64,000 nt of DNA from Lichina pygmaea. Taxonomy: Eukaryota > Ascomycota > Lichinomycetes > Lichinales > Lichinaceae. The stretch is from the NCBI GenBank assembly GCA_963422465.1, contig OY730175.1:2976001-3040000 (forward strand). The letters run 5' to 3'. This document shows positions 1-64,000 of the stretch, one piece after another (the stretch's first letter is position 1; each line of letters opens with the position of its first letter). A model generated the notes under the pieces. That model was given only the letters and a program-made list of their open reading frames with translations. It ran no database searches and was not told the DNA's origin. The translations under genes and the position numbers were made by a program.

Positions 1-2117
1 GGGCACTGGGTCGATGTGACGGAACCTGCATCGACGTGGTCAGTGGCCGAGTTGGTCCATCCGCCGAGCGCCATTGCGGACGGGAGATCGTACACGCTGC
101 TGGCCGGACATCATGCCGGTCCGCCGGTGTCGTCCGCTTCATCGTCTGCATCGCGGTTGACCTTATCCGCCGGCTGCTCGTATCAAAGCTCGGTCAGCGT
201 GGCACACGACCGTCCTATATGGTGACTCCAACGGATGATAGGTGCCAGTACCCTTAGCCGACGAAAACTACAAAGGCGACAGCGTCTCGGACAGGCTTGA
301 CCGGCCAACACCACCACAGCTTCTTTCCACCTCGGATGCCAGTCATCTCCAGAACGCAGCTCGCTCATTATACCCCTGACTCCGTCTCCCTTTTCAGTTT
401 CGGAAAGGGCTTCTTCTACGGCTGTTGAATCGTGGTGCTTCGCACATCTCGCGACTCTCAAATCCGCGGCGGGTCGTTTGTTCGAATCCCTGCCGTCCAC
501 CCACCATTTTGCTGCTTGTCGATCTATCTTGCGTCTGAATCTTTTCATGCCTTCTTCATATTTACCAGAGCAATGTCCACCGCATCTGAGCCTCCTGTAC
601 CAAACCCATTCCCTTGCCACTTCCCTTGACTGTGACATCCACCTTGCCACGTCGTGAGATTGCAGATCTAAATCTGCTGCAGTTTCTTTCACTGTGCTTG
701 TCATGCCTGTCATCTATCACTAGCCTGCCGCACGTGATACATCCATTTCAGGGTCGGACGATGATACCGGGGCAGTAGAACGACTGACAGTTTGTCCGGA
801 TTCCGGCCTGAGTTTTCTTACTGCGTTGGTTTCTCGTCTGTTGAGGAACAGCCATCATCACAGTCATGAGCGGCTTCGGTACGATGAGAGATGGGTTCAA
901 TGCAGTCATAGCCTTTGAAGAGCTGAACCCAACAACTTCCGCGTAGGTGTGCCTCGCAGCGATGGCTCTGTTCTGAAAGAAGTTGCAGATTTCAGAAGAT
1001 AACGCCAGTGCCTGTGAAATTGTAGAATCAGCTCAGAAGCTGTAGGCTGACCAGGTTTGGGAGTCCTCGACGATATGAAACCCAGCATTTTCATTGCTAG
1101 AATAGCAACCATAGCAGCTCGACGTATACGCTGCGTACCATGTACAGCACTGGTAGCGTGACAGCACAAGTCAGTCAGCAGGCCAGACTCTCCACAACAG
1201 CAGTAGAACATTCTAAATCTTCTTCTTTGCTGTACTGTACCATACCATAGTAACTCCAAGATGCTCACACTGTTCTTTACTGTCTTGTGTCGAAAGCGTA
1301 ACATTCAACCTTGACCGGTCGTCATGATTCAAGCCGCTTCAGCTGAGGCGAACAGCTCTGGCGATATATGCTTCGACCTGCTCCTCCTCTTAGTGCTCCT
1401 CCACTTGCAAGTGCTCTCTCCAGTCCTTGACGCTGCGCCTGCTCCTAGGGCTGCGTCTACTGAACACAGTGGCATAGGATAACTCAACCTCGGCTCTTGG
1501 TGCTTTCTCCGCGATCTCTTAAGGTCTCGGGGTCTCGGGGTCTCGGGGCTTCCTCGGAGATTTCTCAGTAAGTTTCTTCAGTTCTAGACTCCCACGGCTT
1601 CTTACCGGCAGTGCCTCGGTTCCTACAGTATAGGCGCCTCGGCGATGATGATTTCACCTGTTTGTTCCAAACCATCAGAGTATGCTGCCGCAAGGGGTAC
1701 GGTACATCAGATTGTTTATAAGACATATCGATCAATAAGAACACCTCTAGTTCTATCAGAAAGCAAGGCTGCCCGCGACTTTGGGCAGATATCAGGATAG
1801 CCAGAAGTCGAACATCAGTGATATAGGTCATCGTGGTTGGCTTGACTACGGCGATGCCATTTTGAGTGACTCGGAGTCGTACCTCGTAGTTCAATGGGAG
1901 TGAGACATGTCAGTCCTTGTGACTGTTCTGGATCCAGTGTTGATCAGATCCGGATAGAGTCTTGAGTGCCTTGCCCATGCCAGGAGAAACAAATCTTGCA
2001 GGAGATGGACTTGATGCGACGATAGACCTTCGTCTGTTGGCAACAGCCGATCTTGGTGCTTCCAGGTGGTCCTGTTGATCCTTGCGGCGAGTCGCATGGC
2101 ACTCGCCCATGTCTTTG
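1..2117. other. Unassigned CpG-containing flank, no supported gene
   Basis: This stretch shares no repeat with the rest of the window and keeps many CpG dinucleotides, unlike the LINE copies that follow. Several short open frames exist on both strands (for example minus-strand frames at 183-713, 1,565-1,894 and 1,910-2,110), but none shows a domain, motif or codon pattern I recognise. The two rightmost minus-strand frames lie close together and could be exons of a host gene that was cut by the LINE beginning at 2,122; this is a guess. A short array of GGTCTCGG units lies near 1,525-1,550. A splice-aware protein search would settle whether this is host coding DNA. Confidence 0.4.
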
Positions 2118-2121
2118 GCTG

Positions 2122-3554
2122 TTTATTTTATTTTATTTTATTTTATTTGATTCTTACACTGGTAGTAGCTTTACAGCCATGCAGATCTTCTAGCTAATAG
2201 TGAACTCCTTCAGAAAACCTTTGAAGGAATAAAACCTGAAGGCAGGGTGTGACTAGGGGATGTAGCAAAAAAGATCTTGAAGTTTCTGGTAAGAGAAAAG
2301 GATCTAGGTATTAGATTAGGAATAGTGGAGTTTGAAAGCCAGATTAAACTGGTTCAGTCTTTTCAAAGACATAAACCAGTACAAGAACTTCTGTAGAAGC
2401 TCTGGGTTTGAAATAATAGTGGTGAAGTCTTGGGGGTTAAAAGAAACTTGTTGTTTTTGTCTTGAATAAAAAGAGTGAAGAGGTGATGTGTTTTGCAGTT
2501 TCTTCTACTTGGCCACACACACATAGAGAGGTAGGGAAGTCAGGAACTCCAGCTCTGAAAAGAAAACTTGCCAGACTAATTCTTCCAGTCCTGATTTGCA
2601 GTAGTAGACTTGCCTCAGCATTCTGTAACTCTTTGTAGAGCTTCAGATTGTTTTTGTGTGGCTTTTGACAGAAAGCCTGCCAGTCTGGGTAGCTTCTTCT
2701 TTTCTTCTCTTCCCATTAGTCTTCCCACTCTTTGGTAAAAAGCTTTTGTAGTTCTTTCTTTGGACTAGCCTAGTTAGTAGTTATTTGACTTAACCAAGTG
2801 AATTTCCAATTAGGAGAGATAGTTGAAGACTCCTTTAAAGGGTTCTTCAAGAGAGAGGTATAGCAGAAGATAGTGGAAAAAATACTGTCAAGAAAGTATT
2901 TAAGAGAGGAGTTTTGAATAGAAGAAAGAAAACAAGCAGTGTGAAATTTGAAGTAGAAGTCTAGTGGTAGAAGGAAAAGCTCACTCTCTAATAAAAAAGC
3001 AGGAGTGGCTTTGAGAGCACCCCCAATAAGCCTTAGACATCTGTTTTGAAATGAAACAAGAGAAGAGATATTGGAAGATTTTCTTAGAGGGTTAAACCAG
3101 ATCCCCACTGCATAGCTCAGTAGAGATCTCAGTATAGCAGTGTACACCACACATGATGTGTGAACTGGAAAACTCCAAGTAGAATAGGAGGTTCTAGAAA
3201 GAGAAGAGAGTGCTTTCTGTACTTTTTGAAGAATAATCCTCTGGTGTTTATGCCAGTAGAGCTTTGCATCTAGGTACACTCCAAGTACTCAGACTTCTTC
3301 TTTTAGTTTGAGAATCATATTCCCCAGTCTGAGCTTGAGCTTAAGATTGTCTGATCTTCTTCTGGAAAAATGAAGTATTTTATATTTTTCAGGTGAGAAG
3401 ACTATTCCATGTCTTGAAGTCCAGGATAGACATTTGTGGTGTGTGTTCTTTAACTTCAGATGATTACTTTTCAAGGAGTGACCAAAAGCAAGCTGATTTG
3501 TATCATCTGCAAACCCCAGAGCAGAAACACCAGAAGAGGAAGTATGCACAGTCT
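2122..3554 (-). mobile_element. LINE-A copy 1, 5'-truncated Tad-like LINE
   Basis: On the minus strand this begins at the window's low end with the A-rich 3' tail (seen as TTTTA repeats on the plus strand) and the LINE-A 3' UTR. It then reads backwards through the C-terminal zinc-knuckle region and the RT thumb and palm regions of ORF2, stopping near the FADD box. The 5' end is lost, which is typical of incomplete target-primed reverse transcription. ORF2 is interrupted by several stops, so this copy is dead. No clear target duplication was found. Confidence 0.9.
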
Positions 3555-3585
3555 TGGTAATTGGTAATTGGTAATTGGTATTCCT

Positions 3586-3705
3586 ACTCCATTCTAGTGC
3601 TAGTTATCTAGACTATACTGGGTCAGCTATGAAAATTAAGCAAGAAAAACTCTAGGCCTGCTATGGTGAAAAACCTACTTCTGCAGTGTCTGGCCAGCAC
3701 TATCC
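3586..3705 (+). pseudogene. 5S rRNA-like relic between two LINE copies
   Basis: A 155-bp island between two LINE copies starts with three TTGGTAA units and continues with sequence that aligns loosely to fungal 5S rRNA. It has TCAGC followed by ATTAAGCA (box A-like), then CTATGGTG and AACC at the place of the box C 'TGGGTGACC' motif. Several mismatches are G-to-A or C-to-T, as expected for a decayed copy. The match is by eye only, and a covariance-model search with the Rfam 5S family would be decisive. It could instead be an unrelated filler sequence. Confidence 0.35.
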
Positions 3706-3711
3706 TGTCAA

Positions 3712-5212
3712 GATTTTTATTTTATTTATTTTATTTGATTCTTACACTGGTAGTAGCTTTACAGCCATGCAGATCTTCTAGCTAATAGTGAACTCCTTCA
3801 GAAAACCTTTGAAGAGATAAAAATTGAAGGCAGGGTGTGACTAGGGAATGTAACAAAAGGAATCTTGAAGTTTCTGGTAAGAGAAGAGAATCTAGGTATT
3901 GGGTTGGGAATAGTGGAGTTTGAAAGCTAGATTCAACTGGTTTAGTCTTTTCAAAGACATAAACCAGTACAAGAACTTCTGTAGTAGCTCTGGGTTTGAA
4001 ATAATAGTGGTGAAGTCTTGGAGATTAAAAGAGACTTGTTGTCTTTGTCTTGAATAAAGAGAGCATGAAGAGGTGATATGTTTTGCAGTTTCTTCTGCTT
4101 GGCCACACACACATAGTGGGGTAGGGAAGTCAGGAACTCCAGCTCTGAAAAGAAAACTTGCCAGACCAATTCTTCCAGTCCTGATTTGCAGTAGCAGACT
4201 TGCCTCAGCTTTCTGTAACTCTTTGTAGAGCTTCAGATTGTTTTTGTGTGGCTTTTGACAGAAAGTCTGCTAGCCTGGATAGCTTCTTCTTTTCTTCTCT
4301 TCCTATTAGTCTTCCCACTCTATAGTAAAGAGCTTTTGTAGTTCTTTCTTCGAACTAGCCTGGTTAGTAGTTATTTGACTTAACCAAGTGAATTTCCACT
4401 TAGGAGAGATAGTTGAGGATTCCTTTAAAGGTTTCTTCAAGAGAGAGGCATAGCTGGAAATAGTGGAAAAGATACTGTCAAGAAAGTATTTGAGAAGGGA
4501 GTTTTGAATAGAAGAAAGAAAACAGGCAGTGTGAAATTTAAAGTAGAGATCTAGAGGTAGAAGAAAAAGCTCACTCTCTAATAAAAAAGAAGAAGAGGCT
4601 TTGAAAGCACCCTCAATAAGTCTTAGACATCTGTTTTGAAATAAAACAAGAGAAGAGATATTGGAGGATTTTCTTAGAGGGTTAAACCAGATCCCCACTG
4701 CATAGCTCAGTAGAGATCTCAGTATAGCAGTGTACACCAGACATGATGTGTGAACTGGAAAGCTCTAAGTAGAATAGGAGGTTCTAGAAAGAGAAGAGAG
4801 TGCTTTCTGTGCTTTTTGAACAATAATCCTCTGGTGTTTGTGCCAGTGGAGCTTTACATCTAGGTACACTCCAAGTACTCACACTTCTTCTTTTGGTTTA
4901 AGAATCACATTTCCCAGTCTGAGCTTAAGCTGAAGATTGTCTGATTCTCTTCTGGAAAAATAAAGTATTTCATATTTCTCAGGTGAGAAGACTATTCCAT
5001 GTCTTGCAGCCCAGGATAGACATTTGTGGTGTGTGTTCTTTAACTTCAGAAGATTGCTTTTCAAGGAGTGACCAAATGCAAGCAGATTTGTATTATCTGC
5101 AAACCCCAGGGCAGATACACCAGAAGAGGGAGTATGCACAGTCTCATGCAATTCAGAAATGTAGAAGAGAAAAAGAATAGAGAATAATAGAGAACCTTGA
5201 GAAACTCCACAA
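3712..5212 (-). mobile_element. LINE-A copy 2, 5'-truncated
   Basis: This is a minus-strand LINE-A with its tail at 3,712-3,735 and its 3' UTR, zinc-knuckle region and RT region up to the conserved GVPQGSPLS block, where it is truncated. It is closely similar to copy 1 and to the intact copy at 20,292-25,532. ORF2 is open in stretches (4,306-4,737 and 4,879-5,256) but broken between them. The truncated end abuts the T-rich tail of the LINE-B copy at 5,213 with no spacer, so the second element integrated exactly at, or replaced, the end of this one. Confidence 0.9.
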
Positions 5213-7930
5213 TTTTTTTTTATTTTATTGTTACTCTGATTTGGCTGGTGAGCCATGCAGAACTTCTAGATACATGCTTTTTTTTCCCAGAAAACATTTG
5301 AAGGAATAAAAACTGAGACTTGGGTAAGACTAGGGAATTATCTGGAAGAATATGCAGTGTGTGGAGAAAATACAATCACAGAGATGATAGGTTTTCTGGT
5401 AAGAGTTGGTGTGCTAAGTTAAACTGGTCTAGTCTTTTCAAAGACATAAACCAGAGAAGAAATTCTCTAAGCACTTTAGGCTTTTGAAGTAAAGTAGAGA
5501 AATTGTAGGAAAGAAAAGTGGCTTGCTGTCTTTGAGTAAGAAACTTGTTACAAGAGAAAGTGATATGTTGAGCAGTCTCTTCTCCAAAACCACAGGAACA
5601 TAGAGGGGATTGGAAGTCAGGAACGTTTGCTCTGAAAAGAAAGCTGGCTAGTCCTATCCTTGCTGATAGAATCTGCAAGTAAAGACTAGCTTCAGCTTTT
5701 CTCAAGTCTTTGAAAACTTTGAGATTTTTCTTTTGGGGTAGTCTGCAAAATAGCTCCCAGACTGAAGAACACTTCTGTCTGTTTGCCTGCCATCTGGCTT
5801 CCCACTCTTTCTGAAACACTTCTTGAAATTGTTTCTTATAGTAATCTTGGTTAGTGGTTAGTTCTTCTAGCTATCTTGCTTTCCAGTTAGGTGTGATAGT
5901 AGACAGAGACTTTGGAGGTGTTCTCAGAGTAGAAACAAAAACAGTGATCTGGGAAAAGAGCTTATAGAGAAGTGAGGAGAGAGGATTAGAAGAAGTATTG
6001 GAAAAATAGAAAGATTGTAGGAAAGTTGCTGTTCTAAATTTGAAATAAGGATCAAGAGGTGGTAGGAATAGTTCTCCTTCAATAAGAAATGTAGGAGTAG
6101 CTTTGAAGACACCTCCTATAGTTTTTAGACACTTAGTCTGGAAAAGATTTAGAGAAGAAATATTAGAAGTTTTTTTGTGGGGATTGAACCAGACTTCTAC
6201 TGCATAGCTGAGAAGTGATCTCAGTATTGCAGTGTAGACAAGTCTAGCAGAGAGAACAGGTAGACCCCATGTAGAAAAAGTAGTTCTGGAAAGTGCTGAG
6301 AAAAACTTGGAAGCTTTCTGTAACATGATTTTCTGGTGTTTTTTCCAGAGAAGCTTGGAATCATAGTGTAGTCCCAGAATACGCACTTCTTTCTTAGGCT
6401 GTAGTACCACTTCTCCAAGTCTTAGACTGAGCTGAAGATTATCTGTTCTTCTTCTAGAAAAATGGAGAAGTTCATACTTTTCAGGTGCAAACTTCATTCC
6501 ATGTTTTCTTGCCCAGTCTAAACACTTGGAGTGAGTAGACTTTAGCTTCAGAAGATTGCTTTTAAGAGAAGGGGAAAATGCCAGAAGGTTTGTATCATCT
6601 GCAAAGCCCAGATCTGATACACCTTTCTCTGGTGTATGAACAATATTATGAAGATCTGAAATATAGAAAAGAAATAAAATAGGAGAGAGAGGTGAACCTT
6701 GAGAGACTCCACAGTGTACTGGAAAAAAAGAAGACTCTGAATCATCAAAGACAAGAGAGGTTTTTCTTTGAGTAGTGAAAGAAAAGATCCAGTTAACAAA
6801 CCAGCTGGGGATTCCTTTTCTCTCCAGGATTTTCTTGAGAATTTCTGGCAGAACTCTATCATAAGCTCCTGAGATATCTAGAGAAAGAAGATTGGCTACC
6901 ATTCCTTCCTTCCAGACTTTTTCAACTTGGGAAGTGAGTAGAAATAGTGCAGACTCAGTTGATCTTTCTTTTCTAAAGCCCATCTGGATTTCTGGTAGTA
7001 GGTTTTCTTTCTCAGCCAGTTCACTTAGCTTTGTGGCTGCCAGAGCTTCCGTCAGCTTCCCAATTGTGTTGAGAAGTGCTATTGGCCTCCAAGCTTTGGC
7101 ATAGCAATAGGATCCTTTGCTAGGCTTTCTCAAGCATATTGTTCTGGCTGCTTTGTATCTGTCAGGGAAATATTCTAGCTTCCAGCAGGCCTCCAGAACT
7201 TTGGCTATCTTTTCATTGGAAGAGTCTCCTAATACCTTTAGAAATCCATTGGGTAGAGTATCTTTCCCAGGAGCTGTAAAAGGTTTTTTCTTTTTCAGAA
7301 TATTGTGGATATCTTCTTTGGAGATTTCCTGAGATAGCTGGTGTTGTTGGTGGTTGGCTGGCTGGTCCTGGGATTCTGGTACTGGCTGGAGAGGTAGAGG
7401 GAAGAACTGGGTTTTGAATACTTCTAACTTTTCTGTGAAAGTTCTGGCAGTTTCTCCATCTTGCTTTGTGAGCTCTGGAACAATTGGAAGTTCTGGTGGT
7501 TTGCCAGCTTTTTCTTTACCCCACTTGGCTATTTTCCAGTGCTTTTGTGTTTCAGCCAGGTTCTGGAGTTGTTCTCTGAATGTTTTTTTTTTAGTTTTAT
7601 CTCTGATAGACTGGAAGTACTGACTTAATCCTAAGTTTTAGTCTCAGGGCTGATTGTTCTAAGGTAGGTAGGGCTTTGCCCATTTCTTCAGGATACTTCT
7701 GGTCCCTCTCACTCTTGTTGTGGCTGGGTGATTAGTAGTTAAAGCAAGAAGACATGAGTTCTGGGATTGTGACTCTTGACCAATAGGCCTGATTCAGAAA
7801 AGTGATCGGTTTTCACCCTTGGGAAGTGGGTGGTTTCAGCAAGCTTCACGACTGGTTTCCAGGACTTATGACAAAATCCACTGAATGTCAAAAATGATGG
7901 TCCTTTGATGATGTGGTACTGGGAAGATTT
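5213..7930 (-). mobile_element. LINE-B copy 1, internally deleted, with both termini
   Basis: The minus-strand copy has the LINE-B 3' tail and 3' UTR at 5,213-5,375, ORF2 from 5,376 to about 7,632, and then directly the LINE-B 5' UTR (about 7,637-7,930). That 5' UTR matches 60,143-60,460 in reverse complement. ORF1 and the whole endonuclease domain are missing. The junction follows a short AT-rich stretch (GATAAAAC in the full-length 5' UTR), consistent with a microhomology deletion or a template jump. Because both ends are preserved it resembles a non-autonomous deletion derivative that could have been mobilised in trans. Confidence 0.85.
5376..7632 (-). pseudogene. LINE-B ORF2 remnant: reverse transcriptase
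   Basis: The longest open stretch (5,871-7,133, 420 codons) holds the RT core: the IALLNTIGKLTEAL region, MGFRKERSTESALF, the first catalytic Asp in SLDISGAYD, GVSQGSPLSPILF, and the catalytic FADD box followed by NLLAF. The same frame resumes at 5,819 with the C-terminal half, including a CSCGFGEETAQHITFSC zinc-knuckle-like motif. One in-frame stop separates these two parts at a Trp position, and several more lie upstream of 7,133. The endonuclease domain is absent because of the internal deletion. It is about 70% similar to the LINE-A ORF2 over the RT domain, so LINE-B is a separate subfamily of the same clade. Confidence 0.85.
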
Positions 7931-7934
7931 TTTT

Positions 7935-10933
7935 GTTTTGTTTCTATAGCTACACTGATTGTTTTCCAGTAGTTAGATGTGAAGAGTTTGTCTCTGTCTG
8001 TAATAATCATGATTAGAATTCTGTGGTCTCTGACTAATCTGTCCAGTAAGAGGTATCCCAACTGTTCTGCTGTATAGGTCACTTTGAATAGTACCACTAT
8101 TAGGTATTTTGTGAATCTGTCCACTATCACTATGATTAAGTTGTAGATGATTCCTGTGACTGGGTCTTTGGACTTGGGTAGTTTTGTGATGAAGTCTATT
8201 AACATATCTTCCTATAGGCCTCCTGGTATTATGTTCAGGTGTTCTTCTTTATATAGCTTATGTTATCTATGTTTGTTTTTCTGGCATAGTAGATATTTGC
8301 TGATGTAGTCTGTGACTTGTTGCCAGAGATTGATGATATTGTTCCCTGCCTGTTGGATAAGATCTGTAGTTTTGGTGATTCCTGAATGACTATGTGCTGG
8401 GTTATTGTGGTAGTTCTTCATTAGTTCCTCAGTGTTTTCTGCTGTGAGTTTGTTGATCTGTGGTTGTAGTACCAGGTTTCCCTGCTGGTCCTGCTATAAG
8501 ATTGTTTCTTGGTGTTTATCATCTTCTATGTAGTCTTTCTGTCAGCTTAGTGTGTCTGCTCTCCTGTTATCTTGTCCAGAGGTGTACAAGATTTTGAACT
8601 TGTGTTGTTCTAGAAGTTCAGCCTATCTGACTTGTAGTCAGTTCAGTTTCTTGGTTGTTGTGAATATTGTCAGATTCTTGTGGTCTGTGAGAATAGTGAG
8701 TTCAAAACTACTTTCCATGTACACTCTCCAGTGTTCAAGTGTGTTGACAACTGCCAGTAGCTTTTTATTATAGATATTATAGTTTCTTTCTGCTTATGAT
8801 ATTTTGTGTGAGTAGTAGGTGACTGGGTGCTATTTGCTGTCTGCCTGTTAGTATAGACATGCTCCCACTGCTTGGTCTGAAGTGTCTGTTTTAATTTGTG
8901 TTGGCTGGCCTGTCTTGAAGTTGAGAAGAACTGGTTTCTTGGTGCAAGTGTTCTTGAGTTGTTAGAATACTTTTTGTTATCTCTCTGTCTACCAGTACTC
9001 TATATTCTTTTTTGTGAGTTCTGTCAGTGGTGTTACCATCTGTGAGTAGTTCTTGATAAACTGTTAGTTGAAGTTGGCAAATCCAAGGAAGACTTGTACT
9101 TTCTTGACTGATGTTAGTGTTGGCTATTACTGAATCACTTTGCTCTTCTCAGAGTTAATCTTGATCTTTTTAATTCCTATGATGTATCTGAGGAATTTAA
9201 CTTCTAGTTTATTAAACTCACATTTCTCCAGGTTGAGCTTGAGCCCTGTCTTTTGTAGGTATTGTAGAACATCCTTCACATGTTTGGTATATTTCTGTTG
9301 TGTGTTCAAGTGGACAAGAATATTGTTTAGGTAGGTGATAGCTGTTTAGTCCAGGTGTACTCTGATGATGTTGTTGATCAAGACTTGACATATTACTGGT
9401 GTGTTGGTAAGTCCAAATAGTATAACCAGATACTTGTAGTGTCTATATCAAGTTCTGCAGACTGTTTTCTATTCTTCTTTCTTTTTTATATGTATCAGGT
9501 AGTATACTTCTTTCAAGTCCAGCTTGGTGAAGATTGTAGCTTGGCTGATCCTGTCTTGCAGTTTTTTTATGTTTGGTAACAGGTATCAGTTCTTGATAGT
9601 AATGTTGTTGAGTTTTCTGTAGTCCACACAAACTTGAAGACTTCTGTTTTTTATTAGTGCAAATAGTATCAGGTATCCTGCTGGTGATTAAGATTCTTGA
9701 ATAAAACTCTTTTTCAGGGTTTTCTCCAGGTACTTGTGAAGTACTCAGAGCTCTTTTTCTGATAACTGGTAAATTGGTCTAAATTCTAGCTCTATCTCTG
9801 GTTGCAACTTGATCTTATAATCCCAAGATTAGTGCTTAGGTAACACTACTGTTGTTATCTCTTCCTGAAAGAGATTATCATACCCAGGTCAGTACTCTTC
9901 AGAGATCTCCAGAGGGGTAACAACTTCCTCTATCTTCATCTCTGACTATTTGGCCACCTAGTTCTGGGGTGTGCCTGTCAAGGTAGACCTCTTTTTTTAA
10001 GAGTTGTTTTTTCTGGCAGTGAGGTTCCACTGAGAACTTCTTCTCTTATCTTTCTACACCTTCTACAGCTGGTAACAGGTCTGAGCTGTGTTGTTAGTAT
10101 AATTTCTAAATGTGAGTACTCCTGTCTTCCAGTTAACAACTGGGTTGTACTTCTTTAGCCAAGGTATCCCCAAGGAGATATTCTAAGTGGCCAACTTGAC
10201 AATATTAAAGTGGATTCTTTCAGCATAGTGTCTGGTAATTATTTCTATTGGCTGTGTTTTATAGTAGACTAGCTCTGTCTCTCTATTTGCTATTGTAAGC
10301 TGGTAAGATTGTGTTTTGTGTTTTTGTTCAGTGCTGAGAGTGTTGTGGAATTATCTTGATATGTAGTTTCTGTTGGCTTCTGAATCAACAAGCACATATC
10401 TCTATACTAGTGTTTTAGTGTGTAGTGACACAGGTAATCACAGGTACTTTGTGTTACTAGAGGTCATGTTGTTGAGCTCCCAGTGTTACCCCTTGATATA
10501 GAAGTTCAGTCTTTTCCTGCTTGAAGTGTTTTTCCACTGACTGGGCAATAGATCTAGCTATTCCTGTCTGTTCTGAGGAATCTGTTTATGAATTTGTCTT
10601 GCTAATGCTTGTCACATCCAGACTTCAGGTAGTACTGCTAATTGTTAACATAGCAGTTGTTGTTGTTATCTTCCTGTAAGAATATAAGGTGTTCATGCCA
10701 GTCATGTGTATGTCTAGGGAATATAGTGTACTGGTGTTTGTCCCAAAGGTGGGTTTCACATACATCCTTCTTGCAATTAACCTAATACTTGTGGCAGGTG
10801 GTATAGTAGAGTGAATGTTCTCTGTACTTTTGTAACTGTTTGTGGTGGGTGCAGTAATAGTCTGTGCAAAACTTCTACTGTAGTGTGCTATACTGTAGAT
10901 TTTGTAAGTCCATGCTGTAAGTATAGCTTTCTA
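7935..10933 (-). mobile_element. Ty3/gypsy relic G5 (heavily decayed)
   Basis: Read on the minus strand, this holds remains of integrase near 7,940-8,210 (DFITKLPKS and a DRDKLF motif), then RNase H, reverse transcriptase (an NLEKCEF motif near 9,230) and protease- and Gag-proximal sequence up to about 10,900. No LTR is visible at either side; the left end is cut by LINE-B and the right end by LINE-A copy 3. It is very T-rich on the plus strand and broken in many places. It is an old fossil by its decay; the family is Ty3/gypsy from the order RT, RNase H, integrase. Confidence 0.75.
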
Positions 10934-11429
10934 AACTCTTCCCAGAACCACGTCCTTCAAGGACCATCATTTTCGACAAACACCACAATTTGTCATATAT
11001 TCTGGAAAACAGCCAAGTTCCTCTCTGAAACCACTCAAACCTTAAGGTGAAAACCCATCACCTTTGAGAACCACGCCTGTTTGTCAAAAGTTGTGATCTT
11101 GAATCCACGATCTTCTTCTTCAACAACCAGCAATCTACCCACAACCAGAGAGAGAGTTTCAGGATAAGAGGAATGGTTAGAGTCTGACTGACTCTGGAGC
11201 TAGCAGAGTCTTTGGCTCAAGGAAAGTCTAGATAGGGGGTCTGGTCCCTAGTCTAGGTTAATACTTCTAGCTTTGCCCAGAGCTTAGTTGGAAAAAGCTG
11301 CCCAGGAAAGTCTAGTCTTGGGGATTAGTCCCAGGACTAGATTATTACTGCTGGGAAACCAGGTGACTCTTCTTTCTGGCAGTACTCTGCAGACAGAAAA
11401 CACCCAACCAGTGCCAAACAATCTCTAAC
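10934..11429 (+). promoter_or_regulatory. LINE-A copy 3 5' UTR with repeated monomers
   Basis: This non-coding leader shows two diverged copies of a roughly 53-bp unit, near 11,219-11,270 and 11,305-11,357, each built around AGGAAAGTCTAG followed by GGTCCC or AGTCCC. The first 200 bp match the LINE-B leader at 60,143-60,350. Internal promoters of LINEs lie in such leaders; promoter activity here is inferred from family knowledge only. Confidence 0.6.
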
Positions 11430-12821
11430 ATGGCTCCCAAGAAGAAAAAACCCACCTCTTCAGAAAGTAACACCAGAGCTACACCAGCTATACTCTCCCA
11501 ACCAGCTTCCAGTCTGCCTAGCACCCAGTCCAGCTCTCCTACCCTCCAACCAGCTCCCCAGAATGACTACAAACTAGTAGACTCCTGGATCAAACCCCAA
11601 CCAGTCCCAGAATCTATTCTGAAAAGCTGGGAAAATATCAAAAAGAACTCCTTCTCTACAGAAGTCCAGTCTAGCTCTACTGGCCTCACCAACAGAATCT
11701 TCCAGGAGCTGGAAAATATCAACAAGTGGCTGGACAAACAAGAAGCCAAGCCATTATATGCCCAGACTGTCCAAAAATTTATTCCAGCACAAATCCCTCT
11801 ACCTGCAAGAATTCTCAAAGAAGTTCTTGTACATCCTGGTATCCAGCCACCTGACATGGCTAATAGAACTCACATCCAGCTTTTCCAGGCTCTTCAAGAC
11901 AGACTACCCAGCCCCTACAACAAGCAGGTCAGAGCAGTAAGGAAACTTCCTTCAGAGAATATCCTTATTAACACAGAAAGCCAAGAGACTAAAGTCTTCC
12001 TAGAGAAAAACCCTGCCTGGGTATCAGCTATCTTCACAAAGGAAGCAACCATCCAGCCCAAGAGATTCCCAGTTCTGATCCATGGAGTCAGAACAGAAGA
12101 TATCCAACCTGAAGACCTGGAGAAAACCTGCCAGATAATCCAGAACAGCAACCCATCTCTGAGCAAACAAATCACCATCCTGAGAGCCTACTGGTCTAAG
12201 AAGGCTATAGCTCAAAAGAAGCCAGTTACCTCTCTCCACCTGGATCTGGCTACCCCTGAACAAGCCAATCTTTTGATTGAGAGTGGGCTAGTGCTGGGGC
12301 ACAGGATGCATGAAGCAGAACCTTTCCTGGCAGACACAGTCATTGCACAATGTTTCAAGTGCTTTGGCTATGGGCACCAAGCACACTTCTGCAAGAACAA
12401 AGCTGTGTGTGGTGCCTGTGGAGGCCAGCATGAAAGGAGAGCCTGCCAAGTTCCTGAACAGCTTCTCAAGCCAAAATGCTGCAACTGCAGAGGAGCTCAC
12501 CCAGCCTGGGCCAGTGTCTGTCCAGTACGCCAGGAAGCAGCCAAGAAGGCAAGAGAAGCATAGAACACACGCCCAGGAAAATATAAGATCCCAACAGCTA
12601 CCTCTGTTCCAGCTCTACAACCCTCCCCAGTTATGTCTTTCCCTCTCTCTCAGTCTCTACCAGGAGGGAAAAAACGTAAAATAGCTGAGCCAAGCAGAAG
12701 CTCAGAGCGACTCAGAGGTGCACTCCCAGAAGTGCAAATTCTTTCTTCAAGATCAGCCAACTCTGGAGGAAAGCTACCAGCTAACTCCTTCAAGATCTTT
12801 GATACTGAGATGTCTGCATGA
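11430..12821 (+). pseudogene. LINE-A ORF1 (Gag-like, CCHC), one premature stop
   Basis: ORF1 encodes a nucleic-acid-binding Gag-like protein. It starts MAPKKKKP, has a coiled-coil-like stretch (LENINKWLDKQEAKPLYAQ) and then three tandem zinc knuckles: CFKCFGYGHQAHFC, CGACGGQHERRAC and a C-x2-C-x3-H-x6-C motif. The frame is open for 377 codons. It ends at a TAG (12,561-12,563) where the intact relative at 20.7 kb has Trp, then continues in frame to the normal stop at 12,819-12,821. That final stop overlaps the ORF2 start as ATGA. The loss affects only the C-terminal tail, so RNA binding might survive, but the copy also has a broken ORF2. Confidence 0.88.
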
Positions 12822-15618
12822 AAGACACAAAGCTGACACTTCTCCAGTATAATGTGCAAAAAAGCCAATCAGTCCAAGAGCTACTGCTAGCAACCTCAGC
12901 TCTCCAAGAGGTGGACATTATTGTACTTCAAGAGCCCTGGAAAACCCCTCACCTAGAAACAAGCACTTCAACTGTTTTCTCTTCCTTTCTTCCTCTCTAC
13001 TGTTCAGAGATTGGCAGAACACTTTTTCTTATTAATAAAAATCTGAAACTCTCTTCTCTTCATCCTACCTTCTGGAATAAAGACTTTGTTTCTCTTGAAA
13101 TCTACCTGGAAAACTCTTCTACTTCTCTCTGGGTACATAATCTCTACTTCACCCCATCAAGTCAAGAAAACTACACAGAGGCATCAGAAGCTCTTCTCTG
13201 TTTACTCCAAAATGCATTACAAGAACAAGGACAACATATTCTTCTCACAGACTCAAATCTTCACCACCCAGACTGGTCAAAGAAATGAAGACTGTACTCT
13301 GAGACTGTAAACAAGTTTCAAGACCTAATGAAAGATTTAAATCTGGATTTAGCTATTGCATCTTTCACCCCTACCAGAGCAAGATCTCTTTCTGAAAAAC
13401 CATGTTCTGCTATTGATCTGTCTTTTATTTCTTCTTCTCTTTCTAACTCTCTGATTTTCTCTAAAGTGGCTCTTCAGTTCTTTCATGGGTCTGGCCACAG
13501 ACCTGTACTAACCTGCCTGGACCTGGATCCTCCAAGGAAAATCTGGAAACCAGAAAGAAACTGGAGAACACTGGACTCAAACCTTGCAAGAGTAGAGTGT
13601 GAGAAGCTACACCTGCCCTTCCACTTCCAAGACAAATATGAAGTGGATGAGTACTTGGAGTATCTTGACAACTTTCTCCAAGAAATAGCAAGCAAATCCA
13701 CACAGCCCCAGAAGCAATCTGGCCACTCAGTTCCCTGGTGGAATCAAGAGATCCAAAACAAGGTTAAAGAGGAAAGAAGAGTAAGAAGAAAAGTACAAAA
13801 AAGGCAAGCAAGTCAAGAGGAACTTGAGCAAGCAACTAAGCTCAAGAAAAAGGCAGTCAGAGATGGAAAACAGAACACTTTCAGACACCAAATCCATGAG
13901 CTGGCCAGCTCTTCAAAGTTCTGGAAGCTTGCAAAGTGGGGAAAGTCCAAAGCCAACAAGACTCCTGATCTTCCTCTGGTTCCTGACCTGGAAACACAAG
14001 AAGGAATAGCCAAAACCTTTGAGGAAAAGACTAAAGTCTTCTCACAGCAGTTCTTTCCAAAAGCTCTAGTTCCAGGACCAGACTCAGAAAGCTCCCAGAC
14101 TATCTCTGAGATACAGCTCTCCCAGGAGGTAACATGTGAAGAAGAGCCTATGACAGAGTTCTCCCCAAGATACTACAGCAAACTCTGAAAAGAAAAGGAA
14201 TACCTGCCTGGCTAGCTTCCTGGATCTGCTCCTTCTGTGATAAGCGCTCTACCACTCTTGTCTTTGATGATTCTGACTCTTGTTCTATTCCTATTCAGTG
14301 TGGAGTTCCTCAAGGTTCTCCACTATCCTCTATTCTTTTTCTATTCTACATTTCTGAATTGCATGAGACTGTGCATACTCCCTCTTCTGGTGTATCTGCC
14401 CTGGGGTTTGCAGATGATACAAATCTGCTTGCTTTTGGTCACTCCTTGAAAAGTAACCTTCTGAAGTTAAAGAACACACACCACAAATGTCTATCCTCGG
14501 CTGCAAGACATGGAATGGTCTTCTCACCTGAGAAATATGAAATACTTCTTTTTGCCAGAAGAAGATCAGACAATCTTCAGCTCAAGCTCAGACTGGGGAA
14601 TGTGATTCTCAAACCAAAAGAAGAAGTGCGAGTACTTGGAGTGTACCTAGATGCAAAGCTCCACTGGCACAAACACCAGAGGATTATTCTTCAAAAAGCA
14701 CAGAAAGCACTCTCTTGTGTTTCTAGAACTTCCTATTCTACTTGGGGCTTTCCAGTTCACACATCATGTCTGGTGTACACTGCTATACTGAGATCTCTAC
14801 TGAGCTATGCAGTGGGGATCTGGTTTAACCCTCTAAGAAAATCCTCCAATATCTCTTCTCTTGTTTCATTTCAAAACAGATGTCTAAGACTTATTGGGGG
14901 TGCTTTCAAAGCCACTCCTTTTTTTCTATTAGAGAGTGAGCTTTTTCTTCTACCTCTAGACCTCTACTTTAAATTTCGCACTGCCTGTTTTCTTTCTTCT
15001 ATTCAAAACTCCCCTCTCAAATACTTTCTTGACAGTATCTTTTCCACTATTTCCAGCTATGCCTCTCTCTTGAAGAAACCTTTAAAGGAATCCTCAACTA
15101 TCTCTCCTAAGTGGAAATTCACTTGGTTAAGTCAAATAACTACTAACCAGGCTAGTTCAAAGAAAGAACTACAAAAGTGCTTTACTAAAGAGTGGGAAGA
15201 CCAATGGGAAGAGAAGAAAAGAAGAAGCTATCCAGGCTGGCAGACTTTCTGTCAAAAGCCACACAAAAACAATCTGAAGCTCTACAAAGAGTTACAGAAA
15301 GCTGAGGCAAGTCTGCTACTGCAAATCAGGACTGGAAGAATTGGTCTGGCAAGTTTTCTTTTCAGAGCTGGAGTTCCTGACTTCCCTACCCCACTATGTG
15401 TGTGTGGCCAAGCAGAAGAAACTGCAAAACATATCACCTCTTCATGCTCTCTTTATTCAAGACAAAGACAACAAGTCTCTTTTAATCCCCAAGACTTCAC
15501 CACTATTATTTCAAACCCAGAGCTACTACAGAAGTTCTTGTACTGGTTTATGTCTTTGAAAAGACTAAACCAGTTTAATCTAGCTTTCAAACTCCACTAT
15601 TCCCAATCCAATACCTAG
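12818..15618 (+). pseudogene. LINE-A ORF2 (endonuclease-RT), broken
   Basis: ORF2 starts at the ATGA overlap with ORF1. The APE-type endonuclease part (QYNVQKSQ, VLQEPW, LLTDSNLHHPDW) is interrupted by an in-frame TGA at 13,286-13,288. It then continues in the same frame through GSGHRPV, where the intact relative has Asp in GSDHRPV, a key catalytic residue of this endonuclease family. Near 14,145 about 445 bp are deleted relative to the intact copy, shifting the frame and removing the first RT motifs. The downstream frame (14,359-15,618, 419 codons) keeps the FADD box and the C-terminal CVCGQAEETAKHITSSC motif. It cannot encode an active protein. Confidence 0.88.
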
Positions 15619-15804
15619 ATTCTCTTCTCTTACCAGAAACTTCAAGATTCCTTTTGTTACATTCTCTAGTCACACCCCGCCTTCAGTTTTTATCCCTTCA
15701 AAGGTTTTCTGAAGGAGTTCACTATTAGCTAGAAGATCTGCATGGCTGTAAAGCTACTACCAGTGTAAGAATCAAATAAAAAATAAATAAAAAATAAAAA
15801 TAAA

Positions 15805-16360
15805 CTAGACATGTAAGGGACAACAACTTGTAGCTGACAGCTGCAGTAGGACAGATGGTTGAGGATGTTGCTCACTATTCAGGAGACATGATTCTGCAAA
15901 GCAACCTGTCAGGCAAGAGGATCTGCACCCTGGAAGTCTTGAGTAGAACATGGAAACAAGAATCACCTTTGCAGTGCACAACTACAGGAGTATTCTTTGG
16001 GGAACCAGCAGAGTCTGACATCAGCTGGCTAACTATGATAAGGTAGGAAGCCATGGTGGTGCAAGCAACAGCTTGGTGGTCACTGGCCAAGGTGGGCTAG
16101 AACACCTGGTACCTCAGTTTCTTGTGTCACAGAGTGCAGAAACTGAAACAGTCTATACTGATAGTGCTCCAGCACTAGTGGATCTGGTTTGAGGTCTTCA
16201 AAAAGAGAACACTCTTGTGAAGGACTACCTCAGGCAGTCTGCACCAGTGGCCAGTCAAGCTACACAAGTAGCCAGGAAAGAGATGTAATACAATAGCAAG
16301 TGGAAGATCAACAGCAATAAACTGCTGTGATATGAATCTGCATTGTATGTGCCTCAGGAT
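15805..16360 (+). mobile_element. Ty3/gypsy relic G6, left part
   Basis: This degraded sequence is continuous with 19,379 onward once the SINE and its nested chimera are set aside. It carries an RNase-H-like ETVYTDSAPAL stretch near 16,150 and a block around 16,230-16,345 that recurs at 19,795-19,920. No LTR was recognised, so family placement rests on the integrase in the right part. It is broken in many places and is old. Confidence 0.5.
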
Positions 16361-16411
16361 TTTTTGATTTGATTTGATTTGATCCTTACACTGATTTGGC
16401 TGTTAAGCTAT

Positions 16412-18975
16412 TTTTTTATTTTTATTTTATTTGATTCTTACACTGGTAGTAGCTTTACAGCCATGCAGATCTTCTAGCTAATAGTGAACTCCTTCAGAAA
16501 ACCTTTGAAGGGATAAAAACTGAAGGCAGGGTGTGACTAGGGAAAGAAATCTTGAAGTTTCTGGTAAGAGAAGAGAATCTAGGTATTGGATTGGGAATAG
16601 TGGAGTTTGAAAGCTAGATTAAACTGGTTTAGTCTTTTCAAAGACATAAACCAGTACAAGAACTTCTGTAGTAGCTCTGGGTTTGAAATAATAGTGGTGA
16701 AGTCTTGGGGATTAAAAGAGACTTGTTGTCTTTGTCTTGAATAAAGAGAGCATGAAGAGGTGATATGTTTTGCAGTTTCTTCTCAGCTTTCTGTAACTCT
16801 TTGTAGAGCTTCAGATTGTTTTTGTGTGGCTTTTGACAGAAAGTCTGCCAGCCTGGATAGCTTCTTCTTTTCTTCTCTTCCTATTGGTCTTCCCACTCTT
16901 TAGTAAAGAGCTTTTGTAGTTCTTTCTTTGAACTAGCCTGGTTAGTAGTTATTTGACTTAACCAAGTGAATTTCCACTTAGGAGAGATAGTTGAGGATTC
17001 CTTTAAAGGTTTCTTCAAGAGAGAGGCATAGCTGGAAATAGTGGAAAAGATACTGTCAAGAAAGTATTTGAGAGGGGAGTTTTGAATAGAAGAAAGAAAA
17101 CAGGCAGTGCGAAATTTAAAGTATAGGTCTAGAGGTAGAAGAAAAAGCTCACTCTCTAATTAAAAAGAAGGAGTGGCTTTGAAGGCACCCCCAATAAGTC
17201 TTAGACATCTGTTTTGAAATGAAACAAGAGAAGAGATATTGGAGGATTTTCTTAGAGGGTTAAACCAGATCCCCACTGCATAGCTCAGTAGAGATCTCAG
17301 TATAGCAGTGTACACCAGATGTGATGTGTGATCTGGAAAGCCCCAAGTAGAATAGGAAGTTCTAGAAAGAGAAGAGAGTGCTTTCTGTGCTTTTTGAAGA
17401 ATAATCCTCTGGTGTTTGTGCCAGTGGAGCTTTGCATCTAGGTACACTCCAAGTACTCGCACTTCTTCTTTTAGTTTGAGAATCACATTCCCCAGTCTGA
17501 GCTTGAGCTGAAGATTGTCTGATCTTCTTCTGGAAAAATGAAGTATTTCATATTTCTCAGGAGAGAAGACTATTCCATGTCTTGCAGCCCATGATAGACA
17601 TTTGAGGTGTGTGTTCTTTAACTTCAGAAGGTTACTTTTCAAGGAGTGACCAAAAGCAAGCAGATTTGTATCATCTGCAAACCCCAGGGCAGATACACCA
17701 GAAGAGAGAGTATGCACAGTCTCATGCAATTCAGAAATGTAGAATAGAAAAAGAATAGAGGATAATGGAGAACCTTGAGGAACTCCAAAATGAATAGGAA
17801 TTGAACAAGACTCAGAATCATCAAAGACAAGAGTGGTAGAGCGCTTATCACAGAAGGCCACAGTCGTACTATGCCAGAACATAGTGTAGAGTTGGCACTC
17901 CCCCACAGGGTCTCTACCACACTTTCCCACAGTCCCGAGGTCTCTTGCACTCCGCCGTACATGCTCACCCCTGGGATCCTGCTTCGGAGCGCTGGGTCAC
18001 CAGCTCAAAGCCCACACTCCAACTGTAGTTTGCTCCCTGAGCTTGTTGTTTGCAGCCTAAGCCTGCACTCCGTACGAACCGGCATGCGCATCCATCCTCT
18101 CAGGCCATATAGACAGTCTTGTAGTAGGCCCAGGCCCTACCTCCGTCACTGCCATTATATGCCACACCTCGCAGTTGTTAACTGTTTCACGTTACCTTCG
18201 CAGATCTCTCGTACGAAGGCCGACCATGCCTCGCAGGTCTTACGGACTCTGCAGGCTGTGCCAGCACCTGCAGGGCTGTCTTTCCAGGCCACTAACCAAG
18301 TAGGGAGGAGTTTTCCTTGGTCCGCTGTTGCCTGTGGGGCCTCGGTTGCACCTGTTGGCCTACTGGATAACCCAGTCCCCCGGCCCCAGATTGTGGATTG
18401 TACGAAGAGACTTCGTGGCAAGGCCTTAGGCAAAACCATCAAGCCAGCACTTTGGCTATCACACGGCCCTCAGGCACTGGAGCGGCGACGTCTCCTCGTA
18501 CGACCACTCTCCTTCTTTAACAGGTGGTCTCTGTTCGATTAACAACGCCACGGTGCCAAGGCCACTCCCCTCCCTAGCAGATCCTCACGTGTTAGCTGGA
18601 GACTCTGCTAGGAGGGTGACTTGATGAGAACTCCTCTTGACTACTCCAGAGGTGCCCTATCAGACACCTAGACTTCACATCCACCAGCTGTGGGGCTGGC
18701 TTCAGGCTGTAGCGTACACGGTAGTCGTCTGTCGGGTGGTTTTCATCTCCCAAGCTTGGTCGCAGTCCTCTGTTCTGCTGTAGCTGTTTCACGGGGGTGT
18801 CCAGAGTGCCTGCGCGACACCTCCGGTGGCCTGTCGCTCCGCAACACCAGCAGCTTGACCGGTGACTTGATTAGCTCTTGGTGCAGCGACTACGAGCAGC
18901 CTGGGAAGCCGCCTGCCATCGACTGCCCCGAGGTTCCCAGCCTGCACCACGTGGAGGTTCGAGTTGTTGCAGGCC
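16412..18975 (-). mobile_element. Chimeric LINE-A copy 1 (LINE 3' half plus 1.1-kb module)
   Basis: This minus-strand insertion is flanked by a perfect 13-bp duplication, GCTGTTAAGCTAT (16,399-16,411 and 18,976-18,988). From the 3' end it has the LINE-A tail, the 3' UTR and ORF2 back to just upstream of the RT motif with TTLVFDDSES. At 17,857/17,858 it switches to an unrelated GC-richer module. A deletion of about 125 bp removes the zinc-knuckle region near 16,783. The same fusion with the same junction and the same 5' end occurs at 41,076-43,746, so the fused unit has retrotransposed. Confidence 0.88.
17858..18975 (-). other. Unidentified 1.1-kb module at the 5' end of the chimera
   Basis: I do not recognise this 1,118-bp sequence. 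It is richer in G+C and CpG than the LINE part. Short frames exist on both strands, and a minus-strand frame crosses the junction into an out-of-frame reading of the LINE, so coding is doubtful. Read in LINE orientation it starts GCCTGCA and has TGCAGGC about 30 nt on, which could form a terminal stem. Plausible sources are a host transcript captured by template switching or a non-coding RNA. The second copy (42,632-43,746) has fewer CpGs. Confidence 0.8.
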
Positions 18976-19378
18976 GCTGTTAAGCTATACAGAACTTCTT
19001 GAAGAATTTTTGTCTCTGGTAGACTTGACTCAGGAACCTCATGCATTTACTGTACACCCTGTGGTTTGTAGTGTACATACTGTGGGAAAACCCCAAACTC
19101 TGTAGGGGAAATAGGAAAACCACAGTAATAAGAGTTTTGTGGATCTTGACAGATATTGGGTGAGCTATTTCTTAAGAGTTTTCATACATCTTGCAAGGAG
19201 TACATCTTAGACAAGTTCTATAAATCTCAGGGGTTTTTGTGGCAGAATGTGGGGTGAGTCAGATTTGAACTGACAACTAGTTTAGTCAGGTTCTCCAGGC
19301 CTGACACCACTAGTTCTGGGTTATGGGTGCCATGTAGTGGGAAACTCTCACCAGTTTCCCACTACACCATGTTACCCC

Positions 19379-20277
19379 ATGTACCTCAGGATACTTCTGT
19401 TAGGAATGAAATCCTTTCAGAAACCACAATAACCTGTTGGCAGGTTATTTCAGAGCCAAAAAGACCCAGCACCTCACACAGCAGAAATAGTACTGGCCTG
19501 GAATTGCCAGCAACATCAAGGACTACATCAAGTTGTGTGCAAAGTGCCAACACTCAAAGGTGCACAAACACAAGCCTTATAGAGAACTTGTGTTGCTGAC
19601 ACAGCCAAGACTGGCTATGGGCTACATTGACAATGGATTTCATTGTCAAGTTACCACCAAAACCCTTCAAAGAACAGGTCTATGATAGTATTCTTGTGGT
19701 TGTCAACAGGTATACTAAAATAGCTAAGTATTTCCCAGTCTGGGAGAGGTCAAAGGCACCTGAACTGGCCAATCTTGTTGTCATGAAGAACTACCTTGGG
19801 CAGTCTGCACCAGTGGCCAGTCAAGCTACACAAGTAGCTGGGAAAAAGATGTAATACAATAGCAAGTGGAAGATCAACAGTGACAGACTGCTGTGATATA
19901 AAGCTGTGTTGTATGTACTTTGGGATATGTCTGTTAGGAATGAAATCCTTTCCAGAAACCACAACACTCAAAAGATACTATATATATTCTACAAGGAGTA
20001 CCCAGGGAAGCTGGGAGAGCCCACACACAGAGGCAAAGGTAGTGGTACAAGGTGCTACTAGGGTGGTGCTGAGTTGTTGACACTCTTTTTGCTATCATGT
20101 TTTTCTATACAAGATTTGTTTACAGTTTTTAATAAGATCAATATGTGAAAGCAGCTACAGGTGAAGCTTTACTGCTGGGAACAGGTGTGTAGGTGCCAGG
20201 AACAGGTATCAAATTAACAAAATAAAACAAAAAAAGCTGTCAAGAGTATATTGAGATGTTATCCAAGCCCACATCTA
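19379..20277 (+). mobile_element. Ty3/gypsy relic G6, integrase part
   Basis: This continues the G6 relic to the right of the SINE. A zinc-finger remnant of integrase (KLCAKCQHSKVHKHKPY, near 19,530-19,580) is followed by MTMDFIVKLPPKPF and VYDSILVVVNRYTK (19,627-19,715), the start of the integrase catalytic core. At 19,795-19,970 a block already seen at 16,230-16,360 recurs, so the element has an internal rearrangement or a second overlapping copy. Past 20,000 the sequence is AT-rich and unassigned up to the LINE target site. It is broken in many places. Confidence 0.65.
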
Positions 20278-20291
20278 TATCTATATCACCA

Positions 20292-20718
20292 GACTATCTA
20301 TAACAAGGCAGAGAGTGGCCAGTGGGATTCTGAAAGACTGGGGACAGGCCCCAATTACCTAGGAACACTCAGTCTTGGGGTGTGGTCCCAGGATTGAGCA
20401 AGTACTCCCAGTCAGACAGATAACAGCTTGAACTTCTCTCAAGAGAAACATCTAGCATCAAGGAGATCAGGGCTCCCAGGATAAGAGAAATAGTTTAGAG
20501 CTTGCCTCTAGTGCTGGTAGAGTTGAAAAACTCTAGGAAAGCTCAGGCAGGGGGTGTGGTCTCCAGCTTGAGTTAATACAGCCAGATTTCCCTAGAGTCT
20601 AGTTGGAAAAGACTGCCCAGGAAAGTACAGTCTTGGGGAGTGGTCCCAGGATTGTGCAATTACTGCTAGGAACCAGGTGACCCTTTGTGAACAACCCACT
20701 GTGCAGGTTACCTACTCT
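20292..20718 (+). promoter_or_regulatory. LINE-A 5' UTR with three monomers
   Basis: The leader contains three diverged units of about 53 bp at 20,359-20,411, 20,533-20,585 and 20,617-20,669. Each runs from CTAGGAA or CCAGGAA through a GGGTGTGGTC-like core to a TACTCCCAG or TACTGCTAG-like end. From 20,465 to 20,696 it is about 97% identical (roughly seven differences in 232 bp) to the LINE-B leader at 60,529-60,752, while the sequence upstream of 20,465 is much less similar. Promoter function is inferred from the position and from repeated monomers known in some other LINE leaders. Confidence 0.65.
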
Positions 20719-22119
20719 ATGCCTGTCAAAAAGAAGAAACCGGACTCCTCCCAGAACACTACCAGAAAAACAACACCTTCTCCAACAATGCCAGCTCCCA
20801 GTTCTGCTGGTACTCAGCCTAGTTCTTCTACCCCCTATCCAGCTCTCCAGAATGACTACAACCTACTGGACTCATGGCTCAAGCTTCAAGCTACCCCAGA
20901 ATCTGTACTGAAAAGCTGGGAGAATATTAAGAAAAACTCTTGTACTAATGAAGCCCAGTCCACCAAAACCCAGTCTCTCCCCACTGGTCTGACCAACAAG
21001 ATTTTCCAGGAGCTGGAGAATATTAGCAAGCGGCTAGACAAGCAAGAATCTAAGCCATCATATGCCCAGGCTGTTCAGAAACATATCCCAGCTCAAATCC
21101 CTCTAGCTCCAAGGATTCTGAAGGAAGTTCTTGTCCACCCTGGTAACCAGACACCTGATATGGCCAACAGGACTCACATCCAGCTTTTTCAAGCTCTCCA
21201 AGACAGACTCCCCAGTCCCTATAATAAACAAGTCAGAGCAGTGAGAAAACTTCCCTCAGGGGACATTCTTATTAACACTGAAACCCAAGAGACTAAGAGT
21301 TTTCTGGAGAAAGACTCTGCCTGGATATCAGCTATTTTTACCAAGGAAGCAACTATCCAACCCAAGAGATTCCCAGTGTTGATTCATGGAGTCAGAACCA
21401 CAGACATCCAGCCAGAAAACCTGGAAAAAACTCGCCAGACTATCCAGAACAGCAACCCATCCCTGAGCAAGCAAATCACTATTCTAAGAGCCTACTGGTC
21501 AAAGAAGGCTATAGCTCAAAAGAAACCAGTTACTTCACTCCACCTGGATCTGGCCACCCCGGAACAGGCCAATCTTCTAATTGAGAGTGGAGTAGTGCTG
21601 GGCCACAGATTGCATGAGGCAGAGTCTTTTCTGGCTAACACAGTGGTGGCACAATGCTTCAAGTGCTTTGGGTATGGACACCAAGCTCGCCTGTGCAGGA
21701 ATCAAGCTGTATGTGGTGCCTGTGGAGGCCAGCATGAAAGAAGAACCTGCCAAATCCCTGAGCAACTGCTAAAGCCAAAATGCAGCAACTGCAAAGGAGC
21801 TCACCCAGCCTGGGCTAGCACATGCCCAGTACGCCAAGAAGCAGTCAAGAAGGCAAGAGAGGCATGGATTTCCCACCCAGGGAAGTATGAGATCTCCACT
21901 GCTACCACTGTCCCAGTCACACAGTCTCCAGTTACTTTCCCCTTCATACAGACTCTTCCAGGGGGAAAAAGACGGAAAACCACAGAGCCAACTAGAAGCT
22001 CAGAGAGACTCAGAGGAGAGTCTCCAGAAGTGCAAATTCTGTCTACAAGATCAACAAACACAGGGGGAAAGCAGTCAGTCAACCCCTTCAAGATCTTTGA
22101 AGATGAAATGTCTACATGA
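20719..22119 (+). CDS. LINE-A ORF1, Gag-like zinc-knuckle protein
   Basis: A 466-aa protein that, by family, coats the element RNA and acts as a nucleic-acid chaperone in the retrotransposition particle. I chose the ATG at 20,719 (MPVKKKKPDSS) over the in-frame ATG at 20,677 because copy 3 begins at the equivalent MAPKKKKP. The N-terminus is basic then Ser/Pro/Thr-rich and probably disordered. A short helix (LENISKRLDKQESKPSYAQ, near residue 110) is followed by a conserved domain, then three zinc knuckles around residues 315-375: CFKCFGYGHQARLC, CGACGGQHERRTC and CSNCKGAHPAWASTC. A basic PGGKRRK segment near residue 425 could be a nuclear-localisation signal. The stop overlaps the ORF2 start by four bases, suggesting coupled translation. 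Only about seven CpGs occur in the whole gene. Confidence 0.92.
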   Translation: MPVKKKKPDSSQNTTRKTTPSPTMPAPSSAGTQPSSSTPYPALQNDYNLLDSWLKLQATPESVLKSWENIKKNSCTNEAQSTKTQSLPTGLTNKIFQELENISKRLDKQESKPSYAQAVQKHIPAQIPLAPRILKEVLVHPGNQTPDMANRTHIQLFQALQDRLPSPYNKQVRAVRKLPSGDILINTETQETKSFLEKDSAWISAIFTKEATIQPKRFPVLIHGVRTTDIQPENLEKTRQTIQNSNPSLSKQITILRAYWSKKAIAQKKPVTSLHLDLATPEQANLLIESGVVLGHRLHEAESFLANTVVAQCFKCFGYGHQARLCRNQAVCGACGGQHERRTCQIPEQLLKPKCSNCKGAHPAWASTCPVRQEAVKKAREAWISHPGKYEISTATTVPVTQSPVTFPFIQTLPGGKRRKTTEPTRSSERLRGESPEVQILSTRSTNTGGKQSVNPFKIFEDEMST

Positions 22120-25100
22120 AGAATACAAAGTTCACTCTTCTTCAATACAATGTGCAGAAAAGCCAATCAGTCCAAGAGCTACTTCTAGCAAACCCAACTC
22201 TTCAAGAAGTAGATATTATTGCACTTCAAGAACCCTGGAAGAATCCTCACCTTCAAACCAGCACCTCAACTGTTTTTTCTTCTTTTCTTCCTTTATATTC
22301 TCCAGAGATTGGTAGAACTCTTTTTCTTATTAACAAAAACCTGAATCTGTCATCTCTCCACCCTACTTTCTGGAGTAAAGACTTTGTTTCTCTTGAAATT
22401 CATCTGGAAAACACCTCTACTTCTCTGTGGGTGCATAATCTATACTTCACTCCCTCAAGTCAAGAGAACTACCTACAAGCATCAGAAGCTCTTCTCTGTC
22501 TACTCCAAAATACTTTACAAGCAAAAGGGCAGCATATTCTTCTTACAGACTCAAATCTTCACCACCCTGACTGGTCAAAGAAAAGAAGACTATATTCTGA
22601 CACTGCACACAAGTTCCAAACTCTAATGAAAAACTCAAATCTGGAGTTAGCTATTGCACCTTTTACACCCACAAGAGCTAGATCTCTTTCCCACAAACCC
22701 TGTTCACCTATTGATCTTTCCTTTATATCTTCTTCTCTTTCTAACTCTCTAATCTTTTCTAAAATTGCTTTGCAGTTCTTTCATGGGTCTGACCACAGAC
22801 CTGTGCTAACTAGCCTGGACCTGGACTCACCAAGAAAAACCTGGAAGCCAGAAAGGAACTGGAAAACACTGGACACAAACCTGGCAAAACAAGAGTGTAA
22901 TAATTTGCAGCTGCCCTTCCACTTTCAAGATAAACATGAAGTGGATGAGTACTTGGAATATCTTAACCACTTTCTCCAAGAAATAGCAGACAGATGCACA
23001 GAACTCCAGAAGCAATCTAGCCACTCAGTCCCCTGGTGGAACCAAGAGATCCAAACCAAAGTTAAGCAGGAAAGAAGAATAAGAAGACAAGTGCTCAGAG
23101 GACAGGCAAGCCAAGAAGAGCTAGAAGAAGCAACTAAGCTCAAGAAGAAAGCTGTCAGAGAAGGCAAACAGAACACCTTCAGAAAACAAGTTCATGAGCT
23201 AGCCAGTTCCTCAAAATTCTGGAAGCTTGCAAAGTGGGGAAAATCAAAAGCTAACAAGACCCCTGATCTTCCTCTGGTCCCTGATCTGGAGACTCAAGAA
23301 GGACTAGCCAAAAGCTTTGAGGAGAAGACAAAATCTTTCTCAGCTCAATTCTTTCCAGAAGCACATGTTCCAGAACCAAGTACAGAAAGTCACCAGAGTA
23401 CCCCAGAGATCCAGCTTTCTCAGGAGGTTACCACTGAAGAAGTGGAGCAAATTCTGAACAAGAAGAAACCTTTTACAGCAGGAGGAAAAGACAAGCTGCC
23501 AAATGGATTTCTGAAAGCTCTGGGTCCCAAGTTCTGCCAAGCTATAGCTGTTCTCACATCAACATGCTGGAGACTGGAATACTTTCCAGAGAAATTCAAG
23601 AATGCAAAAACAGTCTGTCTAAGAAAACCTGGCAAGGGAATCTATAACCAAGCTAAAGCCTGGCACCCTATAGCTCTGCTAAACACAACTGGCAAGCTGA
23701 TGGAAGCTATTACAGCAGCCAGACTAAGCAAGGTAGCAGAAGAGGCTAAACTCTTGCCAGAAATCCAGATGGGGTTCAGGAAAGGCAGATCAACTGAATC
23801 AGCACTTTTCCTTCTAACTTCCCAAGTGGAAAAAGTCTGGAAAGAAGGCATGGTTGCATCTCTACTTTCTCTGGACATCTCAGGAGCATATGACACAGTT
23901 CTTCCAGAGATTCTTCAAAAGATTCTGGAGAGAAAAGGAATCCCTCTCTGGCTAACTTCTTGGATCTTCTCTTTCTGTACCAGACGTACCACCACCCTAG
24001 TTTTTGATGACTCTGAGTCCTCTTCTATTCCTATTCACTGTGGAGTTCCCCAAGGTTCCCCTTTGTCTCCTATTCTTTTTCTATTCTATATTTCTGAACT
24101 TCATGAGACTGTACATTCTCCTACTACTGGTGTTTCTGCTCTGGGATTTGCAGATGATACAAATCTGCTTGCATTTGGACACTCTCTTAAAAGCAACCTT
24201 CTGAAGTTGAAGAATACACATCTTAAATGTCTATCTTGGGCTGCAAGACATGGAATAGTCTTCTCTCCTGAGAAATATGAAATACTTTATTTTTCCAGAA
24301 GAAGATCAGACAATCTGCAGCTCAAGCTTAGACTTGGGAATGTGATTCTAAAACCAAAAGAAGAAGTGCGAGTATTGGGAGTGTACCTGGATGCCAAACT
24401 CCACTGGCACAAACACCAGAGAATTATTCTTCAAAAAGCACAAAACGCACTATCTTCTCTTTCTAGAACCTCTTACTCCACCTGGGGCTTTCCAGTTCTC
24501 ACAGCACGCCTTGTGTACACTGCAATACTCAGATCTGTACTGAGCTATGCAGTGGGAATTTGGTTCAACCCACTCAGAAAATCCTCTAATATTTCCTCTC
24601 TTATCATATTCCAAAACAAATGTCTGAGACTTATTGGGGGTGCTTTCAAAGCCACTCCTTCTTTTCTATTAGAGAGTGAGCTTTTTCTTTTACCTCTAGA
24701 TCTCTATTTTAAATTTCGCACAGCTTGTTTTCTATCTTCTATCCAAACCTCCTCTCTGAAAGACTTTCTTGACAGTACCTGTTCTACTATTTCTTCCTAT
24801 GCTTCTTCACTGAGGAAACCTTTAAAGAAATCCTCAACTATCTCTCCTAATTGGAAGTTCACTTGGTTAAGTCAAATAACTACTAACCAGGCTAGTTCAA
24901 AGAAAGAACTACAAATACTCTTTACTAAAGAGTGGGAAAACCAATGGGAGAAGAAGAAAAGAAAAGGCTATGCTGGATGGCAGGTGTTTTGCCAAAAACC
25001 TCACTACAACAACCTAAAGCTCTACAAAGAGCTACAGAAAGCTGAGGCAAGTCTACTACTGCAAACCAGAACTGGGAGAATTGGTCTAGCAAGTTTTCTT

Positions 25101-25358
25101 TTCAGAGCTGGAGTCCCTGACTTTCCTACCCCCCTATGCATGTGTGGTCAAGCAGAAGAGACAGTAAAGCATATCACCTCTTCATGCTCTCTCTACTCAA
25201 GTCAAAGACAACATGCTCTCTTTAACCCCCAAGATTTCACTACTATTATTTCAAACCCAGAGCTTCTACAGAAGTTTCTGTACTGGTTTATGTCTTTGAA
25301 AAGACTAAACCAATTTAATCTGGCTTTCAAACTTCACTATTCACACTCCAACATCTAG
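22116..25358 (+). CDS. LINE-A ORF2, APE endonuclease-reverse transcriptase
   Basis: A 1,080-aa polyprotein that nicks target DNA and primes reverse transcription from the nick. The N-terminal APE-type endonuclease has LLQYNVQKS (residues 8-16), the catalytic Glu39 in LQEPW, Asp145 and Asn147 in LLTDSNLHHPDW, and Asp226-His227 in GSDHRPV. The RT domain runs from about 455 to 800: Asp587 in SLDISGAYD, GVPQGSPLSPILF at 643-655, and the catalytic FADD at 678-681. A C-terminal knuckle, Cys1008-x-Cys1010-x8-His1019-x4-Cys1024, ends the protein. I see no RNase H domain between RT and knuckle, although some Tad-clade elements have one. There is no frameshift or internal stop. Start is the ATGA overlap with ORF1. 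I count only five CpGs in 3,243 bp, and Arg is nearly always AGA or AGG. Confidence 0.95.
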   Translation: MKNTKFTLLQYNVQKSQSVQELLLANPTLQEVDIIALQEPWKNPHLQTSTSTVFSSFLPLYSPEIGRTLFLINKNLNLSSLHPTFWSKDFVSLEIHLENTSTSLWVHNLYFTPSSQENYLQASEALLCLLQNTLQAKGQHILLTDSNLHHPDWSKKRRLYSDTAHKFQTLMKNSNLELAIAPFTPTRARSLSHKPCSPIDLSFISSSLSNSLIFSKIALQFFHGSDHRPVLTSLDLDSPRKTWKPERNWKTLDTNLAKQECNNLQLPFHFQDKHEVDEYLEYLNHFLQEIADRCTELQKQSSHSVPWWNQEIQTKVKQERRIRRQVLRGQASQEELEEATKLKKKAVREGKQNTFRKQVHELASSSKFWKLAKWGKSKANKTPDLPLVPDLETQEGLAKSFEEKTKSFSAQFFPEAHVPEPSTESHQSTPEIQLSQEVTTEEVEQILNKKKPFTAGGKDKLPNGFLKALGPKFCQAIAVLTSTCWRLEYFPEKFKNAKTVCLRKPGKGIYNQAKAWHPIALLNTTGKLMEAITAARLSKVAEEAKLLPEIQMGFRKGRSTESALFLLTSQVEKVWKEGMVASLLSLDISGAYDTVLPEILQKILERKGIPLWLTSWIFSFCTRRTTTLVFDDSESSSIPIHCGVPQGSPLSPILFLFYISELHETVHSPTTGVSALGFADDTNLLAFGHSLKSNLLKLKNTHLKCLSWAARHGIVFSPEKYEILYFSRRRSDNLQLKLRLGNVILKPKEEVRVLGVYLDAKLHWHKHQRIILQKAQNALSSLSRTSYSTWGFPVLTARLVYTAILRSVLSYAVGIWFNPLRKSSNISSLIIFQNKCLRLIGGAFKATPSFLLESELFLLPLDLYFKFRTACFLSSIQTSSLKDFLDSTCSTISSYASSLRKPLKKSSTISPNWKFTWLSQITTNQASSKKELQILFTKEWENQWEKKKRKGYAGWQVFCQKPHYNNLKLYKELQKAEASLLLQTRTGRIGLASFLFRAGVPDFPTPLCMCGQAEETVKHITSSCSLYSSQRQHALFNPQDFTTIISNPELLQKFLYWFMSLKRLNQFNLAFKLHYSHSNI

Positions 25359-25532
25359 AAGCTTTTCCTACCAGACACTACAAGATTTCCTTTTGCTACA
25401 CTTTCTAGTCACCTCCCTGTCTTCAGTTTTTATTCCTTTAAAGGTTTTCTGAAGAAGTTCACTATTAGCTGGAAGATCTGCATGGCTGTAAAGCTACAAA
25501 CAGTGTAAGAATCAAATCAAATCAAAAAAAAA
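25359..25532 (+). promoter_or_regulatory. LINE-A 3' UTR and tail
   Basis: The 3' UTR ends in GATCTGCATGGCTGTAAAG, then CAGTGTAAGAATCAAAT and a short (AATCA)n/A tract. The last 40 bp are conserved in every LINE-A copy in the window and related to the LINE-B and SINE ends. By analogy with other LINEs this is where the reverse transcriptase recognises its template. Confidence 0.75.
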
Positions 25533-25546
25533 TATCTATATCACCA

Positions 25547-27050
25547 CCCTCTTGTTTTGCCAACACCTCCAAGACCACCACACACACCTTGAGATTGTTG
25601 AAGCACTCAATTAGCTATGTCATCATCTGAGACAACTGGTTGATCAAGTTGATGATGGGCTGGCTGGTGGGGTGTGACAGCAAGCTGAATATCAAGGTAC
25701 TGTGGCAAGTCAGAGTGGTCAGACGACTGATGACTGACAAAAAAGTGGAAACAAGTGACAGGGGTCTGGCACCACCAGGGAGTTTGACTGACAGGTGAGG
25801 TTGGTTTGTGACAGTCTCTGTGTCTGCGCAGTGGTTTTTCACTCAGTGCTTGTGCTGCCAGTCAAAATTGTCATAGTCCTGCTTCACATGATGCACAAGC
25901 TCAGCCTTCACAGTCAGTGTTATAGTGCAGCTCTTGAAGACAGTGTTCAGCTCTGTCATCTTGCCCTGAAGCTTACACACAAGAAACTGGAAGTGTGGCA
26001 GCACCTAATAAGAAGTCAGCATCAACACTCCATAACTTGATGGCAACTAGACACACCTGGACACAGTCCTTTGACAAGCTGATGCAACAGCTACATCTTG
26101 TCACTCTGTTGTGTGTGTGCATCAGTATGCAGACATGTAGTATATAATTATTGTTCACCTGTGTGCTGAAGTAGTGTTTCAGGCATCAAGCACACCAAAC
26201 ATTAGGCTTCTGACTGTGTTTCTGGACACAACAGTACTGCCCAGATAAGAAGCCACTTTCCTTCTAGGCAATACACAGAACAGTCTGAAGACTGGGCAAC
26301 AAGAGATAAGCAGCCAGAGACAGCAACACAGACATCATGGTGACAGCAACTGAAGACTGACAGATTCAAGTTGACAGAAACAAGCAACAACATGATGTTG
26401 AGAGTGGTGAGGTAAACAAAAACTGGTGTGAAATTGTCAAGAGCAAACCGCAAATCAGTGAAGAAGAGATCAGCAACTGGTGTCAGCAAAGTGGTATAGA
26501 AAAGAAGAACAAGAACAGAACAAAAAAAAAGAGATTGCCACTTTTTATACAAAAAATCAATATATTGCCACTATCAACAAATAGGGGAACCAACAGAGAC
26601 TGCCAAACAAACCACTGGCAACTGCCACTGACAGTGATGTTTGAAGACTCTTTGTCAACAGAAGAAGCCACCATCACAAAAGACTATGATCTTAGAGAGA
26701 GGGTAATTGTAAAGTTCTGTCACAACAACTACTTACAATAGCCCACATCTGGCAGTCCCACATCTGTTGATCATGTGATGTGGCTCTACTCACATAACCA
26801 ACAGAGAAATACAGCTCTGACCTGCATAGCTAACACAAGCCAGCCATGACCAGCCACAACTAGCTGGCTACTTGAGACAGCTGTGCAGCAGCTTGGAGAT
26901 TTGTTGGAGTCACTTAGCTAGATACTCTGTTCTCAGCTCTATAGCATATAGAGCCACTCTCACTGTTCTCTTTGGAGACCAGTGAAAAATTCTACAAACA
27001 CACTTGATTCTACCCACCAAGCAGCATCCTGAGCACACTGCTGGTAACAT
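25547..27050. other. Unassigned sequence, possibly old LTR-element debris
   Basis: I see no domain or repeat match in most of this 1.5 kb. It is CpG-poor, like the decayed elements around it. Between about 26,758 and 27,050 the sequence starts TGTTGATCATGTGATG and has a TATA-like CTATAGCATATAG 170 bp further on, which is how the LTRs in this window are built. This may be an old LTR, but no second copy or target duplication was found. Confidence 0.3.
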
Positions 27051-27450
27051 TCTCACAAGGACCAAGAGACTCTCAAGCAGGAGGTTTCATGTGTGGTGTC
27101 TCCACTGTCTCTGGACAATCTTTTCTCTTCAGAGACTTTGGCTTCTTTTAGGTCTTTGTCTCTGTTAGTCCTGGCTTCTGTGGGTTTTCTTGGTGAAAAC
27201 TCCACAGCTTCTTACTTATCACAGAGCTGAAGTTCTCAGTGGATTTCTATAAGTTCTTCTTGTTGTTGTACTCTAACTATTTGACCAGGTACTTGATCTT
27301 CTGTCTGTTTCTTCAACTGTCTAGAATTCTTTTGATGTTGTACTTTTCTTTGTTGTCCTCAAAGTGCTATTCTGTTTCAATCTCTGTATTGCTGGGTGCT
27401 GGCTCAAGAAGCAAGACATGGAATATTTGGTGTATCTATACTTTCTTCAG
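27051..27450 (-). mobile_element. Ty3/gypsy relic G4, part 1 (chromodomain end)
   Basis: From about 27,100 the sequence matches the G1b region at 31,630-31,960: first the tail of the antisense reading frame (plus strand), then the chromodomain-coding end of pol (minus strand). It stops at the LINE-B insertion and resumes at 46,405. The last 13 bases, ATACTTTCTTCAG (27,438-27,450), are the target duplication. Heavily decayed, with many breaks. Confidence 0.75.
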
Positions 27451-28063
27451 TCTCCAGAAGCCAGTCACATCTCTACATCTGGATCTAGCTACCCCAGAGC
27501 AAGCAAACTTCCTAATTGAGAAAGAAATAGTTCTAGGATACACTCTACATAAGGTAGAACCAGCCCTACTAGCAACATCAGTCACCCAGTCCTACAAATG
27601 TACTAGGTTTGGACACCAAGCACACACTTACCAAGCCCAAGCCCAGTGCACAGCCTGTGGAGGAAAGCATGCCAGAAGAGACTGCCAAACTCCTCCAGAA
27701 ACTCTAACACCAAAATATGCAAACTGCAAGAGAAACCACCCAGCCTGGTCAAAGTCCTGCCAGAAAAAACAGGAAGCAATCCAGAAAGTAAGGGAGGTAT
27801 GGCTAGCAAGACCAGGGAGGTACATAACAGCTCCCAGACTAGCTCTACCTCAGACTCCCTCAACACAAGAAAAAAGCCAAGTCTACAAGACAGACAAGAG
27901 ACTAAGATAAGAAAACAAGAGGAAGTACTAAGAGTATGCTCAAGCTTAAGACTGAACACTCAGCTCCCCACTTTCCCACTTGCACAGAACTCAGAGTTCT
28001 AAATCAACATACCCAGAAAAAAAACTACTGAGATCTTGGAAGACGCTAGCCAAGAGGATTAAT
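27451..28063 (+). pseudogene. LINE-B ORF1 3' part, zinc knuckles
   Basis: This encodes the C-terminal half of the Gag-like ORF1 and is nearly colinear with 61,617-62,229. The knuckle region is present but altered: the first knuckle begins SYKCTRFGHQAHTY, having lost its first and last Cys, the second is CTACGGKHARRDC, and the third begins KYANC. Short premature stops follow. The ORF1/ORF2 boundary here reads GATTAATAAG, so the ORF2 start ATG seen in copy 3 (GATTAATGAG) has become ATA. Confidence 0.8.
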
Positions 28064-28148
28064 AAGTTACTCCAAACTTAACCTTCTCCAGTACAATGTC
28101 CAGAAAAGCCAGACATGCCAAGAACTTCTACTGGCAAACTCTAGACTA

Positions 28149-28494
28149 TGTGACAAGGCAATAGCAGAGCAGAACTCAAGCCTAACTGATTCAGTAACCT
28201 TGACCTGACTTGGCTTGAGACCTGAGACTTGGATTGATGTACAAGGTGAAAGACAAGGAAGAAAAAAAGAAAAGAAGAAGAGAAGAAGCTGGGGGAGCAG
28301 GAGAAGTTCTTATAGGCAGGGGATACAGCAGAGCAAACAGGCAACAGTGCAGATGGAACTTCCCAGCAAGGTGCGTGACTTGTGCCAGATATGCAACAAG
28401 GCAATAGCAGAGCAAACAGGCAACAGTGCAGATAGAACTTCCCGGCAAGGTGCGTGACTTGTGCCAGATATGCAACTGGGCCAGAACTGTGACA
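28149..28494 (-). repeat. G2 3' LTR
   Basis: TGTGACAAGG to AACTGTGACA on the plus strand. It contains a direct duplication of a roughly 79-bp segment (GCAATAGCAGAGCAAAC through GATATGCAA). A polypurine tract lies just inside at 28,495-28,510, seen on the plus strand as TTACCCCCCTCC. Confidence 0.92.
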
Positions 28495-30654
28495 TTACCC
28501 CCCTCCTTCACATAGTGAACTCCTGTGAGCCTCAGGCCACTCATGGGTGTAGTTCTGTGGCTGTGGTTTCCTTGGGTATTTCTCATGGAAGTTGTAGATA
28601 GTGTTGTTGGTGTTGTCAAGATGCTCAATAGACTCTTCAGTAGTATCTTCAATTGGCCATCCGGACTATTTGACCAGGTACTTGAACTTCTGTCAAGATA
28701 TTGCTGGCTTGGAGTCAAGGATTTCTTCAACCTGGAACTCTTCATCTGTGTCTTGACCAATGACAGGGCCAGAGTGTTTATTTGATTGGCCAGAGATAGG
28801 ATTAGCAGGTGTCAGACGTAGAAGGGAAATGTGAAAGACAGGGTGGATCTTGAGAGTGTGTGGAAGCTCCAGATAGCAGGCACAGCTTCCGACTGTCTTC
28901 AACACCTTGAATAGTCCAATCCACTTGTTGTCAAGCTTTTTGCATGGGTGGCGTGTTCTGATGTTCTTGGTATTCAGCCAAACAAGATCTCCAGTTTGAT
29001 AGGACGGTGACAGGACTTGATGCAAATTGGCAGTGTGAGCTTGAGCTTCCTGGGATAGTCGGAGTTCAGCTTGCAACTGTTCCAGAATCTGTGTCATTTC
29101 TCCAGAGATTTCCATAGTATCTTGGTTGCAGGCTTCACTTGTGGGTGTGATGCTGAGCTGTGGATGGAACTCTTTGTTGGCAAAGAACAGTGACATGCCA
29201 GAGGAATCAGACTGGGAGTTGTTCTGCATGAACTATGCCAGAGGAAGCCATTGGACCCAGTCATCTTGGAGATAGTTGACATTTTGATTTGATTTGATTT
29301 GATTCTTACACTGATTCGGCTGTTAAGCCATGCAGAACTTCTTGAAGAATTTTTGTCTCTGGTAGACTTGACTCGGGGACCTCACGCATTTACCATACAC
29401 CCCGTGGTTTGTAGTGTATGTACTGTGGGAAAACCCCAAACCCTGTAGGGGAAATAGGAAAACCACAGTAATGAGGGTTTTGTGGATCTTGACAGATATT
29501 GGGTGAGCTATTTCTTGGGGGTTTTCATACATCTTGCGAGGAGTACATCTTAGACAAGTTCTATGAATCTTGGGGGTTTTTGTGGCAGAATGTGGGGTGG
29601 GTCAGATTTGAACTGACAACTAGTTTAGTCAGGTTCTCCAGGCCTGACACCACTAGTTCTGGATCATGGGTGCCACGTAGTGGGAAACTCTCACCAGCTT
29701 CCCACTACACTATGCCACCCTGGATAGTTGACATAGGATCTCAGGTAGTGTTCAAGCTCCTGATTCTCTTGTTCTGTCTGACCATCTGTCTCTGGGTGGT
29801 GTCCTGAGGATAGTCGTAGCATGATGTCAAGATGGGCACAGAGTGCTTTCCAGAATAAGCTGACAAACTGACCTTCTCTGTCTGAGACAATACTCCTGGG
29901 CAAGCCATGGGTACAGACAACAAACTGGATGAACATCCAGACAAGATGCGAGGTTGTCATCTCAGCACATGGTACAAAGTGGTGTTCTTTGGTGAGACAG
30001 TCAGTGATAACCCAGATGTGCTTGGCACCAGGGAAGCAGGCATCTCTTGACTTGAGCAAGTCAGTAATGAAATCCATAGCCAGATCCTGCCAATGTTGCT
30101 GAGGCACAGGAAGAGACAGCAGCTCTCCTTAGCAATCACAGGCAGGCTTTGCTCAAGAGCAGACATGACAATTCCTGATATACTACTGTATGATGTTCAC
30201 CATCTTTAGCCAATAGTACCAACAAGACAGGAGATTGTGGGTCTTGGCAATCCCAGTGTGGCCAGCCATTGCTTGGTCATGGGCTTCTTGGAACAGGTGT
30301 AGGTGTAGCTTATTGTTCTCAGAGATCCAGAGTCAGTTCTTGTAGAAGAGACAGTTATTTTCCAAGCTGCAGTCTGAGAGAGACACTTCTTGACTGTGCC
30401 TGACACTGTCCCTTAGCATCTGTGACACTGTTGCCACTGGATCACCTTCAGCAAGGTTGTTATAGGCAGCTTGGATGATGTCTGAAAGAGGTGCAGCACC
30501 AGGTTCAGTGTCAACTGGTGCAGCTTCTGAACATCTCAGGATCCAGATGGGCTTGACTTGAACCTCTGAATATGCAAGATTCTTGGGCTTGAGGACAACT
30601 TACTCCATGAAGTCTTGACAGGGATCACTGTCTGACAGGAGGTCTTGGGAATGT
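28495..30654 (-). mobile_element. G2 integrase and chromodomain region
   Basis: On the minus strand the order is the integrase core (about 30,110 to 29,735: MDFITDLLKSRDACF, DREGQFVS, TDGQTEQ), the integrase C-terminal domain (29,090-28,830: GDLVWLNTKNIRTR, HPVFHISLLR) and a chromodomain-like end near 28,530-28,740. The SINE at 29,283 lies in the middle. Upstream, 30,200-30,654 holds RNase H to integrase linker sequence. Broken in several places. Confidence 0.8.
29283..29721 (-). mobile_element. SINE copy 2, complete, tRNA-like head and LINE-like tail
   Basis: This is the cleanest of three SINE copies: 439 bp on the minus strand with a 12-bp duplication, GATAGTTGACAT (29,271-29,282 and 29,723-29,734). 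Read 5' to 3' the head starts GGGTGGCATAGTGTAGTGGG (A box-like TGGCATAGTGTAGTGG). About 110 nt later comes a T-arm-like GTCAG-TTCAAAT-CTGAC (B box GTTCAAATC) followed by CCACCC, which pairs with the initial GGGTGG. A unique body of about 250 bp follows. The end is AGTTCTGCATGGCT through AATCAGTGTAAGAATC and (AATCA)n, shared with LINE-B. RNA polymerase III transcription is inferred from the boxes. Confidence 0.85.
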
Positions 30655-31116
30655 TGTTAAAGGCCGGGCCGGGTTCACACAGAAACTGGTACAGTCTGTT
30701 GCTTTGTAGGGTGGATTCTAGACAGGGACTCGGTAGAGGAATAGACAGGTGGGGTAACTCTCCTGTGCTATTGTCTCAGTACGATGGATTTGTATTGTGT
30801 GTTCAGCCTGGAGAGCTAATCCCTCCAGGCCCTTTGGGGGGTCTTTATACAGATGCCCCAAGGGGGGGGGTCTCCTCGAGGGGTATCATCCTTTTGCGTG
30901 GACAAGCTCCTCGCTTAGCTCCTGCTTGTCCACCGGACGAGCTCCTCGCTTAGCTCCTGCTTGTCCACCAGACAAGCTCCTCACTTAGCTCCTGCTTGTC
31001 CACCGGACAAGCTCCTCGCTTAGCTCTTGCTTGTCCACCAGATCAGTCGGATGTTGTTCCGTATGACTAACACTCCTCCCTCGCTTACCTGGGCTGTTCC
31101 GGCCTAGGCCTTAACA
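30655..31116 (-). repeat. G1b 3' LTR with 35-bp minisatellite
   Basis: Holds four copies of a 35-bp unit (GACGAGCTCCTCGCTTAGCT-type) near 30,900-31,040; the partner LTR has three. A TATA-like box (TTTATAC on the plus strand, near 30,845) and the conserved TTCAGCCTGGAGAGCTAAT segment are present. Confidence 0.92.
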
Positions 31117-31176
31117 CTATCCCCTCCCTCCAAGGGTTCTGTCCCCAGATCCTTTTTGTTCCTGCTCCTCTTTTGT

Positions 31177-31750
31177 CATGAACCAAAGCCAGACAACTTG
31201 AACTTGTCGTCGTGGTTTTCTCTCTTGTCGTATTGGCAAAATGGGCAAGGAATTGAAAATCGCATGCGGTGCTTGTCGTCGTGACCACGCCAAGTGTGTC
31301 GTGAGCTCTGCGTCATCTTTTTGTCGTCAGTGTGTTGAGAAGGGTTGTCGCTGCGACCTTCATCTCTCAGAATCAGAATAGAAGAAGATGGAACTTGAGC
31401 GCGAGCAGCTCAAGGCTCAGCTGCGGGAGACTGATGACCAATTGTCAAAGTTGCTTCCCCGGCAGATCCACCTCTGCTGGCAGCTGGGTTGTCTCTCACA
31501 GAAGGAGGCTGATGCCATCTGTCGTGAGCTGTCAGCCATCAAGGATCAAGAGTACCTTGATGCTCAGGAACAAGAGGCCCTCCGTGTTATTCACGAACGG
31601 GAGGCCTGTCAGGCTGCTGCTCCGCTGTCCTTTGAGGACGTCTTCTCTTCAGAGGCTTTGGCTTCTCTCAAGCTGTTGTCTCTGTCAGACCTGGTCACTG
31701 CGGGTTTGCTCGGTGGTAATCCACCAGCTTCTGGTTCATCGCAGAGCTGA
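31177..31750 (+). pseudogene. G1b antisense frame: Zn2Cys6 and coiled-coil region
   Basis: Opposite in strand to gag-pol, this region carries the counterpart of the G1a antisense ORF. A zinc cluster with spacing C-x2-C-x6-C-x8-C-x2-C-x6-C lies at about 31,265-31,365 (starts CGACRRDHAKC). A Glu/Leu/Gln-rich helical stretch (starts MELEREQLKAQL, 31,388 on) is followed by a conserved C-terminal SSEALASLK block that overlaps the end of pol. It is broken here. All six cysteines match G1a, evidence that the frame was maintained when the two lineages diverged. Confidence 0.75.
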
Positions 31751-31754
31751 AGTT

Positions 31755-34700
31755 TTCGGTTGGTTCCCACGAATTCTCCTCTTTGTCAAATCCTAACCAC
31801 TTCACCAGGTACTCGGTTTTCCGTCTGTTTCTTCGACTATCCAGGATCCTTTCGACATCGTACTCTTCTTCGTCGTCCTCGAAGTTCTATTCTGTCTTGA
31901 TCTCTGCGTCACTGGGTGCTGGTTTGAGCAGTGAGACGTGGAATACTCAGTGTATCCTTGCTTTTCGTGGCAGTCTCAGTTGATAGTTGACCTTCCCAGT
32001 GCGCTTCTTGATTTCGAATAGTCTGATTTGTACGTGGTCCAGCTTTTTGCTTGGTCGCTTTGAGCGCAGGTTTTTTGTTGATAGGTAGACCTTATCCCCC
32101 CTTTCCAGGGTTGGTCTCTTCAACCTTTTGTTGTGTAATCAGCGGGCGGTGGCGTTCTGGGCACGGTCAATTGTTGTTTTCATCATCTCGTGCATAGCAG
32201 CAAGTTTGCTAACATTGACAACGTTGCCTCCTGCTGTTGCCTGCCATCAGGGGTTTCTTCCGTAGTTCGCAAAGAACAGTGTTGTCCCTGTCACACTATG
32301 TTGCTGGTCGTTGTACGCAAACTGGGCTATTGGTAGCAGTTCCACCCAGTTATCCTGCTGGTGGTTGACGTAGTGTTGTAGATACTGCTCCATTGTCTGG
32401 TTTGTCCGCTCAGTTTGTCCATCAGTTTGTGGGTGGTAGGCTGTTGACATCCTTGTATCAATGCCAAGTTGCCTTGTCCACGTGTTCCAGAATTTCGAGG
32501 TGAAGAGTTTGTCTTGATCTGAGATAATTGTCTTTGGTAGCCCTTGGTGGCTTACCAGCTCTTTGAGTAGGACACTCGCAAGTTTGTTTGCGGTTCCTGA
32601 CTCTTTCCACAGGACCAGGTGGGTGTATTTGGTGAGCTTGTCGACAGCCACCAAAATGCTATCGTATACCACCTTTGTTGCTGGGTCTGTTGACTTTGGC
32701 AACTTGACCACAAAATCCATTGTGATAGTTTCCCATGGTGCCTCGGGTAGGTCTATTTGCTGTGCCTGCCCGTAGGGCTTATGCCTTGATGGTTTGTTCT
32801 TTGCACACTGTTCACAGTTGCGGATGAACTCTGTCACCTTGCGCTTCATTCCGTCAAAGCGGTAGTTCCTTTGGATTTTCTCCAAGGTTTTATCTCGCCC
32901 AGGGTGTCCATGCAAAGGCCTGTCATGGTGCCTCCGGATCACCTCCTCTTGTGCTCTTTCTGGCACAATTTCCTTTTTGTTTGCTGTCTTGTGGCCAAGG
33001 GTAAGGAGTGGACCCTTTGTTTCTGTTGTTGCCAGTTGGGGTTGGGCATAGACCAGGGTTTGTCCTTTTGTCGCTAGGATTGGGTGTTCCTCTGTTGTTT
33101 TCTCATCCATCAGGTCTGGTCGCCTGCTGAGAGTGTCTGCTCGAGCATTTTCAGTGCCCTTCCGGTAGAGGATTTGGAAGTTGTATGATGCTAACTCTGC
33201 CCATCGAACTTGTCATCAGTTTAGCTTCTTTGTTGTTGTGAAGTAAGCTAAGTTCTTGTGGTCCGAGTACACGTCTACCGTGTATTTTGCCCCCTCCAAG
33301 TAAGGCCTCCATTCTTGGAATGCGTCGACGATTGCTAACAACTCTTTGTCGTGAACATCATACCTCAGTTCTGGGCCAGAGAACTTTCTCGATCGGTACG
33401 CGACAGGGTGTAAGCGGTTGTCGGCGTCTGGTTGACACAAGCAGGATCCCAATGCTTGGTCCGAGGCATCAGTTTCCAGAATGATCCTCTTCTCAGGATC
33501 AAATGATGCCAAAATAGGTGTGGAGATGAATTTATTCTTCAACTCCTGGAAGGCCACTTGTTGGCTCTCCCCCCACCTAAAAGATTTGTTCTTTCTGGTT
33601 AACTCTGTCAAGGCTGCTGCTGTTCTTGAGTAGTCCTTGATGAATCATCGGTAGAAGTTTGCAAATCCTAGGAAGGATTGTACTTCTTTGAGGTTTTTGG
33701 GTGTTGGCCAGTCTCGTACTGCTGCTGTCTTTGTGTCGTCCATTCAGATTCCCTCTGTTGTCAGGATCAACCCCAAATATTCCACTTCTTTTGTGTGGAA
33801 AACACTTTTATCCAGGCGTAACCTCATTCCTGCTTTCTGGAGCGCATGTAGGATCTTCTTGACATGCTGTTTATGCTCCTCCAAGGTTCCATTGGTGTAT
33901 ACCAAGACATCATCGATATAAGCGGTGACAAATATGTCCAGGTATTGTCGGAGGACAGTGTTAATAAGTGATTGGAATGTCGCTGGTGCATTCGTAAGGC
34001 CGAATGGCATCACAGTATACTTGTAGTGCCTGTACCTTGTACAAAAGACTGTCTTCCATTCTTCGCTGTCTTTCATCCTAACCAGGTTGAAAGTACCTTG
34101 AATGTCAAACTTGGTAAACTATTTGGCTCCTTGGATCCAGTCTTGGATTTCTGATATCAATGGCAGCGGGTAGCAGTTTTTCACCGTAATCGTATTTAGC
34201 CGCTGATAATCAACACACAGTCGAAGTTTGCTGTCTTTCTTTGGCACAAACAATATCGGGTATCCAGCTGGTGATGTTGAAGATCTTATGAACCCTTTCG
34301 CTAGGTTCTCGTCCAGGTAGTCTCTCAGGGCCTCAAGCTCTTTTGCTGACAGAGTGTAGATAGGGCTGTGTGTGGGTTTTTTTCTGTCTTCCAGTGGAAT
34401 CTTGTGGTCCCACTCCTGATTTTCTGGTAGTGTCGCGATCGCTGTTTCTTCGAACATCTCCTGGTATTCTTTATACTCACTTGGCAACTGCGGTGCCTGA
34501 GTCTTGCCCATGGCGTCTTGCGTGGTGCAAAGTTGTTGTGTTCAGGGTTTCATCCAGGCCACACAGGCCTGCCCGCACTGGTGGTATTTCTTCCACTGTG
34601 TCAGTGAGATTTCTTTAATCGTCACCCCTGGTTCTGACATGACCAGTGTTCTGTCCGGAAAGACTAGTTGCCTTCTTTTCCAGTCAATCCTTGGGTTTTG

Positions 34701-36469
34701 TTTTTCCAACCACGGAAGTCCCAATATAACTTTGTGTGGTATCCGGACCAAGTTGAATTCCTCTGTTCTGATCATCGTGCCATAGACACTCAGTCTCAGG
34801 CTCTTGGTCTCCTTCATCACTTGTCCCTTGTCCTTGGAGAGTGGTGTTCCGTCCACTACTGTCAACTGGTAGGGGTCTTTCTTGCCTTGGACTGGAACCT
34901 TGTTTCTTCTGGCAAAGCTTTCTGACATGAAGTTGCCAGTCACACCAGAGTTGATCATGGCCTTAGCCAACCACCCATTGACTCTGATCTTGATGCGAAA
35001 GTGTGGGCTGCAGGCTGTTGCGTCAAGGCTCGGCTTGACTCCTTCCTCCCGGAGTGTTGTCTTGCCTGCTCTTCCGACCCTGGTTTTGAAGAGTGCTGCT
35101 AGTTTTTTGAGCCGCCTAGACCCTGGGCCTGGCGCTCTACCACGTGTCATTTGCATCGTGTGGTGGTGCATCGTTCCCCCAGGTCTTGGTTGCAATCATC
35201 AGCAATGTCTCTGACCTGTATGATGCTGAGGGTATCGTCAACCCATCGTGACGCTTGCATCTCCCCTATTTCTGATAGGGTTGTGTCCTGTCGTCGAAGG
35301 ACAGGTTTGTCAGAGACTGGTGGTGGCTGGGCTTCCTTGTTGTCAACCCGTTCCTCCATATAACTGGTTGTGTCAAACTCGGAGATCAGGTTGTCCTCCC
35401 AGTGGATTCTGTTGACCTTCCTTCAGACCTTGTCAAGGCAGTCCAAGGTTTCTTGGAGTATGTTCTCGAGTTTTTCGGCGTGTTGTCAGAGGTTGTCCTC
35501 CTCTCTGAGTAGTGCCACCTCAGGGTGATTGTGGGGCAGTGTGCCTTGGGGGGCCCTCTGGGGCTCCTCTGTCTCCCTGCCTTTCCAGGCACTTGTGGTG
35601 TTCAACTGCTTCCCTTTGCCCTTGTTGTTCTTCTTCTTGCTCCTGCAGTTCACCGCGAGGTGGCCCACTTTCTGACAGTTGTAACACTTCCGTGTCTCCT
35701 TCTTTCGTGGTTCTGCTGCGTTGATTTCCATGGGTACCAAGCTGTAGTTGTCTTTGGCAGGTGTTGGCTTTTTCTTCACCCATGGTTTTGTCTGCTTGCC
35801 TCGCTTCTCAAGCTCTCTCTCGAACTGTCGGTCGTCGATGTGAGCTGCAGTCTTGATCATTTCGTAGAGCTCGGTTGGTCAGTCTCCTCGCGTGATGTCG
35901 TCCTTGACTTGTTCCTTGAGGTCTTGGTAGAATAGTGCTGTTAGTGCACTGTCCCCCCACTGGGTCCTCACTGCTAGTTGTTGGAACTTCACTGTGAATT
36001 CCGATGCTGATCCAGTTTGCCGCAGTGCTTGGAGCTTTCGTTCCGCATCCCTTTCCTTGTCAAGGATCCCAAACATCTTTCTCATGGCTGTCTTAAAGGT
36101 TTTCAAGCTTCCCATGACCTGTCAGGTATTGTCTTCTTGCTCCTTGGGGTCTGCCTGATTGTCTAGGTAATCCCTTAAGTAGATGTTGAACCAAGCGAAG
36201 GCTGGTCCTTCCAGGTAGGAGGCTGCAAATAGCACCTTCTCCTGGTCTGTTGGGAACTGGGCTGTGTTGAACCCATATTAGAGCTCCAGTTGTGAGAAGA
36301 ACAACTCCAGTTCTCCCCTGGATCCATCGTACCTCTTTGGGGCACCTACCTTCAAGGGCTTCAGGGGTAGGTTAACAATAGGCGCCACCTGGACAGCCTG
36401 GGCCTGAGCTGCCTGAGCAGCCTGGGCTTGGGCCACCTGAGAAGGGGTAGGGCTTCGTGGATCCACCAT
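31755..36469 (-). mobile_element. G1b gag-pol region
   Basis: In minus order: Gag from MVDPRSPTPSQ (36,469) to about 35,880; a CCHC knuckle CYNCQKVGHLAVNC near 35,700; a protease-like segment near 34,930-34,970; RT about 34,500-33,740 with YIDDVLVY; RNase H about 33,560-33,210 with TDASDQALGS; integrase about 33,050-31,990 with an HHCC region and the core motifs MDFVVKLP, SDQDKLF and TDGQTERTNQ; and a chromodomain near 31,900-31,760. The proteins are closely related to those of G1a. Broken at several places. Confidence 0.9.
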
Positions 36470-36507
36470 CGTATCAAGTCAGTGTCCTGTATGTTAGAGG
36501 CTGAAAC

Positions 36508-36934
36508 TGTTAAAGGCTGGGCCAGGTTCACACAGAAACTGGTACAGTCTGTTGCTTTGTAGGGCGGATTCTAGACAGGGACTTGGTAGAGAAATAGACA
36601 GGTGGGGTAACTCTCCTGTGCTATTGTCTCAGTACGATGGATTTGTATTGTGTGTTCAGCCTGGAGAGCTAATCCTTCCGGGCCCTTTGGGGGGTCTTTA
36701 TACAGATGCCCCAAGGGGGGGGGTCTCCTCGAGGGGTATCATCCTTTTGCGTGGACGAGCTCCTCGCTTAGCTCCTGCTCGTCCACCGGACGAGCTCCTC
36801 GCTTAGCTCCTGCTCGTCCACTGGACGAGCTCCTCGCTTAGCTTTTGCTCGTCCACCGGATCGGTCGGATGTTGTTCTGTATGACTAACACTCCTCCCTC
36901 GCTTACCTGGGCTGTTCCGGCCTAGGCCTTAACA
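36508..36934 (-). repeat. G1b 5' LTR
   Basis: TGTTAAAGGC to GCCTTAACA on the plus strand; three copies of the 35-bp unit at about 36,755-36,855. On the minus strand the first interior bases are GTTTCAGCCTCTAAC (36,493-36,507), identical to the start of the G1a interior. Confidence 0.92.
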
Positions 36935-36939
36935 AATGT

Positions 36940-39900
36940 CAAGTGAGAGCGTCAGCCTTGCACTGACTGCCTGGATAGTAGCTGATCTTGAAATTGAAGC
37001 ATGACAAGAACTCACTCCAACAGGCTTGACAGCGGGAAAGTTGCTTTGACAACATGAAGTACTCCAAGTTCTTATGATCAGAGATCACTTTGACAGGTTC
37101 TGGAGATCCTTCAAGCTCTGCTCACCATTCTTCAAAGGCACAGACAATTGCCAGCAACTCCTTGTCGTAGATCTTGTAGTTGCATTCTGCTGGCAGGTGG
37201 TGGTATGACAAGAAAGCAACAGGGCGTAGAACTCCTTCATGGTCTGGCTGTGACAGGACAGCACCAGAGATGTAGTCAGAAGTGTCAGTCTCAACAACAC
37301 ACTCCTTCTCTAGATCAAAGTGCTGCAGGATGGGTGCAGTGCTGAACACATTCTTGATGCTTTCAAACAAGCACTACTCTGGGGTTTCCCACTTGAAAGC
37401 AACATTCTTCTTGGTCAGAGCTGTGAGTGGGGATGCAAGCTTGGCAAAGTCTTTGATAAACTGGCAGTAGAAGTTTACAAAGGTAATGAAGCTCTGCACT
37501 TCCTTGAGACTGGCAGGAGGCTTCCACTCCTTGATGGTGTCAGTCTTGGCTGGGTCCATGCTCACAGATCTGGGTCAGCCATCTTCAGTGGCAGACTGAA
37601 TAATGACACCAAGGTACTTGACTTGATAGACTTCAAAGTCGCACTTGGAGATGTCAACTTGCAGGCTTGCATCTTGTAGTTGACTGAGAACAAGCTTGAC
37701 ATACTTCTGGTGTTCCTTGAGTGTCTGACTGTAGACAAGGATATCATCCACATAGGCAGTGCCAAAGATGACAAGGATGTCAGGTCCCAAAACATTATTG
37801 ATGTAGTTCTGGAACATGCTTGGAGTATTGGCAAGACCAAAGAGTATGACAAGGTATTCGTAGAGGTCTGAGTGTGTGCGGAACACAGTCTTCCATTCTT
37901 CACCTTCCTTCATCCAGATACAGTTGAAGGCATCAACAATGTCAAGCTTGGTGTACCACACAGCTTTGCAAAGCTGGTCTAACATCTCCCAGATCAGTGG
38001 CAGGGGGTAACAGTTCTTGATGGTGATGGTGTTGAGTGCTCTGTAGTCTACACAGAAACATAATCCACCTTCTGGCTTCTTGACAAAGAGGACTGGTGCA
38101 GCAGCAGGTGATGAAGATGCTTGAATGAAGTTCTTGTTCAGGTTCTCTGTCAGGTACTTCTTGAGAACTTCAAGTTCTTCTCTGCTCATGCCGTACAGAG
38201 GTCCAGAGGGTGCCTGGGTTCCTGGTTCCAGCTTGATCTTGTGGTCAACTCCTGGGTGTAGAGGAGGAAGCTTGTCAGCGTCATCCTTGCTGAAGATGTC
38301 CAGGAACTTGTGGTACTGAGCAGGGAGAAGTGTGGCAGGATCCACACACTTCTTTGGCTTCAACACCTGCTCAATGTCTCTCAGAGAAACACTGAACACC
38401 TGGTGATCTTGGTTGGCAGCAAGGAGAGAAAATGTGGCAGCATTGATGGGGATTAGTGTGGCAGAAAGGGGCTTGGGATCCTGAGGCTTTCCAGCAGACA
38501 TCTTGGCTTCAAGATCCAAAGAGATTGGATAGCCATTGTTTGACTTAAGGCATGCAGATCAGCAGTGATCTGACTTGAACATGATTGAGGTGTTTGTCCA
38601 ATCAATGTGTGGCCTGTGCTTCTGGAGCCATGGCATCCCCAGAATCACATCATATTGAAGACCAGGAGACACAAAGAGAGAGACTTCCTTCTGGTGCACG
38701 CTATGTGCCATAGTCATGATTGTCTTGGCGAGATGTGTGGTTTGTGACATCTTGCCATCAAACAATCGCAATGTGCGTGGGTAGAGGAGAGGTTCTTGGT
38801 GAAGAGATTACGCAAAGAAAGCACCAATGCAGCCAAATGCTGAACAGCCAGAGTCAATAAGAGTATTGCACTTGAATTTCCTATCTAGGATACAAGGAAG
38901 AAACAAGCACTTACTGTCCAACTGCTGGTCTGGAGACAGATAGCCAACATAGAGATTCTTTTCATGTCCTTGGGTGTGACAATAACCAAGGACTACTTGT
39001 TTTCCGACTCTGGAGTAGTCTCAACAGTGGCAGACTTGGTGGTGGTTGTGGTGGTGGTAACAACAGACATGCTTTTCACTGGACAGAAGGTTGAGACATG
39101 ACCTTGGTTCCCACAGTAGAAGTAGAGGCCTTTGCTTCAGCGATGTTCTTACTTTTCTGGTGTCAGCTTAGAGTGGCTGAGATCCATGGTACAACTTGGT
39201 AGCTGTGGCATGAAGACTGGCTTGATGAACCCTAGACATGGAACTGAAGCTCCTTACTGTGGAATTGAGGCTTGGGTGGGAGGTGCTTGATGTGGACAGC
39301 GAGAGTTGGCAGAAGTGGCACACAACTGGTTGTCTTGCAGCTGGCATTCCTCAACAAGCTTCTAATAGCTGATGTTCTTGAGGTTGATGCTGACAAGCTG
39401 CTTGGCAAGCTCTTCAGAGACAGCACATTGAAGATGGCACTTCAAGGCCTTGTTGTTGAAGCCGGTGCGTGGAGCATAGTGATTGAACTCTGTGAAGAAC
39501 TTGGCAAAGGAACAGTTGGCCTGATGTAAGGTGATGAGTTTCCTCTGAGCTAGGAACTCTGGGTCTGGGTCGGAGAAGGTGTTCTGGAGATCTTGGACAA
39601 TGTTCTGCCAGTCAATGTACTGGCCAGCCGTGATCTTAGCTGAGATGTAGGACTGCGTAGTGCCAGTTGTGCGTGAAAAGATGTACGCAATCTGCGATGT
39701 TTCCGTGGGGTACCAGTCAGTGTTGAGTGTCATCTTGAGTGACAGTGATGTGATGAAGCTCTCAAGCTTCTCATGCGTGATTTCTGTGTTTCCACCATCA
39801 CTACTGAAGATCTCTGGGTCAGCAGTGTGTTCGGACTTGGACTTGGGAGTAGTGTTAGTAGCTTGAATTGTCATGAACTCTGCAAACATGTTGCGAAGGA

Positions 39901-40007
39901 ACTTGTCATTTCCAGCAACTGGCATAGCTTGGTCTGGTTGTTGAGACATGACAAGGACGTGAACGTGGCTTGGTGAAGTGTGTTATGGTTGGGTAGATCT
40001 TTCGTAG
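36940..40007 (-). mobile_element. G2 gag-protease-RT-RNase H region
   Basis: In minus order: Gag from MSQQPDQAMPVAGND (39,949) to 39,362; a knuckle remnant (CGNQGHVSTFC, near 39,090); a protease-like segment about 38,850-38,570; RT about 38,300-37,580 with AYVDDILVYS; and RNase H from 37,370 with [14 protein letters not shown]. It is a different Ty3/gypsy lineage from G1, with a distinct Gag. Broken at several places. Confidence 0.88.
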
Positions 40008-40353
40008 TGTGACGAGGCAATAGCAGAGCAGAACTCAAGTCTAACTGATTTGGTAACCTTGACCTGACTTGGCTTGAGACTTGAGACTTGGATTGATGTA
40101 CAAGATGAAAGACAAGGAAGAAAAAGAGAAAAAAAGAAGAGAAGAAGCTGGGGGAGTAGGAGAAGTTCTTATAGGCAGGGGATACAGTGGAGCAAACAGG
40201 CAACAGTGCAGATAGAACTTCCTGGCAAGGTGTGTGACTTGTGCCAGATATGCAACAAGGCAATGGCAGAGTAAACAGGGAACAGTGCAGATGGAACTTC
40301 CCGGCAAGGTGTGTGACTTGTGCCAGATATGCAACTGGGCCAGAACTGTGACA
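40008..40353 (-). repeat. G2 5' LTR
   Basis: TGTGACGAGG to AACTGTGACA on the plus strand, followed by the GACTA duplication. It carries the same 79-bp internal duplication as its partner. Confidence 0.92.
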
Positions 40354-41075
40354 GACTACAGGAAGTGGACATCATCACTCTGCAAGAACTCTAGAAAAAC
40401 CCCCCCCAAGAATCAAGCATCTTTACAATATTCTCAGCCTTCTACCCTTTACAAAGCCAGGAGCTAGGGAGAACACTTGTTCTTGTTAACAGAAGAATTT
40501 TGCGGTTATCTATAAGCCCAATTTTCTGGAGTAAAGATCTAGTCTCCTTGGAGATAAGAGTTCAAACAAAGTTATTCTGGATCCACAACCTCTATTTCAC
40601 ACCCACAAGCGAAAGGAACTATAGAGAGTCAGCTCAGACTCTTCTAGACCTACTGGAACAAGCTATCCAAAAAGAGAGTGAATATATTCTCCTGACAGAC
40701 TCAAATCTCCACCACCCAAGTTAGTCAAAGTCAAGCCAGCTATACTCAGAACTGGCCTTATCCTTCAAGGACCTAACAGACAAATAGGGACTAGAGCTGG
40801 CAATAGCTCCCTACACACCAAGAAGAGCAAGAACTCTTCTAAAACCACCTTCATCAGTAACTGATCTTTCTTTTATTTCAAGTTCTTTATTTAATTCTCT
40901 TATTTACTCACAAATTGATATAAGATTCCATGTAGAGTCAGACCACAGACTAGTGCACACAATTCTCAGTCTGGAGACTCCAAGAAAAACCAGAACAGAC
41001 AAAAAGAACTGGAGAACTCTGGATGCTAGTCAAGTAAGACAAGAAGCTGATAACCTACCACCTATTCCACCTCTA
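40354..41075 (+). pseudogene. LINE-B copy 2 ORF2, endonuclease part
   Basis: This continues the ORF2 interrupted by G2. It carries APE endonuclease motifs: VDIITLQEL (the usual Pro after Glu is Leu here), FWSKDLVSLEI, WIHNLYFTPTS, LLTDSNLHHP and a degraded DHR motif (VESDHRLV, near 40,940). Several stops interrupt it, some at Trp or Gln positions (TAG), as expected from C-to-T change. The part ends at the chimeric LINE-A insertion with the 14-bp target CTATTCCACCTCTA (41,062-41,075). Confidence 0.8.
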
Positions 41076-43746
41076 TTTATTTTTATTTGATTCTTACACT
41101 GGTAGTAGCTTTACAGCCATGCAGATCTTCTAGCTAATAGTGAACTTCTTCAGAAAACCTTTGAAGGGATAAAAACTGAAGGCAGGGTGTGACTAGGGAA
41201 TGTAACAAAAGAAATCTTGAAGTTTCTGGTAAGAGAAGAGAATCTAGGTATTGGATTGGGAATAGTGGAGTTCGAAACCTAGATTAAACTGGTTTAGTCT
41301 TTTCAAAAACATAAACCAGTACAAGAACTTCTGTAGTAGCTCTGGGTTTGAAATAATAGTGGTGAAGTCTTGGGGATTAAAAGAGACTTGTTGTCTTTGT
41401 CTTGAATAAAGAGAGCATGAAGAGGTGATATGTTTTGCAGTTTCTTCTGCTTGGCCACACACACATAGTGGGGTAGGGAAGTCAGGAACTCCAGCTCTGA
41501 AAAGAAAACTTGCCAGACTAATTCTTCCAGTCCTGATTTGCAGTAGCAGACTTGCCTCAGCTTTCTGTAACTCTTTGTAGAGCTTCAGATTGTTTTTGTG
41601 TAGCTTTTGACAGAAAGTCTGCCAGCCTGGATAGCTTCTTCTTTTCTTCTCTTCCCATTGGTCTTACCACTCTTAAGTAAAGAGCTTTTGTAGTTCTTTC
41701 TTTGAACTAGCCTGGTTAGTAGTTATTTGACTTAACCAAGTGAATTTCCACTTAGGAGAGATAGTTGAGGATTCCTTTAAAAGTTTCTTCAAGAGAGACG
41801 CATAGCTGGAAATAGTGGAAAAGATACTGTCAAGAAAGTATTTGAGAGGGGAGTTTTGAATAGAAGAAAGAAAACAGGCAGTGTGAAATTTAAAGTATAG
41901 GTCTAGAAGTAGAAGAAAAAGCTCACTCTCTAATAGAAAAGAAGGAGTGGCTTTGAAGGCACCCCCAATAAGTCTTAGGCATCTGTTTTGAAATGAAACA
42001 AGAGAAGAGATATTGGAGGATTTTCTTAGAGGGTTAAACCAGATCCCCACTGCATAGCTCAGTAGAGATCTCAGTATAGCAGTGTACACCAGACGTGATG
42101 TGTGAACTGGAAAGCCCCAAGTAGAATAGGAAGTTCTAGAAAGAGAAGAGAGTGCTTTCTGTGCTTTTTGAAGAATAATCCTCTGGTGTTTGTGCCAGTG
42201 GAGCTTTGCATCTAGGTACACTCCAAGTACTCGCACTTCTTCTTTTGGTTTGAGAATCACATTCCCCAGTCTGAGCTTGAGCTGAAGATTGTCTGATCTT
42301 CTTCTGGAAAAATGAAGTATTTCATATTTCTCAGGAGAGAAGACCATTCCATGTCTTGCAGTCTATGATAGACATTTGAGGTGTGTGTTCTTTAACTTCA
42401 GAAGGTTACTTTTCAAGGAGTGACCAAAAGCAAGCAGATTTGTATCATCTGCAAACCCCAGGGTAGATACACCAGAAGAGGGAGTATACACAGTCTCATG
42501 CAATTCAGAAATGTAGAATAGAAAAAGAATAGAAGATAATGGAGAACCTTGAGAAACTCCACAATGAATAGGAATTGAACAAGACTCAGAATCATCAAAG
42601 ACAAGAGTGGTAGAGCGCTTATCACAGAAGGCCACAGTCGTACTATACCGGAACATAGTGTAGAGTTGGCACCCCCCCACAGGGTCTCTACCACACTTTC
42701 CCACAGTCCTGAGGTCTCTTGCACTCCGCTGTACGTGCTCACCCCTGGGATCCTGCTCCAGAGCGCTGGGTCACCAGCCCAGAGCCCACACTCCAACTGT
42801 AGTTTGCTCCCTGAGCTTGTTGTTTGCAGCCTAAGCCTGCACTCTGTACGAACCGGCATGCGCATCTGTCCTCTCAGGCCATATAGACAGTCTTGTAGTA
42901 GGCCCAGGCCCTACCTGTGTCACTGCCATTATATGCCACACCTCGCAGTTATCAACTGTTTCATGTTACCTTCGCAGATCTCTTGTACAAAGGCTGACCA
43001 TGCCTCGCAGGCCTTACAGACCCTGCAGGCTGTGCCAGCACCTGCAGGGCTATCTTTCCAGCCCACTAACCAAGTAGGGAGGAGTTCTCCTTGGTCCACT
43101 GTCGCCTGTGGGGCCCCGGTTGCACCTGTTGGCCCACTGGATAACCCAGTCCCCTGGCCCCAGATTGTGGATTGTACGAAGAGACTTTGTGGCAAGGCCT
43201 TAGGCAAAACCATCAAGCCAGCACTTTGGCTATCACACAGCCCTTAGGCACTGGAGTGGTGACATCTCCTTGTACGACCACTCTCCTTCTTTAACAGGTG
43301 GTCTGTGTTCGAATAACAACACCGCGGTGCCAAGGCCACTCCCCCCCTAGCAGATCCTCACGTGTTAGCTGGAGACTCTGCTAGAAGGGTGACATAACAA
43401 GAACTCCTCTCGACTACTCCAGAGGTGCCCTATCAGACGCCTAGACTTCACATCCACCAGCTGTGGGGCTGGCTTCAGACTGTAGTGTACACGGTAGTTG
43501 TCTGTCAGGTAGTTTTCATCTCCCAAGCTTGGTCACAGTCCTCTGTTCTGCTGTAGCTGTTTCTCAGGGGTGTCCAGGGTGCCTGCGCGACACCTCTGGT
43601 GGCCTGTCACTCCGCAACACCAGCAGCTTGACCAGTGACTTGATTAGCTCTCAGTGCAGCGACTACGAGCAGTCTGGAAAGCCGCCCACTATCGACTGCC
43701 CCGAGGTTCCCAGCCTGCACCACGTGGAGGTTCGAGTCATTGCAGG
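41076..43746 (-). mobile_element. Chimeric LINE-A copy 2 (LINE 3' half plus 1.1-kb module)
   Basis: Minus-strand insertion with a perfect 14-bp duplication, CTATTCCACCTCTA (41,062-41,075 and 43,747-43,760). It has the LINE-A tail, 3' UTR and ORF2 back to the same breakpoint as copy 1, at 42,631/42,632, and then the unidentified module to 43,746. Unlike copy 1 it keeps the zinc-knuckle region, so copy 1 is not a descendant carrying the same deletion. ORF2 frames at 41,673-42,347 and 42,363-42,704 remain partly open, but no start of a functional protein is present. Confidence 0.9.
42632..43746 (-). other. Unidentified 1.1-kb module, second copy
   Basis: Colinear over its whole length with 17,858-18,975. 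Many differences are CpG in copy 1 against TpG or CpA here. The 5' end in LINE orientation is the same within one or two bases (GCAGG before the target duplication on the plus strand), so the end is a defined terminus and not a random truncation. Confidence 0.85.
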
Positions 43747-46404
43747 CTATTCCACCTCTACCTAGCAAGAAAGAAGTGGATGATTACCTGGAAAAACTGG
43801 ACAAAACTCTTGAAGAAATTGTAAAGAAGACAACCCAAACTTGCAAAGAGTTCAGGTATGCAGTACTATAGTGGAACCAGGAAATCAAAGAAATAATCCA
43901 GGAGGAAAGAAAAGTAAGAAGAAAAGTAGTCCAAGACCAAGAGGAAACCACCAGACTAGAGGAGATAACTAAAAAAAAAGTCTGATCAGACAAGCCAAAA
44001 GAAAGACATTCAGAACATATCTCCACCAGTGAGCAGAAACCCAGAACTACTGGAGAATTGCCAAATAGGGAAAAGAAAAAGCTGGCAAAGTTCCTGACCT
44101 ACCAATAGTCCCAGAACTTATAGGACAACAAGGACAGCTGGCAATGTTTTTTGAAGAGAAAACAGAAGCTTTCAGGACTTAATTCTTCCCTCTTCCCCTA
44201 CAGCCAGAGCCAGAGGAACAGGATCTGCCAGAAGAAACCCAGGAATAGCACCTATCCCAAGAAGTTTCCAAGGAAGAAGTACAAGCAGTTCTAAAGAAGA
44301 AAAAACTTCTCTGAGCACCAGGCTAAGATACTCTACCAAATAGATTTCTAAAAGCACTGGGAGACCCTTTCAACAAAAGAATTGCTAAGGTTTTGGAGGC
44401 TTGCTGGAGACTGGAATACTTCCCAGACAGGTATAAGTCAGCCAAGACAATCTGCCTAAGCAAACCTGGCAAGAGATCCTACTGTCAAGCAAAAGTATAG
44501 CACTCTATAGCTCTCCTGAATATAATTAGGAAGCTAATAGAAGCTATTGCAGCTGCAAGACTAAATGAACTAGCTGAGAAAGAAAATCTCTTGCTGGAAA
44601 TCCAGATAGGATTCAGAAAAGAAAGATCAACAGAATCAGCACTTTTTCTTCTGATCTCCCAGGTAGAAAAGATCTGGAACAAAGGAATAGTTGCTAGTCT
44701 TCTCTCTCTAGACATCTCTGGAGTCTATGACAGAGTCTTGCCAGAAGTTCTCAGAAAGATCCTGATTAAGAGAAAGATTCCTAAGTGGTTTGTATCCTGG
44801 ATCTTTTCCTTCACTACTTCACGTACTACCTCTCTGGTGTTTGATGACTCAGAATCCCCCCAGTTCCCTATATACTGTGGAGTCTCTCAAGGATCACCTT
44901 TCTCTCCTATTCTATTTCTTTTCTATATCTCAGAACTGCACAATACTGTACACACCTCTGAGAAACAAGTTTCAGCACTTGGTTTTGCAGATAACACTAA
45001 TCTTCTTGCATTCTCCTATTTCTTGAAAAGCAACCTTCTCAAGTTGAAGTCTACACATTCCAAATGTCAGGACTGGGCAAGAAAACATAGTATAAAGTTT
45101 GCACCTGAAAAGTATGAACTTCTCTATTTTTCTAGAAGAAGAAGAGACAATGTTCAGCTCAGTCGAAGCCTTGGAGAAGTGATACTTCAACCAAAAGAAT
45201 AAGTGTGTATCTTGGGACTTTACTTTGACTCAAGACTTGTCTGGAAAAAACACTAAAAAATCATGTCACAGAAAGCTTCCAAATATTTCTCAGCTTTATC
45301 CAGAACAACCTACTCTACTTGGGGACTACCAGTCGTAACAGTACATCATGTCTACACTGCTATACTAAGATCTTTTCTTAGCTATGCAATAGAAGTCTGG
45401 TTCAATCCTGAAAAGAAACTCTCTAATATTATTTCATTATCTACTTTCCAAAATAAATGTATAAGAACTATAGGAGGTGTCTTTAAAGCCACTCCTATTT
45501 TCCTACTTGAATCAGAACTATTTCTACCCTCTCTAGACTTATACTTCAAGCTGAGAACAGTATGTTTTCTTTCATCTTTCTATTCAAACACACTACCCAA
45601 CTCTCCTTCTACACTTCTCCACAAACTACACAGTCAAATTTCTCTCTATGTTTCCTCTCTCAGAACTACACCAAAGTCTCTGACAACTATTTCTCTAAAC
45701 TGGAAAACAGTCTGGCTGGAACAACTAACTACTAACCAAGACTTCTCAAAGAAAAGTCTACAGAAGGTTTTCCACAAAGAATAGGAAGCCAGATAGCAGG
45801 TAAGCAGAGGAAATTGTTCTGCTATTTTGGGATATGTTCACCAGAAGGCTATAGAAGAAAAACCTCAATATCTTCAAAGATTTGAGAAAAGCTGAGTCTA
45901 GTCTATTTCTTCAAATTCTGTCAGCAAGAATAGGACTGGCCAGTTTTCTTTTCAGAGCAAATGTTCCAGACTTTAACTCCCCTCTATGCACCTGTGGTTT
46001 TGGAGAAGAAACAGCCTAACACATCACTTTTTTCTGTAACAAATTTTCAAACTAAAGATAACAAGTCCAATTCTCTCTACAAGATTTTTCATCTATCTTA
46101 TTCTCCTCCAAGCTACTTCCTAAACTTCTTTTCTGGTTTACATCTTTGAAAAGACTTGACCAGTTCAACCTAGCCTACCAACTCTCTTTCTAAGCTCTAC
46201 CAAGTCAACTGTTTGTTTTAACAAATAGCTACATGTACAAATTTCCTTAGCTACTGTATATTCCACAAGATTTTCTCTAGTTTCTTCCAAGCTCCAGTTT
46301 TTATTCCTCCAAAGGTTTTCTGGAGAAACAAACATGTATCTAAAAGTTCTGCATAGCTCTACAGCTAAATCAGTGTAAGAATAAAATAAAATAAAATAAA
46401 ATAA
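43747..46404 (+). pseudogene. LINE-B copy 2 ORF2, RT and C-terminal part with 3' UTR
   Basis: Continues the LINE-B ORF2 after the chimera. The RT region is partly open (44,591-45,202): IGFRKERSTESALF, LLSLDISGVYD, CGVSQGSPFSPILF, and FADN at the catalytic box, where FADD is usual. A second frame (45,263-45,784) carries the thumb region, and the zinc-knuckle-like segment lies near 45,985-46,040. Several stops break the frame. The 3' UTR ends AGTTCTGCATAGCT through AATCAGTGTAAGAAT and an (AATAA)n tail at 46,384-46,404. Confidence 0.85.
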
Positions 46405-47130
46405 ATACTTTCTTCAGCAGTCTCAGTTGGTAATTGACTTCTCCAGTACACTTCTTGATTTCAAACAGTCTGATTTGTACATGATCCAGCTTCTTGCTTG
46501 GTCACTTCAAGTGCAGGTTTCTTGTTGAGAAGTAGACTTTATCTTCCCTCTCCAGAGTTAGTCCCTTCAACTTTTTGTTGTTTAGGTGGTGGCTTGTTGC
46601 TTGTTGTGTAGATTTAATTGCAGTTTTCATTTCCTCATGCATAGCAGTGAGTTTTTTGACATTTTTTGAAGTGCTGTTTCCAGCCACTGTCACTTCCCAG
46701 TGGGGGTTTTTGCTATAGTTTGCAAAGAACAGTGTCATACTTGTCACACTGTGCTGCTGATTATTGTACACAAACTGAGCTATTAGTAACAGTTCTACCC
46801 AATCATCCTGTTGATAGTTGATGTAGTGGTATAGGTACTGTTCTATTGTTTAGTTTGTTCTTTCAGTTTGTCTGTCTGTGGATAGTAGGTGGTAGATATT
46901 CTTGTGTCTATCCCTAGCTGTCTTGTCCACATGTTCTAGAATTTCAAGGTGAAGAGTTTATCTTGATCTGAGATAATCTTTGTTGGTAGCTCTCACTGGC
47001 TAACCAACTCTCTGAGTAGAACGTTAGTGAGTTCACTCATTGTTTCTGTCTCTTGCCACAGGATCAGGTGAGTGTATTTAGTGAGTTTATCCACAACCAC
47101 CAGAATACTGTTATATTTCACCTTGGTTAC

Positions 47131-47397
47131 TGTCACGGTTCTGGCCCAGTTGCATATCTGGCACAAGTCACACACCTTGCCGGGAAGTTCCATCTGCACT
47201 GTTGCCTGTTTGCTCTGCTGTATCCCCTGCCTATAAGAACTTCTCCTGCTCCCCCAGCTTCTTCTCTTCTTCTTTTCTCTTTTCCTTCCTTGTCTTTTGT
47301 CTTGTACATCAATCCAAGTCTCAAGTCTCAAGCCAAGTCAGGTCAAGGTTACTGGATCAGTTAGGCTTGAGTTCTGCTCTGCCATTGCCTTGTCACA
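47131..47397 (+). repeat. Solo LTR of the G2 family
   Basis: A 267-bp LTR, TGTCACGG to TTGTCACA, flanked by the 5-bp duplication GTTAC (47,126-47,130 and 47,398-47,402) inside the integrase region of G4. It has only one copy of the 79-bp segment that is doubled in G2. Its orientation is opposite to G2 on the plus strand. It is the remnant of LTR-LTR recombination. Confidence 0.9.
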
Positions 47398-47428
47398 GTT
47401 ACTAGGTCCTCTGGCCTTGGCAGCTTCA

Positions 47429-47909
47429 TGTTACGACCCAGGAGGAACACAGTCTTTATACTCACAGAAAGCAGCAGACAGGATACTGGACAGAAGTACC
47501 AGGCAGCATAACACGGGAAGCAGTCACGTGACCGGCGAGACTGACCAGGGGTTGCTCGCCGCAGCACGCATATACGTGAGCAAAGTGAGCAGAGCTCACC
47601 CAGCTCGCTGCAGCATGCATAAGCAGTGAGCAAAGTGAGCAGAGCTCACTGAGCTCACGGACTGAGCACTATATAGTCCGGCGATAGTTCCCTTATGGAA
47701 CAATCGTCTTCAACTCATGTTGTGATCCAGACAACTAGATCTACTTCAATACAATCTTGTACGAAGCCACTGATCAGGTGTCATCACCACCACGTTCCAC
47801 CAAACCCCTTCACACTCCTTGACACTCCTCTCCTGCGAGAACCAACCCGCCTTCCACATCTCGCCCTAATCCTATACTCGGATAGGACGGTACAGTACAG
47901 ACCGCAACA
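47429..47909 (+). repeat. Solo LTR of the G3 family
   Basis: A 481-bp LTR, TGTTACGACC to ACCGCAACA, with the 5-bp duplication CTTCA (47,424-47,428 and 47,910-47,914). The right half, from the CACTATATAGTCCGG TATA region on, is nearly identical to the G3 LTR at 62,239. The left half carries a different inverted-repeat array (GTGAGC...GCTCAC units at about 47,575-47,660). Confidence 0.9.
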
Positions 47910-50509
47910 CTTCACCACAAAATCTATTGTGATAGTATCCCAAGCCACTTCTGGGAGGTCTATTTGTTAGCTCTCTCTATAGAGTTTGTGGTGTGACAGC
48001 TTGTTTTTTGCACATTCTTCACAGTTGCAAATAAATTCTGTCACTTTCCACTTTATTCTGTTGAAGTGGTATTGTCTCCAGATTTTCTCCAGAGTCTTGT
48101 CTTGCCCAGGATGTCTGTGTAGAGATCTATTTTGATATTGTCAAATCATATTCTTTTGTGAGCTCTCTGGCACTTCTTCCTTGTTTGTGGCTGTGATATT
48201 GTGGCCTAGAGTCAAAAGTGCACCTGTTTCTTCAGTTTCCACTAACTGAGGTTGAGTATAGACTAAAGTTTGTTTTTTCACTGTCAGGATTAGGTGTTCT
48301 TCTGTTGCCTTATCTGTTGTTATATCAGGGCAACTGCTGAGTGCATCTACTTGTGTGTTCTCTGATTCTTTTTGATAGAAGATCTGGAAGTTGTATAAAG
48401 CTAATAGCTCTGTCCATCAGACTTGTTGTCTGTTCAGCTTCTTTGTTATTATGAAGTAAGCTAAATTCTTGTGGTCTGAGTACATGTCCACCATGTACTT
48501 TACTTCTTCCAGGTAAGGTCTCTATTCCTGGAATACATCAACAATCACTAACAGTTTGTTGTTGTGAATATCACACCTGAGTTCTGGGCCAGAGAACTTT
48601 CTTGATCAGTATGCAACAGGATGCAAGCAGTTTTCAGTGTCTGGTTAGCACAAGCAAGATCCAAGTGCTTGGTCTGAGGCATCTGTTTCCATGATGATCT
48701 ATTATCTAGAATCAAATAATACCAGTATAGGTGTAGAGTTGAATTTCTCTTTCAGCTCCTGGAACACTCTCTCTTGACTGTTCCCCTATGTGAAGGTTTC
48801 TTTCTTCTTTGTTGATTCAGTCAAGAGTACTGCTGTTCTTGAGTATTCCTTGATGAATCATCAGTAGAAGTTTGTCAATCCTAGAAAGGATTGGACTTTC
48901 TTGAAGTTCTTGGGTGTTGGCCAGTCTTGTACTACCACTGTCTTCAAGTTGTCTATACAGATTTCTTCTGTTGTTAGGATTGATCGCAAGTACTCCACTT
49001 CGTTTATGTGGAAAACACTCTTGTTAAGGTATAATCTTATTCCTGCTTCTTGGAGTACATGTAGGATCTTCTTAACATGCTCTTGATACTTCTCCAAGGT
49101 TCTGTTGGTGTAGACCAAGATGTTGTTGATATAAGCAGTAACAAATATGTCCAGGTATTGTTGGAGAATAGTGTTAATAAGTGATTAGAACATCACCAGT
49201 GTATTTGTAAGACTGAATAGCATAACAGTATACTTGTAATTTTATTTTTTTATTTGATTCTTAAACTGATAGTAGCTTTTCAGCCATGCAGATCTTCTAG
49301 CTAAGAGTGATTTTCTTCAGAAAACTTTTAGAGGAATAAAAACTGAAGACTGGGGGTGACTAGAGGATATAGCAAAAGGAAATCTTGTAGTGACTGATAG
49401 AAAGAAAACTTCTAGATATTAGAGTGTGAATAGTGGAGTTTGAAAGCTAGATTAAACTGGTTCAGTCTTTTCAAAGACATAAACCAGTATAGAAACTTCT
49501 GTAGAAGCTCTGAGTTTGAAATAATAGAAGTGAAATCTTGAGAATTGAAAGAAGCTTGCTGTCTTTGACTTGAATAAAGAGAGCATGAAGAGATAATATG
49601 TTTCACTGTCTTTTCTGCTTGACCACAGACACATAAAGAGGTAGGAAAACCCAGAACTCCAGCTCTGAATAGAAAACTTGCCAGGCCAATTCTCCCAGTT
49701 CTGGTTTGTAGTAGCAGACTTGCCTCAGCTTTCTGTAGCTCTTTGTAGAGCTTCAGGTTGTTGTGGTGAGGCTTTTGACAAAACACCTGCCACCAAGAGT
49801 AGCTTCTTCTTTTCTTCTCCTCCCATTGGTTTTCCCACTCTTTAACAAAGAGTTTCTGTAGTTCTTTCTTTGAACTAGCCTGGTTAGTAGTTAATTGGTT
49901 TAACCAAGTGAACTTCTAATAGAGGGAGATAGTTGAGGATTCCTTTAAAAGTTTCTTCACAGAAAAGGTATAGTGGGAGATATTGGAAAAGATATTGTCC
50001 AGAAGTGTTTTCAGAGAGAAGGTTTGAATAGAAGAGAGAAAACAGACTGTGTGAAATTTGAAATAGAGATCTAGAGGTAAAAGAAAAAGCTCACTCTCTA
50101 ATAAGAAAGATGGAGTGGCTTTGAAGACACCTCCAATAAGTCTCAGGTATTTGTTCTGGAATGTGCTGAGAGAAAGATATTAGAAGATTTTCTGACAGGA
50201 TTGAACCAGATCCCCACAGCATAACTCAGTAAAGGTCTGAGTATTGCAGTGTACACAAGACGTGATGTGAGGACTGGGAAACCCCAAGTAGAATATGAAG
50301 TTCTAGAAAGAGAGGAAAGTGCTTTCTGAGCTTTTTGAAGAATAATTCTCTGGTGCTTATGCCAGTGGAGTTTTGCATCCAGGTACACTCCTAATACTCG
50401 CACTTCTTTTTTCGGTCTTAGAATCACATTCCCCAGTCTGAGCTTAAGCTGAAGATTGTCTGATCTTCTTCTGGAAAAATAAAGTATTTTATATTTCTCA
50501 GAAAAGAAG

Positions 50510-50921
50510 TGTTAAGGCCCAGGCCGGAACGGCTGAGCCGACCGAAGCGAGTGTACAGAGGTACACGGAACAATGTTCACCCGACCCGGTGGACAAGGTG
50601 GACGATGTGTAACCAGCTCGTCCAGCTCGTCCACGGGAACAATGTTCACCCGACCCGGTGGACGAGGTGGACGATGTGTAACCAGCTTGTCCAGCTCGTC
50701 CACGCAGAAAGCTGATACCCCTCGGGAGGACCCCCCCCCTCAGGCTCCTGTATATAAGAACCCAGATAGCCGGAGAGAATAGCTCTCCAGGCTGAACGCA
50801 CATTACAAGCGACAATAGCAAGAGAGTTACCCCACTTGCTATTCATCTATTGAGTCCCTGCCCTCCTCGGTCGAAGACAGGACCACCCACATTCTGTGTG
50901 AACATGGACTGGCCTTTAACA
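50510..50921 (+). repeat. G1a 5' LTR
   Basis: TGTTAAGGCC to CCTTTAACA. It contains a tandem duplication of about 65 bp (GGAACAATGTTCACCCGACC units near 50,568 and 50,637), a palindromic CGGCTGAGCCG at 50,530-50,540, and a TATA box, TATATAAG, at 50,751. AGGCTGAA at 50,789-50,796 is complementary to the first interior bases. Confidence 0.95.
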
Positions 50922-50936
50922 GTTTCAGCCTCTAAC
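50922..50936 (+). promoter_or_regulatory. G1a primer-binding site region, candidate self-priming
   Basis: The interior starts GTTTCAGCCTCTAAC with no TGG that would pair to a tRNA CCA end. TTCAGCCT (50,924-50,931) is the exact complement of AGGCTGAA 38 nt after the TATA box. The same arrangement holds in G1b, and with a different sequence in G3. Self-priming is known from Tf1-type Ty3/gypsy elements; here it is inferred. Confidence 0.55.
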
Positions 50937-50959
50937 ACATAGGACACCGGCTCAATACG

Positions 50960-53900
50960 ATGGCAGATCCACGTAGCCCTACCTCTTCGCAGGCAGGCCA
51001 ACCTCGGGCTGCGCCTCAGGCGCAAGCCCAGGAACCACCTGTCCCTACCACCCTCACCTTACCTCCAAAGCCGTTGAAGGTAGGTACGCCGAAGAGGTAC
51101 GATGGATCACGAGGGGGATTGGAATTATTCTTCTCTCAGCTTGAGCTTTACTACAGATTCAACGCCGCACAATTCCCTACAGAACAGGAGAAGGTGCTGT
51201 TCACAGCTTCCTACCTGGACGGACTGATATTTGCCTGGTTCAATGTCTACCTACGAGACTTCCTCGACAACAAGGAAGATCCCTCTAGCATGGAGACCAC
51301 GACACAGCAGATCATTGGGAGATTCTCTACCTTCAAGACCCAGATGAAGAAGACCTTTGGGGTCATTGATGAAGAACGAGATGCGGAACGAAAGCTCCAA
51401 GCACTACGGCAGACAGGGTCAGCATCAGACTTCGCGGCGAAGTTCCAACAGCTGTCAGTGAGGACACAATGGGGAGACAGTGCCTTGACAGCACTATTCT
51501 ACCAAGCTCTCAAGGAACAAGTCAAGGATGACATCGCACGAGGAGACTGACCCACCGACCTCGAGGATATGATCAACACAGCGGTACACATCGACGACCG
51601 ACAGTTTGAAGGAGAACTCGAGAAGCGAGGTAAGCATGCAAGGCCATGGGGCAAAAAGACAGCGCCAGCACAAGACAAGTACGGCTTGACACCCATGGAG
51701 ATTGATGCAACAACACCACAGGCAACAAAGAAGAAAGAAACACAGAAGTGTTACAATTGCCAGAAGGTAGGACACCTCGCAGCCAACTGCCAAAGCAAGA
51801 AGAAGAAGGAAGGCAAGGGTAAGCAGTTGAATGCCACCGGTGCCTGGAAAGGCAAGGGTATTCAGGAGCCACCGAGGGCTCCCAGAGGCACGCTACCCAT
51901 GAACCGGTCAGAAGCAACACTCCTCGGACAGGAGGACAATCTCAGACAGCACATCGAAAGACTGGAGAACGATCTGCAGAGGTCACTGGAGGACCTGCAC
52001 GCAATCCAAGACCAGATCGATAAGGTTCATTGGGAGGATGACCTGATCTCCGAATTCGACACAACAGACTACAAGATTGACATAACCGGCATGCCACCAG
52101 TTCCCGAGACACCACTACTCCGACGACAGGATGCGACCTTGTCGGAGGACGGCGAAGCAAGAGTGACGCGATGGGTGGATGACACCATCAGCATCTCACA
52201 GCCCCGAGACATCGCAGCGCAAGTGGACCATCACCAGGCTACAACACCAGCCTGCGGACGTCCTTATTGGAAAGGATGCAAGGACCACCACTGCAAGGAA
52301 CATCTCCTAGAGAAAAGGAGAAGGCACTACTTCCCTGGCCCAGAATACCACAAGAAAGCCTGGAGCATCAAGCACCAGCTAAGCCAGCAAGGGAAAGAAC
52401 ACGATGATTGCAGAGAAGACGCATGGGAGCTATGCTTCACCGAAAAATGCGAAAGACACGCGGCAGAACGCCAGGCTCAGGGTCTTGGTTGTTCAAAAAA
52501 CTAGCAGTGCTCTTCAAATCTGGAGTCGGAAGAGCAGGCAAGACAACACTCCGGAGAGAAGGGGTCAAGCAGAGCCTCGACGCGACAGCCTGCAGTCCGC
52601 ATTTTCGCATCAGGATGAGAGTCAACAGGCATCTGACAAACACCATGATTGACTCTGGAGCTACTGGCAACTTCATGTCAGAAAGTTTTGCCAGGAAGCA
52701 CAAGATCCTGACTCAGGAAAAGAGGAATCCATACCAACTAACAGTAGTGGACGGGACACCACTCTCCAACAACCAAGGACAAGTGACGAAGGAGACCAAG
52801 AACCTACAACTATGTGTCGACAGTACGACAATCAGATCAGAAGAATTTGACTTGGTCCAGATACCACATGAAGTTATATTGGGTCTTCCGTGGTTGGAAA
52901 GTCAAAACCCAAGGATCGACTGGAAAAGAAGGCATCTAGTCTTTCCGAAGAGGAGTCTGGCAACTCGAGCAGAGCCAGAGAAAGTGAGAATCAAAGAGAT
53001 CTCATATGCAGGGTGGAAGAAGCACCACCGGCGAGGGCGAGCCTATGTGGCTTGGATGAAGCCCCGAAACCATCAACTTTGCACCACGCATGACGCCGTG
53101 GGCGAGACTCAGGCACCGCAGCTGCCAAGTGAGTATAAAGACTACCAGGAGATGTTTGGTGAGGAAGCGGTCGCGACACTACCAGAACACCAAGAGTGGG
53201 ATCACGAAATTCTGCTGGAAGACGGAAAGAAACCCACACACAGCCCTATTTACGCTCTATCAGCAAAGGAGCTTGAGGCCTTAAGAGATTACCTGGACGA
53301 GAACCTAGTGAAAGGGTTCATAAGACCTTCAACATCACCGGCTGGATACCCGATATTGTTTGTGCCAAAGAAAGACGGCAAATTACAACTGTGCGTCGAC
53401 TACCGGCAGCTTAATACGATCACAATTAAGAATCGCTACCCGCTACCGTTAATATCGGAAATCCAGGACTGAATCCAAGGAGCCAAGTGGTTTACCAAGT
53501 TCGACATCCGAGGCGCTTTCAACCTGGTTAGGATGAAAGATGGCGAAGAATGGAAGACAGCCTTTCGTACGAGGTACGGGCATTACGAGTATACTGTTAT
53601 GCCATTCGGCCTTACGAATGCACCGGCAACGTTCCAATCACTCATTAACGCCATCCTCCGACAATACCTGGATATATTTGTTACCGCTTATATTGACGAT
53701 GTCTTGGTTTACACCAATGGAACCCTGGAGGAGCACAGACAGCATGTCAAGAAGATCCTACATGCGCTCCAAGAAGCAGGAATGAGGTTACGCCTTGATA
53801 AGAGCGTCTTCCACGTGAAAGAAGTGGAATATTTGGGATCAATCCTGACGACGGAAGGAATCTGTATGGACGATACAAAGACCACGGCAGTACGAGACTG

Positions 53901-55930
53901 GCCAACACCCAAAAACCTCAAAGAAGTCCAATCCTTCCTGGGATTTGCGAACTTCTACCGACGATTCATCAAGGAGTACTCGAGGACAGCAGCACCCTTG
54001 ACTGAACTAACAAAGAAGGAAGAAACCTTCACATGGGGGAACAGCCAAGAGAGAGTGTTCCAGGAGCTGAAAGAGAAGTTCACCTCCGCACCCATACTGG
54101 CATCATTTGATCCCGGACAGCAGATCATCATGGAGACAGATGCCTCAGACCAAGCACTTGGATCTTGCTTGTGTCAACCAGACGCCAAAAACCGCCTACA
54201 CCCTGTCGCATACCGATCAAGAAAGTTCTCTGGCCCAGAACTCAGGTACGATGTTCACGACAAGGAGTTGTTAGTGATTGTTGACGTATTCCAGAAGTGG
54301 AGACCTTACCTGGAAGGAGCAAAGTACACAGTGGACGTGTACTCAGACCACAAGAATTTGGCTTACTTCACGACAACGAAGAAGCTAAACAGATGACAAG
54401 TCTGATGGGCGGAGCTTTTAGCTTCATACAACTTCCAGATCTTCTATCGAAAAGGATCAGAAAACGCACGAGCGGACGCGCTTAGCAGACAGCCTGATAT
54501 GACGACAGACGACACGACAGAAGAGCGCCCAATCCTTGTGACAAAAGGACAAACTCTGGTCTATGCTCAACCTCAGTTAGCGAAAACTGAAGAAATGGGT
54601 GCACTCCTGACCCTAGGCCACAACGTTGCGGCCACAAACAAGGAAGAAGTGCCAGAGAGCGCACAAGAGGACGTGATTCGACAACATCATGATGGACCTC
54701 TACACAGACATCCTGGGCGAGACAAGACTCTGGAAAAGATCTGGAGATGTTACCACTTCAACGGAATGAAGTGGAAAGTGACGGAATTTATTCGCAACTG
54801 CGAAGAGTGTGCGAAAAACAAACTGTCACGCCACAAACCCTATGGAGAGAGTCAACAAATAGACCTCCCAGAAGTGGCTTGGGATACCATCACAATGGAT
54901 TTTGTGGTGAAGCTGCCGAGGTCAGAGGACCCGGTAACAAAGGTGAAATATGACAGTATCTTGGTGGTTGTTGACAAACTCACCAAATACGCTCACCTGA
55001 TCCCGTGGCGAGAGACAGGAACAGTGAGCGAACTCGCCAATGTCCTGCTCAAAGAATTGGTTAGCCAGCGAGGGCTACCCACAAAGATTATCTCGGATCA
55101 AGACAAACTCTTCACCTCGAAATTCTGGAACACGTGGACAAGACAGCTAGGGATAGACACGAGGATGTCTACTGCCTACCATCCACAAACAGACGGACAA
55201 ACTGAGAGAACAAACCAGACGATGGAACAGTACCTACACCACTACATCAACCACCGACAGGATGATTGGGTAGAACTGCTACCAATGGCTCAGTTTGCGT
55301 ACAACGATCAGCAACACAGCGTGACGGGCATGACGCCGTTCTTTGCGAACTACGGCAGAAACCCCCGCTGGGAAGCGATGGCGGCTGGAAGTGGCACTTC
55401 AACGAATGTCGAAAAACTCACTGCTATGCATGAGGAAATGAAGACTGCAATTGAATCCGCACAAAAGACAACAAGCCACTGTCTAAACAGCAAAAGGTTG
55501 AAGGGACCAACCCTGGAGAGGGGGGATAAGGTCTATTTGTCAACAAAAAACCTGCGCTTGAAGCGACCGAGCAAAAAGCTGGATCATGTACGAATCGGAC
55601 TGTTTGAGATTGAGAAGCGCACTGGAGAAGTCAACTACCGACTGAGACTGCCAAAAAAGGCACGGATACACCGAGTATTCCACGTCTCGCTGCTCGAGCC
55701 AGCACCCAGCAACGCAGCAATCGAAACAGAATAGCACTTCGAGGACGACAAAGAAGAGTACGATGTCGAAAGGATCCTAGACAGCCGGAGAAGTGGACGG
55801 AAAATCAAATACCTGGTCAAGTGGTTAGGGTATGACAATGAGGAGAACTTGTGGGAACCCACCGAGAACTTCAGCCCTGCGACGAACGAGAAACTGCGGA
55901 GTTTCCACCAACAAAACCCGCAGAAGCCAG
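50960..55930 (+). mobile_element. G1a gag-pol region
   Basis: Gag starts MADPRSPTSSQAGQ at 50,960. In order follow a CCHC knuckle CYNCQKVGHLAANC (about 51,748-51,790), an aspartic protease with DSGATGNF (about 52,650), RT about 53,280-53,900 with YIDDVLVY (53,691), RNase H about 54,000-54,400 with TDASDQALGS, integrase about 54,650-55,700 with an HHCC region and the DDE core (MDFVVKLP, SDQDKLF, TDGQTERTNQ), and a chromodomain about 55,740-55,930 (EYDVERILDSR, YLVKWLGY, NLWEPTENF). Chromodomains of this kind target integration to heterochromatin in related elements. Roughly three or four breaks. Confidence 0.93.
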
Positions 55931-56401
55931 GATCGATGGAGACAAAGGCCCGAGAGAAGCCAAAGCCTCCGAAGAGAAGAAGTCCTCCAAAGGCGGCGGG
56001 GACTCCACACACGTAGCCTCCTGCTCAAGATCCTCCTGATCCTTGATCGCAGCAAGCTCACGCTTGATGGCCTCACCCTCCTTCTTGGACAACACACGCA
56101 ACTGACGACGGAGACGAAGTTTGCGAGGAAGGAGAACAGACTCCTGCTCCTCGATCTCCTTCAGTTGAGCCTTGAGCTGAGTGCGCTCAAGCTCCATCTT
56201 CTCCCACTCCGACTCCGCAAGATGGAGATCGCAACAGCGACCCTTCTCAAGGCACTGACTGCAAAATGTGGACTCTGAACTGACAACACACTTAGCACGG
56301 TCACGACGACATGCGCTGCATGAAACTTTGGATACCTTGCCCATCTTGCCAACACGAGAACCGAGGACTCCACGACAATTAACACAAGATGTCCGGGTCA
56401 T
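55871..56401 (-). CDS. Antisense ORF in G1a: Zn2Cys6 zinc-cluster protein with coiled coil
   Basis: An uninterrupted 176-codon frame runs antisense to gag-pol, between pol and the 3' LTR, and its last part overlaps the end of pol tail to tail. Cys28, Cys31, Cys38, Cys47, Cys50 and Cys57 give C-x2-C-x6-C-x8-C-x2-C-x6-C, the Zn2Cys6 binuclear cluster of fungal GAL4-like regulators. The basic RRDRAK segment lies between the second and third Cys, as in that family. An N-terminal CVNC pair (6-9) precedes it. Residues 64-130 are Glu/Leu/Lys-rich with a heptad-like pattern and probably form a coiled coil for dimerisation. The C-terminus (SSEALASLGPLS) is Ser/Pro-rich. I take the ATG at 56,401; another in-frame Met is residue 20. 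All six Cys are kept in G1b. A DNA-binding regulator of the element is the natural guess, but function is unknown. Confidence 0.75.
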   Translation of the reverse strand: MTRTSCVNCRGVLGSRVGKMGKVSKVSCSACRRDRAKCVVSSESTFCSQCLEKGRCCDLHLAESEWEKMELERTQLKAQLKEIEEQESVLLPRKLRLRRQLRVLSKKEGEAIKRELAAIKDQEDLEQEATCVESPPPLEDFFSSEALASLGPLSPSILASAGFVGGNSAVSRSSQG

Positions 56402-56453
56402 GGTAAGAGAAGCGAGAGGATCTGGGGACAGAACCTTTGGAGGGAGGGGATGG

Positions 56454-56866
56454 TGTTAAGGCCCAGGCCGGAACGGCTGAGCCGACCGAAGCGAGTGTAC
56501 AGAGGTACACGGAACAATGTTCACCCGACCCGGTGGACGAGGTGGACGATGTGTAACCAGCTCGTCCAGCTCGTCCACAGGAACAATGTTCACCCAACCC
56601 GGTGGACGAGGTGGACGATGTGTAACCAGCTCGTCCAGCTTGTCCACGCAGAAAGCTGATACCCCTCGGGAGGACCCCCCCCCCTCAGGCTCCTGTATAT
56701 AAGAACCCAGATAGCCGGAGAGAATAGCTCTCCAGGCTGAACACACATTACGAGCGACAATAGCAAGAGAGTTACCCCACTTGCTATTCATCTATTGAGT
56801 CCCTGCCCTCCTCGGTCGAAGACAGGACCACCCACATTCTGTGTGAACGTGGACTGGCCTTTAACA
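56454..56866 (+). repeat. G1a 3' LTR
   Basis: TGTTAAGGCC to CCTTTAACA, followed by the AGAAG duplication. CGGCTGAGCCG is at 56,474-56,484. It differs from the 5' LTR at about eight CpG-type positions and in one C run. Confidence 0.95.
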
Positions 56867-57406
56867 AGAAGACTATTCCATGTCTTGCAGCCCATGATAG
56901 ATATTTGAGGTGTGTGTTCTTCAACTTCAGAAGGTTGCTTTTTAGAGAGTGTCCAAATACAAGCAGATTTGTATCATCTGCAAATCCCAGAGCAGAAACA
57001 CCAGTGGAAGAAGAGTGTACAGTTTCATGAAGTTCAGAAATGTAAAATAGAAACAGAATAGAAGATTAAGAGAAACCTTGGGGAACTCCACAGTGAATAG
57101 GAATAGCAGAAGACTCAGAGTCATCAAACACAAGAGTGGTAGAACAACTGGTGCAGAAAGAGAGAATCCAGGAAGATAGCCAGAGAGGAATTTCTTTTCT
57201 CTCTAGGATTTGTTGGAGGATCTTAGGTAGAACTCTGTTATAGACTCCTGAGATATCCAGAGAAAGTAGAGGTGCAACCATGCCTTCCTTTCAGACTATT
57301 TCCACTTGGGAAGTTAGTAGGAAGAGTGCTGATTCAGTTGATCTTTCTTTCCTGAAGTCTATCTGGATTTCTGGCAAAAGTCTAGCTTCTTCTGCTACCT
57401 TGCTTA

Positions 57407-59524
57407 AGTATACTTGTAATACCTGTACCTTGTACAAAAGACTGTCTTCTATTCTTCACCATCTTCTATTCTAACCAGGTTGAAAGTACTTTGAATATTG
57501 AACTTGGTGAACTATTTGGCTTCTTGGATTCAGTCCTGGATTTCCAATATTAACAGTAGCAGGTAGTAATTGTTGATCATGATCATGTTAAGCTGCCAGT
57601 AGTCAACACACAGTCAAAGCTTGCTCTTCTTTTTGGCACAAACAATATCAGGTATCCAGCCAGTGATATTGAAGATCTTATGAACTTTTTCACTAGGTTC
57701 TTGTCCAGGTAATCTTTTAGAACCTCAAACTTCTTCACTGATAGAGTGTAGATAGAGCTGTGTGTGGGTTTCTTTCTATCTTCCAGTAGAATTTCATAAT
57801 CCTAATCTTGGTGTTCTGGTAGTGTTGCAACTACTTCTGCACCAAACATCTTCTGGTAGTCTTTATACTCACTTGGCAGCTGTGGTACCTAAGTCTTGCC
57901 CACAGTGTCATGTGTAGTGCAAAGTTGATAGTTTCAGAGCTTTATCTAAGCTACATAGACTTGCTCTTACCAGTGGTGCTTCTTCCCCCCTGTATATAAG
58001 ATCTTTTTGATTCTCACTCTACTCAGATTGCCAGACTCTTTCTTGGAAAGACTAGGTACCTTCTTTTCCAGTTGATTCTTGGGTTTTGGCTTTCCAACCA
58101 CAGAAAACCCAATATAACTTTGTGTGGTATCTGGACCAAGTTAAATTCTTCTGATCTGATTGTTGTACTGTTGACACACAGTTGTAGGTTCTTGGTCTTC
58201 TTTGTCACTTGTCCTTGGTTGTTGCAGAGTGGTGTCCTGTCCACTACTATTAGCTAGTATAGATTCCTTTTCTCTTGAATCAGGATCCCATGTTTTCTGG
58301 CAAAACTTTCTGACATGAAGTTGCTGGTAGCTCCAGAGTCAATCATGGTGTTTGTCAGGCATCTGTTAACTCTCATCTTGATGTGAAAATACAGACTGCA
58401 GACTGTTATTTCAAGGCTCTGCTTGACTTTTCTTTCTGGAGTGTTGTCTTGCCTGCTTTTCCAACTCCAGATTTGAAGAGCACTGCTAGTTTTTTGAACA
58501 CCTGAGGCCCTGGGCCTGGCATTCTGCCACATGTCTTTCACATTTCTCAGTGAAGTATAGCTTCCATGTGTTTTCTCTGCAATCATCATGTTCTTTCCCT
58601 TGTTGACTTATCTGGTATCTGATGCTCCAGACTTTCTTGTGGTACTCTGGACTAGAGAAATGTTTTTTTCTTCTTTTCTCTAGAAGCTGCTTCTTGCAGT
58701 GGTGGTTCTCACACTCTTTCCAATAGGGGTGTCTGCAGGCTGGTGTTGTAGTCTGGTGGAGGTCCACTTGGGTTGTGATATCTTGGAGCTGTGAGATACT
58801 GATAGTGTCATCCACTTATCACATCACTCTTGCTTCACTAGCCTCTGACAAGATCATGTTCTGTTGTCAGAGTATTGGTGTCTTGGGAACTGGTGGCATG
58901 CTGGCTACATGAATCTTGTAGTCTGTTGTGTTGAATTCAGAGATCAGGTCATTCTCCCAATAGACCTTGTCAATCTGATCTTAGACTATGTGCAGGTTTT
59001 CTAGTGATCTTTGCAGATTGTTCTCCAGTATTTTGATGTGCTGTTTGAGATTGTCCTTCTGTCTAAGAAGTGTTGCTTCAGGCCAGTTCATAGGCAGTAT
59101 ACCTCTGGGAGCTCTTGATAGCTCCTGAATACTCTTGCCTTTCCAGGTGCTGGTGGTATTTAACTGCTTACTCTTGCCTTCTTCTTTTCTCTTGCTTCAG
59201 CAGTTGGCTGTGAGGTGGCCTACCTTCTGGCAATTGTAACACTTCTGTGTTTCTTTCTTCTTTGTTGTCTGTGGTGTTGTTACATCAAATTCTATAGGCA
59301 TCAAGCTGTATTTGTTCTGTACTGGTGTTCTCTTCTTACTCTATAGTCTCACATACTTGCCTCACTTCTCAAGCTCTTGTTTGAACTGTCAGTTATTGAT
59401 ATGTACTGCTGTGTTGATTATGTCTTCAAGATCAGAGTCAGTCTCCACATGTGATGTCATCTTTGACTTGTTCCTTGAGAGCTTGGTAGAACAGTGCTGT
59501 TAAAACACTGTCCCCCCACTATGT
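57407..59524 (-). mobile_element. Ty3/gypsy relic G4, part 3 (RT, protease, Gag)
   Basis: Colinear with G1a 51,480-53,600 in reverse. RT N-terminal sequence lies at 57,420-57,900, a protease with DSGATSNF near 58,345, a knuckle region near 59,200-59,250, and Gag up to 59,520, where it stops at a G3 LTR fragment. The 5' LTR is missing. Strongly decayed with many breaks. Confidence 0.88.
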
Positions 59525-59769
59525 TGTTGCAGTCTGTACTGTACTGTTCTACCTGAGTGTAGGATTAGGGCAAGATGTGGAAGGCAGGTTGGTTCTTGCA
59601 GGAGAGGAGTGTCAAGAAGTGTGAAAAGGTTTAGTGGAACATGGTGGTGATGACACCTGATCAGTGGCTTTGTACAAGACTGTGGTTTGTATTAAAGTAG
59701 ATCTAGTTGTCTGGATCACAACATACGTTGAAGATGATTGTTCCATAAAAGAAGTATCACCTGACTACG
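59525..59769 (-). repeat. G3-family LTR fragment
   Basis: Reverse complement of the right half of the G3 LTR, from its end (TGTTGCAGTC on the plus strand) back to about the TATA region, where the SINE begins. It has lost most CpGs relative to 62,550-62,796. It marks the right limit of G4 in this window. Confidence 0.8.
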
Positions 59770-60139
59770 AGGTGGCATAGTGTAGTGGGAAGCTGGTGAG
59801 AGTTTCCCACTACATAGCACCCATGACCCGGAACTAGTGGTGTCAGGCCTGGAGAACCTGACTAAACTAGTTGTCAGTTTCAATCTGACCCACCCCACAT
59901 TCTGTCACAAAAACCCCTGAGATTCATAGAACTTGTCTAAGATGTACTCCTCGCAAGATGTATGAAAACCCCCAAGAAATAGCTCACCCAATATCTGTCA
60001 AGATCCACAAAACTCTTATTACTGTGCTTTTCCTATTTCCCCTACGGGGTTTGGGGTTTTCCCACAGTACGTACACTACAAACCACAGGGTGTACAGTAA
60101 ATGTGTGAGGTCCCCGAGTCAAGTCTACCAGAGACAAAC
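59770..60139 (+). mobile_element. SINE copy 3, 3'-truncated
   Basis: Plus-strand SINE starting with the tRNA-like head (GGTGGCATAGTGTAGTGGG) and running to GTCTACCAGAGACAAA, where the LINE-B 5' end follows directly. The last 60 bp with the LINE-like tail are missing. Either the LINE-B replaced the SINE tail on insertion, or the two were joined during reverse transcription. Confidence 0.8.
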
Positions 60140-60142
60140 AAA

Positions 60143-60825
60143 AACTCTTCCCAGTACCACATTGTCAAAGGACCATCACTTTTGACAATCAGCGGATTTG
60201 GTCATAAGTCCTGGAAACCAGTCGTGAAGTTTGCTGAAACCACCCACTTCCCAAGAGTGAAAGCCCATCACTTTTCTGAATCAGGCCTATTGGTCAAAAG
60301 TTATGATCCCAGAACTCATGTCTTCTTGCTTCAACTACCAACCACCCAGCCACAACAAGAGTGAGAGGGACCAGAGGTATTCTGAAGGACTGGGCAAAGC
60401 CCTACCTACCTTGGAACAATCAGCCCTGAGACTAAAACTCAGGATTGAGCCAGCACTCCCAGTCTATCAGAGATAAAACACGAAACCTCTCCTAAAAGTG
60501 AGAAACACCCACCAACAAGAAGATCAGAGCTCCCAGGATAAGAGGAATAGTTTAGAGCTTGCCTCTAGTGCTGGTAGAGTTGAAAAACTCTAGGAAAGCT
60601 CAGGCAGGGGGTGTGGTCCCTAGCTTGAGTTAATACAACCAGATTTCCCTAGAGTCTAGTTGGAAAAGACTGCCCAGGAAAGTACAGTCTTGGGGAGTGG
60701 TCCCAGGATTGTGCAACTACTGCTAGGAACCAGGTGACCCTTTGCGAACAACTGGAAGAAGCCTCCAAAAAAGCCTCACCAATCCCAGCCAAAAAGAACT
60801 GCTGGAAGACACCCAAAATCACATA
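60143..60825 (+). promoter_or_regulatory. LINE-B 5' UTR
   Basis: The first 320 bp match the LINE-B copy at 7,637-7,930. From 60,529 to 60,752 it is about 97% identical to the LINE-A leader at 20,465-20,696. Monomers lie at 60,590-60,642 and 60,674-60,726, with a diverged one near 60,410-60,462. It is presumed to carry the internal promoter. Confidence 0.65.
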
Positions 60826-62229
60826 ATGTCAAAGAAAAAACCAGAGAAAGAGAAAGAAAACCAGCCTTCTCCAAGCTCCCAGCAACCCCCAGTAGCTAAC
60901 TCCCTGACAGACCAATCCCAGACTCAAGAAAAAAAAGAAGAGAAGGGGCTGACACCTCCCCAGCTAGTGGAAGAATAGCTTATCCACACAAAAGCTCCCC
61001 AACACATCAAAAAAGCATGGGATAGTATTCTGTCCAAAGTGGCAGAAGCTCTGGACAAAGATGTCTCTACTCACTCACCTAACTCCCAGAGTCTCCAGAA
61101 GATACTTGAGAGACTGGACGGCATTGAGAAACAAGTCCAAAAACAAAACACCAAGCCAACATATGCCCAGGCAGCCCAGAAAACAGTAGGACAGGAAATC
61201 CCTGTTCCAACCAGAATCCACAGTGAAATCACTATCAGACCTGGAACTCAGACTGGCCAGTTAGCAAACAGAACACCAGCCCAGCTCATGGAAGCTCTCA
61301 AGAAGAAAACACCACTCTCCTGCCAAAAAGAAATAAGAGCAGCCAGAAAACTACCCTCAGGAGATATTATAATCTCTCTGGAAACTCCTCAAGCCAAGAC
61401 TCAGCTAGAGGAAAACAAGGACTGGATCCCAGCTGTCTTTACAGCAGAGGCCAAGATATCACCCAGAATCTTTCCAGTGCTAGTCCATGGGGTGCAGACA
61501 AAAGACTTCAAGCCAGAAAACCTAGAGGAAACAAAAAAGACAATCTTCTCCCAAAACCCTGGGATGGAAAGTAAGGTCAACATCCTAAGAACGTACTGGT
61601 CCAGAAAAGCCAAACTCCTCCAGAAGCCAGTCACATCTCTACATCTGGATCTAGCCACCCCAGAGCAAGCAAACCTCCTAATTGAGAAAGGAGTAGTTCT
61701 AGGATACACTCTACATGAAGTAGAACCAGCCCTGCTAGCAACATCAGTCACCCAGTGCTACAAATGTGCTAGGTTTGGACACCAAGCACGCACTTGCCAA
61801 GCCCAAGCCCAGTGCACAGCCTGTGGAGGAAAGCATGCCAGAAGAGACTGCCAGACTTCTCCGGAAACTCTAACACCAAAATGTGCAAACTGCAAGGGAA
61901 ACCACCCAGTCTGGTCAAAGTCCTGCCAGAAAAAACAGGAAGCAATCCAGAAAGCAAGAGAGGTATGGCTAGCAAGACCAGGGAGGTACACAATAGCTCC
62001 CAGACTAGCTCTACCTCAGACTCCCTCAACACAAGAAAAAAGGCCAAGTCTACAAGACAGACAAGAAGCTAAGAAAAGAAAACAAGGGAAAGTACTAAGA
62101 GTATGCTCAAGCTCAAGACTGAACACTCAGCTCCCCACTTTCCCACTTGCACAGAACTCAGAGTTCCAAATCAACATACCCAGAAAAAAAGCTACTGAGA
62201 TCTTGGAAGACTCTAGCCAAGAGGATTAA
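60826..62229 (+). pseudogene. LINE-B ORF1, Gag-like, one internal stop
   Basis: The frame starts MSKKKPEKEKENQ, equivalent to the LINE-A start, and runs to TAA at 62,227-62,229. One TAG at 60,976-60,978 interrupts the N-terminal disordered region; an ATG at 61,039 opens the remaining 396 codons. The conserved domain and three zinc knuckles (CYKCARFGHQARTC, CTACGGKHARRDC, CANCKGNHPVWSKSC) are intact. If translation began at 61,039 a protein lacking only the N-terminus could be made. The stop overlaps the ORF2 start as TAATG, against ATGA in LINE-A. It is clearly diverged from LINE-A ORF1, although the leaders are nearly identical. Confidence 0.85.
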
Positions 62230-62238
62230 TGAGTTACT

Positions 62239-62796
62239 TGTTACGACCCAGGGATGGGAGCCACTCATTTATAGGCAATCAGGCCGCGGGCCAGGCAAGA
62301 GGACACCATGGAAGTCAAGTGACCAACCAACAAGGGGTCACATGACTGTCGAGACACACACAGGAGTCTCGACGCATGATGCATGAAGCATCGAGACAAT
62401 CTCACCAGTCTCGACGCATGATGCATGAAGCATTGAGACAATCTCACCCGTCTCGACGCAGGGTGTATAACATGGTGGGACCGTCGAGACAATCTCACCC
62501 GTCTCGACGTCGAGACTGTCGAGACAATCTCAATTGTCTCGACAGGCCAGCACTATATAGTCCGGTGATAGTTCCCTTATGGAACGATCGTCTTCAACTC
62601 ATGTTGTGATCCAGACAACTAGATCTACTTCAATACAATCCTTTTGTACGAAGCTGTTGATCAGGTGTCACCACCACCACGTTCCACCAAACCCCTTCAC
62701 GCTCCTTGACACTCCTCTCCTGCGAGAACCAACCTGCCTTCCACCTCTCGCCCTAATCCTATACTCGGATAGGACGGTACAGTACAGACCGCAACA
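62239..62796 (+). repeat. G3 5' LTR with inverted-repeat array
   Basis: TGTTACGACC to ACCGCAACA. U3 holds an array at 62,344-62,545 built from GTCTCGAC and GTCGAGAC, including a 16-bp palindrome at 62,501-62,516 and a perfect 13-bp stem with a CTCA loop at 62,516-62,545. The TATA box is CACTATATAG at 62,551. GTCTTCAA at 62,590-62,597 is complementary to the first interior bases. Confidence 0.92.
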
Positions 62797-62808
62797 CTTT
62801 GAAGACCC
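62797..62808 (+). promoter_or_regulatory. G3 primer-binding site region, candidate self-priming
   Basis: The interior begins CTTTGAAGACCC. TTGAAGAC (62,799-62,806) is the exact complement of GTCTTCAA located 36 nt after the TATA box. Offset from the LTR end (+3) and distance from TATA match G1a, although the sequence is unrelated. Confidence 0.5.
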
Positions 62809-62814
62809 TCAAGG

Positions 62815-63642
62815 ATGAGTACCTCAGAAGCAACCAACCCCAACTTCCCAGATGGAAAGATTAGTGTCGCCAAGCCAGACCTGTTCTACGGCGAAAGAAA
62901 CAAGGTTGACGACTGGCTCATGCAACTCCAAGTCTACTTTCAATTCCAACCAGAGACGAAGCTGCCTAAAGAAAAGTGGCCACTCTTTGCAACCACTTAC
63001 ATGAGAGGCAATGCTTATTGATGGATCAAACCCTATGTCAACAAACACCTCTCAGGAAACAGAGACCACGATGGCACATCAGAATGGATGATGAAATGGA
63101 CGCAATTCAAGGACAAGATCAAAAGGATCCTTGGACCATCTAACGAAGACAAAGTGGCTATACGAATGATCCAGCACATCAAGCAACGACGCTCAGCCGC
63201 AGAGTACACCACGCAGTTCAAACAATACTCAGTACTGACTGATTGGGACAACAACGCCCTGATGGTTATGTACCAACGTGGACTCAAGGAAAACATGAAG
63301 GATGAAATTACCTTTGACGGACGAGCGGTCGACACACTGGACAAGCTCATCGCACAAGCAATCAACATCGATGACAAACTATTCGAGCGAGCGATGGAGA
63401 AACGCCACGACAGAGGATACAGCCACCCCGCATGGCATGTGAGCAACCACTACAAGCTGCCTAACAAGGCACCACCACATGACCCATATGGCTATGCACC
63501 CATGGAACTGGATGCAGTCCACCACAAGGGAAGGTTCATGAAGGGAAGGAACAACAGAAAGGGGAAAGCACTGAAGTGCTATGCCTGTGGCAAGCTAGGC
63601 CACATGGCGAAAGACTGTTGTTCAAAGAACAAGGTGCACTGA
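62815..63642 (+). mobile_element. G3 Gag region
   Basis: It starts MSTSEATNPNFPDGK and carries a retrotransposon Gag domain (WLMQLQVYFQF, then the FKDKIKRILG, YTTQFKQYS and GLKENMKDEI segments), ending with a CCHC knuckle CYACGKLGHMAKDC. Gag forms the particle shell and binds the RNA. Broken at about one place. Downstream to 64,000 the sequence is likely the Gag-protease spacer; I recognise no further domain. Confidence 0.88.
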
Positions 63643-64000
63643 CAGCAACTTAATACACTCGACGGAGACTGGAATGTCATTGAGCCAGAGGACCCACCAG
63701 GAGAGGCTCAGCTATCCCTTGAACAATAGGACGACTACGATCAGATATTGGAAGCAGCCCACCAACTGGCAACATCAGGAGGCAAGGACCTACCAGAACT
63801 AACAGGTCAGGACAAGGGACAGGAGCCCTTAACCACCTCTGATGGGGACCGAGACGAACCCGTGTCTATCAAAGAAGAAATACCACGAGGAAGCTATGCT
63901 TACAGCATGGACCCACGAAATCTACGGCATGGTGAACTACAGTGGAGGTTTTGCACGAGGCACTACTGCACCTACCACGAACAACTACGAAGGTACGGAG

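What the first reader, a model, noticed from the sequence alone, without database searches (positions are those of the whole stretch)
55871..56401. A gypsy element carries an antisense Zn2Cys6 regulator-like gene, conserved in a diverged relative
Seen: in G1a a 176-codon frame on the strand opposite to gag-pol encodes C-x2-C-x6-C-x8-C-x2-C-x6-C with a basic stretch between Cys 2 and 3, followed by a long charged helix. The diverged element G1b (31,177-31,750) has the same six Cys with the same spacing, the helical region and the C-terminal block; G4 keeps the tail near 27,100-27,240. The frame overlaps the end of pol tail to tail in G1a. Known: Zn2Cys6 proteins are fungal DNA-binding regulators, and extra antisense ORFs between pol and the 3' LTR are described in some plant LTR elements. 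Inference: the element encodes its own regulator, or a captured host regulator, possibly driven from antisense transcription near the 3' LTR.
Basis: partly seen in the sequence, partly recalled or inferred. Interest (0 to 1): 0.88.

Follow-up and report, generated by a model that had tools for sequence, protein, structure and literature searches.

The report
Retrotransposon with antisense zinc-cluster gene
A high-copy fungal jumping element carries, on the strand opposite to its usual genes, an extra gene for a small zinc-cluster-like protein of the kind fungi use to control genes; evolution has preserved it and it travels together with the element's own promoter region, so the element may carry its own regulator.

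Summary
On the minus strand of window 55871-56401, inside a gypsy chromovirus, lies a 176-codon frame with a six-cysteine Zn2Cys6-like motif and a long helix. The own genome holds at least 150 copies in at least three lineages; 94 of the 95 scored pol copies (of 1203 candidates) are followed by the frame. Outside the pol overlap, comparison between lineages shows purifying selection (omega about 0.20; other five frames 0.39-2.18; pol about 0.10). Within the young lineage omega is about 0.9, which fits decay after insertion. All 23 PDB matches of the modelled motif are Zn2Cys6 regulators, but scores are weak and Pfam's cut-off is not reached. Unexpectedly, one abundant sublineage is a chimera: body, R and U5 from one lineage, antisense gene plus U3 from another. 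Gene and U3 moved as one cassette. U3 carries tandem dyads whose half-sites changed in concert in one lineage. Antisense ORFs at this place are known (Boty brtn, Grande, Retand); I found no report of a Zn2Cys6-like one. Transcription, zinc binding and DNA binding are untested. New variant of a known kind.

The parts
50505..50509 (.). 5-bp target-site duplication (left), same 5 bases at 56867-56871
   Evidence: read directly; the element interrupts a repeat whose flanks rejoin at this point
50510..50921 (+). 5' LTR of G1a (TGTTAA...TTAACA)
   Evidence: 97.8% identical to 3' LTR, sequence
50936..55734 (+). gag-pol of G1a, in several frames in this copy: gag, CCHC knuckle, protease, RT, RNase H, integrase, SH3_Tf2-1
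   Evidence: ORFs; Pfam, each frame scanned on its own
55738..56016 (+). chromodomain end of pol, overlapping the antisense gene from 55871
   Evidence: Pfam Chromo E 1.1e-14; stop read
55871..56401 (-). antisense gene of lineage A: 176-aa Zn2Cys6-like protein with long helix (ATG at 56399-56401, stop 55871-55873)
   Evidence: selection
56231..56320 (-). codons of Cys 28 to Cys 57 (six-cysteine cluster)
   Evidence: one search gives the match start at 56320; spacing
56439..56450 (+). polypurine tract between antisense ATG and 3' LTR
   Evidence: read directly; assignment by position
56454..56866 (+). 3' LTR of G1a
56533..56578 (.). U3 dyad unit 1 (GTGGACGAG..CTCGTCCAC), candidate operator or hairpin
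   Evidence: hairpin z -7.4 for 56525-56650
56602..56647 (.). U3 dyad unit 2
50589..50703 (.). the same two dyad units in the 5' LTR, upstream of the TATA-like TATATAAG
31178..31750 (+). antisense gene of G1b (lineage B2), broken by two in-frame stops
30655..31116 (-). 3' LTR region of G1b, with four U3 dyad units (35-bp spacing) at 30901-31038
36508..36934 (-). 5' LTR region of G1b with three dyad units at 36754-36856
27048..27230 (+). remnant of the antisense gene tail in G4

Best explanation
The element family (a Ty3/gypsy chromovirus) encodes, antisense to pol and ending inside it, a small protein made of a Zn2Cys6-like cluster followed by a long helix. Shown: the gene is present next to nearly all scored pol copies, the six cysteines are kept, it evolves under purifying selection outside the pol overlap, and it was transferred together with U3 from one lineage to another by a recombination of the kind reverse transcription makes, which produced a successful chimeric sublineage. 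Inferred: the protein is made from an antisense transcript starting in or near the 3' LTR, forms a dimer through the helix, enters the nucleus and binds the paired half-sites (GTGGACGAG / CTCGTCCAC, or GTGGCAGAG / CTCTGCCAC in most lineage-D copies) that lie in tandem in U3 upstream of the TATA-like box. It thereby raises or limits transcription of the element. Gene plus U3 would be a self-contained control cassette. The sign of the effect cannot be told.
For: Copies: 150 scored of 314 candidates in G000, 53 of 61 lineage-A copies without in-frame stop. 94 of the 95 scored pol hits, of 1203 candidates, followed by the frame. Selection: A against B1 outside the overlap pS 0.59, pN 0.20, omega 0.20, and 0.09 in the cluster region (400 sampled pairs). 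Same changes re-dealt give 82.5 +/- 5.5 nonsynonymous changes and 3.2 stops against 59.9 and 0 observed. Other five frames 0.39-2.18, pol 0.09-0.10 against one B2 copy. McDonald-Kreitman-type excess of nonsynonymous polymorphism in A, p 0.013 without CpG. Fold: 23 of 23 Foldseek PDB matches are Zn2Cys6 regulators. Cassette: segment identities, diagnostic sites with the same two breakpoints in six of six chimeric copies, U3 class equals gene class in 79 of 79 U3s. Dyads.
Confidence: 0.5

Rival explanations
1. The protein is real and selected but works in the life cycle rather than in transcription: as a nucleic-acid chaperone, nuclear-entry or integration-targeting factor of the pre-integration complex.
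For: Selection and presence next to nearly all scored pol copies fit any element function. Zn clusters bind nucleic acid (recalled). In Boty and plant elements the function of such genes is not known (PMC7264820 passages).
Against: The element already has a CCHC knuckle and a chromodomain. Linkage with U3 dyads is more simply read as promoter control.
Confidence: 0.25
2. The antisense RNA and the U3 hairpins matter (dsRNA silencing or copy-number control) and the coding capacity is secondary.
For: Strong hairpins in the one U3 folded of each of three lineages (z -7.4, -7.5, -5.4). Antisense RNA roles are discussed for such elements (PMC7264820).
Against: Omega 0.20 in the antisense frame (the next lowest, 0.39, shares its third positions) and conserved cysteines need selection on protein.
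Confidence: 0.1
3. A host Zn2Cys6 gene was captured and persists as a passenger, without benefit to the element.
For: Zn2Cys6 proteins are a fungal host family. The fold matches are host regulators.
Against: A passenger would decay between lineages at omega near 1. The value is 0.20 at pS 0.59, and no host relative was found.
Confidence: 0.05
4. The dyads are kept by tandem duplication and palindrome-correcting template switches, with no binding function, and gene and U3 moved together only because they are neighbours.
For: Copy number of units varies among copies. One crossover suffices for the chimera. Arm length alone does not exceed the longest shuffled arm in several U3s.
Against: The longest inverted repeat falls on the half-sites in all 11 U3s tested from lineages A, B and D, despite 66% U3 identity between A and B, upstream of the TATA-like box.
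Confidence: 0.35
5. The frame is a chance mirror of pol or of base composition.
For: It overlaps pol over 146 nt.
Against: About three quarters lies outside pol. Frame controls and shuffles exclude chance.
Confidence: 0.01

Closest known systems
brtn, antisense gene of Boty-like gypsy elements of Botrytis cinerea (Zhao et al. 2011, Virology; not read, known from passages in PMC7264820, PMC8365987, PMC4227169, PMC5987419)
   Same: Fungal chromodomain gypsy element, extra gene antisense to gag-pol between pol and 3' LTR; a Monilinia transcript resembles pol and BRTN (PMC5987419 passage).
   Different: I did not have its sequence. Whether it has a zinc cluster or is homologous is untested. No passage that I read describes a zinc cluster or exchange with U3.
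Retand (TRP28 domain), Grande gene23, RIRE2 antisense ORFs of plant gypsy elements (PMC11963269, PMC7264820 passages)
   Same: Same place and orientation, conserved in most copies or clusters. TRP28 is predicted to bind DNA; GENE23 is nuclear and transcribed from its own promoter.
   Different: Other domains, plants, non-chromovirus lineage for Retand. No Zn2Cys6 in the passages read.
HBZ of HTLV-1 (named in PMC11963269; details recalled)
   Same: Antisense gene read from the 3' LTR side, encoding a nuclear regulator with a helix for dimerisation. U3 with tandem response elements (recalled).
   Different: bZIP not zinc cluster, spliced, a retrovirus of people (recalled). No homology claimed.
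Fungal Zn2Cys6 regulators (GAL4, HAP1, PPR1, PUT3, LEU3, Pho7)
   Same: Cysteine spacing, modelled fold of the cluster, helix after the cluster.
   Different: Host genes, usually several hundred residues with a large middle domain (recalled). This protein is about 176-190 aa and element-borne, and the Pfam score is under the cut-off.
Recombinant LTR retrotransposons made by template switching (PMC5668417, title and start of abstract in the search listing)
   Same: Recombination between members of an LTR family during transposition bursts.
   Different: Here the exchanged piece is an antisense gene plus U3.

Membership tests
Ty3/gypsy chromovirus | paired LTRs with TG..CA ends and target-site duplication | tested here: met
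   LTRs 97.8% identical, TGTTAA..TTAACA, 5-bp duplication
Ty3/gypsy chromovirus | gag, CCHC, protease, RT-RNase H, integrase in that order, chromodomain at the end | tested here: met
   Pfam on six separate frames
Antisense additional ORF between pol and 3' LTR | antisense frame at that place, conserved in most copies | tested here: met
   94 of the 95 scored pol hits, the best of 1203 candidates
Antisense additional ORF between pol and 3' LTR | antisense transcription | not testable with these tools
   no RNA data held
Zn2Cys6 binuclear cluster proteins | C-x2-C-x6-C-x5..12-C-x2-C-x6..8-C (pattern recalled) | tested here: met
   each of the six Cys kept in 59-61 of 61 A and 19-20 of 20 B1 copies (14 of the 20 B1 copies were chosen stop-free)
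Zn2Cys6 binuclear cluster proteins | Pfam PF00172 curated cut-off (a detection threshold) | tested here: not met
   best 17.3 bits of 21 for whole proteins, 2 of 8 A and 1 of 2 B1 proteins without match at E 0.1; 19.7 for one 54-aa piece. Hence called Zn2Cys6-like here.
Zn2Cys6 binuclear cluster proteins | fold: two short helices at the CxxC pairs around a binuclear cluster | tested here: met
Zn2Cys6 binuclear cluster proteins | binds two zinc ions and specific DNA | not testable with these tools
   needs bench work
brtn of Boty | sequence homology to BRTN | not tested
   BRTN sequence not in hand; three protein searches returned no named relative

The most novel reading that the evidence does not exclude
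A retrotransposon carries a self-contained control cassette, an antisense Zn2Cys6-like DNA-binding protein together with its own tandem operator dyads in U3. This cassette is exchanged as a unit between element lineages by reverse-transcription recombination, and its recognition site has shifted in one lineage by concerted change of the half-sites: a Tax/HBZ-like complex-retrovirus logic evolved independently in a fungal gypsy element.
Probability: 0.35. Interest if true: 0.87.

Novelty: new variant of a known kind. Interest (0 to 1): 0.74.

Why it matters
[quoted passage not shown] Here one has a recognisable DNA-binding-type motif, clear selection outside any overlap, candidate target sites in the same element, and a natural exchange experiment (same body, two cassettes, both amplified). 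That makes the function directly testable. It would also show an element carrying the kind of regulator its fungal host uses.

Tried and rejected
Chance frame or mirror of pol: rejected by shuffles and frame controls. Passenger decay: rejected by the between-lineage omega. I read this as decay after insertion, much of it at CpG, and it would have misled if used alone.

Rows dropped or selected: loci L058 and L059 were left out of the segment comparison (58 of 60 A loci kept, 12 of 58 used for identities). All 20 loci L071-L090 were chosen as stop-free copies, which biases B statistics toward intact copies. One search used 5 A, 6 B1 and 2 B2 loci. Flanks exist for only 6 B1 copies; the wider claim rests on 31 of 35 non-A pol hits having pol 92-97% identical to that of G1a. 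U3 could be cut out of 55 of 58 A loci. The end of pol in lineage B was taken from the window copy only.

Full report
Observation. The minus strand of window 55871-56401 encodes 176 aa with C-x2-C-x6-C-x8-C-x2-C-x6-C, basic residues between Cys 2 and 3, and a charged stretch after it. The pattern is found in one of 107 frames of 100 aa or more in the window and in 4 of 200,000 shuffles of the protein. The surrounding element has LTRs at 50510-50921 and 56454-56866 that are 97.8% identical, TGTTAA..TTAACA ends and a 5-bp target duplication. Pfam finds gag, CCHC, protease, RT, RNase H, integrase, the SH3 domain of Tf2 and a chromodomain in separate frames. The chromodomain frame ends at 56016, so 146 nt of the antisense gene overlap pol and the rest, with the whole cysteine cluster, does not. 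The ATG is about 50 bp inside the 3' LTR border, with the polypurine tract between.

Copies. In the own genome (32.47 Mb, 8 contigs) 150 of 314 candidates were scored and all 150 matched. 61 are 85-100% identical (lineage A; 53 of 61 without in-frame stop). 89 are 57-69% identical (45 of 89 without stop, my count of the table). A search with the integrase part scored 95 of 1203 candidates, so it covers only the closest pol copies; 94 of these 95 are followed by the antisense match on the other strand, 56 at 143 nt and 35 at 146 nt. A tree of the fetched frames gives lineage A, a decayed sister D, and B with a young part B1 and older copies B2; the window's G1b copy is B2.

Selection. I compared lineages over codons 1-128, outside the overlap. 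A against B1 has pS 0.59 and pN 0.20, omega 0.20 (400 of 1220 pairs sampled); in the cluster region omega is 0.09, in the overlap part 0.51. Differences by codon position are 33, 21 and 56. Re-dealing the same base changes at random sites gives 82.5 +/- 5.5 nonsynonymous changes and 3.2 stops, against 59.9 and 0 observed (60 pairs, 20 replicates each; the ranges overlap, largest observed 74, smallest null 65). The other five frames of the same stretch give 0.39 to 2.18, the lowest being the opposite-strand frame whose third positions coincide. Pol of three A and three B1 copies against one B2 copy (L066, whose stop codons were skipped) gives 0.09-0.10 at pS 0.53-0.55. Within A omega is 0.91, within B1 0.38: young copies differ mostly by decay after insertion, much of it R to C or H. 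A McDonald-Kreitman-type table in the non-overlapping part has 39.5 synonymous and 37.5 nonsynonymous fixed differences against 16 and 40 non-CpG polymorphisms in A (p 0.013). The same test is not significant in B1 (10 and 8, p 0.8) or in the overlap. Each of the six cysteines is kept in 59-61 of 61 A and 19-20 of 20 B1 copies (14 of the 20 B1 copies were chosen stop-free).

Cassette exchange. Between A and B1, pol is 97.9% identical, the antisense gene 73.2%, U3 66.3%, and R-U5 99.1%. Between B1 and B2 the values are 80.7, 91.2, 95.0 and 73.4% (12 of 58 A, 6 B1, 2-3 B2 loci). At sites that separate A from B2, all six B1 copies switch from A to B about 60-90 nt before the antisense stop, stay B through the gene and U3, and switch back to A at the U3/R border. 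Scattered sites disagree: inside the gene 79 sites are B in all six copies, 6 are A in all six and 6 match neither. This is what one template switch plus the normal strand transfers of LTR reverse transcription produce. Of the 35 non-A pol hits, 31 have pol 92-97% identical to that of G1a, so the chimera amplified well. U3 class (A/D-like or B-like) matched gene class in 79 of 79 U3s examined. Because the two are neighbours, this shows co-transfer, not co-dependence.

U3 dyads. Upstream of the TATA-like box U3 has tandem units with paired half-sites: GTGGACGAG..CTCGTCCAC in A and B, GTGGCAGAG..CTCTGCCAC in 6 of 8 D copies, mixed in two. Comparing A with L062, the same two bases are changed in both arms. 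The longest inverted repeat falls on these half-sites in all 11 U3s tested, with arms of 7 to 12 bp; shuffles average 6.0-6.9 with maxima 8-11, so arm length alone is not significant in every copy. As RNA one U3 of each of three lineages folds far better than its shuffles (z -7.4, -7.5, -5.4). The dyads may thus be protein sites, RNA hairpins or both.

Mechanism. I think it most likely that the antisense gene is read from the 3' LTR side, that the protein dimerises by its helix and binds the U3 dyads, and that this controls LTR transcription. Expression, binding and the direction of the effect are inferred. Confidence in a real, selected gene is about 0.95, in control of its own LTR about 0.5.

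Known and new. Antisense genes at this place are known in Boty (brtn), Grande, RIRE2 and Retand (passages of PMC7264820, PMC8365987, PMC11963269); for Retand a DNA-binding domain is predicted. BRTN was not compared. Searches of the paper library for retrotransposon terms with antisense, Zn2Cys6, binuclear cluster or zinc cluster (9 of 9 papers listed, 20 of 29, 15 of 109), and for antisense with gypsy retrotransposon and Histoplasma (none held), showed no report of a Zn2Cys6-like antisense gene in an LTR element among the listed titles and abstract starts. Most subscription papers are not in that library. Novelty: new variant of a known kind.

Noticed in passing
50505-56871 in 49237-57406: The G1a element sits inside an older repeat of another family (six copies in the window); the flanks line up with other copies, giving the 5-bp duplication.
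   Followed up: partly
57407-59524: An inverted, truncated relative of the G1 body (82.9% identical over 2134 columns) lies just beyond the repeat that flanks G1a.
   Followed up: no
L063 94-603 and 1498-2016: One 3.5-kb stretch holds two antisense frames of different lineages (B-like and D-like), a nested or tandem arrangement.
   Followed up: no
C4:3218145-3219470 of G000: The only one of 95 scored pol hits without a scored antisense match next to it.
   Followed up: no
L063, L091-L096: Several D copies share a stop at the same Trp codon, and some at the same Gln codon, which suggests C-to-T type (RIP-like or methylation-driven) decay or common descent.
   Followed up: no
P0081: One public protein joins the antisense helix to a stretch like an alternate frame of the pol strand (compare window 31909-32091, minus), apparently an inverted rearrangement.
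   Followed up: no
codons 139-153 of the antisense gene: The C-terminal block (FFSSEALASLEPLSP) is strongly conserved. In G1a it overlaps pol; in the window's G1b copy it lies outside the pol frame listed at 31695-31886. Whether it is an activation or interaction motif is unknown.
   Followed up: no
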